From: Sinohyriopsis cumingii
Taxonomy: Eukaryota > Mollusca > Bivalvia > Unionida > Unionidae
Reading direction: 5' to 3'
Length of the DNA stretch: 64,000 nucleotides
Assembly (NCBI GenBank): GCA_028554795.2
Contig: CM068842.1
Location: forward strand, 23,346,590-23,410,589
A model generated the notes under the pieces. It worked only from the letters and a program-made list of their open reading frames with translations. It searched no databases and was not told where the DNA came from. Positions within the stretch are counted from its first letter, which is position 1. Every line of letters begins with the position of its first letter. Both the position numbers and the translations under genes were made by a program. Below are positions 1 through 64,000 of the stretch, in pieces.

Positions 1-224
1 TTTACTACTAAGTAAAATCGTTAAAGTGACATTTCAATGAACCTTGCTATTTTGTTTAATCTTCATGAAGTATGAACATGGTTGTTTGTTGATCAAATTA
101 CTAACAGACCAATATTGAATTAATTTATCTTTTCTCTATATCCCTTATCCTTAAAAAGCATGAGTTTTAGCTTTGTTTTAATCCTTTCCTGGACCTTTAT
201 TTTTTAACAAAGAAAGGTCACATT

Positions 225-620
225 TTCCAAGTCTGACATCCTGTCAACTCTAATAACCTTCTCATTAACACAGCAGACAGTTCAAGAGTGTGTGTGTGTA
301 TGTGATTTGAATTTTTAACGTAGCTTTCACAATTTTTCAGCCGTATCGCTTCGATGTCTGCAGCGTGGCAGTTTATAGTGATGTCTAGCACAGGGGCATC
401 ATGCCGCAAACATGTAGCATGATGTCCCATCCAGTCACATTATCCTGACACCAGGCCGACCAGTCCCAACACTAACCTCTTAATGCTGAGCACCTAGCGA
501 GGTAGCTATTAGTACTTTTTTTTAAATAAGTCTTTGGTAAGACTCAACCTGGCTTCAAACCCATGACCTCCCACATCTGAGGCGGATACTCTAACCTCGA
601 GACCACCGGAGCATTAGAAT
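225..620 (-). repeat. SINE family 2 (tRNA-headed), copy 1
   Basis: Minus-strand copy. The tRNA-like head with a B-box-like stretch lies near 555-610 (degraded). The body contains the words shared with 25.2 kb and 51.6 kb (catgatgtcccatccagtca, then tgacaccaggccgaccagtc). A short (GT) run sits at the body end. Confidence 0.7.
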
Positions 621-2990
621 CCAGTTTGAAATGTTTTTCTTGGCAGCAAAAATATTTAATAGGCACTGATTATCAAAAACGTTTTAGAAGATGTTCTTGA
701 AAAGCTGGGATAAACAAAACATGAAAAACCAAGTACAAGTCAGGGGTCTAATTATAAATCTTTCATTGCATGGCGCAAGTGCACAGTAGCATCACCAGAT
801 GTCAAAAACGTTATCATAGAATTGAAAATAATAATGACATATACAAGAAAGTACATAGTTCTTATTAGTATTCTTTATTTCCCTGACTGATATAATAGTT
901 TCATGTCAAAGCTCATTCAAGTCTTTCAGCTGAAACATCGTCTTTCTTTTCTTCAATACCCCATATCTAGTTACTGTCATATCAGTTTTTAAGGGATGGA
1001 AAGTCATAGGGGTTTTCCTGGGCCTGTTTTAGGGATAAAATTTGGCCCTACTCTGAAGTGGAACTTGAAAATGTGTATTACTATACTGACTCGGGCGAGA
1101 TAAATTACTATTATGCATGTAGAATCAAAGTAACCAAGGTTACTAATTCAGACTCCATGCTGAACTCTAATATTTGGACATAATGGCTTCCCATTCTAGT
1201 CAGAATATGGAAGAACTGGTGAAATCTGGAAGAAGTAAAGAAACTTCAAAATTATAATGTTAAAAAAGTCATTTTAATCTTTTTTTTGCATATTTTCAAG
1301 TCAGATGTTTAAAGTACAGATGAAATACAATTAAAACATTATATTATTAAAACTCTTCTTATTTTGATTTGACACCACAGTTGCAAAACATCAAATAACA
1401 ACCTTGAAAATAGGTTAAAGTATAAAATCAACATATTTTCCACAGCAGAAGTCCATTTTTCATATAGTTTAAGAATTAAATATATGTGATCAAATAATTT
1501 TATTAGTACTGGACTTGGATACATCCACTATGGCACATGTCAGACTGGGCTACACAAAATGATCGGGCTATACAAATGATTGGGCTATGCAAATTTAAGT
1601 TTTACTCATTCTTTAAATGATCATGCCCAATTTTTCCACAAGAAATCTATACATGGCAATTTAATTCATGACATTCAGGTCAAGCAATGGTCAAAAGATA
1701 ATGGCTAAGCTAATGGATAATTAGAGGAAAGCTGAAATAAAAGCATGTATCAACAATAATGCACACAGGATCAAATGCATCACAGGCTGAAATGTTAGGG
1801 TATTGGGACAGCAATGGTAGGAAGCCCATGGGAAGAGCACTCCATGCAAAGCTATCAATGGGTTTTTTAACTGTGCAATGCTTGATTGACTCAATGAAGG
1901 ACAAATTACAAATGATAATGATTTTAAAATGATATGTAAAATTAAATAAAGATTTTAAAGTATGTAAACATTATATGGTGATGTCATGCCTTATTATAGC
2001 TGCACAATACAACAATTGTGCAAGCTGAACAGAATTTTCCATGCCATGTAACCAAGAACTTTTCCTTTTTAACAAAAACAGTTGAATATTCAAGCAGCTT
2101 GGTTTATATTGTTGTACTTCCGGATCTTAAAATTAGCAAGTAAATGTTTCTGACATGTTACAAATCCAAAATTTTGCAAGATCAGTGGAATTTTTCTTAT
2201 TGAAATTGTGGAAATTAACTTAAACTGTGAACATCTGTCAATACAATATATTTAGTTCCCAATCTTTCTTGAATGTTTCAAGTTTGCTCCTATCTACCTC
2301 TACCTTGGTAAAACAGTGACAATAATAAAAGCAAACTGTTGCCTATATTATCAAAATATTCAACTGTAATATTTTCAAATTATTTCATGTCACTACTGTG
2401 GGACACTAAGCACATTCGACAAAGGCCGACTTGCTGTTAAATTGAACAGGTGAATGCATACTAAATGTTTTAATTGTGTAATCAAATTAAAGATTATTCC
2501 AAAAAACATCAAAAAAGTGTGATTGCACAGTAATTGTCCAACATGAAAAGATGAATCATATGGTAAAGGGTTAATTATTTCTTCATGGTTACATAATTCA
2601 TCTTGATCATTTATGTGTCAATATGTGAACAAATTATTAGCATACAAGTCTAGCAACTTCTATACTGACACATCTGAAATCATCATTTATAGGAATTTAT
2701 TCATCTATTATTCAATTCTTTGTTATTTTAAAAAAATCAGCAATTTTGAGTAATAGGTTATTCCTCGTCTTGACTTGCACAAAAAATGAACAGCATCCTA
2801 AGCTTTGAACACCATTTTCTGTATGTATACAATCTGCACCTTAATATAGGGCTTGAAACTAATATTACACTGAACAATCAAGATTAATATTTATATCACT
2901 GATAAACATTCAATGCATTGTGTGGTGAAAATTGATATGCATGTATTATGCAGGTCACTATTTATGTAGTAACTTTTTATGGCATTTTGG
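621..2990. other. No gene seen
   Basis: AT-rich sequence downstream of NAA25. There are no convincing exons on either strand. Open frames are short and unlike any family I know. A tiny threefold imperfect repeat (gggctayrcaaatgat-like) sits at 1545-1590. Confidence 0.5.
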
Positions 2991-3245
2991 CTGTATCCCC
3001 AGTTGGCCAAGTGGTCTAAGGCACTCATCTTTACAAACCACTTACAACCTACCTCTATCAATGATTCAAATCTCAGCTCAGTCAACATGGATATGTAAGA
3101 AAACATGCCAGTGGCTTCCTGTGGGTGGGTGGTTCCTTATGGGATTTTCCCAGGTTCTTCTAACCCAAATATACTCACCACCATGTATAGCCAATCATAT
3201 ATTGAACGATGGCATTAAACCACAAAGCCAAAACAAACAATCCAT
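2990..3245 (+). repeat. Old tRNA-derived SINE family 1 copy
   Basis: Degraded plus-strand copy of the SINE seen intact at 45.6 kb. An A-box-like ttggccaagtggtctaagg and the tail words ggtggttcctt, tatagccaatc and atggcattaaaccac are still readable. Many substitutions make it older than the four copies with clear target repeats. Confidence 0.7.
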
Positions 3246-3774
3246 CTCAGCATAACAGTGGCCAAATGGTTTGTCTACAAGTTTAAAAAACAATGAAGTT
3301 CTTGCAAGGTGCTCAACCACCACTGAAACAGTCGATATGAATATCAACTCTGAACAATGAGTTTTGTTTGCGAAATACAGGCATCATTCTTCTTGAATTC
3401 TGCAGGATCAGTTAATCAAGATAGGATCATTAAAAATGTTGATCATGTGGGTTAGCAAAACAAAACCAACCTAATTTCAAGCCATGCCTTAAAATATACT
3501 CTCAGGTATAACACCAGCTAAGCTGCAAACTGCACAGACTTTGACCTAACATTACATAATCTGGCAGAACATCTCAATTTGCATGCAATTTTTTCTATTT
3601 CTTCAAGTGAACAGCACAGATCCTGATCTACTGGCACACAATATGATCAGAGATCGGGCATTCATCAAGGTAATTCTGGTAAATGCCTTAACTATAGAAT
3701 ATTGTCACAAACTTCCAATCTAGGTTATTAATCAGTTATACAGCATATACGGACACATTTCCATCTGACTTGGA

Positions 3775-4040
3775 GTTGTTAGACCATAAGACTCAAATTC
3801 AGGGAGGTCATGGGTTCAATACCCACCAATGCCAGCTGTCTCAGCATGTCCTTTTGGAAAGGCACTTAGTATCCATTTCCTTAGCATGATATAACCAATA
3901 ATGTGTTGAAAGGTCCATTAAAAACATCAAAGTCCATCCGAGTCTTATTTTCTATTAGCCAAAGGAGCCACAGTGGTTCATTGGTTAGCATGCTTCATGA
4001 CCGAGAGGGTTCAATTTCAAATCCATCAGATGAGGCCAGG
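3775..4040 (+). repeat. Decayed tRNA-like SINE fragments
   Basis: Two adjacent tRNA-like pieces. One has a B-box-like gggttcaatacccacc near 3812 and a downstream body ending near 3945. The second (3960-4040) starts agccacagtggttcattggt and has a degraded gggttcaa. Neither folds convincingly as a functional tRNA by eye. Confidence 0.45.
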
Positions 4041-4214
4041 TAATCTAATGTAATGAATCAACACTTTATACATTGCCATGTAATAAAACGCTAAATCTGA
4101 TCATTAATAAAAATGGTGTAATGATTAATCAAAATATTCAAAATACTTGTCATAAAAAGTAAATTAACAAGCATCAGATTGCAATTTTCAATAATTGATT
4201 ATAATAAAATTGAC

Positions 4215-4913
4215 TTTCTTCTTCAGAATATTTGGTTTTATTAATAAAAATTCAACATTTTGACTGCATCACAACCAAATATGTTTATTACATAAAAGAT
4301 ACACCATGTAAGATATATACTTTCATTGGTCATCAATCACCAGTACCAGGCATCTAGAGTTTCTGTAAAATAACCTGAACCCTAAAGATGCAGGGTGCAA
4401 ACATTTCCATGACCATGGCTAACATAAAGCTGAAAGTTGCAGAAACTAAATATTTTTCATGCACACCATACCATGAGGGATTCAAACTATTTTAATTGTT
4501 TTGCAATAACATCTTTTTTTCTTGGTTACAAAAAGGGTGAGTGGGCAGAGGGTGAGTAGGTTTTCGTATAATAAAAAAAATTTATATTGCATACGAATCA
4601 TCAGTTTATGTTGGTCTTCAGATTCATGGACTGTAGAAATCTCAAAACATCTCCTAAACTGGTATACCCCAAAACAGGGATGGTCCCTCCATATACAATC
4701 TGTATATAAATCTTGTGGATTATCACCGGACTAAACTCGGTCTAAACATACAACAAGATGTTTAACAACAAGCCTGATCACAATTCTTCCATGTTCCAAA
4801 ATCATTATTGGGGTCTATTTCATTGTACATGTTCTGTAGAACAAGACACATCTGGTGTCAGAAGCCATAATAACAAATCTCATCTAATCCTGATTCAAAG
4901 TCCACACATGCTT
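4215..4913 (-). other. NAA25: Probable NAA25 3' UTR and poly(A) signals
   Basis: AT-rich sequence downstream of the TGA. Two AATAAA hexamers occur on the minus strand, at 4284-4289 and 4237-4242, about 630-680 nt after the stop. Transcript end is inferred from these only. Confidence 0.45.
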
Positions 4914-5039
4914 TCATAATAATTTAAGAGAGGCGAGATATTGCATCTTTTTGTGCAAAAGTTCTGTCACTTCAATGGAGGATTGCTGGTAACTTTGTTC
5001 CACCTTCTTCCAGATTTCATTTTCAAATTCCACATCCTC
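4914..5039 (-). CDS. NAA25: NAA25 last coding exon
   Basis: 126 nt including the TGA at 4914-4916: EDVEFENEIWKKVEQSYQQS, SIEVTELLHKKMQYLASLKL and L. It corresponds to the human C-terminus FSKTVQGKVQSSYLHSLLEMGELLKKRLETTKKLKI, a terminal helix. Acceptor is GTCTTGCAG. Confidence 0.92.
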   Translation of the reverse strand, partial: EDVEFENEIWKKVEQSYQQSSIEVTELLHKKMQYLASLKLL

Positions 5040-8000
5040 CTGCAAGACAAAAAATGTTGATTGTAAGTGAGGAATTTGCCAAGTTTTCTGTCACTTTTAC
5101 CAATGAATTCATGATTCATGTCTGTTACTTACCTTCCAACCTTTGAAACTGCAAAACTGGCATGCAAACCAGAAGTGCATGTGTTTTGGTGGATGGAAAA
5201 GACAGGGATACAAACAATGAAGCCACTGAAATTGATTTTTATTACTTTAAATGCTGAATACAATTTTTTCATTGCTCTCCAATGCTTTCCCATAGTTACT
5301 CCAGCATAGCAAATGGCAATATCCATCCTACAAACCTTGCATCGAGCTTAACTCGCTCATAATTGAAAACTGTCTATGACATCTATAAACATACTAGCTT
5401 AGAAGTCCCTGTGTTTCTGCTTACCTTTTGCCTTTGCACTTTATTATCTTCTGATGAGGCATCTTATCTGAACTTTTTTTAAAAGGTGTACGACTTTTAA
5501 GTTTTATCCACATGTGATGTAACTATCAAAACATAAAGCAAATACGAATGACAATTCTTGTTTGCAGATCCATGTACAAGATGAATGGAAGTACATGTGT
5601 AAAATAAATAGAAATCCATGTGCAAGATGAATGGAAATTCATGTAAAAGATAAATGGAAATCCATGTACAAGATGAATGGAAGTCCATGTGTAAAATAAA
5701 TAGAAATCCATGTACAAGATCAATGGAAAAGTGTAAGATAAATGGAAATTCATGTACAAGATAAATGGAAATACATGTGCAAGATAAATGGAAATCCATG
5801 TACCAGATAAATGGAAATCCATGTAAGAGATAAATGGAAATCCATGAACCAGATAAATGGAAATCCATGTAAGAGATAAATGGAAATCCATGAACCAGAT
5901 AAATGGAAATCCATGTCTAAGATAAATGGAAATACATGTGCAAGATAACTGCAGTCATGTGATTTCTTATAAGTCAGTGTTATAATGAAAGAATGAAGTG
6001 TTTGTAGTAAGATTTCAATAGGAAATATGATGTCAAAGAAAATAAACACTGTCTGGCAGGAGATTCACTGTTATTAATTTATGTTTGAAACAGTCAATAA
6101 AATAAACACTATCTGGCAGGAGATTCACTGTTATTAATTTATGTTTGAAACAGTCAATAAAATAAACACTGTCTGACAGGAGATTCACTGTTATTAATTT
6201 ATGTTTGAAACAGTCAATAAAATAAACACTGGCAGGAGATTCACTGTTATTAATTTATGTTTGAAACAGTCAATAAAGCTCAAAATCAGAATTTAGAATG
6301 ATGGATGAAAGATCAAGATGATTCCAACGGAACTGGAAAGGTTGGCAGGTATGATATGACAGCAGAAGTGAACCAGTAACTAAACTGCCACTCACTCAAA
6401 TATCTGGTATCTGCTAACATGAACACTGCAAAAAGAATCTGGGCCTAAAGCACAGAATTTTAGTCATTCTACAGTAGAATCGGACAACAGCCACAATATT
6501 TTAAAACTGGTAGCTAGGGGAATTCATATAACAAGTGAGGCAATCTTTAAGAAATAATGGACCAGAAGAGTAGATGAATCTGTTATATGATAACTGTTCC
6601 ACTCACCCAGATGCCAAATGCCCTTTAAGTCACAAAGTAAAACTTAAAAACTGTATATCAGCCCCCACTCCCACCCACCCCCAATCTCCCAGACACGGCC
6701 TCTTGATCAAAGGACTTAACATTTAAGATGAAAATACAAAACTTCTGAAATCTGTGCTGAACAGTGAAAATTCATTAACACATATACTGAAGTTGAACTA
6801 GAAGGAGGTGAGGTATCCTCGCAAAAAGCAGACATTTTCACTCCAAATAGCATACAGATATGTTGGGAAATGGAACTGAACGAATGATGTTGACTGAGGC
6901 TAAAGCTGTGTACTGAGAGAACATCTGAAATCACTAAACAATGTTTAGCAATGGATTGATGAGGACTGTCTAACTGTTCAATGTGAAAATGATACTAAAA
7001 CTGTCTCATTTTTCTAAAGCAACAAAAAAATAAATAAAGGAGAGATCCCAGTCTACAGCAAGCCCTTTCTGGTGGCATATTAAGACTGGACAAAGAACTA
7101 ATGTGCCTAGAAAGCCAGGGCAGTCAGCCATACAAATTTTTAGGTATCAACATAAAATCACAAAATACTTGAAGGAATACACATCATGCATGTGAACAAT
7201 GCTTGTTCTGTTTGGTTCAGTACTTTCTGCAAACAAAAGTGCCTTTTTTTGGATATCACTGACTTTCAAATGTATTGCACATAATTTGTTATTTCTAATA
7301 TTGTGTTTTAGAATCACACAAGTGTGTTGTACATTGTGTGACATCACTCTGTTGCTGTTCAGCAGATGCTCTGAATTAAAGACAAGATATTTACACGACA
7401 TAAATTACAACATTACTTGTTGCACTCCTTTACAGATGAAGGTTCCTTTAACAGCAAAAATGTGTCTAGAAGTGGTAAATACGAGATCTGATGGGGCCCC
7501 AAGTGGCCGAGTGGTCTAAAGCGCTCACCATTACAGATCACTACCATCTCACCTCTGTCTGTGTGAGTTCGAGTCTCAGGCTTGGCTAACGTGGGTACAT
7601 GAGAAAGCCTGCCAGTAGCTTCTCGTGGGTTGGTGGTTCTTCCCGGGTTCTTCCTCCACCAATTATACTGGCCGCCAAGAATAGCCTATCTTGTGCTGAA
7701 AAATGGCGTTAAACCCTACAACAACAACAACGAGATCTGAACTCTTTAACAGCAAAATATGTATAGAAGTGGTAAATACCAGATCTGAACTCTTTAACAG
7801 CAAAATGTGTCTAAAAATGGTAAATATGAGATCTGAACTCGTTAACAGTAAAATGTGTATAGAAGCGATAAATATGAGATCTGAACTCTTTAACAGTAAA
7901 GTGTGTCTAGAAGTGGAAAATACAAGATCTGAACTCTTTAACAACAAAATGTGTCTAAAAGTGGTAAATATGAGATCTGACCTCTTTAACAGTAAAATGT

Positions 8001-11000
8001 GTCTAGAAGTGGTAAATATGAGATCTGAACTCTTTAACAGTAAAATGTGTATAGAAGTGGTAAATACCAGATCTGAACTCTTTAACAGCAAAATGTGTCT
8101 AAAAGTGGTAAATATGAGATCTGAACTCTTTAACAGTAAAATGTGTCTAGAAGCAGTAAATATGAGATCTGAACTTTTTAACAGTAAAATGTGTATAGAA
8201 GTGGTAAATATGAGATCTGAACTCTTTAACAGCAAAATGTGTCTAAAAGTGGTAAATATGAGATCTGAACTCTTTAACAGTAAAATGTGTCTAGAAGCAG
8301 TAAATATGAGATCTGAACTTTTTAACAGTAAAATGTGTATAGAAGTGGTAAATATGAGATCTGAACTCTTTAACAGTAAAATGTGTATAGAAGTGGTAAA
8401 TATGAGATCTGAACTCTTTAACAGCAAAATGTGTCTAAAAGTGGTAAATATGAGATCTGAACTCTTTAATAGTAAAATGTGTCTAGAAGTGGTAAATATG
8501 AGATCTGAACTCTTTAACAGTAAAATGTGTATAGAAGTGGTAAACATGAGATCTGAACTCTTTAACCAACTAATTACCTTCAACATGTTGAGATAGACTG
8601 GGTCAAGTGTGACAAAAATTTAATGATATTTTTTCCTTACAAGTGACTGATGTTTTCATAAATTTTAATTCATTTAAAACTTGATGGCAATAGAACTGTT
8701 GATGGCAAGGATGGTTATTAAATAACACTAGTCACAAGATCTATCAAATGAATGACAATATGGATCAAAAGAAAACATGAGTAGTATTACCATATTTCCT
8801 CTGTTGACGGTTACCGTTTAAGAGCAGTTTTTTGCCCAAAATACTATTTTCTTGCCTTGTAATACTCCAGCATAGTTTCAAAATAATTTTATTTACGTAT
8901 GTTTTTTCAGACACAAAATATAACTCTGTAATTACAAGAAAAGATAGATAAACATGGCTTTTACAAAGTTGGGAAAAAGCTTGCTTGTAATTATCACTGA
9001 TAATTCACAATCATAATCCAAATTAAAATAAGTTAGAAGAACCGCATTTCAGTATTTATTATCTCACTGACACTAATATAACAAATAAATTACTAAACTG
9101 TGGATACAAAAAAATCGTAAACATGAAGCATCAGAAGGTTCACACTTTATTAAAAGTGATAAGCTGTAAAGTGCATGTCTTCATCTTGTACAGTTTGTTT
9201 AATACCACCAGTGTGGATCAACCTGCATCTTGTTATCAATATAGCCTTTGATTTCAGTGAACAATACATTTTATAAACAAAAAGCGAACAAAGATTTCTT
9301 TTTTCATTTTATATATTAGGAACTATTAAGTATTAAAATATAATTTAGTTTAATATTAGTTTTACAAACGTTTTGGCACCAGACCACATCAGTAAATGAC
9401 TGGGTGCATGTTTTAGTCTTCTACACAAAGGATGTGTTAAACAAACTTTTCCAGCCGACTTTTATTACAACAGTTTCCTCCTTTAATAAAAGGTGGAGCA
9501 TTCATCTTCCACTTTTACAACTAAGATTTTCTATTTACAGGTGAGTGACATGTTTTTAAAAAATAAAAATGCTCTTTGTCATATCAGCATCCATGACATA
9601 ATCTTCAGTTAAACGTGCTTCTCCCAATTTTCAAGTTTTTAGTCAAATGTAATATGTTAAGATATTTCTTGACAGAAACATCAACTTTAATTGTGCCATC
9701 TGACGACATGCAGAAAATACTGTATTTTCTTTTAAAAAACATTACTGGACAAAATTACAGCACAAATAGCACATAAACTAGGATTATTACTACATGTTTG
9801 ACTGGCATTTTGTTCACCACTAGCCCCATACATGCCTTTGTATTATAATCTTTAATTCTTGCTATACTGTGGTTTGGTGCATAATGCAGTTGGGATTTAA
9901 TGACCCGAGTATTCTTTGTGCTTAACACAAGGGTTCTGAAAAATGTGGTGTCTCATCTTTTTGAAGTTTTTTTTTATGAATGATGGACTTGCAAAAAGAA
10001 CTGTTAACATGAAGCTAACACTACTGATGGAAAACATCATGCTCACAGAAAAAAATACAAGACAAAATATGTTGTTTTTACCTGTTTGTTTGACAAAGAG
10101 TCTGTCAATTTCAGAGAACTGAGATCAATGGAAAGAAACATTGGGTCAAGTTTCTTCACAGCTTCATGGAGGTCTTGAGTTGCTTTTTCCAGTCCTGTCA
10201 GCATCTGGTTGTAATGTTCGAAGGTAGGAGGCTGAAGTAAATAAAAAGGAAGTAAATTCAGTCTCATTTGCAATGATGCAGTGTGGTTTAAGCAGCATAC
10301 AACCAAAGAATCCTGTGTGCTCGACCTTTCATTGTTTGAGCATGAATTTCTAGTGGCATTTCATAGCTTTTGTTAAAGACAGCCAACTCATGGTGGCTCA
10401 ATGATTAAAGCTTTGGAAGTGGGACATCTATTGGTTAAAGCACTGGAAGTGGGACATCTATTGGTTAACACACTGGAAGTGGGACATCTATTGGTTAAAG
10501 TATCTGAAGCAGTCCTTCTATTGGTTAAAGCACTTGAAGTGGGTCATCTATTCGTTAATGCATTGGAAATGGGACATCTATTGGTTAACACACTGGAAGT
10601 GGGACATCTATTTGTTAATGCATTGGAAGTGGGATATTTATTGGTTAAAGCAGTTAGAGGTAGGTTATCTATTTGTTAAAGCACTGAAGTGAGTCATCTA
10701 TTTGTTAAATCGTTGGAAAGTGGGCCATGCATTCATTAAAGCAATGAATGTGGGCCATCTTTTATTAAAGCATTGGAAGTGGGCCATCTATTTGTTATAT
10801 CACTGGAAGTGGGCCACCAAAACGTACAAACTAAAAAGCAAAATTCAGTCATATTTTCATCCATATACCAATGATTAATCATTCTTACTAACAATGTGAT
10901 AGAAGTCCCTGATAAAGTAAGACTTTCTTGCCAGTGCCATGACAAACTAATACAACTGCATGTCATTCTAAATGGAATATGGGAAGAATAAATTTTTTTT

Positions 11001-14000
11001 TAAATCACTGACAAAGTGTACCATTTTAGCAAGCTTTATGAAATATTGCAGCCTTAATAATATCCCATTTTGCAATTCCATTTCTGAGAAACATGTATGA
11101 TTTTCAATTCCATTTCTGAGAAACATGCATGATCTTTTTAAAAACTGGTTAAAGTAACATTTGAAAAATTTCAAAGTGTCACTCACTCACTGTAAGTTAG
11201 CCATAAAGTGGATACTTACCACTGTAGTCAATCAATAATCTTGTCTAGATCATGAGACGAAGCACATGACAAAGATAACAGAATCAATAAGCATACAACT
11301 TAATCAAAGCAAGCTACAGTAAGTTTCTTTTAAAGAGGGTATTAAAACTAATTTTAATAATGCAATGCTTACCTAGTTTTGCATTGCTTTCCTTTTCTGT
11401 AATTCTAGTCATAAGCCAAGCTAATTACCCCTTCCTACAATTTGTATTCGAGGGTCAGAATTGAAAAGAACATGACCTTAGTCTGACTCCTTAGTCAAAA
11501 CCCACATGCAAAGCACCATCCTCTTTTGACTTGAACTTGAGAGTATAGGACATCTAGCCAGATTAAGGAATGCAAGGATCATTACAACATCTAGGTCCAC
11601 ACTACATACCTGAACAGTTTTCCTACCTTGCTCAATCTGCAAAAACGCCATGAACTAAAATGCTAATGTCAGACTCCCTATGATCACAGTCTAACATGGG
11701 GTTGCTGTAACCCATGGATACCAATTATTCACTTTATCGGATATACACAGCTTGGCCTGGTGGGAAGATGAGCTCAGCAACTTTGGAGGTCAGTAGGCAA
11801 ACAGTTCCTTCTTGTTCTCTGAATCGTCCAAATTTCCTGCATCTAGGTCTGGCCCAACACCAATCTGAACATGTTTCTCTCCATTTTCCCAGGTAGACTC
11901 CTTCAAAGTGTCTGGAATGTGTGCATCCTACACAAATCCCAGCTTTGTGGTACCCTTTAGCTACTTCTCTGAGCAAGAGATCAACACCCTGTTTGAATAT
12001 TCATTGAATGTGTACAGGCAATACATGTTGGTAACACCAGCCAGGAATTTGCAGATGAAGGTGTCTCTGGTTGCCCACAGTACTCGTGATATTTCAGATA
12101 TACAACTTGCCAAAATGTATCACATTGTCATGAAGAACTGAAATCTTCTGCCCATGCAGATGCATAATAGAGGAGTAGACCACCCCTTCTGCTGTCTGGT
12201 GAGCTCTTCCCACAGAAAACTTCTTTGTAAACCTCTGGACCAGCATCAAGTGTGGAAACAATAGAAGGTCTGGATGAGATGCAGTTGGATGAGTATCCCA
12301 TGGGGCCTTCCTATGTCCCCACTTGCCCACCCCTTGCAGTATAAGTAGCTCTTAAAGATAAATATTCATGCACACAAAGATCTATAATCCAAAAAGAGTA
12401 AATAATTGCCCTAGCACTGGAACAATGAAGAGGGTTATAATTTAATGCCACAGAGGGCCCTTCTAGACAGAAGAGAACCTTCTTGTCCTCAGTACCAGAA
12501 GGCTTAAGACAACAAGTTGTGGGGTAGGGGTTGGAGAAGGGAGGAGTGGTAAATTTCATTCACTGCTTTATGAAATGCTCAAATTTCCTCCACTTCCAAC
12601 ACTTGGCAAAATAAGTAGGAAGAAGCCAGGGACAACAGTGGAGGAGGGTGGTACTGTCACCACTGGTTTCTCCCATAACTCACTATAGTCTACCATTGTG
12701 GAGAGGCCATAGACAGCTATTCCTCACAGGATCTCACTTTTGAGAGGGAATGTCGAAAAAAGTTTGTCCACATCCTGAAGTAACTCATGGGTGTGATGGG
12801 ACCAACTTAACTACAGGAGCTCCAAGGCTTGTGAGATCACTAATCCTGTCCAAATTGCCTGGATGGTGAATGGTGGCTCCCCTCCTTTTTGTTGGCCCTG
12901 GCTGGAGGAGATGGAGCTGGTCCACAGCCTGTCATGTCTGTCCTACCTTGAAGCAAAGAAAGGGACATTTAGAGCACAATGGGATGAAAGAAGACTATCC
13001 TCACCAGAAAGGATTGGGGGTGGGGTGGGGTTTCCACAGAGGAACAGAGGATTGGGGTGGGGGGTATCATCCCAATCCTCTGTTACTAGACTGATAATCA
13101 AAACCCAGTGACTGGTGTTTGAAGTCTGGTGATTGGTGGTGAATGACCAGTGACCAGACACTGGTCAAAGAAAAGTCCAGCAACAACAATCTAGACATAC
13201 AAATCCCACATAAAATGATCTAAATGACTCCTCTCTCAGGAAGGCGAGATTCACTGATCTCAGCTACTGTGACACTGATCGTAAGAGGGCCAAGGATTGT
13301 ACCCCCACTGGCACCAACAGCAATTATCAATATAATGAATTTTTTAGGCAAAGTTCAAATTAAAGATAATATTCTGTTTTCTTGGAAATGGGTCATGTAG
13401 CTGCTATAAACAGAAAATTGGGACAGTACGCATAGCTCTAAGAAGTACAAATTAGCTCTTATACAGCAGTCTTTCTTTTAAGAATATTATCAATTTTTAT
13501 GATGAGTGGAATTAACAGATGACAATACAAGCAAACATAAGACATAATGCGGTGAAAAAAATCATAATGATTATGCCGAAAGCATAATGTTTGGTATGTA
13601 TGGGGCCGTAGTCTTTACCAACACTGAAGGTGATCCAGACACCTCCTGGGAATGGAAGAGGTGATCCATTTAAGACAAGGATGAGATGCCCTTCTTCCCC
13701 TTGTATATGTGGAAGCTTTTTATGAAGTCCCATTATTGGTCAAACCAAACTTGACAAACTGGAAAATTGTCTAAGCATGCATACGATGTGCTTGCTAAGC
13801 AGGTGGAGTGAGTATCCCATGGGGCCTAACTATGCCCCAATTATACTAAAATGTACTCAAGATACAACACTGAATAGTGCAGGTTCAATTCCCACCATCA
13901 GCTCAGTCCAGATTAGCTACAGTGGTGTGGCATTAGGCAAACTGCTTTATTCAACTTTGCTCAGGGCAATATAACCTTCAAAATGTTGCTGTGCCATAAA

Positions 14001-16320
14001 ACACATACTCAATTTTTCTATGTGCCCAAGGTGAGAAGTCACTTGTTTGAAACAGATAAATCCTTTTAATAAAACTATAAACAATTTACTCCTGAGACTA
14101 AAAAGAACTCATCCTATGAAGCTCAATTTGATATGATATCCCTAATGGTAATCCACAGATACAAACAGAATCTATGCTGGATATACACATGGACAGACTA
14201 GGATAGAATTGTCTACTGCTTCCTCATTATGTGGTATGGGACTAAAAAAATTATAAAGTACACTCCTTAAATTAAAGCATGTCTTTTATGGATTATAAAC
14301 TCCATGTTCTCATAATTACTGGTTTGATCCCTTTTTTCTTCTTATTTCTTTTGTTGAAGGCAGCTTTGACTGGCTTTAGTATCCTATGGCAGACTCCTGC
14401 AAGCACTGTTATGTGGGAGACACTCTGAAATATACATTAAAAAAATCTCACTTGAAATATGGGTATAGTAAACATGACAATCTGTTATATATGTTTCCAG
14501 CTTTTGATTACAACCATCAATCAGTGACTCCAAAGTGATCAATCTGTTATTCCCACATATCAAATATTAAATCCAGAGCGATCAAGCTGTTATTACCATC
14601 AAATATTAATTCCACAGGAAGCAATTTGTTAAATTGCAGACTTGACTTAATATCATATGCCAAATCAAAGTACAGTGAGTACTAATGCTCTTGACAATAT
14701 ATATTTTTCATTCCAGTCCTACATTTCCTTGTAGTTGGTGACAGGTACTGAAATCAGAATTTTTATTGTAATTTGGAAAAGATACTAAAACACGATCAAT
14801 ACTATCAATAGTAGTGAAAATGAAGAGCAAAATAAAATAGAGAAAACACAGCAGAATGTCTCCCATCTGTAGTCAATCTTCAAACAAGAAGCAATTTGCA
14901 ATGTTAGCATCTTTTGCCAACATGATATACTGTCACTGGATTCAGTATGATGATGAATCTGGTTAAAAAATTTAAAAAAATGGATATTGGATATACATTG
15001 CATGCTGCAACCTTGACCTTGGTACATGTCCAGGCATATAACTTCAAGCACTAAGTAGAAAAATCATAAAAAATATCAAATGATATTATTAAAGTGAGAA
15101 ATTAAGCAACTTTGTTAAAGCAAATTATATATATATACCGAAAATGAAATTGTCAGTTGGTCATTTTAAATAGATTTAATTGTATTCATTGCTCCCACCC
15201 CACTCATCTCTTTGAAAAAAGGACCAATTAACAAAATGAAATGCAGTCTAGCCACAACATTCAAAACATTTGAATTTCGAATGTTATTGTGTCTTTTTTA
15301 TTTCTATTTCAATAAACAGAAAATTTATATAGCCAACATCCAGAAAACTCGCTATATATCTGGATCAATAACAGTATTCAAAATTGGAAGTGTTTTAAGA
15401 AAAATGCATACTGGGTTATCAGTTATTTTTTCATACTAAAAGCTATACATACAAAAGAATTTTTTTAAAGACAACCTAGAATTAATGCCATTTAAGTTAT
15501 GAAATGCCACAATATAATGCATAAACAAACATGCAATAAATAACATTAACAACAAATATTTTGGACATACAAAAATGGAAGCATTTAAGGTCAAGGTTAA
15601 CTCATTCGGCCCCAGGGGATTTTGTCATTTTTGCCTGAAATGTGCACAAGACAACTGGGGGGCTATTTCTGAATACAACGGCTTTCAACAGATTTTCCAT
15701 GAGACTAACGCCTAGCTGTATTAGAAACATCATTTTTCATTGATTATTTTGCTTGCGCATGAGTAGAAGGGTAAAAATTGGAGTTAATTTTTTTTGTTGC
15801 TTAATGGACCTATAATTTCGTATGGAATCCTCAATTTATTCAAAATGCCCACCTTATCCTAGTTTTTGCAAAGAATCACCTGTCTGTGCAGTTATGACTG
15901 GTATGCCTTAGATCTGAGGCCAAAAGGTCTAAAATCCGGACACAAAATCGCATTCCAACCTCGAGCACATTTTGGGTGAAAATAAAACTGGTCCAAAAAA
16001 TGAGGTTTTTCCCTCTGTATTTTGTGGAGCAACTAGAACTTCCAGATTATTTGGTATCATTTTAGAGCTATATCTGTCTGCTTCTTTTTAATACCACCCA
16101 CAATGGTGTATCTTAAATGACCTTGATGCTGCAGAGCTTGAAAGTAGGGTACAGCCTCATCATGCCTACAGACAGGATCGGGGCCATATCGGTTAAGCAT
16201 TAATTTTTGTTGGTCACTGCAACAGTAAGGAATTGTACAAAAGATAATACAGCATCAAGTTACTACCTAGACTATACACTTTTTATTTGGTTTCTAAGAT
16301 TACTGTATCATGTGTTTACT

Positions 16321-16373
<53 letters not shown>

Positions 16374-19300
16374 TACAACTTATTCAAATAAACCATTAAG
16401 GCAAATGACATGATTTATATAAATTCATCTATCCTTTATTATAAAAATATTTTTTATAAATGTTTTAAAAAAGTTTCTGTAATAAGGGAGGATTCATCTT
16501 AATCTAAAGCCTTTGATTTTCATTAGTCTTCATCATAGATTACTTCCCCTGCTTTAAAAAGCCATTACAATAGTTTTAGTAAGAGCTGTTCCAGTAAAAC
16601 ATATATCCCCCCTGGGGACGGCACTTCAAAAAAACTTCTGTAAGAGGTTGTGTTTCGAACTATTTTGATTCTGACTGTGGAAGGTTGGTTAGGAAAATCA
16701 CTTCTGTTGTGGATTGTGCTAACAAAATGAGAAATCGCTGGTGGGTTTGTCAGAAAGAAGAAAGAAAAAAAAACCGAATATATATTTAAAATCACATCTA
16801 CCCCCCTCCTAGCGGTCTAACATGAATAAAACATTGGGCCAGAAAATAATGCCAGTACACGCTAGTGCACGTACTTCGTACGAATTCCCGTACTTTTAAA
16901 GCAGTGATACACGTTCGGCAAATTACGTCAGCACCGCAGATGTAAAAAATGTGCTTTGCGCAATATGCAATTTTTTATTAAACTTTTAACTTTAACTTTA
17001 AAAGTGCATTTCGTGATGTAATTCGCGCTGCCGCAGCTGTCTCACAACGCTTGATGCGACATCCAGATATCTGGATACTTCGGTTCGACATGAATGGCTG
17101 TTAAACGAAATTTGATTCGTTCATTGGCCCTGGAACAGGCATTTTATGGAGTTTTAGCCTTACTTTCATTGTGGAAGTTTTATAAATGCGTGTTTCCAAT
17201 AAGGGCCACACAGGAAACCAAAAATGGTTGAATCACAACACGGTTTGTCTTCAGACGACGTTTTTCACTCGGCAAATACTGGCTGGTGATAGCTATGATG
17301 ACAATGAATTTCATGTATAATCGGTCTGTTGGACATTGGAAAAATGTCACTGGAAATACCAGTGTGTGATTTTCAGCCCAAAATTGATGTTGAGTGCGAG
17401 TCCGATGTACATGTTGGATGGACAATATGCCGGTTATATTTATTAAATATGCCCATGTCTAAACAAGCAGACTATGGGAATGTTGGATTTAAAACCCTAA
17501 TACAGCATTATGGAAGAGAAAAATCTGGCATAAGAGGCAGCAAAACACTGATTCAAGGAAGTGAATCTTTGGCAAGGTTCATGTTTTTTTATTTAGGCGG
17601 GCGGTAAAATTCAAATACTTGCCAGTCCTGCTTCAGTCACCTGCATAGTGGGAAAATGTGTTGATTAGTTAGCTGTGATGATATTTACAATGACAAAATT
17701 TAGTGGTTGAAAGCTTCCCCCCGTTATGCATATGCATTTCAGACAGCAGGCAATGAAAGGAGTTCACAGCACAGAATAATATTTGTACATCGAGGAGGAG
17801 GATCATATTAAATTCAGAAACAATTAACAGATTAATGCTCATAAGGAACATCAGAGAATCCCCATACAACATAATTGTGTGTAGATCTCAAGTTGGCAGA
17901 ACCACTGAGCAACAAAAGAATAAAAAGACAAACTTTTGTATCATATGCAGATGTATGACCAAACGATGTACATGCTCTCTATGTGCAAAAATTAAATGAC
18001 ATTAAACATAAGAGACTGACGACTGACTGATCTGTGTAAACTCAAAGCAAGATGGATAAAATTTGACCTGTTTATGTTCGGTTCTTCTATATATATAGAT
18101 CATGGTGGTATTTTCTGCAGACCTTTTGGCACTTAGTTCCAAGCCATCATTTGGTATTTGTATTGCAAAATGGATAACTAAAAAAGTATATTATCTAGTA
18201 CAATACATTTTTAAGCATTATCATTAACTGATGATGAAATAGATGAAAACAATACTTGATGTCATTCTGATATATGGATTCTTTACTACACTACTAATCT
18301 GTTCATCCTGATTCTTTTATTTTTTACCATCTCCTTTAGTCTTACTGGCAACAGTGCTTTTAATAAAATTGTAACTTCTGTTTTCTTGCAGTCTAAATAT
18401 TTATAATGATGTGTTATTGTCAAAAGGTAAAATGTGCTTAGTGTTGTAAAATCTAAAACAATTAGCAAGGGACTAAAGTAAAAAGTGGACAGAAATTATT
18501 GCCATATTACAGTGCTGTTAGAAACAACAGAATAGTTGTACAAGATTTATTTTGCACAAAGTTGTAGAACTAGCGCTCGTATTGTCACCACATCTTCTAC
18601 TTAAATAATTATATCATTATTTCTGTATATTCCTATCAGTATTTTCCCAGTGGTAGTAATTTTCTGATTTGATGTTCATTTCTTGTGCAATTTTTACACA
18701 TCAAGAGTTCTCACCGTATCATTAAAAAACAATGTAATCTGCACCAAATTGAGTTGTTTGAGAAGAAATTTATTTTTTTAACCCAAAAATCACTGAAGCT
18801 ATGAGTTCTTGCATTAAAGTCTCACATTAAATAACATTTGAAGTAGCCATGATAGTAGTTTAGTATGCAACTCTACCAATTTCACCTTTGGTATATCCAA
18901 ATCTTGAATGTGAGGAAGGAACATAGCTCCAAAATAAACACATCAATATTAGAACCTGTTCAACTGAATTGCCAGAAATTTTTTAATTCTTTTGACAACA
19001 TCATAATTAGCTGTCAAATATGGAGTAAGCCCATAGTCTTTATGCCATCCCAACCAAGACCCCACCACAACCACGTGACCATGCCCAATGACATCACAGT
19101 AATAATCGATATACAACTAGAGATGACATCTCTTCGATAATTTTGATTTCAGTAGAGCTGTAACAGAGCTGTAACAGAGTAGAACAGTAAGAAAGAGTGA
19201 CAGATATTTAAGTGTTAGGGAGATATTTAACAATGGCTATTCCCACCACCACCACTTCCTCATTGGAGATCACACACACACAAAACTTAAAAGAGCACAT

Positions 19301-22300
19301 CCTGAAATTCTGGCAGCATCCCAGCAGAGGAGATAACTATTCAATTTTATTGGCCTCTGGTTATCCCATGGTATTTCTGTTACTTGAACATTATCTTACA
19401 GTGTGTCCATTCAGCATGGTCGAAAAAGGCTTACAACCATTGAGTTGTTCAAGGACTCACATTACTACAGATGTGAAAGAACGAGAACCATACCATAAAT
19501 CAGTGAAGATAAAATAGAGTATATATGTGTTTGACTGTCCCTGATTGGTTGATAATGAAAGTAAGATTTTAGTAAAAACAATCTTTTGAGAACTTGTCCT
19601 ACTTGTAACTGAAAAAGGTGAGGGACATTGTTTTATTAACATAATTTCCATCCCTTTATGGACCCAAGTTTGGACGACTCATTACTAAAATCAGCAGCTG
19701 ACTCTGGTGCAGTATTGAAAGCACACATTTCAAATTTGTATAGATCCAGAAAATGGTGCAGCTGTTATGGGTTTTTTTCTTCACAAAAGCTGTCGTCATA
19801 GATGTGTCTATACTGATATAAATCTGATCATGGGCACTCAAAATTTTAAGTTACTAAATTGTAATATCATGGTGTTTGCACAAATTTACAGTGGGAACTG
19901 AATTAGTGCAGAGTCCTGAACTCTTGAGTTTTGTGCAGAAATATGGAATCCAAGCAGAATATATCCAGAAATGTAGAGGTTTTTAATCTTGGATTTAGTC
20001 TCCCCATTGTGTTTCACACTGATATGCATATTCACAGAACATTTGTATAGTAGTAGGAAAAGTAAGTGAGAAATTTAGATACATATCATAAACAAGACAA
20101 ACAGTATGTGGGGGGAGAAGATCATTAGAACAGCCTGGAATGGAGAAGTATAATAAAAACAATAATGAGTAGAAGTGTGACTCTTTTTTTTATGTGTGCA
20201 ACATTATTTTCTCAGCTTCAGTAAGAAATTTCATCAAAAGGAAGACAATAAAGGGTGTATAGTTAACTAAACCAATATGAATTTAGCTACTTAAAAGCTA
20301 TCAAATTGATTTTAACCTTCTGGTCTGTTTCTATCCATTCTGGTGATATGTCCACTGAATCAATATGGTTGGAAAAAATATTTCTGCCTGACAGATGTGA
20401 ATAATTTTATTTCTTGGTTTGTTGATTATGGTTGTTGCTCAATTCAAATGCATCTTTGAAAAACATTGATGCATTCTCATACTTTGTTACAAATATTTAT
20501 TACAGATGCATATCATCAGATATTGGTGAATATAGCTTGAATAAGTTATAACAGTTCTAGTTGGAACAATGAACATTGTTAAGAGAAAATTTAAGTGAGC
20601 TAAAATGTAAACTTTTCGGCAGTGTGTGATGCAGGATTGCTCAAGACTTTTCCATCTCATATGCTCACCATGAAAAATCCATTTGCACCAACTGATGATG
20701 ACTTTTAGGTATCTGTCAGAAAGGCATAATTGACGATATTCTATAGTCTACAAAAATTACTTGAGTCAAAAGTTGTAAACTCGTACAGCTGTGGCAAAAA
20801 TGATTGACTAGTACCTTTGCTGCTGTTGCTACAGTTGATTAGTTGGTTGATTCAGTGTGGTTTGATTTTAGGTTTTTTGGTGATTTTTTTACAATATATT
20901 AGGTGGAGGAAGGACCCCGAAAGACCACCAACCTAAATTGGTTGATCTGTGACACAAACTCACTGTGAGATGTTTAAGTGATGTAAAAGCAAACACCTTA
21001 GTACACTTGGGCACATGGAGCCTCTGTTGATTTGATGTTTATCTCCAACAGCTGAAGTCATTTAGACATGAGCTGTCGGGGTTTCAGTAGATCATTATGG
21101 CCTTTACACCATTTTCAGATGAAGAGAATCTATATATGGCAGCCAGTTTTACTGCTGAAGAAAATCCAAGTCCTTTTGAGACACCAAACACCACTTATGT
21201 AGAACCACTGACCTTCCACAAGTAACTGGCAACATTCTCATTTACACATTGGAGGCAAGTAATCACATGACAAGCATATTGTACCACTGTCATGGAAGCC
21301 CTTCAGATCTGTATCACAAGACAAGCATCTTATACCACTCTGCCATGAAAGCCCCTCAGGCCATAGGTATAAGTCTCATATGAAAGACTAGAAGTGGGAG
21401 ATAGAACCTGTGACAACTGGATTGAAAGTGCATAATGTTACTGCTAGGCCATCAGTGATGATGATGCTATTGACAATGCAGTTAACTGCAATGACATTGA
21501 TTTTATTAGTGCTCAGGGAAAAATGATTCCTTGACTTTCATCCATTTTTTAAAGTCTATGATATAAAAATGTTTGACTTGCAATATTTTGTTATAACTTT
21601 ATATTAGTCTTGCAACAAGGCGTAAAAATAAGACATTGGTAACTGAAAAAGATGTTCTTACAAGAAATGATATAGTGTAAAAGTAGACAAATGATGCAGT
21701 ATCACTTCCACAGGCAGCATTGTTTTTTTTCTCTGACAAATCATATAAGTTTACCAAAACATTTATTGGAAAAAATAATAACAATGAATCATAGAATCTG
21801 ACCACACATTTAAAGCAATACAAGATTTAACTATTATTCTAATCAAAAGCAGCATGCCTGAGAACAAAGAAAAATAGCAAGATATATTGATCACTTTAGG
21901 AAACACAGAGATTAGGAAGGATACAAATTCATGATTTCTGTATTAGAACAGAAATATCTATTATAAAATCTGTATTCATGGATGATAAATTAGTAGGTAT
22001 TAAGGGACTGATCACTGACATCTACAAATAATGAGCCACCATGAAAATCTGTGATTTCACAGTATCAGAGACATACTTGGCTGACAGGCAAACAAACAAA
22101 AGGACAAAAGACTGATTATAATGAATGAATATAAATAAAAATATGCAGTAGATTATATGATGTATATGAATTCAGTAGATTACCTCCAGCCAGCTGTCAT
22201 TTAAATCGCTTCTGTCCCCAACCCAATATTAAAATCACTTCTACCGCCCACTAACCCATAGCCAGAAATTATGTTAAAAAATATACTTCTGCAGGGGCCG

Positions 22301-23954
22301 GTGTTTCTCGATTAAAACACATCTGACGGTAGATCATAATTTTTTAAAATTGCTTCTGTTGTGGGTTGGTTGAGTTTGAAAGTGCCTTCCCCCCGGGGGG
22401 TATATGTTTTACTGGAACAGCCCTAATGGTGGCCATTTGTGTGGACTGAAAGGTTACATTCCAGGATACTTTCTGTCTGGTCTGGTCAAATTCCTCCATG
22501 AGTGATTTGGGAATATCATCATTTAAACTATTTTCTGTTATCTATTACAGATGCTTTTCTAATTTTAGATGGACTTATTAGGGCTGATCAGTGTAATTTT
22601 GTATGAATTTGAACGGTCCTCCTGTCATGATGCTTCTGTCACATTTAATCAAATTCTGTCAAGTGGTTATTGACAAGTTGTCTAAAAGGATTTTATATTT
22701 TTAGTAACGGTGGAAATGTCTGATGGTTTATCAACATCATCTGTACAAATTAAAGCTCAAAAGCCAGGATGTTCTGTGCCTATTTGGTCCAAGCTGGCTC
22801 AGTGGTTTTTGACAATACGTTAAAAATAACAATTTGCTGACAGAGGCATGTTGTGTAATACATGATGGATGCAGAGCCATGCCAAAATATTGTTCTTACA
22901 GCCAGGTAAGTTAACAAGAATTTCTCAGAGGGAATGACACTTTACTAGACAAAAAGAATTTCTGGAATTGAGATAAAACCATTTATTCTTTTAAATTACT
23001 GAGTGCTGAAACCATTTCAGATCCTGTAGTATCACTCATTTTTGTAGGGGACCAACTTTCATGGATTTTGATGTTACCCTGAGCCATGAATTTAAAGAGC
23101 CAATGAAAAATATGTGACCATGATAAATGACACCACCACCACTCATCTGTTTTACTGTGTTTCATTTGTAGAGATCAACAAGTTATTTCATTAATTTATG
23201 TCATTTCTACATTCTGGTTAAAAATATTAGCTTATAACTCAGATTAGTTTTATCTGAACCCTAAAACAATAATTATAAAGCATTTTATATTTTTCATTGC
23301 ACATATATCATAAAGGAATCTACTAGCTGTAATTTCCACTCACTGCCTTTACCTTTAAATCGATATGCTATGTGACAAGAAAGGATAGTGCGTATCAAGA
23401 AAAAGCACAAGGTATTCAAAAACTTATCACTGAAGATGAAATAAAGACATCATACAAAGTCTTTTATTGAAAACCCCATCTTGATATGGCCATCCATTCA
23501 GAAGGAGTAGTGACAACAAGATTTTCAAATGGCTGCTGTGGTGGCCATGTTTTAGCAGTGCCAGATTCTTTGAGGAGTATGTGTGTGTAAAGTTTCACAG
23601 CAATCCTCCAAGTTATTCGGAAGGAGGATCAGTAACAAACTGGAGCTAATGGAGGGATGAACACTGAACAATGGACATCCACCTTGACATCCCATAAGCT
23701 CGCAGAAATAATGACCGTAGAGATAAATTAAAAAAAACAACCGATATTTGGATACAACTTTAGACTCATTATAGCATCATAACAAGCAATTGCTGTAACT
23801 TACCTCTGCACACAATACTAGGTTCTCAAAAGCATCTGCATTGATGCAATGGCCATTTTCTTGTTCTCTGACTAAGCTACATTTATGTTTCGTTACCAAT
23901 CCTGCAAAATAAAAAGAGCTCATGCATTTCTTTTCAACATTCACAATATTGTAC

Positions 23955-24006
<52 letters not shown>

Positions 24007-27000
24007 CGTTTAGGCTCTTACCAAATGTAACCAGACAAGAGTGAAGACAACAATCTTGTAAAATTTAACAAATATTTTATTTCCCTAGAAAAACAAGGTA
24101 AAAATGAGAAAAAAACTTACGGCTCCATGAATCAGACCCAAAAATAATCAAAGAATTAAAAAATAGAAGTCCTAGTAATTAAATTGTCCTTATGAAACTG
24201 AGTTTGAATCCTGATGAAATCCAAAATGGAAGGCAGTGATGTATGCTGTGGTCAGCAACATACTGATGTGTCATCAGTTCTTTGTTGAATCATAGAAAAT
24301 AATATTCCAGTGTTTGAATTCTGTATAAATTTCTATAACTTTGCCTAATAATGAATTTAGAGCACAAGTATTTCCAGGGAAAAATAATCTCTTGGAATTG
24401 AAATAATTTGAAGAAAAATTAAAAATTCAACTCAAACTGGTCACAAAATTAACACCTTTAAGTGTCAATGGTTTAAAGCATGACTGACTAAATTCTCTAC
24501 AGAAAACAGTTTTACACTAATTTAAGATGCAAAACAGATTCCCGTATGAGGTCACATGACCACCTGTCTAGAACACAAACTTTTAATATGTCTAACATCA
24601 TGTACTCCAAGTATGGCCTTGACTAAAACCAATGATTTTACTTCAACTCTTACTGATTCTGAATCAAGGTCAGGAACTAGGTCAGCATTAGGTATTATTT
24701 TGTGTTTACAAAAAAGAGTCTGGTCAAACCGAATTTCTGGAAAATCCAGTAAATAAAGTTACATTACAATAGCATGTAAAGGAATAATTTTTTCTTAAAA
24801 CAAACAAACAATTAAATGAAATCAAATATAAATCAAGTCAAATATATATATATCAAATATATACACATACATACACACACTCACTCCTGGTATATCCTAT
24901 TATGTCTTTTTCTATTAACAACTGCGAAAGCATAGGTATTGATCCCCATCTGTAACAATCCACCCTTTACTGTGTGCATCTGATCTGACCAGATTCTGAA
25001 GCACTAGAATGTTTTGTCATTTTATTTTTAAACCCTAGCAAAATTAGTGTTTGTAAAATATATATCCCCTTACTGCAAACTATACAGTCTGTGTTTAAAC
25101 GCTATAATAACTTTGAAAAGTCTATAAAATTTGCATGAAAATATATTCTATGCATATGCATAGAATATAGAGCATCCACCTTAGATGTGGGAGGTCATGG
25201 GTTCGATCCCCGACTGAGTCATACCAAAGACTTACATAAATGTTACTAACAGCTGCCTCACTTGGCACTCTGCATTAAGAGGTTAGTGTTAGGACGGGTC
25301 TACCTGGTGTCAGGATAATGTGACTGGGTAGGATATCATGCTTATGTCTGGGGCATGATGCCAAAATGCTAGACATTACTATAAATTGACACATTGCAGA
25401 CACTGTAGCAATATGACTGATTTTTTTAAAACCTACGTTAAAAATCAAAATCACACATTTACAGACACACACTCTTACACAGACTGGGTACAACTTTTTG
25501 TCATAATCACTATTCCTGTCTGTTGCAATACTAAACAGCTCAATTTTCATGGCTTCTGCAATTTTAAGTTAAGTATCTTCTGCTAAACACCTAACAATAT
25601 TAGATGATTTTGTTCTTGCACATGTATATTTTCTGCAATTTTGGAATCAGGAAACATCCATTTGAACAAAGGACCAATGTAGTCTTCTACCACAAAGGGT
25701 AGTCTATATTCTATTAAGAACTCTGTAGATAATGTCTCTGCATTTATAAAATTTGTGTCCACAATTTAGTTCTGCTGTAAATAAGAAATTACCTTAGTAC
25801 TGGAGTTAGTAAAACGAGCTAATTCAAGGTTTCTTTGTTTTAAATCCATGACCAATATTAAAATCCTTTCCACGCAGCCTGCAAGGGGCATCAAGCTGCC
25901 TCTAGAATGGAACATTGTATTGTGTAATTCATGTATTCATCTATGAATCAGTTTCTTGTCTTTTCCTAATCCATCTGTGAAATTATTTGTAAAATATTTT
26001 TGCTCTAACATGCGCATAGACTAGAATAAATTTGACTTGACTTTTAGTGCCAAATACCTACAGACTAATTCTGTACCAGATATGAATTAGAACAAAGAAT
26101 CTGCAAGCAAAGATTGTTGTTGTTGTTGTGGGGTTTAACGCCATTTTTCAGCACACGATAGGCTATACATGGCGGCCAGTATTAATGGTGGAGGAAGAAC
26201 CCGGAAAACCCCGGAAAGAACCACCAACCCACGAGAAGCTACTGGCAATTTTCTCACATGCCCACATTGGCTGAATCTTAGACTCGAACCGCCGCAGACA
26301 GAGGTGAGATGGCAGTGATCCGTAACGAAGAGCGCTTTAGACCACTCGGCCACTCGGGGCCCCTTCAAGCAAAGATTAAAAGTGAGAAAACCAGTCTGTC
26401 TTCTCCTAACTAAGCCACAGAGCTGCTATAAATAGAAACCGAGGTCAAAAATTTAAAGTAGAAACCAGCATGTTTCTTGGAAATAGGGTAACTGCTATAA
26501 ATAATACTGTTAGGAAAGTACACGCAAGTCTTTATACAAGCATACTCGTATGTCATAGTTACATACAAGCCATCTGTTAGAATATGGTCTGTGTGATTAA
26601 AGGGATGTTGGGGGCTGGGGGGAGTTAGTAAACATGAGAAAACAAATTAATTTTTTGGGATAAGGATATACTGAAAATGCCTAATCTGAATACAGGTATG
26701 CCTAAGGTGTAATTTAGTGAAAAGAAAGTGTAATGATTACGCCAAAATGGTTGGCATGTATGACTTTGCTCCTCTAAGTTCGTACTCATGGAGGTCTTAA
26801 AAATGACTTACCTTCTAATAAACTTGGTACAAAAGTTTTGAGCTTTTCTTCCTTCACACTTTCTGTTTTATCTAAAATGAAATTATAAACTGTGACTATA
26901 GGAACATTCTTTCCATACTACAAAAAACTAGGTTTTTATTTTTGTAATACATGTCACATGGTTAAACAAAATGGTCCAGGTTAATAATTCAACAATTAGA

Positions 27001-30000
27001 AACAAATTGAAAACAAGCCCTAACAGCATGAAACTCTAATCAGACCACTAACATAAGCACACACAAAATTTCATCTGTCTACCTCAAGTGGTTTTTGCTT
27101 AATTGTGATAACAAGTTTGAAATCTGTATATACAAAAATTAGTCCTAGCCACAAAAATTAAAAATGCATAAACAAAAGCAGATGAAATAGTACCCTGACC
27201 CTTGCTGAATAATCATCTAAGCTGACCCAAGTAGAGTATGGCTGACTTCAGCGATTATTGACCTATATTTCCCAATGACTAGGCCTTTGGTCAAAGTATG
27301 TGGTCTTCAAGTAAATGATCAACAAAGGTCAAGGACAGTTGGCAGGAGGCTTAGGGGAGAAACCATTTTCAACTCATGGCTACGAACTCAGACCTACTGA
27401 CCCCAAAACTGACAAGTACCTTTCTTGTTTCAAATGAATGCCATCCACAAGGTTTGGCTATGATTTAAGGCAAATGACTCAAATTATTTTATGGAAACTG
27501 TTTTCCTTCTTGAAGTTCCTCTGACCCTGATCTTTGATCTTTTAACCCCAAAATTATAGGGGTCTTTCCTCTGCAAGCCATCTACAAGCTTTGGCTAAGG
27601 GATGTGGTACATAATTTAATTATCCTAACAGAAATATTTTCTATATTTGGAAGCCTTTCTTCATAATGTTTCCAAGAAAATCTTTACCTTCATATCTGTA
27701 GACTTTACCTTTTGATCAGCACCATACAGATAGTACTGTGCTGATGTGCCAGTAAACCCTATACATACTATGCTTATATACAGTCCCTGTGACCCTGACC
27801 TTTGACCTCCTGACACAAAATGGAATGCATCTGCTCCTTTCAAATTCAAATTTAAAGTTTGATCAAAGTAGGTGAAAAAGAACTGAATGTGTTGAAACTA
27901 TTTTCCTTTCCAGCCACTCTGGCTATGACCTTTTGAAACCAAGATCACTAGGTACCTTTCTTATTGCAAATGCAAGCCTTATATAAATTATACAGGTATC
28001 TGATATACAATGCATGTTTAACTTCTTTTAGTCTCTGTAAAATTAATCTTGGACTCTTTATGCAATCATTATGCTTCTTTCTTGCCCCAAAAATAAGGTA
28101 CTTACAAAGACGCAACAGTATATAATGGAGAACTCTTGTTACTGTGTAGAAACAAAACAGGGAACAGACAGACAAACATCATAGCATGGGATGGTGGGCA
28201 TATACAAACTGAGAAATTATTGTAATGGCATTAAAATCGAAACTGGTCGTAAGTGTGTAAAATTAAATGGCTTAATCAAATGGATTCAATACAGGCATAC
28301 AGATGCCTATGCCATTTACCTACCATGTCCTGGCATAAAGCATACTGTCCAAGATTTGATACATGCCTCTATCACAGTTCTGTTCTGTACTGGCATACTA
28401 TCTAACATTCTACACTTGCCTATGCCACTGTCCTATACTGTACTGGCATACTAACATTCTATAGATGCCTATGCCACTGTCCTATTCTGTATTGGCATAC
28501 TAGCATTCTATATTTGCTTATGCCACTGTCCTATACTGTATTGGAATGCCTAACATTCTATCCTTGCCTATGCCACTGTCCTATTCTGTACTTGCATACT
28601 GTCTAACATTCTATACTTGATATGCCACTGTCCTATACTGTACTGGCATACTATCTAACAGTCTATACTTGCCATGCCACTGTCCTATACATTAATGGCA
28701 TAATGTCTAACATTCTATCCTTGCCTATGCCACTGTCCTATACTTCAATGGCATAATGTCTAACATTCTATCTTTGCCTATGCAACTGTCCTATTCTCTA
28801 CTGGCATTCTGTCTAACATTCTATACTTGCCTATGCCACTGTCCTATACTGTACTGGCATACTAACATTCCATACTTGCCTATGCCACTGTCCTATACTG
28901 TACTGGCATACTGTCTAACATTCTATACTTGCCTATACCACTGTCCTATACTGTACTGGCATACTGTCTAACATTCTCTACTTGCCTATGCCACTGTTCT
29001 ATACTGTAATGGCATAATGTCTAACATTATATCCTTTCATATGCCACTGTCCTATACTGTACTGGCATACTAACATTCTATCCTTTCATATGCCACTGTC
29101 CTATACTGTACTGGCATACTGTCTAACATTCTATACTTGCCTATGCCACTGTCATATTCTGTACTGGCACACTAACATTCTATACTTGCCAATGCCACTG
29201 TCCTACACTGTACTGGCAAAATGTCTAACATTCTATACTTGCCTTTGCCACTGTCCTATACTGTACTGTCATACTGTCTAACATTCTATACTTGCCTATG
29301 CCATTATCCTGTAGTGTACTGACATACAGTACATTGTCTAACATGCCTAAAAGCAGCTTGTGGTGCTCACTTTGTAGATATGTACACAAACGAGTTCTAA
29401 AGGCCATCTGGAAAGGATACTGAAAATAAATGAAACATACAGCCTTGATTATTTTTTCTTGCTTGATTCTCCATCACTGCATGTAAGATATAACACTTTT
29501 GATAATTAATAGGTATATTTGGATCTACCAAAGATTTGTTTGAAAGTTTACCTGATGGTGAACGAATAAAAAGTGGACATCAGAGACAACTTTATTCAGG
29601 TAAGCTCACAGATGGTAAGTGATTTTTCCTAGGGTTTTGAGAAAGATGGAGCCACACACAGATGGATATTATCATAAAGGTATGTGGGGGGTGGGGGTGG
29701 GGGTGGGGGTAGCTTTTATGGGGTTGCAGTTTTTAAATTAGAACAATAGCATATTTTAAAAAAACAAATCAAACAAGTTACTGTCCCTAAGGAGAATGCA
29801 TTAAATATTTTACTTGTCTATTCAGACGAGTTCATTTGTATGAATAATATATAAAAGAAATGCTCCAATAACTGTTATACTGTGTACAATAAATTACAAT
29901 TCAACATTGTAAATCTGAACCTTTATGAGTGAAAAGTGATGATTTGACACATTTTTCAAAATTAAACAATAGTTCACTGAAGGGACTGAAACTGTACTGG

Positions 30001-33000
30001 TTGAAAAGAATTTCCAGGATTACAAGATATATCCATGATACACATGTTTTTTAGAAAAAGATCCAAGTTAGTGAAGTGGTATCATTCAAGATGTTCTTCA
30101 GCTATATCCACAAACTAGTGTAAATGAGAAAATAAGCTGTATCCACAAACTAGTGTAAGTGAGAAAATAAGCTTGTTTGTATTATCATGTTTACAAGCCA
30201 GTAGGGCAAAAATAACCAAGGCAAGACCAATGACTGTAAAAACAATGTCATAATGCCAACTATCAACATGTTAATTTTGAATACAACTACAAAGTCTAGT
30301 AAAAATTCACCTGGATGTGTAGAATTCACTTTATTCATAACTTCATATAACTTTGACTTTACACCATTGCAAGTGTTTTAAAGTAAACCCTGTGTCAATG
30401 GCACTATTTAGATAAATATAACTTATGACAAATATCCTTTCTGTCAAATACATTATCTGATCACACTAACATTAGTAGAATTAGAAAGAGGAGGAAAAAA
30501 TGCATCAGCTTCCAACCAGTACCCACACAACCCTGTTGGAGCACCATGTCTACTGTACTAAAAGGATCAACTTCTTCTAACCTAAGGTTAGCAGAACCAA
30601 AGATTATACATTTGCAAGGGTGACTGATATGGGACTCCGCTCCCAGATATTGCCTTACTGTCAAAATTTCAAGGCAAACCCAGTGAAATTTGTAAGGTCA
30701 TGCATTGGGCTGAAATTGTGCCATCACGAATGGGGTATGGTAACTTTCTGAACTACCAGTGGCCTGAAAAGATTCAGCTCTCTCCTTTGTATGGCTATGT
30801 CATGCAAATCAAGCAGTTCTTAGCCAGTCAGAATGCTTTTACAAAGTCATGCCCTCATTTACTGCATTAATTCTGGGATTAAAAATGGAAGGCATATTCT
30901 TACACTCATCTCCAGCTGATTGCAAGGGCATCGGCAGCTCATGCCTCTGGGTCTGGGAATGGATAAATAAAATCGAGCAATTTGTTTTTCCACCTCAGCA
31001 CAAATAGATCTAACACTGGTTGGCTCCATAGGGAACAGACGTTAATGGAAGATGTACATACCACTCCATATAATGCAGTTGGCCTCTCCTTGACAACAAA
31101 TCAACCAGGACATTAAGCCTGTCTGGGATGTCAGACTTGCATGTTTATATGACACTGGACCATAATGCAATGGTCTGGTGATTTTTTTGTCCCCTTTCCT
31201 CCTTGTTTCAAGATGCAGTTCAATATGACTGAACCTTCTGACATTGTCAGGATCATCTCCCTCTGATCGTGTTTCAACCAAACATGAAAGGCTTCATATC
31301 AAGGATACTTATGTATAGAGCTTTATCTGTGGTGTCCCCTTGCTTTTGATGTCACACAGTCCATTAAAAATTTCTCTGTCCAGCTAATGACGCAGGAAAT
31401 GTTTGATTTTGATTGAGATAATGTTCTTGTGACCTAAACAAACTGAGCTTAGGTGCTCCTGTACAAGAAGGTTCATCAGCAAAGGATGCATGCAAAGGCA
31501 GTCTACGTATAACGGTCTACCTTTGCTCTGAGCGGGCCAAGGAGTTGAAGAAACTCCAAAGCTAAAATGAATGTCCTGGTGGATGCCATCTCTGACTCTT
31601 GAATGATACTGTCAATGCATCTGGGAAAAAGACAAACCAGGATGAAACGAGTCAGAAACTCCATACCTAAATGAAGAAAATGTTGAGAACAGTCAAGATT
31701 TGACTTTCTCCACACTGACCTAATCTGCAAATGAGACTTAGAAGGCTATTCATATCATGAATCAAAACCAAGCTTACCAAATGTTTTTGGACTGTATCAT
31801 CCATGCACACTGCCATTGCTGTGGAGGAGAATGTACTGAAGTGGGATATGGTGCAATTTAATGTCTTGGTGAAGGTGTGATGGCTGAGACTGAGGCCAAA
31901 TGGAAGGATGCAGAATTGGTATACTACTCTATGGTAGCTGAAGTATACGTATTTGCATGATACCATGTGAAAAAGTATGTGGAAATGCATGTCAAACTGG
32001 TCAAGGATGATTGTGTGTATTTATTGCATCACAAAAATGGACCATCTCCATCTGTAACTTTGGGGCAGTAATAAGCAGATCTCAATCTTCCATTGCTTTT
32101 CAACACCAGAAAGTCTGGAACAGAAACCTAAACATCTGGTTTTTCAACTACCACCACTGGCCACTTTAAATGCAATGTTCACTTTGTGAAATCATTTGTG
32201 ATCTCCATCAGATGGGGGATGATGAGACTAAAGGGGTACGGATGAATGTGATCCAAAGCCTCTCTGAACTAACTTGGATGGTCCAACTGTTTGGGGGAAA
32301 ATAGGTTGATCCAAGTCTGGCAGAACATAAGGAGTCTGGTGTCCAAAAGAGGTTAGCCAGTGGTTGGAAGGGATGGTAAGTCATGGACAGTTGGAAGGAG
32401 GCTTATTTGAGAAGAAACCTTGTGTTTTCTCTCTCCTCCAGATCTCCCTGTGGAAGTCACGAGCATAGCCACCTGTAACTTTCCTGGTCAAGAAAGGTTT
32501 CCCACTGTTGCTGAGATTTACCCAAATAATCTTTCTGTCACTGATCATCCCTTCTCTGGTATTCATCTTTATGGGCTATGCAGAAATAAAGGCTTGCATA
32601 GAGAGTTAAAGGGGCAATACTGTGCTCCTCAATTCAACCTCCAAACAGATGGGGAGAGCTGAACAGGAGGGAATGCGCAGGTATAAGAGATGACTTCAGG
32701 AATGCACCTCCTAAGTCAAGGTTACATGAAACCATTAGGACATCCACTATCATGTGGTGTACAGCCTACCTTGATAACACAGCATAAGAATTTCCAGGGA
32801 ATGGTCATTTATGTGAATGATCGTCAAAGACACCCGATCAAATAGGGAGAAAGTCAAAACAACTTTTCTGACCAAATTAGTCATGCCATCAAACATTATA
32901 ATAGAGTGGTGCAGGCATATTGACTGTAATATCCTTGTCTAGGCTGGGTATATCCTAACGATGAACATTGCCTGTTCTACTCCTACACACTCTACATCCA

Positions 33001-36000
33001 GGGGTATAGCTGTCCATACAGCAATGATGATGCTGAATTATTACCGTGTGTAAACAAGGTTCTAAACCTATTGGATATGTTTGCAGGGAAAGTTAAGTCA
33101 TGCCCAGATGAATGCTTAATACTTCATGGTAGCAAGATTTAGAGTGTGCCTATTTCTTGCAGCCTTTCAAGACATTGGACCAAACATTCACAGCCCACAT
33201 TGCACACACGCTACAAGAGTGAGGAAGAACATTTTATGCAGGTCAGGAATGTTTCATATTTTTCCTCTGCAACTTTGAAGTGCCTGCACTTGCTTGTATT
33301 AGATTGACAGCTCTGTTTGAGAGAAGAAAAAAACAGGCAAACAAAAAATATACAATTTGTTTAAATAGGCAAACTTGCATTACTGAGAAAAAGTGCGTAA
33401 TAAACTAAAACTTAACAGCACAATACAATCATACTGGTAAAATATTGCATGGTAATGATCAATATTACAGGGACAATAACAACTAGTAAAAAAAATGCTT
33501 AAATGCACACAAAAATCATTGTGAAAAATACAGGATGTAAAGTTTGGCCATATTCTGTTTAGTGGTTTTGGAAAAGTATTAACAGTAACAGTAACTTTTC
33601 TATTTGTAGTTAATGGTTGTCATGTCTGATGGCAAATCAGCATTATCTGAACAAATTTGAAACAACTTCTAGCAAGAATGCTTTCCGTCAAATTTGATAA
33701 AAATTCTGTTCAGTCATTTTTAAAAATAAAATGGGCCTATTTGTTGAGTGGCATCATTTGTACAAATATGACAGTTTTTCATGCCAGGAAATGTTCTGTG
33801 CCAAATTTGTCAAACTGGTCTAGTGCTTTTTGAAATAGCCACTGTTGATGGATACATAAAGCACAACACACCATGCATAATGTAGTATGCATAAAACATG
33901 CTGGGCCATAACATCATCTCAATTGGCCTTAAGGGTTAATGGCAAGATAAAAAATCATAACATCATCTCAATTGGCCTTAAGGGCTAATGGCAAGATAAA
34001 AAATCATAACATCATCTCAATTGGCCTTAAGGGTTAATGGCAAGATAAAAAATCATAACATCATTTCACTTGGCTTTAAGGGTCAATGGCAAGATAAAAA
34101 ATCATAACATCATCTCACTTGGCCTTAAGGGTCAATGGCAAAATAAAAAATCATAACATCATCTCACTTGGCCTTAAGGCTCAATGGCAAGATAAAAAAT
34201 CATAACATCATCTCACTTGGCTTTAAGGATCAATGGCAAGATAAAAAATCAAAACACCATCTCACTTGGCCTGGTCAATGGCAAAAAATAAAAATCACAA
34301 CATCATCTCACTTGGCCTTAAGGGTCAATGGCAAGATAAAAAATAATAACATCATCTCACTTGGCCTTAAGGCTCAATGGCAAGATAAAAAATCATAACA
34401 TCATCTCACTTGGCCTGGTTAATGGCAAGATAAAAAATCATAACATCATCTCACTTGGCCTTAAGGGTCAATGGCAAAATAAAAAATCATAACATCATCT
34501 CACTTGACCTGGTTAATGGCAAAATAAAAAATCATAACATCATCTCACTTAGCCTTAAGGATCAATGGCAAGATAAAAAATAACATCATCTCACTTAGCC
34601 TTAAGGGTCAATGGCAAAATAAAAAATCATAACATCATCTCACTTGGCTTTCAGGATCAGTGGCAAGATAAAAAATCGTTAACATCTCACTTGGTCTTAA
34701 GGATCAATGGCAAGATAAAAAATCATAACATCATCTCACTTAGCCTTAAGGGTCAATGGCAAGATACAAAATCATAACATTATCTCACTTGGCCTTAAGG
34801 ATCAATGGCAAGATAAAAAATCATAACATCATCTCACTTGGCCTTATGGGTCAATGGCAAAATAAAAATTCATAACATCATCTCACTTAGCCTTAAGGAT
34901 CAATGGCAAGATATAAAAAAATCAGAACAACTTGGAGAATAATTACCTTTGGATCTTGTGACCAGCACTGATGAGATTCCAAGTGATTCTCCAGTTGGGA
35001 TTTCAGACTTGAACAAATCTCTGACATTGGCTTATTTGCCCCATTTTCCACGCCATTTTTCTCATGATTTTCAACATTAAGTTCCCGCCCCAAAATCACT
35101 GCAGCTGCCAGTATTCTCATCGTCAAATTCCTGACCTTCAGCCAGGCTTTCTACAAGAAAAGCAATATACTTATAATAAGTAAAGAATTTTACATGTACA
35201 AAAGTATCTGACCACTCAAAATCTTCAATATCATACAACACAAGTTATTTCTCTCACTTTCAACACTCCCAAAGGGTTGTTGAAAATTCTAAAATGAGTT
35301 ATTGCTTTCCCACTTTCAAAGGCAGCAATTATACCATTCCATTAGGTATGATCTGGTCTTTTTTAAGAGAAGTTGACTCTTAGCTGCTTATCAACTATTT
35401 CCAAATCTGCCTCATTATTTACTGACTAATACCAGTGAAACTACCTTAGGTATCTAACCCTCTCCTCTACTACTTATAATCTAGCCGCCACATATTGATA
35501 GGTAAACAAAGCTGCCACTTGCTGGGAGATTACAAGCTTCTTCATAGATATAACTGGATTAATTATACTCGCAGGCAATAAAAGGGATGACCTTTGAATG
35601 AGCTGATAGTGATAGAGTGCAGATTAATTTCCATCAAAACACCTATAATATAATAAAGCACATGGCCCACACCAGCATGCAGCGTCTTGTCTTTGTTGCA
35701 GGACAACCAGGATCTGATGGCAGTTCAACATTTCATTAACAATGGATAAGTTTTCAAAATTGCTTTGAGTAATTTTAATGGGATATCAGACAGGCTTTGA
35801 AGGTCAATTATTCTGCCATTAATATACATTTTCATTAATATGGTGGGAAGATATTTAAATTTACAATGAATGACTGGATAATTCTCACCTAACGTGTTTT
35901 ATTAATTTGAACCATGACATCATATAATTATCGGCCACCAAAGTTTTTTATGAATACCACTGCTATACTATTAATCTGATACATGAATACACTAGATTAT

Positions 36001-39000
36001 CGATAAAAGCTGGGTTCTGACTAGTCTGATAAAGCTTAAGCACACTGATGAACCAAACTCTGGATCCAATAATAACAATCCATCTCCATCTGAATTCATT
36101 GGGGGATTTTTTGGTGGGTTTTTTTTGATGAGTTTTAATACCAATTTCAGCATGGTAGGCTATACATAGTGGCCAGTTTAACTGAAAGAGGAAGAGTCAA
36201 GGAAACCCCAGGAAGACCAATAACTCATGAAAAGCCGACATTGATCGAGCCCTAGACTTGAGATGGCACTGATTGATAAAGGCAAGTACAGCAGACCACT
36301 TGGTCATCCAACCACAAAAGTTATACCTTTGTCTAACCAAAGATTGTGTAGGTAAGACAAATGCTGAAATAAAACCTGCCTACAGAATGGGAAGACTACA
36401 AATTATTGTGCAGTGATTTATTTTCAAAAGTATTAATTTCATAGGTATGTGAAAAATTACGCATTCATGAATACTGATATACTGGTATAGATTTAGCATC
36501 ACATGCAGATATATTAACTGATAATCCTTCTTGACTGTATCAGTTCAGTGAGAAATTTCAAATTTGAAAAAAATGCTCAACTTAAATAAAAAAATATGTT
36601 CATTAAATGCAGTAAATCAAAAACATGACTGCTTTCAATACAAATTAGTCAATCAAACACTAAAGGAAGTAAACAACATTGACAATTCAGAGCTAGACGT
36701 CCTAGTTTCTCCTCTATCAACACAACTAATAATCCAGCAAGCTACTTCTCATATTAATGGTAAAGGGAAACATTCTTGTATAACACTAAACATGTATCAT
36801 CGATACATATCCAGGATCTATTTGATGACTAAAATTGGGTCTTTAAATGTGTGGTTTGCAGCACACATAAAACCTACACAAATGGACACCACATCAATAC
36901 CAATTAACAGCAGAATCTATTAATTGAACATGCATTTCATGCAGCATGTCAAACTGCTGTACAAATAAACTTACCTCTTCTTCAAAGGACTTTTGCTGCA
37001 ATTCTTTCAAATTAAACCTACAAGAAAAGATAATATCAACCTCTAAACATTATTTTAAAAATTTAAACAATTAAACTATGGTTTAAATGGATGTATAACG
37101 ATGCAGTAGCATAACTGATACCAGAGCAAAATCTAGCTTTCTACTTTGCAGTGAAGTCCAAAAAAAGCCACAAATGATTGTGAAAAAAATTTAACGTGTG
37201 ATATTATTCCTTGATCTAAAGAATATAGCATGACATAATTTCATAAAAAATGATGACAAAGAACTTTCAAATTAGTCTGGAATATGTTATTATGATGGTA
37301 AAAAATTCACGGACAAAACAGAATTATACTTCACTTTTTATGTTATCAAATATTTAAGTCATTTTCTTGATCTGAGACTTCCTTAGTACAGATTAGTCGT
37401 ATCCATGTTTGCATGAAATATATGTACACTTATGTATATACCACATAAAGAATACGCTGGCGCATGTTTTCTAAGTTTTTTTTATTAATTATCTGATCTG
37501 TATTCTTGAACATGCAAGAATGTATACATTATCTGAAAGCCTGTCAGTCACACTTGCAGTTCGACTGATATTCAACTAATAACTTATTGCAGTTTTTCTT
37601 GGACCATTTTAAAACAAAATCTAACCAATTACAGGTTTTCAAATGTGAATAGAAACATGGGTCAATATCTCAGATGAGCTGCAACATTTTTGAAACTGTG
37701 CATAACCATTTGCAAACAAATTTTGAAAGTCTTACAACATAATAAAACAGAAATATTCAATTTAATGTCCAAAATTTTGTGAACTGATGATGTTTTTATG
37801 AACTGAGAATGTCCCATCACAGAAAACTAAGGCAAAACTTGATCAGATATAAACATACATGGATAGACAGACAAAAGTAAAACAGAAAAACACCCCTTCA
37901 CATTTGTAATGCAGAATGTATGCTTAACAGTAAGTGAAATTATCAGAAATAAAATCTGTATGTATCCAAAACCAAGAATCAGACCATGGCATCCCATGTT
38001 CTGTGAAACCATGCACTCTGGGGGCAGAATTATGCATTGAATTACATGCTGGCCACAATAAGACTGGAGAGAAATCTACTGGACTTTTCAACAAGAAAAA
38101 GGAACATAAAACAACAAATAATACACAACTGGTTGCAGACAGATGTACCACAGTGATTTATTAATGATAATAACACAAAGCATCTAAAGCAATGTTTAAT
38201 GTTTCATAAATCAATAACATTCATAATGACATTTTGTTTTGTTATATTCAGCACACCTTATGGTATATATGGCAGCCGGTATATTTGGTGGAGGAAGACT
38301 GAATGAACCACCAACCCACAGGAAGCTACTGCAAATTTTCTCACCTACCCACATTGGTTGAACTGAGACTCAAACTTGTGCAGACAAAGGTGAGATGTGT
38401 GAGTGATATGTAAATCCATCAAAACACTGACAACGGACCAATGGAATTAGCTTGTTACGCAAAACCAACAGAAAATCTATTATAATGTATGGAGACAATA
38501 TTGATCAAAGGCAAAGCATAAGTACTATCGCTCATAGCTGAATTTAGGTTGTTTTTTTGTAATTCATGAGGAAAAAGTTTTCACATCTGATTCTCATTTT
38601 ATAAAGCTGAGTTTTTTTATCGTTAAATATATATATTTATTTTTGCAAATGATCAAAAGTCGAATTTGTTATTTGATTATCATAATTGCTCAAGTTAACC
38701 ATCTAATAATAACTATCAATGAAGATCAGTGCAACATTCATTCGATCAGAGCACACCTCCCCGCTGCTCTGTACCCTACACTGGCTATCCATTCGATCCA
38801 GAATCAAACACAAAATTTGTTCTCTGTGCTACATTTCACTGTCAGACTCTAGTCTAACATACCTATCTGACCTCACTCATGTGTACACACCAGCAAGATA
38901 CTTACGCTCCTCTTCTGACAATCATATACTCATTATTCCCACTATGAAAACAAAGTCATATGGACAGCGTTCTTTTGCATACCAGGGCCCAGCAATGTGG

Positions 39001-42000
39001 AATGAATTGCCCACTGAACTTAGACACAAAGACACAGTGATCACATTCAAGAGGGCTCTCAAAACTCACTTATTTCGACAGCAAGAGCAAACTTAAAGAC
39101 CTAATAATGTTTCCTACCTGAAATATTCTCAGCATGTTTTGTTTGTTTTAAAATGTTTTTCTAATTTCATGTTGTTTGTTGTTTGTTTTTGTAATAATAT
39201 TATTATGTTTCTTATCTTATAGGTGTTGTCTAATGTTGTAAAGCGCTTAGAGCTTCTAAAGATTAGGCACTATACAAAGTCCTCATTATTATTATTATTA
39301 TTATTGTTATGTACTTACCTTGAAGGAGGTTCACAGTTGGTCATCACAGCAAAATCTCTGTTATCACATAGCTCATCATATTCTGTTTTATCTTCAAAGA
39401 AAGGTTGGAAAGGATATTTAATACATTTCCAATTCTCATCACAAGACTTCTGTTCAACTTTATTTCATACCTGCAGAACATTTTATGAATTTAGAGCTAT
39501 GAAAATTTTTTGTTAAAACAATTTTTATTTTATAAATTTATTCCATTTTATTTAAATTAAAAAATGTTTGCATGATAACTCTATATATCTGCTTACAAGT
39601 AGTGTCCATCTGCAAACTGCATAGACCCAGATCTGCCTTTGTACAGGGTCATGGAAGATTGGGGTCTATGCAGTTTGAAAGGAGTAATCAGTAGACAATC
39701 AACACAGACCCTGATCTGCCAGCAGATCTGGGCCTGTGCAGTCTGCAGTTAGACCTGACTTGTAAGGGAGTCCATATGGTAGTTGATAGAGATATTACCA
39801 TCACCAGAAGAATGTGATACCTATGTCTAACAATCTGCTTCCACATAAAACAAACAATGTCTTCATGGAACTTGTATGATCACCAAAGTGCCTGAAATGA
39901 CCCAAACATAAAAGCTGGTCAAGGTGTGATGGACAAATGTATCAATGTAAAGAGTTAACACAAATGTCCTTATCAAAGTCATGTTAATCATGTCCTTATA
40001 AATGAAGATAAACCAAGAAAACTGCCCATACTGGTATGACTGGATTACAAAACATTAAAAACAGGCAAAAGAGACCTAGTTTGAGCTGATGGCTAAAGAG
40101 CTCCTCATGAAATACTTAGCAAGTCATTTGACTATGAGGAAGTAGCATATGATAAAATGACCTAAATATAAACAATAACTTCAGTGTTGATACTAGATAG
40201 ACAGAGACAAATGGACAGATATCATAAATCCATGAAGTAAATCTGCACAAAATACAAAAGCTTTAACTGTGACTTGATTCAAATCTTAAATTATACTTAC
40301 AGCATGGAGAAAAATATCCTTAAAATACTTTTTTTTCGTATGCTTGAAACTCATCCACCAATAAGCATGTATTAAAATCTCCATTTTCAATTTAAGTATG
40401 GTCTGAAGATCAATTTAAGTCAATGTTTTAAAATTTATCTTCAGAAAGCAAGAATACATGAGATACATCATGCATTGATATATGTGAAGAAGAAAGTAAT
40501 TATATTATTTACTCATAAAATACCCTCATGCCAGATTAGAACTCCTCACACCTACACCAATCCTAGAAACAATTCCTATAAGGAATCCTTACATACCTTT
40601 CTCTGGATCAATTTCCATATAGGTGATCATCTGCTCTGTTTTTGTATGGCTGTGAAAACAAGAAAATATGCTACTGTATGAAAACCTGATGAATGACTAT
40701 GGTAATATATGCCTTTGTTATGGTATGAAATTTATACAGTTTGTATATGTAAACTGTTGTTGTTGTTGTTGTTGTGGGGTTTAACGCCATTTTTCAGCAC
40801 ACGATAGGCTATACATGACAGCCAGTATTAATGGTGGAGGAAGAACCTGGGAAAACCCCGGAAAGAACCACCAACCCACAAGAAGCTACTGGCAAGCTTT
40901 CTCACATACCCACATTGGCCGAATCCAAGACTCGAACCCACGCAGACAGAGGTGAGATGGCAGTGATCCGTAACGGAGAGCACTTTAGACCACTCGGCCA
41001 CTCGGGGCCCTGTATATGTAAATAAAGATGCTGGTGTTAACAACATTAAATCAACCCAGTATCAATTTTGGATCAAACTCATGAGATGTTCATTATCTAG
41101 ATTTAGCCGCCATAAATTAAAACTCTCCAAAATTGATAATAGAAATAAACATTACTAATTTTAGATCTGGAAAATATAACAATATTTTGGATGCACGAAA
41201 ATTACAAATAATTAGTGTTATTAATACCCACATCTTAATTTTCAGCAATGACAGCAAAATTAAATTTGCATTCCAAAATTTGCTACTTGCTGTCATAGTA
41301 AATTTGGAATTTAAGCTTTCACATATTCTAACCTGTCTGTTTCAAGCACCAGATCCAGAAGCATCCGTTCTGCTGTGGCACTAGCATACTGCAAGGAGTT
41401 CTGCAACTTCTCACGGAACTTCACAAACTCATGAATCTGTCATGAAAAGACCAAATGATTGAGACATCTTATTATTATACCTGGACAATGCAGTGGAAAC
41501 ACAATGGCTGCACACCGTGCAGTCCTTCATCAAATCCCTATTTCAATCATGTGCACTGGCATGTGATTGCCATTTTCATGATTCTTTTATCTTTATTCAA
41601 GAACTCGCTTCTCTAACATCTGAATTGCTTGAGCACTATTTGTACTGCTGATATAAATAAATGTTACAATTAAAACTGTGTCCATATAATGCAACCGAAG
41701 AGCAAAGTTCATAGTCAAGCATAGGCTATAACAACAGTCAACCAAAGATTCTCTCCAAAAATTGGCAAGTTCAAACTTAATGTTTTAATGCAACGCCTTA
41801 TACATAACTTGGCTTAAATCCAGTAAGTCCTTCAAAAGCTAATGAAATGAAAATTAAATTCATCAGACTGTGACAGGACATGTAGACTGGGGTAAAGTAT
41901 ATCCTCTCTTGAAAGAATACTCCTTAGGTAAATAAGGTCTCTCAAGACAGGTTGTTGGTCAAGTCAGATAACAGCACTAGATAATTAATAATCTGTGTTC

Positions 42001-45000
42001 TGAGAATCTGATCTCTCCAGACAGGTTGTTGTTCATATCAGATCATAGCACTAGATAATTAACAATCTATGTTCTGAGAATCTGGTCTCTCAAGATAGGT
42101 TGTTCTTCATGTCAGATCATAGCACTAGATAATAAATAAATCTGTGTTCTGAGAATCTAGTCTCTCAAGACAGGTTGCTGGTCATGACAGATTATAGCAC
42201 TACATAATAAATCTGTGTTCTGAGAATCTGGTCTCTTAAGACAGGTGGTCTCTTAATGCAGTGGTATTTCAAGACAAGTTTTACTGTAATACTATATTCT
42301 CGGTTCACTGGCAGGGGAAGTAACAGGTTTGAGATAAATATAGAAAAAACACTTTCCAACTTTTATTGTTGTCATTTTGGAGTGTATCTTTATTTCACCT
42401 GTTTTGATTTTTCCCTTATTTGTAGCAGTATATAGGTAGTCTTTCAATTTATTCATTTCCAAAATAGGGCAATGTATGTACATGTGTATGTGTGTGTAAA
42501 TAGTAAAAAGTTTTCATTCTGTACAAAAGTAACTGAATATACAAACTTCACAATAGAGACGACAGCCACATGAATGTGTATGTAACATTATCAAGTCTAA
42601 TTTTTATGAATACTTATTTTTCACCATGAAAATATTGTAGCATGTAATTTGAAATTTATGTTAATGATTTCAAATCTATCAATATATTTCAGTTTGCATA
42701 ACATGCACTAAAATATGATGCACACCCCTTTTTTGGATCCATCATGAGGGGAAAAAACAAGTTCTGACATATAAAGTGCATGTGATGTCCTAAATTTCAA
42801 AATCTTGATGACTTTCTGTTGTGAAACAGCAACCTCCTATTTTGGATTGTGAACTATCATTTTTTACATGATGATTGATTGGTTTGCAAAAAAAAAAAAT
42901 GTGTTTAACTTTGTTTTCCTATTTGTATGTAGCTATGACAGCAGGCCTCTCCCTCTCTCTCTCTCTCTGTTTTGGAGTTTCTGATATGGCCCATGTTGAT
43001 ATTATGTCAGGCTATATTCATTCCGATTCAAGATCAAACAAAAGATGCTATGTGAAAGTTCAGATCCAGTATTCATACTTGTTTGGACTAGCTTGACACC
43101 TCTGAAATATATCTCAGTAACTAAGCTTACATTTACCCAGAAAATGCACCATATTTATGTTGGATAGATCAAAGCTTCACCTGGTGCAAATAAACTCCAA
43201 AAAACACCAGACTGAGTCAATGAAAAGTTGATTACTGTGTGGTCCTAAAGAAGTATCAAATACTATGATTTAAGAAAAGGAATACAAAAAAGAACCAAGT
43301 TTAAAATCCAAAGAAACACAAATAAATTACAAATTTTCCTAGACCAAGCTTTGTACTTATGTTCAAAACATTACAGCTTTAGCCAGCACTTGTTACCTCA
43401 ACAAACCACAATGAAACACTGATCACTGTACAGTCACAAAGTATCCAATTGGTTAAGAAACTGAACAATGAACCCAGTTTACTTTCCTAGAAAAAGTAAA
43501 TAAATTGCAAATTTGATACAATAATTTATTCTTTAATCTCACGAGTTGTATTAATGCTACAGTAATGCGGTATTGGGGGAAATTTGTTTATTAATATGAG
43601 TAATCAACAGACAGTTCTAACTAGGTTTGTAAGAATTAGTTATTTCTTAAATAAAGGCTTGTAACAATTTAGTTACAATGCCAAAAATTCGATATTTCAA
43701 AAGAACGTCAATGTGCAGGCAACTACATATCCATGCTCCTCTCATCAGACTGACCTAAAAAATACAACTATTGGTTCAACTAAAACTACAATGCAATCCC
43801 TCATGAAAATAGACAAAATAGGTATCAAAAGTGTACACTGAACAGATGTTGTAAACATTCAATGGTATTAAGAGATTTCAGAATAATGTCTCTTACAAAT
43901 ACTTAAGATACAATGCCACCTTGATTACTCAAACTTCCAAGGAACTCACCCAATCAGCAGTGGAAGTAACAAGAATTTCATGCATTTATATGAGATTGAT
44001 TGGGTTTAAAATATTCTGCTGGACCAATTGTGGGTGAAAGATTAGACTGTTAAGATTAAACACAAATGTGTAGTAAGGTCTGCAATAAATTCTTACCTTT
44101 GCAAAAGAACCAAATTTGTACGATGATATAAGGTATTCTGTAGTCTGAAAGACAGAAATAAAAGATATAAAAATAAAAAGTAACACTGATTATTCATATG
44201 CATATTATGTGGTCCCATTTGGACTCAATGAGTCTCCTGAACCTATCATGTGGTCTTGTATGGTCTAAATGAGTCTTCTGAACCTATCATGTGGTCTTGT
44301 ATAGTCTGAGTGTCACCTGAACCAATCATGTCTTAATCATGTCTTGTATGGTCTAAATGAATCACATGATCCAATCATGTTGTCTTGTATGGTCTAAATT
44401 AATCACCTGAATCTATTTTTTGGTCTGAGTGTCACCTGAACCAATCATGTGGTCCTGTACAGTCCGTCTGTCTCTTGAACCTATCATGGGGTCAAAACCA
44501 ATCATGTGGTCTTGTACAGTCTGAGTGTCTCCTGAACCTATCATGGGGTCATGAAAGGTCTAAATGTGTCTCCTAAACCTATCATGTTGTCTCGTACAGT
44601 CTAAATGAGTCTCCTGAACCCATCACGTTTTTAATGGTGAAAATGAGTCTCATGAACCCATCACGTAGCTTTATATGTTCTGAGTATCACCTGTATCTAT
44701 CACATGGTCTTGTAAGGTCTAAATGAGTCTCCTGAACCCACCATGTGACTATACGGTCTCAAAATCACCTAAACCTATCATGTTGTCTTGTACAATCTCA
44801 GTGAGTCTCATGAACCCATCACATGTTTTTATATGGTCAAAATGAGTCCCCTGAATGAGTCATGTGGTTTTATATGGCCTGAGTGTCTTCTCAGCCTATC
44901 ATGTAGTCTTTTGTGTTCTATTTGAGTGTCTGCTGAATCTATCGTGTGGTCTTCTATGATCTGCGGGTGTCCAGGACCTATCTTGTGGTCTCATAAGGTT

Positions 45001-48000
45001 TGAATCTCTCCTAGACCATTTATCTGGTCTCATGGTTTGAATGTCTCCTAGACCATTCATATGGTCTCATAAGGTCTGAATGTCTCCTAGACCATTCATA
45101 TGGTCTCATAAGGTTTGAATGTCTCCTAGACCATTTATCTGGTCTCACATGGTTTGAATGTCTCCTAGACCATTCATATGGTCTCATATGGCTTGAATGT
45201 CTCCTGGACCATTCGTCTGGTTCATATGGTCTCATAAGGTTTGAATGTCTCCTAGACAATTCATATGGTCTCATACGGTCCGTCTCCTAGATCATTCATA
45301 TGGTCTCATAAGGTTTTAATGTCTCATAGACCATTCATATGGTCTCATATGGTCTAACTGTGTCTTCTGAGGCTATCATGAGGTCTCGCATTTTCTAATT
45401 GTCTCCTGAACCAATCATGTGGTTTCATATTTTCTGAGTGTCTCCTAAACCAATCGTGTGGTCTTATATTTTCTAAGAGTTGAAGGTCACAGAATTTGCT
45501 TATATATAGACAAATAAACATACAATTATTTTATTTATTTTCGGTTTGACAAAAATTTTCAGATCACATTGGTTTTCCATAACAAAACCTGCACAGCTGA
45601 TTTTATGCCAACAGGTTACATCTAGGATTCAGGGGCCCCGAGTGGCCGAGTGGTCTAAAGCGCTCTCCGTTACGGATCACTGCCATCTCACCTCTGTCTG
45701 CGTGGGTTCGAGTCTCGGATTCGGCTAATGTGGGTATGTGAGAAAGCCTGCCAGTAGCTTCTCGTGGGTCGGTGGTTCTTTCCAGGGTTTTCCCGGGTTC
45801 TTCCTCCACCATTAATACTGGCTGCTATGTATAGCCAATCGCATGCTGAAAAATGGCATTAAGCCCTACAACAACAACAACAACATCTAGGATTCAGTAA
45901 ATTTTGGTAATGTTCCCCCTTACAGTTGAGAAAAGGAGGGACAATCTGGACATAATTAATTAATAAATATACACATACAAAACTCACATTTTTGTGAGTA
46001 CAAAATGCAATAGATTCCATATTATGGATCATGTAAAAGGTAATATATGAATACCAACAAATCAATGAACTGACAAATGATCAAACAAATGAACAGATGA
46101 AATGCTTTATCCAGTCACAACTGTTAGTGATCGGGGCAATAAAAGTTAAAGGCTGTTCCAGTAAAACATATACCTCCAAAGGGGGGGGGGGGCCACTTTT
46201 AAATTCAACCAACCCACAACAGAAGCAATTTAAAAAAGTTATGATCCACCATCAGATATGTTTTAATCAAAAAATAGAAGCATATTTTCTTTTATATAAT
46301 TTCTGCCTATGGGTTAGAAAAACACTGCCCCCTACAGAAGCATTTTTATAATATACATAATTTCTGGCGATGGGTTAGAAAAACACTGCTCCCTACAGAA
46401 GCATAATTGTTTTTACATAATTTCTGGCAATGGGTTAGAAAAACACTGCTCCCTACAGAAGCTTAATTGTTTTTACATAAGTTCTGGTTATGGGTTAGAA
46501 AAACACTGCCCCCTACAGAAGCATATTTTTTAACGTAATTTCTGGCTATGTGGCTTATTATTTGTAGATGTTGTTGATCAGACCCTAAATACCTACTAAT
46601 TTAATGTCCGTGAATATAGATTTTATAATAGGTATTTTTCCATATCAAAAATTTTATTTTTTGATAGCACTAGCATTGTTATGTTAACAAGAGAGAGCAT
46701 TCACATTTTTTTCTGAGGGGATGTTATGTATATTTAATTTGTATTTGTTAGAAATTGTTCCTCTATGATTGTATTTTGGACTTGACCTTGTCTAAAATCA
46801 AGTTCACTGTCTACATGACCAGTAACTTTAATCTGACATTGCTAATATTTTTATAAGACTGTGGTTTAAATATTAGGATCATTATTGAGTCAAGGACAAA
46901 CTATTTAAAATTTTCTTTATCATAATTTAGTACCAGATTTTTTTCTTGTAATCAACTTGTAATATTCTATAATGTAAAATTCCATTAAGTCATAGTAAAT
47001 CCAGAAAATGCTGATTGTGATATATGTCATATAGAGGGTTTTATAATCTTGTTTATCATTTATCTAGAAATTACTCATTCTTTCTGTAAAATCTTGATGC
47101 AGAATCATTAATACTGCTGTGTTCAGTTTGGATTTGGGTTTATTTATTTATTCAAATCATTATTCTCTGGAAATTCAAAGTAATATTCTTAGACATAAAC
47201 ATTAACTTGGAATTACAAGGAGTCCAGATAAGGATATCTTGGATTATATTATTGTGATTAACTGGAAGACTGTCAGTACATCATCACACTTCAAGCCACT
47301 TGTACATTAGTGCATTCAAGCCAACAGGTACACCAAATCCTTCAGCACTGGATCTTATTTCAAACACCACTGGAATCTGATTAAAACTTTATTTATTAGG
47401 ACTGGCGATAGAACTTTTTGGACTAATTGGGATTTAATTCACAATACTAAATATGTTCCTTTGAAATTTTACTTTGAATTCTAGTGAAATAAATTATGTT
47501 TACATTTTACAAAGCTGTTGGTTTTTGCTCTTTTCTATTACTTAATTTAAGAAAAGAGTCGTAATAATTGTGCATTCATTTTTTTTAAATTTAATTTTGC
47601 TTGCTGGTGATACTGGCACTTTGAACACATTACTGGCTATAATGTCAAGGAAATGGGAGCTAAGTGCCTGTGCAAAGTACACACCAAGGGAGAAGACCCA
47701 TGCTGACCTGGATGGGTACTGAAGAAAGAGCCTTGGATTACAAGTCCAATGCTTGGCCAACTGATATATCGGCCAGGGTCCAATATATTTCAGGCACAAA
47801 ATAAATTGCTGAGAGCATTTCCAAGTGAAAACACAACAAACCTGGATGTTCAAAGAACGTTGGTACAAAATAATTCACTATAACATGCAAACTAGGTAGA
47901 ACAAGGTATAATTGAATTCTATGATAATCACCCAAAATGTCCTTTATTCAATTTTATGCACTGCACATCTCTAATAATAGCAGTTAGATTAATGTGATAG

Positions 48001-51000
48001 ATAGTATCACCTCTATATAATACAAATAACATTTGAATTCATGAGTAAAAAATCCTTTTGTACTATCTGATGAATGGCATGGGTTGTGTGTTCACTTAAA
48101 ACTTACATCTGTGTCTTCAAATAAACTCGTCTTTGTTAATAATAATAAAAAGTCAACTTACACATAAGAAAAACAAGTAACAAAGAATGCAAACAATAAT
48201 TATAGCACTGAGAATATGGATGACTTGAAGGGTTATGGCAATATGGTCCATTAAACAGGGTCAAAGTATGGCTATAAATTGTAAAATATTGATAATCATG
48301 TTTCACTTTATGACCAAATAACAAATAAAAAATCGGACTGTTCAATGTTTGTATTTTTTTCATATTATCTCTTAACAGAGAATCGATTAAAAATAAACAA
48401 ATAGTGTAACCATTATCTTTAAGAGCATTTTGTACTGAAATGATGCATTACAGACCAGGGGAAGTCTGGAGAGTGAGATGACTCAAGTAAAACAATTTCC
48501 TGTTCTAAAAATTTGAGTTATATCCTTTGCCAATGATTGGCACATTTTTTCGAGACCAAAAGGCCAATACAGCAAAATATATAAAAGTATGTTATTAAAA
48601 ACATACAAACTATTAGTAGTAACAGAGAAGACACCATGCCATAAGTTTGAAAGGTACAAACACCTCCAAGCCAAAAACAAAATGGTACCTCTTTGTGATT
48701 GACTGTAAAAAAGCGGAGCATTGTTCCATACATCGCACAAGCTGCCGTGTAGTGACCAAGCCTTGCCACATGATTGGATACAACATGACTGTCAACAAAA
48801 GAAACATTAACCTTTCAGTCCATTCCTCAAAATACAGTATCATGGAAAAATATTGATTATAACACATCTATGAAATATAATGCAGCTTCTTAATGGTTGA
48901 ACTTCATCACCAAGCGCTTTTAAAACTGCTGAACTTTAAAAACAGCTGCAGTAAAACAATGATGAACTGACAAATATTTTGATGCTGTTGTGATGTCATG
49001 TGTCATTTTAAATTCTGCTGAAAATTATTCATTATTTAAAATAGATCACAAAATGTTCTAAAATGTGTTAGATCACAGACAATGTATTTGAGGACTCAAG
49101 AATGATAATGTGTGTTCAATGCTGCAAATACCCTATATACTTGCGTACAAGTCATGTCCAACAACAAACTGCACAAACCCAGATGTGCTGTTACATAATG
49201 TGCCAGCAGATCTGGGTCTATGCTGTTTGTAAGGCATAATCAATAGAATAGACAACATTAACCATGATCTGAATCATTGTGTGACAGTTGAAGTTCTATA
49301 TAGTTTGTAGTTGGACTTAACTTATAAACAGTATCTGTTCTACAAGAATTGCTAATCCATCACTGGTAAAATTCCATCTGTAACAGTAAAACCATACACT
49401 TCCTCATATCCTCACATGTAAATCTGTCATTTTACGATTATAACACATACCTATGTATACTGGCAAAACTAAGTAGTGAAAATGGTAGATTTGGCTTTTT
49501 ACAGCACAGTAAACCAAGTTGTTTATTTAGTGCCAATGAATTTAAAAGTGCCATGCTGAAGGATGCACCACTGTTGTTAGCAAAGTCTAATCCATTTGTA
49601 GCATTGAACCCATACTCAGGGATGGTCCTGGCTTTTAAAAAGCTGTCGCCAAAAAAATTGCCAACCTCAATATTTTGTCGCCAATTTTCAAAAAGTGTCT
49701 CCAAAAAAAGTAGTGTACATTTTTCCAAGTGTTAATTTAGTCTATTAATGTAACAGGCAATGAAAATTACAAAAGATGGATTAGTTAATACTTTAATTAC
49801 AAGAAGCATTAACAAAATGTTACAAAGTGTTACATGAAGATCGGTCGCGATTTTAGGGCTGCCCACTTGTTGAATGCAGTTTCAAAGTCTAATTTTTCAC
49901 ATCTGTACATGCTGATTCTCATTAAATTCTCGAGAGACGAGATGCAGAGCTTATTTCTGATGTCAGTTTTTATGAAGTTCATCTTACTGAATCCACGTTC
50001 ACAGTGTACAGTGCTGACAGGTGACACCAGTAGTCTCTCAGCAGCCCCCCCCCCCCCATGGCTAGCTTCACAAAGCTTGTAGCGAATTGCTTCCTAAATC
50101 CCAAGAATGATCACTGAATGCTGTATAAATTTTCTCAACAAGAAAAATAGGATCTCCATTCCCACGAATGAAACTCACACGAGTCAACACCTGGCAATAT
50201 TGGACCGTATATATAAGCATAAATTCACACCCAACTTAGGGATTCTTTCACTCCTGTATTTTGAGAAATAAATAATTATTATTAATTATGCAAAACTGTT
50301 TTTTTTTTTTTTTTTGCTATTTCTTGTTGCGGAGTTTAAGTCTCTGCAGCCGTAACACAGGATTGATGGCAAAAGGAAAAGATCAATGAATAAAATGCTG
50401 CACTGGCGACAGATGTAATTGTGATTTAGATTGTTTCCATTGGCTTTGTATTTATACACAGTTGTCGGTACTTCAAAGCTTATCAGTTTTCTATGAAGGT
50501 TCAGCAAAACTATTGTATTGGTATATGTATAAAAAAACAGAAGGATTAGCCATACAATTAATTGTATCTGTTCTATTCGCGTCTTAAGAAGTCGGTCAGT
50601 TGTAGGTATAGTGCGGTAGCATGATTGACTGTATCGCAGCATACAGTACTCAGCCCAGATGTCAGCATAAGCAGATTATGATGTAACAATGCACTGTAAA
50701 GATGGGGTTGTCAATAAGAACAAAGGATTGTTTATGTAACAGATTGATACCAATGCATTGCTTAGTCAAGTTTGTGGCTTCCTTTCGTTCTGCCTTTTAA
50801 TTTATCCAGTCCAAATCCATGATTGTATGTACAAATTAAATAACCAAAAAGTATGTCGCCAAAAAAATCGCCAGATGGGATATTTTTGTCGCCAATAAGG
50901 AAAAAAAATCGCAATTTGCGACATTGGCGAAGCCCAGGACGATCCCTGCATACTCTTCTGGTCACAAATCCAGCACAATAATCACTGTGCCATCATGGCT

Positions 51001-54000
51001 CCCATCTCCAATAGCTATCTCTTATATCATGTGAGAGGGTGTATCAGGTCCATTCTGCATCTTTGAGCATTTAAAAGCTTTCTTCTTGGGTAAAGAAAAA
51101 TAAGTTCTAAGAAAAGAATTGTCAGGTCAATTAAAATCCATGAGAAACATTCAAAAGGTATCTTTATCACTTGATGGAAAAATAAGGGATTGCTAATTGT
51201 TAGGTCCCAAAGGTTTTGGTGGTCTTATCCAATAAAGTTTCCATACTTTTACGGCTTGGGATGGGCTTATCAATGCACAACAATTTATTGGAGACAATTT
51301 ACAGCAAAATGGATAATTTTTTTCAACGAGTTATTTAAATCTTATACAGAGGCTGTTTGATGCTAACATACACGCCACCGAAGGAAGGTAATCATATAAA
51401 TTATATCTATAGGCCACTACTCCACGTTCAATGTGCTCCTCCCCGGTCCTAAATGTTTTACTCTTGCCTTAATACAAGTGGACATGACAAAAAAATTAGC
51501 TTTGTTAAAAATAAAATGGTTTAAATGCTCAATGATTTGGAGTGTGTGGTATCTTACTGTGAATATCATCAAGTCTACATAAAAGCAACACAAGTTATTT
51601 ACTGACAAAGCAATTGTAGTCTGTTTGAGTGTGTGATTTGGATTTTTAAGGTAGCTTTAACAGTTTTTCAGTCATATCGCTACGATGTCTGCAGTGTGGC
51701 AGTTTAAAGTGATGTCTAGCACTGAGTCATCATGCCACAGACATGCAGCATGATGTCCCACCCAGTCACATTATCCTGACACCAGGCCGACCAGTCCTAA
51801 CACTCCTTGCAATTGTAGTCAAGCTAATTGCCAAAATGACACAACACGTTAGCTAACCCAGTCTGAAACAATGGCAGAATTCAAACCTGCGCATTTTTTT
51901 CAATAGCTTGCTAACCACTGTTTCACTGCAGCCCCTAAGTATAAAGTGGAATGGGTTCAGATACTGATATAATGTATATACTCATTTATATAGTCTGCCA
52001 GAAAATCAGTCTATATTGTTTGCAGTACTGATTATTTTTAACAAACTATAGAAATTGATCTGCTGGTGAATTATGCAAAGGCAGTTCTGGGTGTGTGACG
52101 CTAGGTGTTGGACTTATAAGTGAGTAAATACTGCACATGTAAAAACGGCATCATGAAAGAGAATGTAACATACCCCAAAGTGTCATTCATCACATGCTTG
52201 ATTTCCATTCCATCATAAAGGACTGGACATGGACCAAAGGCTCCTATAAAAAGAAAGAAAAGAAAGTCAAGTAGTTGGATATTCAAGATTACATTACATA
52301 ACATGTAAATTTAAAAAGGCCATAAATAAAGCAGACAGGATGAAGTCACTGTGCTCAAAAATGTAGAAAACTGAAAACAAAGGGCAAAATCTCATCAATG
52401 GCCTCAATATATCTACTATATTTGCCTGGATTACAAGTCCAACTGCAAACAACATATATTCTGAACTGCTTTTACATCATGTGCCAGCAGATCTAGGTCT
52501 ATGTTGTCTGTGCTACTGATTACACCAAACAAACTGCATTGTTTAAGAGCTGCTGGCACATTATGTGACAGCAGATCTTGGTCTGTGCAGTCTGCAGTTG
52601 TACTAGACTTGTAACTGAGTATATATGGTAAAAAGCTAACAAGGATATCAGTTAAAAAGTCTTTAGTCCTGAGAGAGTGCAAAAACAACTAATTTTAAAA
52701 AATGTTGCGAATAGTCTGAAGACTGAAAATCGAACCAGCCATGTAAATAATTATCTATAAAAATGTGTACTAAAGTAGGGGACCACAACAAATTTTGTAC
52801 CATGGTATTTTGTAACATACTGTAATATGTACCACATTATACCACAATTAAATTAGGGACAAACACTTTAATGTTATGGGGCAGGGGCCTGACACTTTTA
52901 AAATTTCTGTCAGTAGCTGGAAAATATCTTGCTCTGATTTATAGCAAAATAACACCATATTATATCCATTATCTTGAACAAATGTCTTGTGATAAAAGAA
53001 AACAAAATGTCTCAGCTCAAAACAACATCTCAGCTCCCACCCCAACCCTATAAAAAAATTTGAAATACGCATATTCTGATAGACGGCTACATCTGTTCTC
53101 TCATGCAAGAAATGTATGAGCGGTTTCTAAAAGGCAGTCAACACGCAAAAGCAGTGCATGCTAACAGATTTAAGACTGAGAATCTATTTGTTGACTTAAG
53201 TAAATGAAAATGAAATTGTTATTATTATTATTATTGATGTAAATCTTGATTTTCATTTCAATTTTATGTTCAACTCCTGAATTTTCAAATTTACAGAATA
53301 ATAATGGAAAAATTTTGTTGAGATAAAGGAAGTACATTTTTTCTTCACAATTTACAATGAGAAATTTATGTATGAATGAATAATGGGAGGGGAGTCATTT
53401 GCATATCCCCAGCTAAAGTAGATAAGAAGTCAGTGGGGAAGGTGTAAATTTAAAATGTTTGGGTCATCAGATTTGGTTTGAGACATTTTTTCTTTGCCAT
53501 TTAGCTGTTTTTAAGATCACTGAACCGTATCTTTTCTGTCCACAATGAACACGTCACAGACTTTGAATGATGAGCATTTAGTGGTGGCAAGGCAGGATTT
53601 GTGATTGTCTTCTGCCACCTTAAAATACCTGCATTTTTTACATTTAATTGCTATGATGTTTAAGACCATCTCAAAATATAAAGAACAAAACATACATGTA
53701 AATACAATGAGATAATAGCTATCAAAGAACAATATATGAATGTATAGTACGTTAGACATCATAAATCAACAATAGTCTGTAAATGGACAAAGAAAAACAG
53801 TTATCAATCAAATTAATAAGGATTGAATGAAATCAAATATATGCTGATAATATTATAAAGATATGAGAATAAAGTGATAACGTGTGAATAAGCAAAGCCT
53901 TAGACAAGAAGGGCTGTACCATGGAAGTACGTAGCTGCAATGTGGCATTACTGATGCTAGCACATATTGTAGGAAATGCTAACAAATTCACATCAAATAC

Positions 54001-54652
54001 CTGAAATTTCAACAAAATACACAAATATGCGTTATACACTGTATAAATACTGTACTACCACAAACATGAAGTCCAACAGAAAAGGAAAAAAATCCATGGA
54101 TTCTCAGAAGATTGATTAACAGTTTGCAGTGAAATGTATAACTGACAATATCTGGTATATGCAAAGCCACCTAGAAGCATAAGGGAGGTAATCTGTAAGA
54201 GTTACTTCCCTTTATCTATGCAAAGTAGACTTTTTCAAGTCTGTGGGCAGGCAGGATTCATTGGGTAGCAAAAGTAATTCATAATGTTGAAGTGATTGGT
54301 TAATAAATTTGACAGAAATAAATTCAATTTACCCATGGTACAATCAATGCTCAATGATGTAAACAAAGAATTAAAAGTAAAAGTAAAAGTAATGCTCAGC
54401 AACATATACAAAAGAAGAATAAATTCAACATACCATTGGTACAAGCAATTCTCATAGTCTGTAGAGGAAGAAATAATTCAACCTACCCCTAGTGCAAGCA
54501 ATGCTCAGTGAGTCATACAAAGTAATAATAAATTAACTTACCCATGGTACAATACAGCTTAATGAGTATTAGTTTCATCTGGAAATTTGAAGGACTTTTT
54601 TTCAAGCCTTTTTCCAGGTGAATGACTATCTGCCAGATCAACTTGCTATTGG
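4914..54652 (-). CDS. NAA25: NAA25 (NatB auxiliary subunit), C-terminal half, 15 exons
   Basis: Spliced gene. Joined exons, from 5' to 3' on the minus strand: 54542-54652, 52174-52243, 48689-48788, 44097-44144, 41333-41436, 40597-40649, 39319-39391, 36975-37017, 34947-35150, 29296-29419, 26812-26871, 23804-23901, 14320-14424, 10082-10231, 4914-5039. They give 1,469 nt and 488 residues plus a stop, with every phase matching. NAA25 is the non-catalytic TPR-superhelix partner of NAA20 in NatB. NatB acetylates nascent N-termini beginning Met-Asp/Glu/Asn/Gln at the ribosome in the cytosol. Matches to human NAA25 (from memory) run collinearly: AERMLLDL, DNRD, the run around SFEEEKAWLKVRNLTMRIL, the Lys-rich KRNKKKK stretch, and PPTF..Y..MLTGL near the C-terminus. 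The match begins around the middle of the human protein, so N-terminal exons must lie beyond 54.7 kb, probably outside the window. Introns are long and repeat-filled. The identification is firm; the exact donor of exon J is the least certain boundary. Confidence 0.93.
5568..5950. repeat. Minisatellite, 23-bp unit
   Basis: About 16 copies of a 23-bp unit resembling agataaatggaaatccatgt plus three bases. Units vary at a few positions. Because 23 is not a multiple of three, all three minus-strand frames stay open and read repetitive DFHLS/ISIY/FPFI peptides, which I take as an artefact. Confidence 0.95.
6042..6276. repeat. Tandem repeat, 60-bp unit, four copies
   Basis: Exact-looking 60-bp period containing aataaacactgtctggcagg and ttattaatttatgtttgaaa. 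The fourth copy has a small internal deletion. Near-identity suggests recent expansion. Confidence 0.95.
7430..8570. repeat. Minisatellite, 48-bp unit, about 18 copies
   Basis: Unit of 48 bp (aacagcaaaatgtgtctaga, agtggtaaatatgagatctg, aactcttt). Forty-eight is 16 codons, so one frame on each strand runs open for about 300 codons. The plus frame repeats NSKMCLEVVNMRSELF and the minus frame LLLKSSDLIFTTSRHI. No start context, splice sites or non-repeat coding sequence supports a protein. A SINE splits the first unit from the rest. Confidence 0.95.
7492..7729 (+). mobile_element. Young SINE family 1, copy inside the minisatellite
   Basis: tRNA-derived SINE. The A box lies in tggccgagtggtctaaagc, the B box in gttcgagtctc, the body includes ctcgtgggttggtggttctt, and the tail is (AAC)n. 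An 11-bp target-site duplication, acgagatctga, lies at 7481-7491 and 7730-7740. The duplicated word belongs to the minisatellite unit, so the array existed before insertion. Confidence 0.93.
8600..10081. other. NAA25 intron, no other feature seen
   Basis: AT-rich intronic sequence between exon N and the minisatellites. No exon-like segments or recognisable repeats. Confidence 0.5.
10082..10231 (-). CDS. NAA25: NAA25 exon N
   Basis: 150 nt, 50 codons, phase 0: PPTFEHYNQMLTGLEKATQD, LHEAVKKLDPMFLSIDLSSL and KLTDSLSNKQ. It matches human MPPVFTSFQDYVTGLQTLISNVVDHIKGLETHLIALKLEEL. Acceptor is TTTACTTCAG, donor CAG|GTAAAA. Confidence 0.93.
10395..10830. repeat. Minisatellite, about 30-bp unit
   Basis: About 14 degraded copies of a 30-bp unit (ttaaagcactggaagtggga plus catctattgg). 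It starts about 165 bases upstream of exon N's acceptor in gene orientation. The plus-strand open frame (LLVKALEVGH repeats) is a by-product of the 10-codon period. Confidence 0.93.
11068..11135. repeat. Short direct duplication
   Basis: Two adjacent copies of about 30 bp containing caattccatttctgagaaac. Surrounding sequence (10,830-11,690) is otherwise featureless intron. Confidence 0.8.
11690..13310. other. Old coding-like block, unclassified
   Basis: GC-richer than its surroundings, with several overlapping open stretches of 60-82 codons on both strands and no splice-site logic. The texture (proline- and tryptophan-rich minus-strand translations) resembles a decayed transposable element. 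I could not match a named domain. Not part of NAA25. Confidence 0.35.
13330..13740. repeat. Dispersed repeat shared with 26.4-26.8 kb
   Basis: Shares short words with 26,400-26,790, including agctgctataaayagaaa, ggaaatrggtmatg-like stretches, atgattayrcc and ggyatgtatg. Both copies are diverged. Family unknown. Confidence 0.5.
13800..14010 (+). repeat. Decayed tRNA-like SINE fragment
   Basis: Contains a B-box-like aggttcaattcccacc near 13880 and a downstream body (agctcagtccagattagcta). No clear ends. Confidence 0.4.
14320..14424 (-). CDS. NAA25: NAA25 exon M
   Basis: 105 nt, 35 codons, phase 0 on both sides: SVSHITVLAGVCHRILKPVK then AAFNKRNKKKKGIKP. The lysine run occupies the place of the human KKKKKKK tract, in the segment ISVILWVSSYCESVLRPYKLNLQ. 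Acceptor is TATATTTCAG, donor CCA|GTAATT (weak). It was found by expecting this missing segment between exons L and N. Confidence 0.86.
14425..15590. other. NAA25 intron, nothing further seen
   Basis: AT-rich intronic sequence. Open frames at 14,785-15,051 (minus) and 15,212-15,439 (plus) show no conserved motif or splice context. Confidence 0.5.
15597..16200. mobile_element. TTAA-bounded element, possibly a piggyBac-like MITE
   Basis: About 600 bp with imperfect inverted ends. The left end reads TTAACTCATTCGGCCCC; the right end, reverse-complemented, reads TTAACCGATATGGCCCC. TTAA sits at both borders, as in piggyBac-type insertions. Interior is non-coding. Assignment rests only on the ends. 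Confidence 0.45.
16318..16375. repeat. (CT)n(AT)n microsatellite
   Basis: A CT run followed directly by an AT run. Confidence 0.98.
16578..16815. repeat. Dispersed repeat 'gttccagtaaaacatata', copy 1
   Basis: Starts with gctgttccagtaaaacatat and a C-rich word, and carries cacttctgttgtggattg inside. The same family occurs at 22,185-22,432 (opposite strand) and 46,148-46,560. Confidence 0.7.
16800..17340 (+). promoter_or_regulatory. CpG-rich island, candidate promoter
   Basis: Roughly 30 CpG dinucleotides in 540 bases, against almost none in flanking intron, with words such as ttcgcgctgccgcag and cacgttcggc. In animals with gene-body methylation, CpG retention marks unmethylated promoters or recent insertions. 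It lies directly before a plus-strand ATG at 17,344. No TATA box was identified. Confidence 0.5.
17344..17607 (+). CDS. Candidate first exon of a nested plus-strand gene
   Basis: Unrecognised protein. The ATG at 17,344 sits in a fair context (aaaaATGtc) just after the CpG island. The frame reads MSLEIPVCDFQPKIDVECES, DVHVGWTICRLYLLNMPMSK, QADYGNVGFKTLIQHYGREK, SGIRGSKTLIQGSESLAR. It either ends at the stop near 17,607 (87 residues) or splices at 17,576 (GCAAG|GTTCAT, a weak donor). The composition is soluble and protein-like rather than repeat-like, with no signal peptide or membrane segment. It lies antisense inside an NAA25 intron. It could be a real nested gene, a retained fragment, or chance. 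Confidence 0.4.
   Translation: MSLEIPVCDFQPKIDVECESDVHVGWTICRLYLLNMPMSKQADYGNVGFKTLIQHYGREKSGIRGSKTLIQGSESLARFMFFYLGGR
17610..20850. other. NAA25 intron, no feature supported
   Basis: AT-rich. An 89-101 codon pair of plus-strand open frames (18,865 and 19,212) has no recognisable motif, repeat or splice logic. No further exon of the 17.3-kb candidate was found. Confidence 0.45.
20860..21460 (-). repeat. Decayed SINE-derived sequence
   Basis: Two minus-strand pieces with SINE family 1 tail words: aggtggaggaaggaccccga near 20,901, and tctatatatggcagccagtt near 21,129. The second also carries a short duplicated segment (gacaagcatmttrtaccact) and a degraded tRNA-like end near 21,410-21,455. Confidence 0.5.
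21461..22180. other. NAA25 intron, nothing seen
   Basis: AT-rich intronic sequence without recognisable repeats or exons. Confidence 0.5.
22185..22432. repeat. Dispersed repeat 'gttccagtaaaacatata', copy 2
   Basis: Opposite strand to copy 1. It ends with tatatgttttactggaacag and carries cccataggccagaaatt-like internal words also found in the 46-kb copy. Confidence 0.75.
22480..22815. repeat. Diverged dispersed repeat shared with 33.5-33.9 kb
   Basis: Shared words include atgtctgatgg, tcaacatcatctg/tcagcattatctg, acaaattwaa and ggatgttctgtgcc/gaaatgttctgtgcc. No coding content. Confidence 0.5.
22879..22905 (+). other. Possible THAP-like first coding exon (very short)
   Basis: ATG followed by nine codons, MPKYCSYSQ, ending at a consensus CAG|GTAAGT donor. 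THAP zinc fingers open with MPxxC, and this fits that start. No second exon was found nearby, and nine residues is too little to identify a domain. An in-frame acceptor-like TTGCTGACAG lies about 35 bases upstream. Confidence 0.15.
23470..23760. repeat. Dispersed repeat (diverged)
   Basis: Contains tgtaaagtttcacagcaatc and ggaaggaggatcagtaacaa, the kind of low-copy-word sequence seen in the array at 57-63 kb (aagtttcat words). No coding content. Assignment is by texture. Confidence 0.3.
23804..23901 (-). CDS. NAA25: NAA25 exon L
   Basis: 98 nt. It reads LVTKHKCSLVREQENGHCIN then ADAFENLVLCAE. The FENLV core matches human LLENLVFFVET. Acceptor is ATTTTGCAG, donor GAG|GTAAGT; it ends in phase 0. 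Confidence 0.9.
23958..24007. repeat. (GT)n(AT)n microsatellite
   Basis: A GT run leading into an AT run, about 55 bases inside the intron upstream of exon L's acceptor. Confidence 0.98.
24010..25150. other. NAA25 intron, nothing seen
   Basis: AT-rich sequence with a small (AT/AC) simple stretch near 24,840-24,885. No exon-like segments. Confidence 0.5.
25160..25470 (+). repeat. SINE family 2, best-preserved copy
   Basis: Plus strand. The tRNA-like head has a clear B box (gggttcgatccccgactgag). The body follows with gaggttagtgttaggacggg, tggtgtcaggataatgtgac and gacattactataaattgaca, ending in an AC-rich tract. It matches 225-620 and 51,625-51,815. Confidence 0.8.
26116..26365 (-). mobile_element. 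Young SINE family 1, minus-strand copy
   Basis: Complete copy with the (AAC)n tail at left and the tRNA-like head at right (accactcggccactcggggc). A 12-bp target duplication caagcaaagatt lies at 26104-26115 and 26366-26377. Confidence 0.93.
26400..26800. repeat. Dispersed repeat shared with 13.3-13.7 kb
   Basis: Two internal near-copies of agctgctataaatagaaa/aactgctataaataatact, and shared words with 13,390-13,620. Confidence 0.5.
26812..26871 (-). CDS. NAA25: NAA25 exon K
   Basis: 60 nt. It reads KTESVKEEKLKTFVPSLLE, corresponding to human TMEIQERIENSFKSLLDQL. It begins with 2 nt and ends on 1 nt of split codons. Acceptor is TTTCATTTTAG, donor AAG|GTAAGT. Confidence 0.88.
27040..28010. repeat. 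Dispersed 'caagtacctttcttg...gcaagccatctacaa' repeat, several units
   Basis: About three to four diverged units, each with a 'ctgaccctgacctttgac' type word, then 'ccaaaattataggggtcttt', then 'caagccatctacaagctttgg'. A related copy is at 55,990-56,490. No coding content despite the frame at 27,661-27,849. Confidence 0.65.
28320..29320. repeat. Minisatellite, 47-53-bp unit, seeded from NAA25 exon J
   Basis: About 20 copies of a unit of up to 53 bp (cttgcctatgccactgtcct, atactgtactggcatactgt, ctaacattctata). In gene orientation most units contain ATAG|GCAAGTAT-like sequence identical or near-identical to the exon J donor. The 3' third of exon J (around 29,296-29,350) is itself recognisably a diverged unit. 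The array therefore arose by tandem duplication of the exon end plus splice site. Confidence 0.93.
29296..29419 (-). CDS. NAA25: NAA25 exon J (GC-AG donor, fused to a minisatellite)
   Basis: 124 nt. It reads YPFQMAFRTRLCTYLQSEHH, KLLLGMLDNVLYVSTLQDNG and I, and the final G completes an Asp with exon K. It replaces human YPFLGPVPTRMGGFF...LVNDIYELDTSGLED, with almost the same length (42 against 43 residues). Acceptor is TTTATTTTCAG. The donor I chose is ATAG|GCAAGTAT, a textbook GC-type donor giving the needed phase 1. GT donors in the same phase at 29,319 and 29,370 would shorten the segment and fit the family less well; one at 29,274 would lengthen it by 7 residues. The last third of the exon is the first, diverged unit of the minisatellite that fills the following intron. 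Confidence 0.8.
29420..30440. other. NAA25 intron, mostly featureless
   Basis: Contains a possible plus-strand exon at 29,513-29,599, a G-rich tract at 29,686-29,712 ((GGGGGT)n) and a 36-bp direct duplication at 30,100-30,172 (tatccacaaactagtgtaa). The hydrophobic minus-strand frame at 30,150-30,338 looks like AT-rich noise. Confidence 0.5.
29513..29599 (+). other. Possible plus-strand internal exon
   Basis: Bounded by AG at 29,511-29,512 and CAG|GTAAGC at the right. One frame is open across 28 codons: IFGSTKDLFESLPDGERIKS then GHQRQLYS. The polypyrimidine tract is poor. Its phase does not join directly to the candidate at 17.3 kb. Not recognised. Confidence 0.2.
30450..33300 (-). mobile_element. 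DIRS-like retroelement fossil
   Basis: Minus-strand remnant, about 2.8 kb. In order, it has a cysteine/histidine-rich gag-like start near 33,180-33,290, a reverse-transcriptase core near 31,500-31,990 (LPFGLS and an MDD-type catalytic motif are visible), and a stretch near 30,460-30,660 resembling the end of a tyrosine recombinase. It is broken, with multiple disruptions, shorter than typical complete elements, and looks old. No terminal repeats were identified. It lies in the intron between exons I and J. DIRS is preferred over Gypsy because of the FTK block after LPFGL and the apparent recombinase rather than integrase. Confidence 0.7.
33530..33890. repeat. Diverged dispersed repeat shared with 22.5-22.8 kb
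   Basis: Carries atgtctgatggcaaatcagc, ttatctgaacaaatttgaaa and gaaatgttctgtgccaaatt. Two internal sub-repeats with the same word order. Confidence 0.5.
33905..34915. repeat. Minisatellite, 49-bp unit, about 20 copies
   Basis: Unit of 49 bp (aaaaaatcataacatcatct, cacttggccttaagggtcaa, tggcaagat), with several units lacking about 10 bp of the ttaaggg segment. It stops about 30 bases from the donor of exon I. Unlike the arrays at exons A and J, the unit shows no exon or splice-site similarity. Confidence 0.95.
34947..35150 (-). CDS. NAA25: NAA25 exon I
   Basis: 204 nt, 68 codons, phase 0 on both sides, the longest exon in the window. It starts KAWLKVRNLTMRILAAAVIL (human TLWLRIRSLTLRLISGLPSL). 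A hydrophilic linker rich in Asn and Glu follows, then an acidic helix ending SHQCWSQDPK. Acceptor is CTTGTAG, donor AAG|GTAATT. A 49-bp minisatellite starts about 30 bases inside the downstream intron. Confidence 0.93.
35151..36110. other. NAA25 intron, nothing seen
   Basis: AT-rich intronic sequence between exons H and I. Confidence 0.5.
36112..36318 (-). repeat. Old SINE family 1 copy
   Basis: Minus strand. Recognisable words are ggtaggctatacatagtggc, aggaagaccaataactcatg and a right-end tRNA-like head (accacttggtcatccaacc). Diverged. Confidence 0.65.
36320..36974. other. NAA25 intron with an unsupported 119-codon frame
   Basis: The plus-strand open frame at 36,564-36,923 is Asn/Lys/Ile-rich, with no motif and no splice context. 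Taken as chance in AT-rich DNA. Confidence 0.4.
36975..37017 (-). CDS. NAA25: NAA25 exon H
   Basis: 43 nt, the smallest exon: FNLKELQQKSFEEE after the split Arg, matching human DVSEEHKKLSLEEE. Acceptor is CTTGTAG, donor GAG|GTAAGT. Confidence 0.9.
37018..38215. other. NAA25 intron, nothing supported
   Basis: AT-rich sequence. Overlapping frames near 37,827-38,164 on both strands lack recognisable motifs. Confidence 0.45.
38225..38425 (-). repeat. Old SINE family 1 copy
   Basis: Minus strand, with tatggcagccggtatatttg, accaccaacccacaggaagc and gagactcaaacttgtgcaga still readable. The tRNA-like head end is lost. Confidence 0.7.
38690..39306 (+). mobile_element. LINE 3' end, CR1/L2-like
   Basis: 5'-truncated LINE. 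An open frame from 38,719 to 39,096 encodes the C-terminal region beyond the reverse transcriptase, including LHWLSIRSRIKHKICSLCYI, LTYLSDLTHVYTPARYLRSS and KSYGQRSFAYQGPAMWNELP. The 3' UTR ends with the typical taaagcgcttagagcttcta and aggcactatacaaagt words and an (ATT)n tail. The tail ends 12 bases from the 5' splice site of NAA25 exon G. Confidence 0.88.
39319..39391 (-). CDS. NAA25: NAA25 exon G
   Basis: 73 nt. It reads KTEYDELCDNRDFAVMTNCE then PPS, with a split Arg codon. The DNRD motif matches human LRDNRDLNVFFSWDPKDR. Acceptor is CTTTGAAG, donor AAG|GTAAGT. The 3' tail of a LINE begins only 12 bases inside the downstream intron. Confidence 0.92.
39580..39778. mobile_element. Foldback element family, copy 1
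   Basis: About 200 bp with inverted halves. The left half carries tatatctgcttacaagtagt and ccatctgcaaactgcataga. The right half carries the inverse (gcagtctgcagttagacctg, acttgtaagg). 'agatctgggyctrtgcagt' words occur in both. Related copies at 49.1, 52.0 and 52.4 kb. Confidence 0.65.
39780..40590. other. NAA25 intron, nothing seen
   Basis: Intronic sequence between exons F and G, apart from the foldback element. No exon-like segment. Confidence 0.5.
40597..40649 (-). CDS. NAA25: NAA25 exon F
   Basis: 53 nt. It reads HTKTEQMITYMEIDPEK, followed by the first base of an Asp codon. It corresponds to human STSLAESIKSMNLRPEED. Acceptor is TTTTCACAG, donor AAAG|GTATGT. Similarity is modest here, but phase and position fit exactly between exons E and G. 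Confidence 0.88.
40754..41010 (-). mobile_element. Young SINE family 1, minus-strand copy
   Basis: Complete, with the (AAC)n tail at left and the tRNA-like head at right. A 12-bp target duplication tgtatatgtaaa lies at 40742-40753 and 41011-41022. It sits in the short intron between exons E and F. Confidence 0.93.
41333..41436 (-). CDS. NAA25: NAA25 exon E
   Basis: 104 nt. It reads IHEFVKFREKLQNSLQYASA then TAERMLLDLVLETD. This is the best-conserved block, matching human IPEFIAFRNRLNNSLHFAQVRTERMLLDLLLE. Acceptor is CATGACAG, donor ACAG|GTTAGA. The last codon is split 2+1 and becomes Ser with exon F. Confidence 0.94.
41930..42250. repeat. Tandem repeat, about 74-bp unit, four to five copies
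   Basis: Unit with ctctcaagacaggttgttgg, cagatcatagcactagataa and atctgtgttctgagaatctg. The last copy is partial. Confidence 0.92.
42251..44090. other. NAA25 intron, nothing supported
   Basis: AT-rich, with a short (CT)n run near 42,948-42,968. No exons or identifiable mobile elements. Confidence 0.5.
44097..44144 (-). CDS. NAA25: NAA25 exon D
   Basis: 48 nt, 16 codons, phase 0 on both sides: TTEYLISSYKFGSFAK, matching human DTSEYIIQAYKYGAFEK. Acceptor is CTTTCAG, donor AAG|GTAAGA. A long minisatellite begins about 60 bases upstream of the acceptor in gene orientation. Confidence 0.92.
44205..45480. repeat. Large degenerate minisatellite, about 40-50-bp unit
   Basis: Roughly 28 units around 'tcatgtggtcttgtatggtc' and 'taaatgagtctcctgaacc'. 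A subfamily at 45,000-45,350 has 'gaatgtctcctagaccattc'. It begins about 60 bases upstream of exon D's acceptor in gene orientation. The minus-strand frame MRPYEWSRRHSN repeats are by-products. Confidence 0.93.
45633..45882 (+). mobile_element. Young SINE family 1, best-preserved copy
   Basis: Full-length, 250 bp. The head has A box tggccgagtggtctaaagc and B box gggttcgagtctc, the body cctgccagtagcttctcgtg, the tail (AAC)n. A 15-bp target duplication acatctaggattcag lies at 45618-45632 and 45883-45897. The first 75 bases resemble a Ser/Leu-type tRNA head but lack a full anticodon and acceptor pairing by eye. Confidence 0.95.
46148..46560. repeat. Dispersed repeat 'gttccagtaaaacatata', copy 3, with internal tandem
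   Basis: Starts ggctgttccagtaaaacata, followed by a run of G. From 46,258 it carries five copies of a roughly 61-bp unit (atttctggcaatgggttaga, aaaacactgctccctacaga, agca). The unit word is present once in copy 2, so amplification happened in this copy. Confidence 0.8.
46561..48688. other. NAA25 intron, nothing supported
   Basis: AT-rich, including overlapping frames near 47,542-47,935 with no motif. No exons found between C and D. Confidence 0.5.
48689..48788 (-). CDS. NAA25: NAA25 exon C
   Basis: 100 nt. It reads HVVSNHVARLGHYTAACAMY then GTMLRFFTVNHKE, matching human YLLTRYAESLGQYAAASQSCNFALRFFHSNQKD. Acceptor is TTGTTGACAG, donor GAG|GTACCA. The exon is phase 1 at its start and phase 0 at its end. 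Confidence 0.9.
49128..49340. mobile_element. Foldback element family, copy 2
   Basis: Begins tatatacttgcgtacaagtc with caaactgcacaaacccagat, and ends tagtttgtagttggacttaa. Same architecture as 39.6 kb. Confidence 0.65.
49618..50947 (-). mobile_element. hAT transposon remnant with inverted ends
   Basis: About 1.33 kb. Inverted termini read agggatggtcctgg at left, and the right end reverse-complemented agggatcgtcctgg. Imperfect 8-bp flanking repeats (ccatactc/gcatactc) match hAT target-site length. Inside, the minus frame at 49,830-50,027 encodes the hAT C-terminal dimerisation domain: STVHCERGFSKMNFIKTDIR, NKLCISSLENLMRI, ending in a KWAAL-like Trp. The catalytic region is missing, so this is a deleted, non-autonomous copy. 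tcgccaaaaaaa words form the subterminal repeats. Confidence 0.85.
50948..51620. other. NAA25 intron, nothing seen
   Basis: No exon-like segments or recognised repeats. Confidence 0.45.
51625..51815 (-). repeat. SINE family 2, head-less copy
   Basis: Minus strand, body only (gatgtctgcagtgtggcagt, catgatgtcccacccagtca). It breaks off before the tRNA-like head. Confidence 0.75.
51965..52135. mobile_element. Foldback element family, copy 3
   Basis: Diverged. Left end tatatactcatttatatagt, right end gttggacttataagtgagta. It lies about 40 bases from exon B. Confidence 0.5.
52174..52243 (-). CDS. NAA25: NAA25 exon B
   Basis: 70 nt in phase with its neighbours. It reads AFGPCPVLYDGMEIKHVMND followed by TLG, matching human AFEPVVDLYSSLDAKHIQHDTIG. 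Acceptor is TTTTTATAG, donor GGG|GTATGT. The reading frame joins to exon C through a Gly codon split 2+1. Confidence 0.9.
52405..52632. mobile_element. Foldback element family, copy 4
   Basis: Left ggattacaagtccaactgca, right tctgcagttgtactagactt and gtaactgagtatatatgg. Shares the 'agatctaggtctatgttgtc' type words with the other copies. Confidence 0.65.
52633..53510. other. NAA25 intron, nothing supported
   Basis: Contains an (ATT)n run near 53,218-53,234. No exons. Confidence 0.5.
53515..53660 (-). mobile_element. Fragment related to the 5' part of the DIRS-like fossil
   Basis: The minus-strand translation has a Cys/His pattern beginning CKKCRYFKVAEDNHKSC, closely similar to the stretch at about 33,180-33,290. 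Very short, broken, old. Family by similarity to the element at 30.4-33.3 kb. Confidence 0.4.
54315..54560. repeat. Tandem repeat copying exon A's 3' end and splice donor
   Basis: Four occurrences of a unit around tacccatggtacaatcaatg at 54,330, 54,431, 54,484 and 54,539. The last is the true exon A junction. In gene orientation each contains a GT donor-like site: CCATGG|GTAAAT, CAATG|GTATGT, TAGGG|GTAGGT, and the real CCATGG|GTAAGT. Spacings are 55, 53 and 101 bases; the widest gap holds a small aaagt expansion. Confidence 0.85.
54542..54652 (-). CDS. NAA25: NAA25 exon A (first exon in window)
   Basis: 111 nt. It begins with 2 nt of a split codon, has 36 codons and ends on a single G. It reads NSKLIWQIVIHLEKGLKKSP then SNFQMKLILIKLYCTM, matching the human stretch VWQALTLLEEGLTHSPSN..FKLLLVRIYCMLG, a TPR helix pair. 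Acceptor is TTACAG on the minus strand; donor is ATGG|GTAAGT-like. The exon end and donor are repeated three more times just inside the intron (see the tandem repeat at 54,315-54,560). Confidence 0.9.
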
Positions 54653-54659
54653 CTGTAAG

Positions 54660-55980
54660 ACAAAAAAACACCAAAACCATTTTCACAGAAATAACAGCAA
54701 GTTCAGATAAATCATGTTCACAGAAATAACACCAAATTCACATACTGACTATAAGACATAAATAACACTAAATTCACATAAATCATTTTCACGGGGTTAA
54801 AAACTGAAGTACCACCCACACACCCCATACATCACAATGGAAATAAACAAAGTGGTCATTAAGCACAGGTGGTCTTTAATCTGCATATAAATATGAACAG
54901 ATTCATTAATAAAATGGACCTTCTATATCTGACCATTTTATATATGTGGTCTCAGGAGAATGTATGTAACAAATTTATGTATGTAGTAAACTTTAACAAC
55001 ATGTCAACACAATACTGACTACATGTTGCCAATTAAAAGTAACATTCTAAAAACATACAATAAAAAATTGCACAACTTTATGAACAAAAACCCTTCCAAA
55101 TAAATGTAAACATGAAGCACAATAAAAAATGATAACGCAAACATGTTAAAATTCTTTAAAACTTTTGTAAAATTAAAAGAAAAAGCTAAAAATAAAAAAT
55201 AATTAACTTTTTTTGGCACAAATCTTTTACATAAACTGCATCCCATAATATGATCCAAAATTTTATCAGATGGTCCCTTGAGTTTACATCAAACACTTAC
55301 TCACAAATGAAAGTCTCTACACAAAACAAGAATGTATTCAATATGGACACTGGCAGGGTATGTACTCTGGTCAAGATACACCCTTCAAAAGGTATGCACC
55401 AAGTCTGGTATGTGTGTTGTATATGTGACTGGCACAATAACACCTCATATCTTATGAGCTTGTCTGAAAATGCACACACACACCAAAAAAAAAAGATTCT
55501 GCTATGTATACATAACAAGTTGATTTATATAATATTTGATGTCAGTATACGACATCTTCACTTTGGAAACTGACAACATGGCAACATTGGTTCCTTTATC
55601 TGCCCTTTTATTACCCATAATGCTAATGTGAGTAGAAAGCCAACAATGCAGAACACTCCTCCAGACTGTGCAAGCAAATCATGCTGCTGCAAAATCTGAG
55701 AAACTAATGAATTGTGAAATTTAAGGTCTGTGAGTCTTTCAGTGAGGAAAGGAATCAAAATGATGAAATTTGTTTCTTGAGAGGTTTCGAACAAAGACAA
55801 ACTATTTTATGATTGCTGTAAACATGCTGTACAAAAATTGTGCAGAATGCTACGTCTTGCTTGTTCTGCCAGGACATATTCCAAATGCCTAGCAAAGTCA
55901 ACAGTGAAAAAAGTAGGTCACTGTAACATATTTTTCATAAATATATTACCTTAAAAAAGAAATACTATGAACAAGATATT
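54660..55980. other. Intron upstream of exon A, no exon found
   Basis: A short tandem (cagaaataacaycaaattca) lies at 54,685-54,790. The minus frame at 55,558-55,800 contains a hydrophobic run (GGVFCIVGFLLTLALW), but its phase cannot join exon A. The preceding NAA25 exon is not here. Confidence 0.45.
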
Positions 55981-55989
55981 ATAGGCTTG

Positions 55990-56490
55990 CTATATCAAGT
56001 TATTTTGCATAAACCAATTGTGAGGCACTTTTCTTGTCTCAATTGCAAGCCAGCCACAAAGTTTCTCACAATTTGATTCTTTGGACTCTGGCGATTTTGT
56101 GGGAACTATTTTTCTTACTGAAGTGCACAGAACCTTGACCTTTGAACCCCCCCAAATCAATAGTTGTCTTCCTTGTCTCAAATGCAACATTTTACAAAAA
56201 TGTAGCAATATGCTAAAGAATTCAAGTAGTTTTGTGGAATTATTTATCCTTTTTTCAGTTACTGTGACCCTGACAGAGATTTTGACTCCAAAATCAATTG
56301 TTGTTTCTCATTTCAGATGCAAGCCATATACAAAATTTGTCTAAGTTGTGTAAAAACAGTTTTCCATCCTACAGGCCCTGACCTTGATCAGATTGCCCCA
56401 AATGCAAGCTCATTCCAAAGTCATGGTACATGATGGAAAGCTGAAGTTGTTGTGTGGAAACAAGTAGGAAACAAACAAATTGATGAACAG
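55990..56490. repeat. Dispersed repeat related to 27.0-28.0 kb
   Basis: Units with 'ttgtctcaaatgcaa', 'ccaaaatcaattgttgt' and 'tgaccctgaca' words in the same order as at 27 kb. Confidence 0.6.
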
Positions 56491-56929
56491 ACATCACTTG
56501 ACATGGCATGTATATAAAAAAAAAAATAAATGCCTTGTTGAAGTTTCATGATGGTCCCTTTCCAGCAAGCATCTGAAAATAGGAGTTGAATCTGATGACA
56601 TTATCAGTGGTTCATAAACTAATCCTCAGTGAGCAATTATTCCATTTCATGACCAAAGAAATGAACCTGAATGCAAAAAACAATATGATTACTGGAGCAC
56701 AACAAAAGCTCCTTTGTCATTGAGCGTGCTTTTTATTTAGCTATGGAAACAATTTAACATTAAGGTTAATCTAGAATGTGACTGGACACACTGACATAAA
56801 AAGAAGTCAGTGTGATAAATATGTCAAGCTTCCACCAAGAGGCCATTATGTGCTACTGTTGCCCACGTTGAGTAGTAACTTATGAAATCAAAACTTATTA
56901 AGGTTTAATACCAGAGTAACCATGCTAAT

Positions 56930-59195
56930 ACAAAACTTATCACTGGAGAGCAAAAAGTAGTCTTGTGACCGTATACTGTGATGATCACACAGTACATAAA
57001 AAAAATCAAGTTTCATGACTAAGAGAAAGAGATAAATACAAACAAACTTGAAAACAGAAGCACAAAAAATAGGCCACTGTCACCTCCTTTTGCCTATGGT
57101 GAGTAGCTCCCTCAAAGATGAATATATCTATAAAGTATTATGACTACCGCCAGTACATGCAACAGTGTCAAACCTTAACATAACCAAAGAAATGCAAATA
57201 CTAGGTCAGTGTCAACTCCATCTGCCTGTTTCATAACTGTACATACAAAAGTGTCTCAGAAAATGAGTTGAATGCAACAACAAAAACACAACCTGATCAT
57301 GCCAACTATTACAACAATAAATCCAAAGTGATACAGAATGACTTCTGGAAGAAACTGATCTGATATCATAAAACAAAAACACAGACACAAATATATGTCC
57401 AATCAGAATGAGACATTGTTGCTGCAGTGAAAAGTCAAAATCTCATTATCTTCAACTTTGGCCAACGAACTACAGCTAATTTTATTCTAGCATCAAGGTA
57501 CAAACAAAGACCTATAGACAAGGAATATGTTTGATGCTGATGCTGTAGGTATTACACCGGCCTAAAGACAAGGAATCTTCTTTTGTGATGATGCTTTATG
57601 TATTGCACAATAACTGAATTCTAATGGAATAATTTAGAAACATAAATTTTCATAAAATATTGAGCAAAATTTCATCATACCAAAACTATTAAACAGATAA
57701 AATCAATATGGTAACTTTTGAATACAGATTGAGACAGAGGTATCATCTAACTAAGTGACACAACTCTGACAATTAGATTCCCATAGCTAGTTACTTAAGG
57801 GTATAACTAAGCTCTGGTTGTATATGACCAATGCATACACACCTATCAATCAAAGTCAATGCAGAAAACACACCAAGAATATATTTTTCCCCCATATTTT
57901 TGAATACTGATAAGAAGCAAATATGCAGATTTGGAAATCCTATCTTGACAAATTCTGAGAAGTTTGTTCTAAACATGCTTCAAGACAGGTTACTGTGAAC
58001 TTACGCCATGATGGACTGTACCCACCACAACACATGCATGCATCAAGTTTACTCACTGTCAATAAAGAGAGAAATACAAATATACTTAACAGGAAAATGA
58101 AAATGTAAGACAGTGTCACCTTATTTTGCCGATGGTAAGTAGTACATACGCAAGTAGTACACTCAAAGGCAAATATATCTATTAAGTTTCAATACTATAT
58201 ACAACATCCTCTAACATTAACATAACCAATGAAATGCAAATACTAGGTCAGTGTCAACTCCATCTGCCTGTCTTTTAACTGTACATACAAAAGTGTCTCA
58301 TAAAATGAGCTGAATGCAACAACAAAAACACAACCTGATCATGCCAACTATTACAACAATAAATCCAAAGTGATACACAATGACTTCTGGAATAAACTGA
58401 TCTGATATCATTAAAAAAAAACGCAGACAAAAATTTATGTGCAATCAGAAATGAGACATTGTTGCTGCAGAGAAAAGCCAAAATCGCATTATCTTCAACT
58501 GTGGCCAACGAACTACAGCTAATTTTATTCTAGCATCAAGGTACAAACACAGACCTATAGACAAGGAATATGTTTGATGCTGATGCTGTAGGTATTACAC
58601 CGGCCTAAAGACAAGGAATCTTCTTTTGTGATGATGCTTTATGTATTGCACAATAATTGAATTCTAATAGAATAATTTAGAGACATAAATTTTCATCAAA
58701 TATTGATCAAAATTTCATCATACCAAAAATATTAAAGAGAGAAAAAGAAGACGGTAACTTCTGAATACATACTGAGAGAGAGGTATCATCTAACGAACAT
58801 TACTAAGTGAGGCAACTCTGACAATTAGACTCCCATAGCTAGTTACTTAAGGGTATAACAAAGCTCTGGTTGTATATGACCAATGCATACATACCTATCA
58901 ATCAAAGACAATGCAGAAAACACACCAAGAACATATTTTCCCCCATATTTTTGAACAACTGATAAGCAAAAATGCAGATTTGGAAATCCTATCTTGAAAA
59001 TTTTGAGAAGTTTGTTCTAACCATGAGTCAGGGTAGGTTACTGTGAACTTATCCGATAATGAACTGTACCCACCACAACACATGCATGCATCAAATTTCA
59101 TCACTGTCAGAGAAAGAGATGAATACAAACAAACTTAACAACAGGAAAATGAAAAATAGGACAGTGTCATCTCCTTTTGTCTATGGTGTGAATGT
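56930..59195. repeat. Left part of an array of about 1.04-kb units
   Basis: Two near-complete units (about 57,080-58,110 and 58,110-59,195) after the tail of another. Long stretches are nearly identical, such as ctacagctaattttattcta and gatgctgatgctgtaggtat. Shared small minus frames (HNSLV-free, MFRTNFS and MATVEDN types) are too short to be genes. Confidence 0.85.
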
Positions 59196-61510
59196 CACAG
59201 ACAGTGTATATCCTTTTATTTATTAAATACATATACTTGGGTTTTGTTTTTTGAGAACAACGATATCCGAGGGTGATTTATGTGATGTGTACAAAGATTC
59301 AGAAATAGTTCGGTTCATCCTGTGCCGCATGTGCAAAGTCCTTTTGATGGGAAGAAACAAATACTTCCAGCACACAGACATGTATTGCGGCATCGTCTGT
59401 GTATAAATGCCTCACCATAAGACACAAGCTTTACATTACCGAATGTCTTGTCAGTAAGCGGTCTACTTTAAGGACTTGCACATCTTCAGCTGTAAAATTA
59501 TGTGAGTTATTTATTAATTTCTTGGTTATAAGTTATAACTATTGTACTACCATGTTTTATTTTTGTATATTGTCTATGTAGCTTCGGCTAACGTATCATG
59601 CAAATATTTTTTATTTTTGTTTGTGACTTAGTAAGAGATCTATATTAGCAATATAAATTTGCAATTTTATGAAATGTTTAAAACCGTATGATTCTTACTA
59701 GGCACTGTTAAGTTCACTTCACCCCTTGTACTTACTCTGTGTAAAGTCATTTATTTGTATTTTTATTATTCTGTTCATGCAGATTATGTTAATTGATCCA
59801 ATATTTGGATAATGATATATGCATGCATTAATAATAATTTTCTCATTCAAGTCATTCATCATTAAACACTGTATTTGTATCACCATCAAAAGTGTTCTGT
59901 TGTAAATCTATGTGTCATGTTTACCCCGACCCAGAGTAGCCCAGTTTGAAACATGTATCATCAAGGCAATTCTGACGGGTCATTGTTTGATGTCGAACAT
60001 TGCCGAAGGCTAGCACTAATCCGTTACGTAAGATTGTTGTGGCTAGAATAGAAGAACCGGACATCGGAGTTGCAAAGTCACAGACAACCAATTATCACCT
60101 AGGTGTCGAAATGTTTCCAAGATCAAAAGAAATTGCCTGATGAAGTGGGAGTGTCCTAACTTCTTTCCCCTGCAAACAGACAGACAGGTTGAACTGGCCG
60201 CTAAGACGACTGGACAGGGACACAGCGCCACCCAATCAGAATCGAGATGGGGGGAGACCTTGATTTGGGTAGAATGATATCCCTGCGTTTTCCGGCAAAA
60301 GTTAGTTCGCTGAGAGAAATTACCCAGAGAAGAGGTTAGCGTAACTCCGAATAGCCATTCGTTATTGGCGGGAAAATCTTAGAGCGGGAAGGTCTAAGTA
60401 CAGAAAGCTTCAAAAGGTCAGTAGATATTTGTTCGGTCTTTGTGGAATGCGACTGCATTTTAATTGTAGGTCGTATGTATACTTTATTAGTACTAGAATC
60501 GTAGTACGAAGAATTACTTTGTTTTGTTAATATGTTTGCATATTTTGAAGAAATGAGTTGATGTTTGTAAAGAATTATATAGCTTGCCAGCCGTCGTAAG
60601 AGTTAATATTGTAATTTACTATGTGGGTATTTTATAGTAGACTAACACACATGTTCATATGATTATAGATTTTGCCATTGTTGAATATTTGTAATGTACA
60701 GACATGCGTCTGATTTTGTCAGATTGTAGTACGATGAGATTAAATATATATGTGTATATACTGACGTGACGCAATGTATTGATGTCTGTATAACAATTCG
60801 CTGATACTGTGTTATTACGCCATTGTTTACCCTGCAAGAAGTGTGTGGGAATTTCGATGTGTGTGCATGCGTGGCCGAAACAGTGACAGCTATCTGATGG
60901 TTAATTGTCGTTATAGTGTGAGGTGAGGTTCGATAAAACATTTGTTAACGCCTTGTGGTTTTTCACAGGAAGCTTTGAGGGACAGACCAGTTAAAGTTTG
61001 GTCCCGTAGTCTCGGATAGAGAGATGGAGGAAAGGAGAAGAAAGGAGAGAAGAAAGGTGAAGTGAAGTCTGGAGCGAAGTTGGAGGAGGAGATAGTAGAG
61101 AGGGAAACAGACAAAGGAGGAGTTAGAGGAACGGGAAGAAGGAAGGAATCAGCGGGAAGAAATAGATGAGTAGATGCAAGGACAGGGGGAAAATCGAACT
61201 CACACTGTAAATCACGGGATGAATTAGGCTGTCACTTGGTCGAGGGAAAGACGAGTGATTGGAAGTTATCGTTCTAAATTATCACATTTATTAAATTGTT
61301 ATTGATTGAATTTCATCTTCGTGTTCTCTATAATTTAACCGTCGGCATTGCTGACTGGGGGATCAGAGCTGTAAATCTACATCATCACTAATTTAACTTT
61401 CTAACCTAACGAGCCAGGGTGGAACTTTCAATTTAATTTAATTAAATTATATTGGGAGAACCCCACCCCAATACGACAGAACGTCACACTATAATTCCAC
61501 CCAGTTATCT
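59196..61510. mobile_element. CpG-rich insertion splitting the array, possibly an LTR-type sequence
   Basis: About 2.3 kb absent from the other array units, with a sharp change in base composition. CpG is common, especially 59,930-60,400, and a purine-rich stretch runs 61,015-61,170. The borders read near tgtcacagac on the left and aacgtcaca on the right, reminiscent of TG...CA ends. No coding domain was recognised. It may be a solo or partial LTR of a fairly young element; the exact ends and family are uncertain. Confidence 0.4.
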
Positions 61511-63412
61511 TGTTAGTGTGAACAGTGCCCTCTAAGGCAAGTATATCAAGTTTCATTACTACATGCAACAATGTCAAAACTTAATGTAACCAGTGAAATG
61601 CAAAAACAAGGTCACTGTCAACTCATTTTGCCTGTTTCATAACTGTACATACAACAGTGTCTGTGAAAAAGAGCTAAGTGCAAATATTTAACATTGATGA
61701 CCACCTATTACAGCAAAAATGCCAGCTGAAAAATAATACACAAGAATTTACAGAATACACTGATCTAAGATTTAACATGCTAGCACAGACACAAATATAT
61801 GTCCAATCAGAATGAGACATTGTTGCTGCAGTGAAAAGTCAAAATCTCATTATCTTCAACTTTGGCCAACGATCTACAGCTAATTTTATTCTAGCATCAA
61901 GGTACAAACAAAGACCTATAGACAAGGAATATGTTTGATGCTGATGCTGTAGGTATTACACCGGCCTAAAGACAAGGAATCTTCTTTTGTGATGATGCTT
62001 TATGTATTGCACAATAATTGAATTCTAATGGAATAATTTAGAGACATAAATTTTCATCAAATATTGATCAAAATTTCATCATACCAAAAATATTAAACAG
62101 AGAAAAAAAGAGGCAGAAGTATCATCTAACAAACCATACTAAGGGAGGCAACTCAATTCGACTCGCATAACTAGACACTTGTGAGTATAGCAAGTTCTTG
62201 TTGTATATGACCAATGCATACACATCTATCAATCAAAGACAATGCAGAAAACACACTAACAATATATCCTTTCCAAATTTTTCTTAACCTACAAATATGA
62301 AGCAAAAATGCAGGTTTGGTTATCCTATCTTGTACAGATATGAAATGTTTGCTCTAAACATGCTTCAAGGAAGGTTAATGTGAATTATGCCATGATGAAC
62401 TGTATGCACCACAACACATACCTGCCTCAAGTTTCATCACTGTCAGAGAACGAAATGAATACAAACATAAAAACAGGAGAATGAAACATTGGACAGTGTC
62501 ACATCCTTTTGTATATCGTGTGAACACAGCCCTAAAAGGTAAATATATCAAGTTTCATTACTACATGCACCAATCTCAAAACTTAATGTAACCAGTGATA
62601 TGCAAAACCTAGGTCACTGTCAACTTCTTTTGCCCATTTCATAACTGTACATATGAAAGTGTCTCAGAAAATGAGGTGAATGCAATAAAAAAACCTGATC
62701 ATGCCAACTATTACAACAATAAATCCAAAGTGATATACAAAGACTTCTGGAATAAACTGATCTGATATCGTAAAACATAACACAGACAAAAATTTATGTG
62801 CAATCAGAAATGAGACATTGTTGCTGCAGAGAAAAGCCAAAATCGCATTATCTTCAACTTCGGCCAACGAACTACAGCTAATTTTATTCTAGCATCAAGG
62901 TACAAACACAGACCTGTAGACAAGGAATATGCTTGATGCTGATGCTGTAGGAATTACACCGGCCTAAAAACAAGGAATTATCTTTTGTGATGATGCTTTA
63001 CTTATTGCACAATAATTGAATTCTAATGGAATAATTTAGAGACATAAATTTTTATCAAATATTGAGCAAAATTTCATCATACCAAAAATATTAAACAGAG
63101 AGAAAGAAGACGGTAACTTCTGAATACATATTGAGAGAGAGGTATCATCTAACGAACATTACTAAGTGAGGCAACTCTGACAATTAGATTCCCATAGCTA
63201 GTTACTTAAGGGTATAACAAAGCTCTGGTTGTATATGACCAATGCATACACACCTATCAATCAAAGACAATGCAGAAAACACACCAAGAACATATTTTTC
63301 CCCATATTTTTGAACTACTGATAAGAAGCAAATATGCAGATTTGGTAATCCTATCTTGGCAAATTTTGAGAAGTTTGTTCTAAACATGATTCAGGGTAGG
63401 TTACTGTGAACT
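61511..63412. repeat. Right part of the 1-kb array
   Basis: Two more units (about 61,511-62,520 and 62,520-63,412), at about 1.0-kb spacing. The last is cut by the LINE at 63,413. Confidence 0.85.
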
Positions 63413-64000
63413 TGATAGTGATGAACTATGTCTGACATGGAAGGATACAAATCTGCAAATGGTCTGTCATGATAGACTACTTGGTGTTCTGGTAGATAAT
63501 AACCTATCATGGACTGAACATATCAAACATATCTGCAAAAAAGTCAATTCAAGTTTATGGCTTCTCAGTAGGATAAGACATTTTCTCCCTGAAAGGCACA
63601 GAAAACTATTTTATAACAGTTACATACAACCCTATTTGGCCTACTGTAGTACAGTATGGGGTAATTCAAATGATAAAAACATAGCAAAGCTGGCACATCT
63701 TCAAAAAAGAGCATTTGGGCTAATATCAATCCAGAAAGAAAGCAAGGAAAGATTAGCTGGTAGGTTAAAAATATTACATATTAAAGACCGAATCTGTTTG
63801 AGAAAAGCCAAATTAATGTACAGGATATCTCATAATAGTGCTCCTGAATATTTACAATCACTATTCCAGTATAGGTTACCTGGTAATACTCCCCACCTGC
63901 GATCCATGTCTACCAAACAGTATAAAATTCCCAAACCAAATAAGGAGTTATTTAAAAAAAGTTTCCAATACTCTGGAACTCTGCTCTGGAATAGTATTCC
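63413..64000 (+). mobile_element. 5'-truncated LINE, reverse transcriptase C-terminal part
   Basis: Open frame to the window edge. It begins within ELDSDELCLTWK and continues LLGVLVDNNLSWTEHIKHIC, FYNSYIQPYLAYCSTVWGNS, LAHLQKRAFGLISI, then SGTLLWNSIP. This is the thumb and C-terminal region typical of jockey/CR1-superfamily non-LTR elements. No stop in about 195 codons suggests a fairly young copy. It continues past the window. Clade not resolved. Confidence 0.85.

Follow-up and report, generated by a model that had tools for sequence, protein, structure and literature searches.

A minisatellite beside exon J of NAA25 in Sinohyriopsis cumingii, related to the end of the exon and carrying copies of a GC-type donor word

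The NAA25 gene in the window

The window, by which we mean the whole stretch of 64,000 nucleotides analysed here, comes from contig CM068842.1 of Sinohyriopsis cumingii assembly GCA_028554795.2. Spliced protein-DNA alignment with human NAA25 placed the portion of an NAA25 gene that encodes the C terminus on its minus strand. The model has 15 exons, A to O, running from 54728 to 4920, and was obtained with the end of exon J fixed at 29295 and with donor sites blocked in four other arrays; the splice matrices are approximate. Exons A to O join into a single open frame with a natural stop. HMMER matched the encoded protein, from the last part of exon A through exon O, to chain residues 503-955 of PDB 7stx_B (NAA25) with an E value of 4.2e-71. 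Thirteen of the 14 donors in the model are GT, and exon J alone has GC. Exons after J placed at 22.5 kb and 18.9 kb were dropped, and spliced alignment gave exons K and L of Table 1 in their stead; chain scores built on the dropped pair are unreliable, the best chain having contained the short form of exon J once and the long form once.

A small open stretch lies at 28106-28141, approximately 180 nt past the array described below, with an acceptor scoring 8.3, GTAAGT behind it and phase 1 both in and out. It stands outside the best model and is possibly a micro-exon without a place in it. Two forms of it as an exon, 28141-28106 and 28141-27956, were considered and set aside: across 18 settings the longer one joined the short-exon chain four times, always at gap 9/0.1, and the other best chains shown contained neither.

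Table 1. Features of the NAA25 locus discussed in the text (window positions; a slash marks an exon-intron border)
Feature	Position	Strand	Details
NAA25 exon I	34947..35150	-	ends in phase 0, CCAAAG/GTAATT; donor score 7.9
NAA25 exon J (long form, likely)	29296..29419	-	124 nt; phase 0 in, phase 1 out; acceptor ATTTATTTTCAG/TAT, score 7.8
Rival canonical donor in exon J, AAA/GTGAGC	29365..29373	-	intron would begin at 29370; phase 1; score 7.4
Exonic tail, diverged repeat unit	29296..29346	-	51 nt, 17 codons; score 53 against the unit consensus
Predicted exon J 5' splice site, TAG/GCAAGT, GC type	29290..29298	-	intron from 29295; phase 1, matching exon K; score 4.8
Second putative donor, AAG/GCAAGT (unit start 29242)	29237..29245	-	score 6.3, above the 4.8 of the predicted exon J donor
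First in-frame stop of an exon running past 29296	29225..29227	-	in the frame of the run-on exon
Intronic minisatellite, 19 units	28320..29295	-	TRF, wrap-around alignment and unit alignment; each unit begins at the donor-equivalent position
NAA25 exon K	26812..26871	-	phase 1 in and out; donor GAAG/GTAAGT, score 12.0; spliced alignment
NAA25 exon L	23804..23901	-	reads ...ADAFENLVLCAE; donor AGAG/GTAAGT, score 11.9; spliced alignment and HMMER

An intronic minisatellite and a copy of its unit in exon J

The sequence-only reading that preceded this work had described a tandem array downstream of exon J, and TRF and wrap-around alignment bear this out, with 19 units in the intron and one within the exon. 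TRF reported the array at 28340-29327 with a period of 53, 19.1 copies and 85% matches; the wrap-around alignment to the unit consensus omits weaker matches past both array ends. The 18 spacings between units are 53 bp in ten cases, 49 bp in five, 52 bp in two and 50 bp in one, and the last unit (28366-28320) is the sole one 47 long. Where unit lengths of 47 or 53 had been given, the spacings are thus mostly 53 and 49; neither of these is a multiple of three, so the earlier conclusion that use of downstream copies would usually shift the frame stands. With the copy at 28932 as reference, at least 89% identity is reached by 16 of the 18 remaining intronic units, and the final two have 83% and 62%; diverged end units are usual in such arrays. 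Both end units begin GCATG. Rfam gave no match at the gathering score, and no relatives were found in viral contigs.

The tail of exon J is a clear, if diverged, member of the same repeat. It scores 53, where the highest score was 40 among 2000 dinucleotide shuffles and 35 among 7375 other tiles of the window. It is 53-72% identical to the 19 intronic units. What had been called the last third of the exon amounts to 51 of 124 nt, or 41%. The opening 73 nt of the exon were also considered as an additional unit, which was rejected: they score 11, and 1906 of 2000 shuffles score as high. Since the exonic unit occupies 29296-29346 and the array runs on from 29295, the repeat abuts or overlaps the 3' end of exon J; with an exon end at 29371, 24 nt would separate it from the array.

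Another array, at 33907-34932 with a 49-bp unit, lies close behind exon I in the preceding intron of NAA25. It contains 17 donor-like words, 13 of the form CAA/GTGAGA and four TAA/GTGAGA, the CAA form scoring 7.5 against 7.9 for the exon I donor. Both this array and that of exon J thus lie just behind an exon and carry donor-like words, but the former starts inside the intron and its unit is unrelated to exon I: the last 40 nt of exon I score 8 against it, 1000 of 1000 shuffles scoring as high, and similarity to its unit begins approximately 11 nt into the intron. Nine arrays entered a clustering test, picked from TRF with neighbours merged, two edges extended and short two- to four-copy arrays omitted. 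Four of the nine lie within 200 nt of an exon where 1.92 were expected, which is not significant (p 0.10).

Elsewhere in the window, TRF found a 51-bp two-copy repeat at 57511-57608, 58547-58652 and 61915-62012, and its presence at three places suggests a larger dispersed repeat. A 48-bp array at 7666-8619 forms one long open frame on the minus strand, 48 being a multiple of three.

The predicted end of exon J and its donor

Three phase-1 donors come into question as the end of exon J: CAAA/GTGAGC at 29370 (7.4), TTAG/GCATGT at 29346 (2.2) and ATAG/GCAAGT at 29295 (4.8). We refer to the exons that they define as short, middle and long. The long exon ends as the sequence-only reading had claimed, in ATAG/GCAAGTATAGAATG, and is favoured by homology. 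Against NAA25 in PDB, HMMER gave 243.3 bits with the long exon J and 226.9 with the short one, a difference of 16.4, and under its own gap costs it aligned the repeat-like tail without a gap from YPF into exon K; the exon J peptide YPFQMAFRTRLCTYLQSEHHKLLLGMLDNVLYVSTLQDNGI is likewise ungapped against NAA25. With exons K and L in place, in the spliced alignment at gap 11/1 and an intron penalty of -38, the long, short and middle ends scored 162.7, 152.1 and 141.4 half-bits, and a free run at the same penalty picked 29295.

The exon may instead be only 49 nt long and end at the GT donor at 29370, in which case the array would be an ordinary intronic one starting 24 nt into the intron, with its GC words there by chance. 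This donor is the top-scoring one in the exon (7.4 against 4.8), has a fitting phase and is of the normal GT type; of the 3765 minus-strand GT sites, 98 reach this score. It was used in a free run at an intron penalty of -30, the chain of which contained spurious exons. In a sensitivity test of 18 settings, with the array after exon I blocked, the long end beat the short one in all six settings at gap 11/1, whereas the short end won in all 12 settings with cheaper gaps (12 of 18 overall), with margins of 0.8 to 9 half-bits. In all 18 the middle end came last. A short exon would also find a parallel in the preceding intron, where the array begins 14 nt (our own bound) or 27 nt (TRF) after exon I. 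Against it, the short form loses the 16.4 bits and drops 19-25 residues from a 454-residue alignment that elsewhere has gaps of only 1-3. At gap 11/1 its best chain takes a weaker acceptor for exon K, at 26889 (2.8) rather than 26871 (4.2). It leaves unexplained a AGGCAAGT word in fitting phase, and pairing with U1 is weaker, with duplex energies of -4.6 kcal/mol for the GT donor at 29370 and -7.7 for the GC donor at 29295, the exon I donor having -6.6. We consider the short exon, with an unrelated array behind it, unlikely.

In favour of the long exon, with YPF fixing the register, the 25 residues past the GT donor score above 98.2% of 8992 intronic 25-mers (BLOSUM62), and their hydropathy correlation of 0.46 exceeds that of 98.8% of intronic 25-mers. 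Against it stands the low identity of the tail to human NAA25, for which permuting the residues gave p 0.07 for 17 residues and 0.025 for 25. The case for the long exon also depends largely on sparing a deletion of 19-25 residues; as the GT end is slightly preferred with cheap gaps, we regard the long form, with its GC donor at 29295, as likely but not proven. The predicted intron after exon J would then be of the GC-AG kind, with the donor TAG/GCAAGT and the acceptor ATTTCATTTTAG/ATA, a reading that homology favours and that the GT donor slightly overtakes when gaps are cheap. GC-AG introns account for less than 1% in model organisms (PMC7072748).

Given an exon end at 29296, which homology favours, exon J's own donor lies within the repeat and recurs in its units. 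The word is a GC-type donor, not GT: unit starts read GC in 16 of 19 cases, GA in two and TC in one, and none reads GT. The exact word AGGCAAGT stands at 8 of the 19 unit starts, the predicted exon J donor counted. In the whole window its minus-strand occurrences number eight, always within the array, and its plus-strand occurrences three. A donor score of at least 4 is reached by 11 of the 19 unit starts, so the earlier statement that most units carry a splice donor is true by this looser count and fails for the exact word. Donor words scoring at least 4.75 have a density of 10.3 per kb in the array of exon J; outside arrays the density is 4.38 per kb. Among the other eight arrays, one each has 16.6 (the array after exon I), 6.4 and 1.2 per kb and five have none; the figure of 16.6 means that a donor ladder is possible without an exonic origin. 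At the far end of the array, at 28318-28326, lies a strong canonical donor word, ATG/GTAGGT, which with a score of 8.3 and a U1 duplex of -10.4 beats exon J's own.

Proposed origin of the array, predicted use of its donors and known parallels

Since the tail of exon J aligns to NAA25 without a gap, it would seem that the tail came first and that the array was derived from it. The proposal that the array originated at the exon-intron border thereby gains support from HMMER homology in one genome, by way of the exon end. Homology would thus favour both that end and a direction from exon to array. In one alignment a unit consists of 42 nt that resemble the final 49 nt of the exon and of 11 nt from the beginning of the intron; an alternative sets the exon's own TAGGCA against the unit start. 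As the two differ, the exact duplication break is not fixed. The retention of GC in 16 of 19 units, with GT in none, indicates that the GC state of the donor probably predates the expansion.

The order of events may also have been the reverse, with an exon that ended TTTTAG/GCATGT (29346, phase 1) and only afterwards took in the first unit of an existing array, gaining 17 codons. The boundary of repeat similarity does fall at this second AG/GC word, in the same phase, and it is the end units that both start GCATG. This end nonetheless fared worst in 18 of 18 spliced-alignment settings, and with the tail included HMMER needs no gap from YPF to exon K. We therefore hold that an array captured by the exon is very improbable.

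We propose instead that exon J ends at the GC-type 5' splice site ATAG/GCAAGT and that approximately the last 49 nt of the exon, with the first 11 nt of the intron, were duplicated in tandem. The copies would have expanded to 19 intronic units, settling at 53 or 49 bp, and the exonic copy would have diverged on its own because a stretch of NAA25 is encoded there. A duplication across the border would explain why each unit begins at a copy of the splice donor. The first, productive donor would most likely be the one mostly used; splicing from a unit donor further downstream would give the message one or more extra units and a premature stop, and its destruction is expected. The donor copies would then be passive decoys left from the birth of the array, and not an isoform switch. 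As a whole, this account of a GC-donor exon, a border duplication and passive decoy copies is the one that we favour, with moderate confidence.

Splicing from the second donor, at 29242, adds 53 nt and shifts the frame, which brings in a stop 395 nt ahead of the final exon junction. A stop so placed is a usual target of nonsense-mediated decay. The remaining 17 unit starts all lie past the in-frame stop at 29227-29225, including 28932, 28830 and 28419, the unit donors that add a multiple of three. The intron holds about ten predicted donor look-alikes whose use would break the message; as to which donors are used, and the decay of their products, we infer both. The copy-number-dependent protein isoforms suggested from the sequence are thus not supported. 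Only three weak GT words ahead of the in-frame stop, at 29274 (2.2), 29238 (1.4) and 29229 (2.1), could extend exon J in frame, by 21, 57 or 66 nt. On these words one might argue that the array donors yield stable, functional isoforms, but as they sit in units one and two their use would be independent of copy number, and the unit donors that preserve the frame stand behind the stop; we find this extremely improbable. Pfam scans of the read-through frames gave no match, nor did early PDB searches.

A regulatory role for array length is conceivable, in which U1 would be shared among one productive and approximately ten unproductive donors and the length of the array would set the amount of surviving NAA25 message. 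The next donor has a higher score (6.3) than the predicted exon J donor (4.8), and stops follow from splicing at the unit donors. In human ABCA7 an array of this kind leads to retention of a unit and to messages of that type, and array length is associated with lower expression (PMC5954066). The same paper reports, however, that unit retention was unchanged with array length and that it was skipping of exon 19 that changed. In the NAA25 units, 16 of the 59 substitution cells fall in the eight donor columns out of 53, which makes 2.0 per donor column where the others have 0.96 (p 0.039 by permutation, on 18 of 19 units with the last omitted). The excess points to decay of the donors and is weak, since related units are not independent. 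We think it decidedly unlikely that array length sets the message in this way. That the array is a length-tunable brake, each added unit providing another GC decoy that leads to decay and NatB dosage varying between individuals, is more doubtful still.

Among the matches listed, the literature held nothing on this locus or on such an array in a bivalve, which is no proof of absence; searches for NAA25 with bivalve or with minisatellite returned only titles on another subject. Donor-copying arrays are known from at least two human genes. The minisatellite of IFI6 (6-16) reportedly has a unit of 12 bp, much shorter than that of NAA25. It supplies several splice donors, with two downstream repeat units used, and its variants encode different protein isoforms, unlike our reading of NAA25 (Turri 1995, as cited in PMC4526556). 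The other gene is ABCA7 (PMC5954066): a 25-bp array in intron 18 lies beside exon 18 and includes the exon's donor, each unit begins at a donor position as in NAA25, and retention of one unit causes a frameshift and premature stop, as predicted for the second donor of NAA25. ABCA7 has a GT donor and a shorter unit, whereas NAA25 is predicted to have a GC donor and has units of 53 or 49 bp; the passages of PMC5954066 considered here describe no coding tail within the unit, whereas in NAA25 the putative founder copy is visible in a coding exon; and in ABCA7 splicing was measured, whereas for NAA25 it is predicted from the sequence.

If our account is true, the NAA25 array is evidence that duplication across an exon border can give rise to arrays of this sort, and its units offer a natural series of near-identical competing donors in which to ask how the spliceosome picks the first. 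The array would be a good example of the kind already known from IFI6 and ABCA7 and not a new kind; what is distinctive in it is the predicted GC donor, the length of the unit and a putative founder copy that is still visible in coding sequence.
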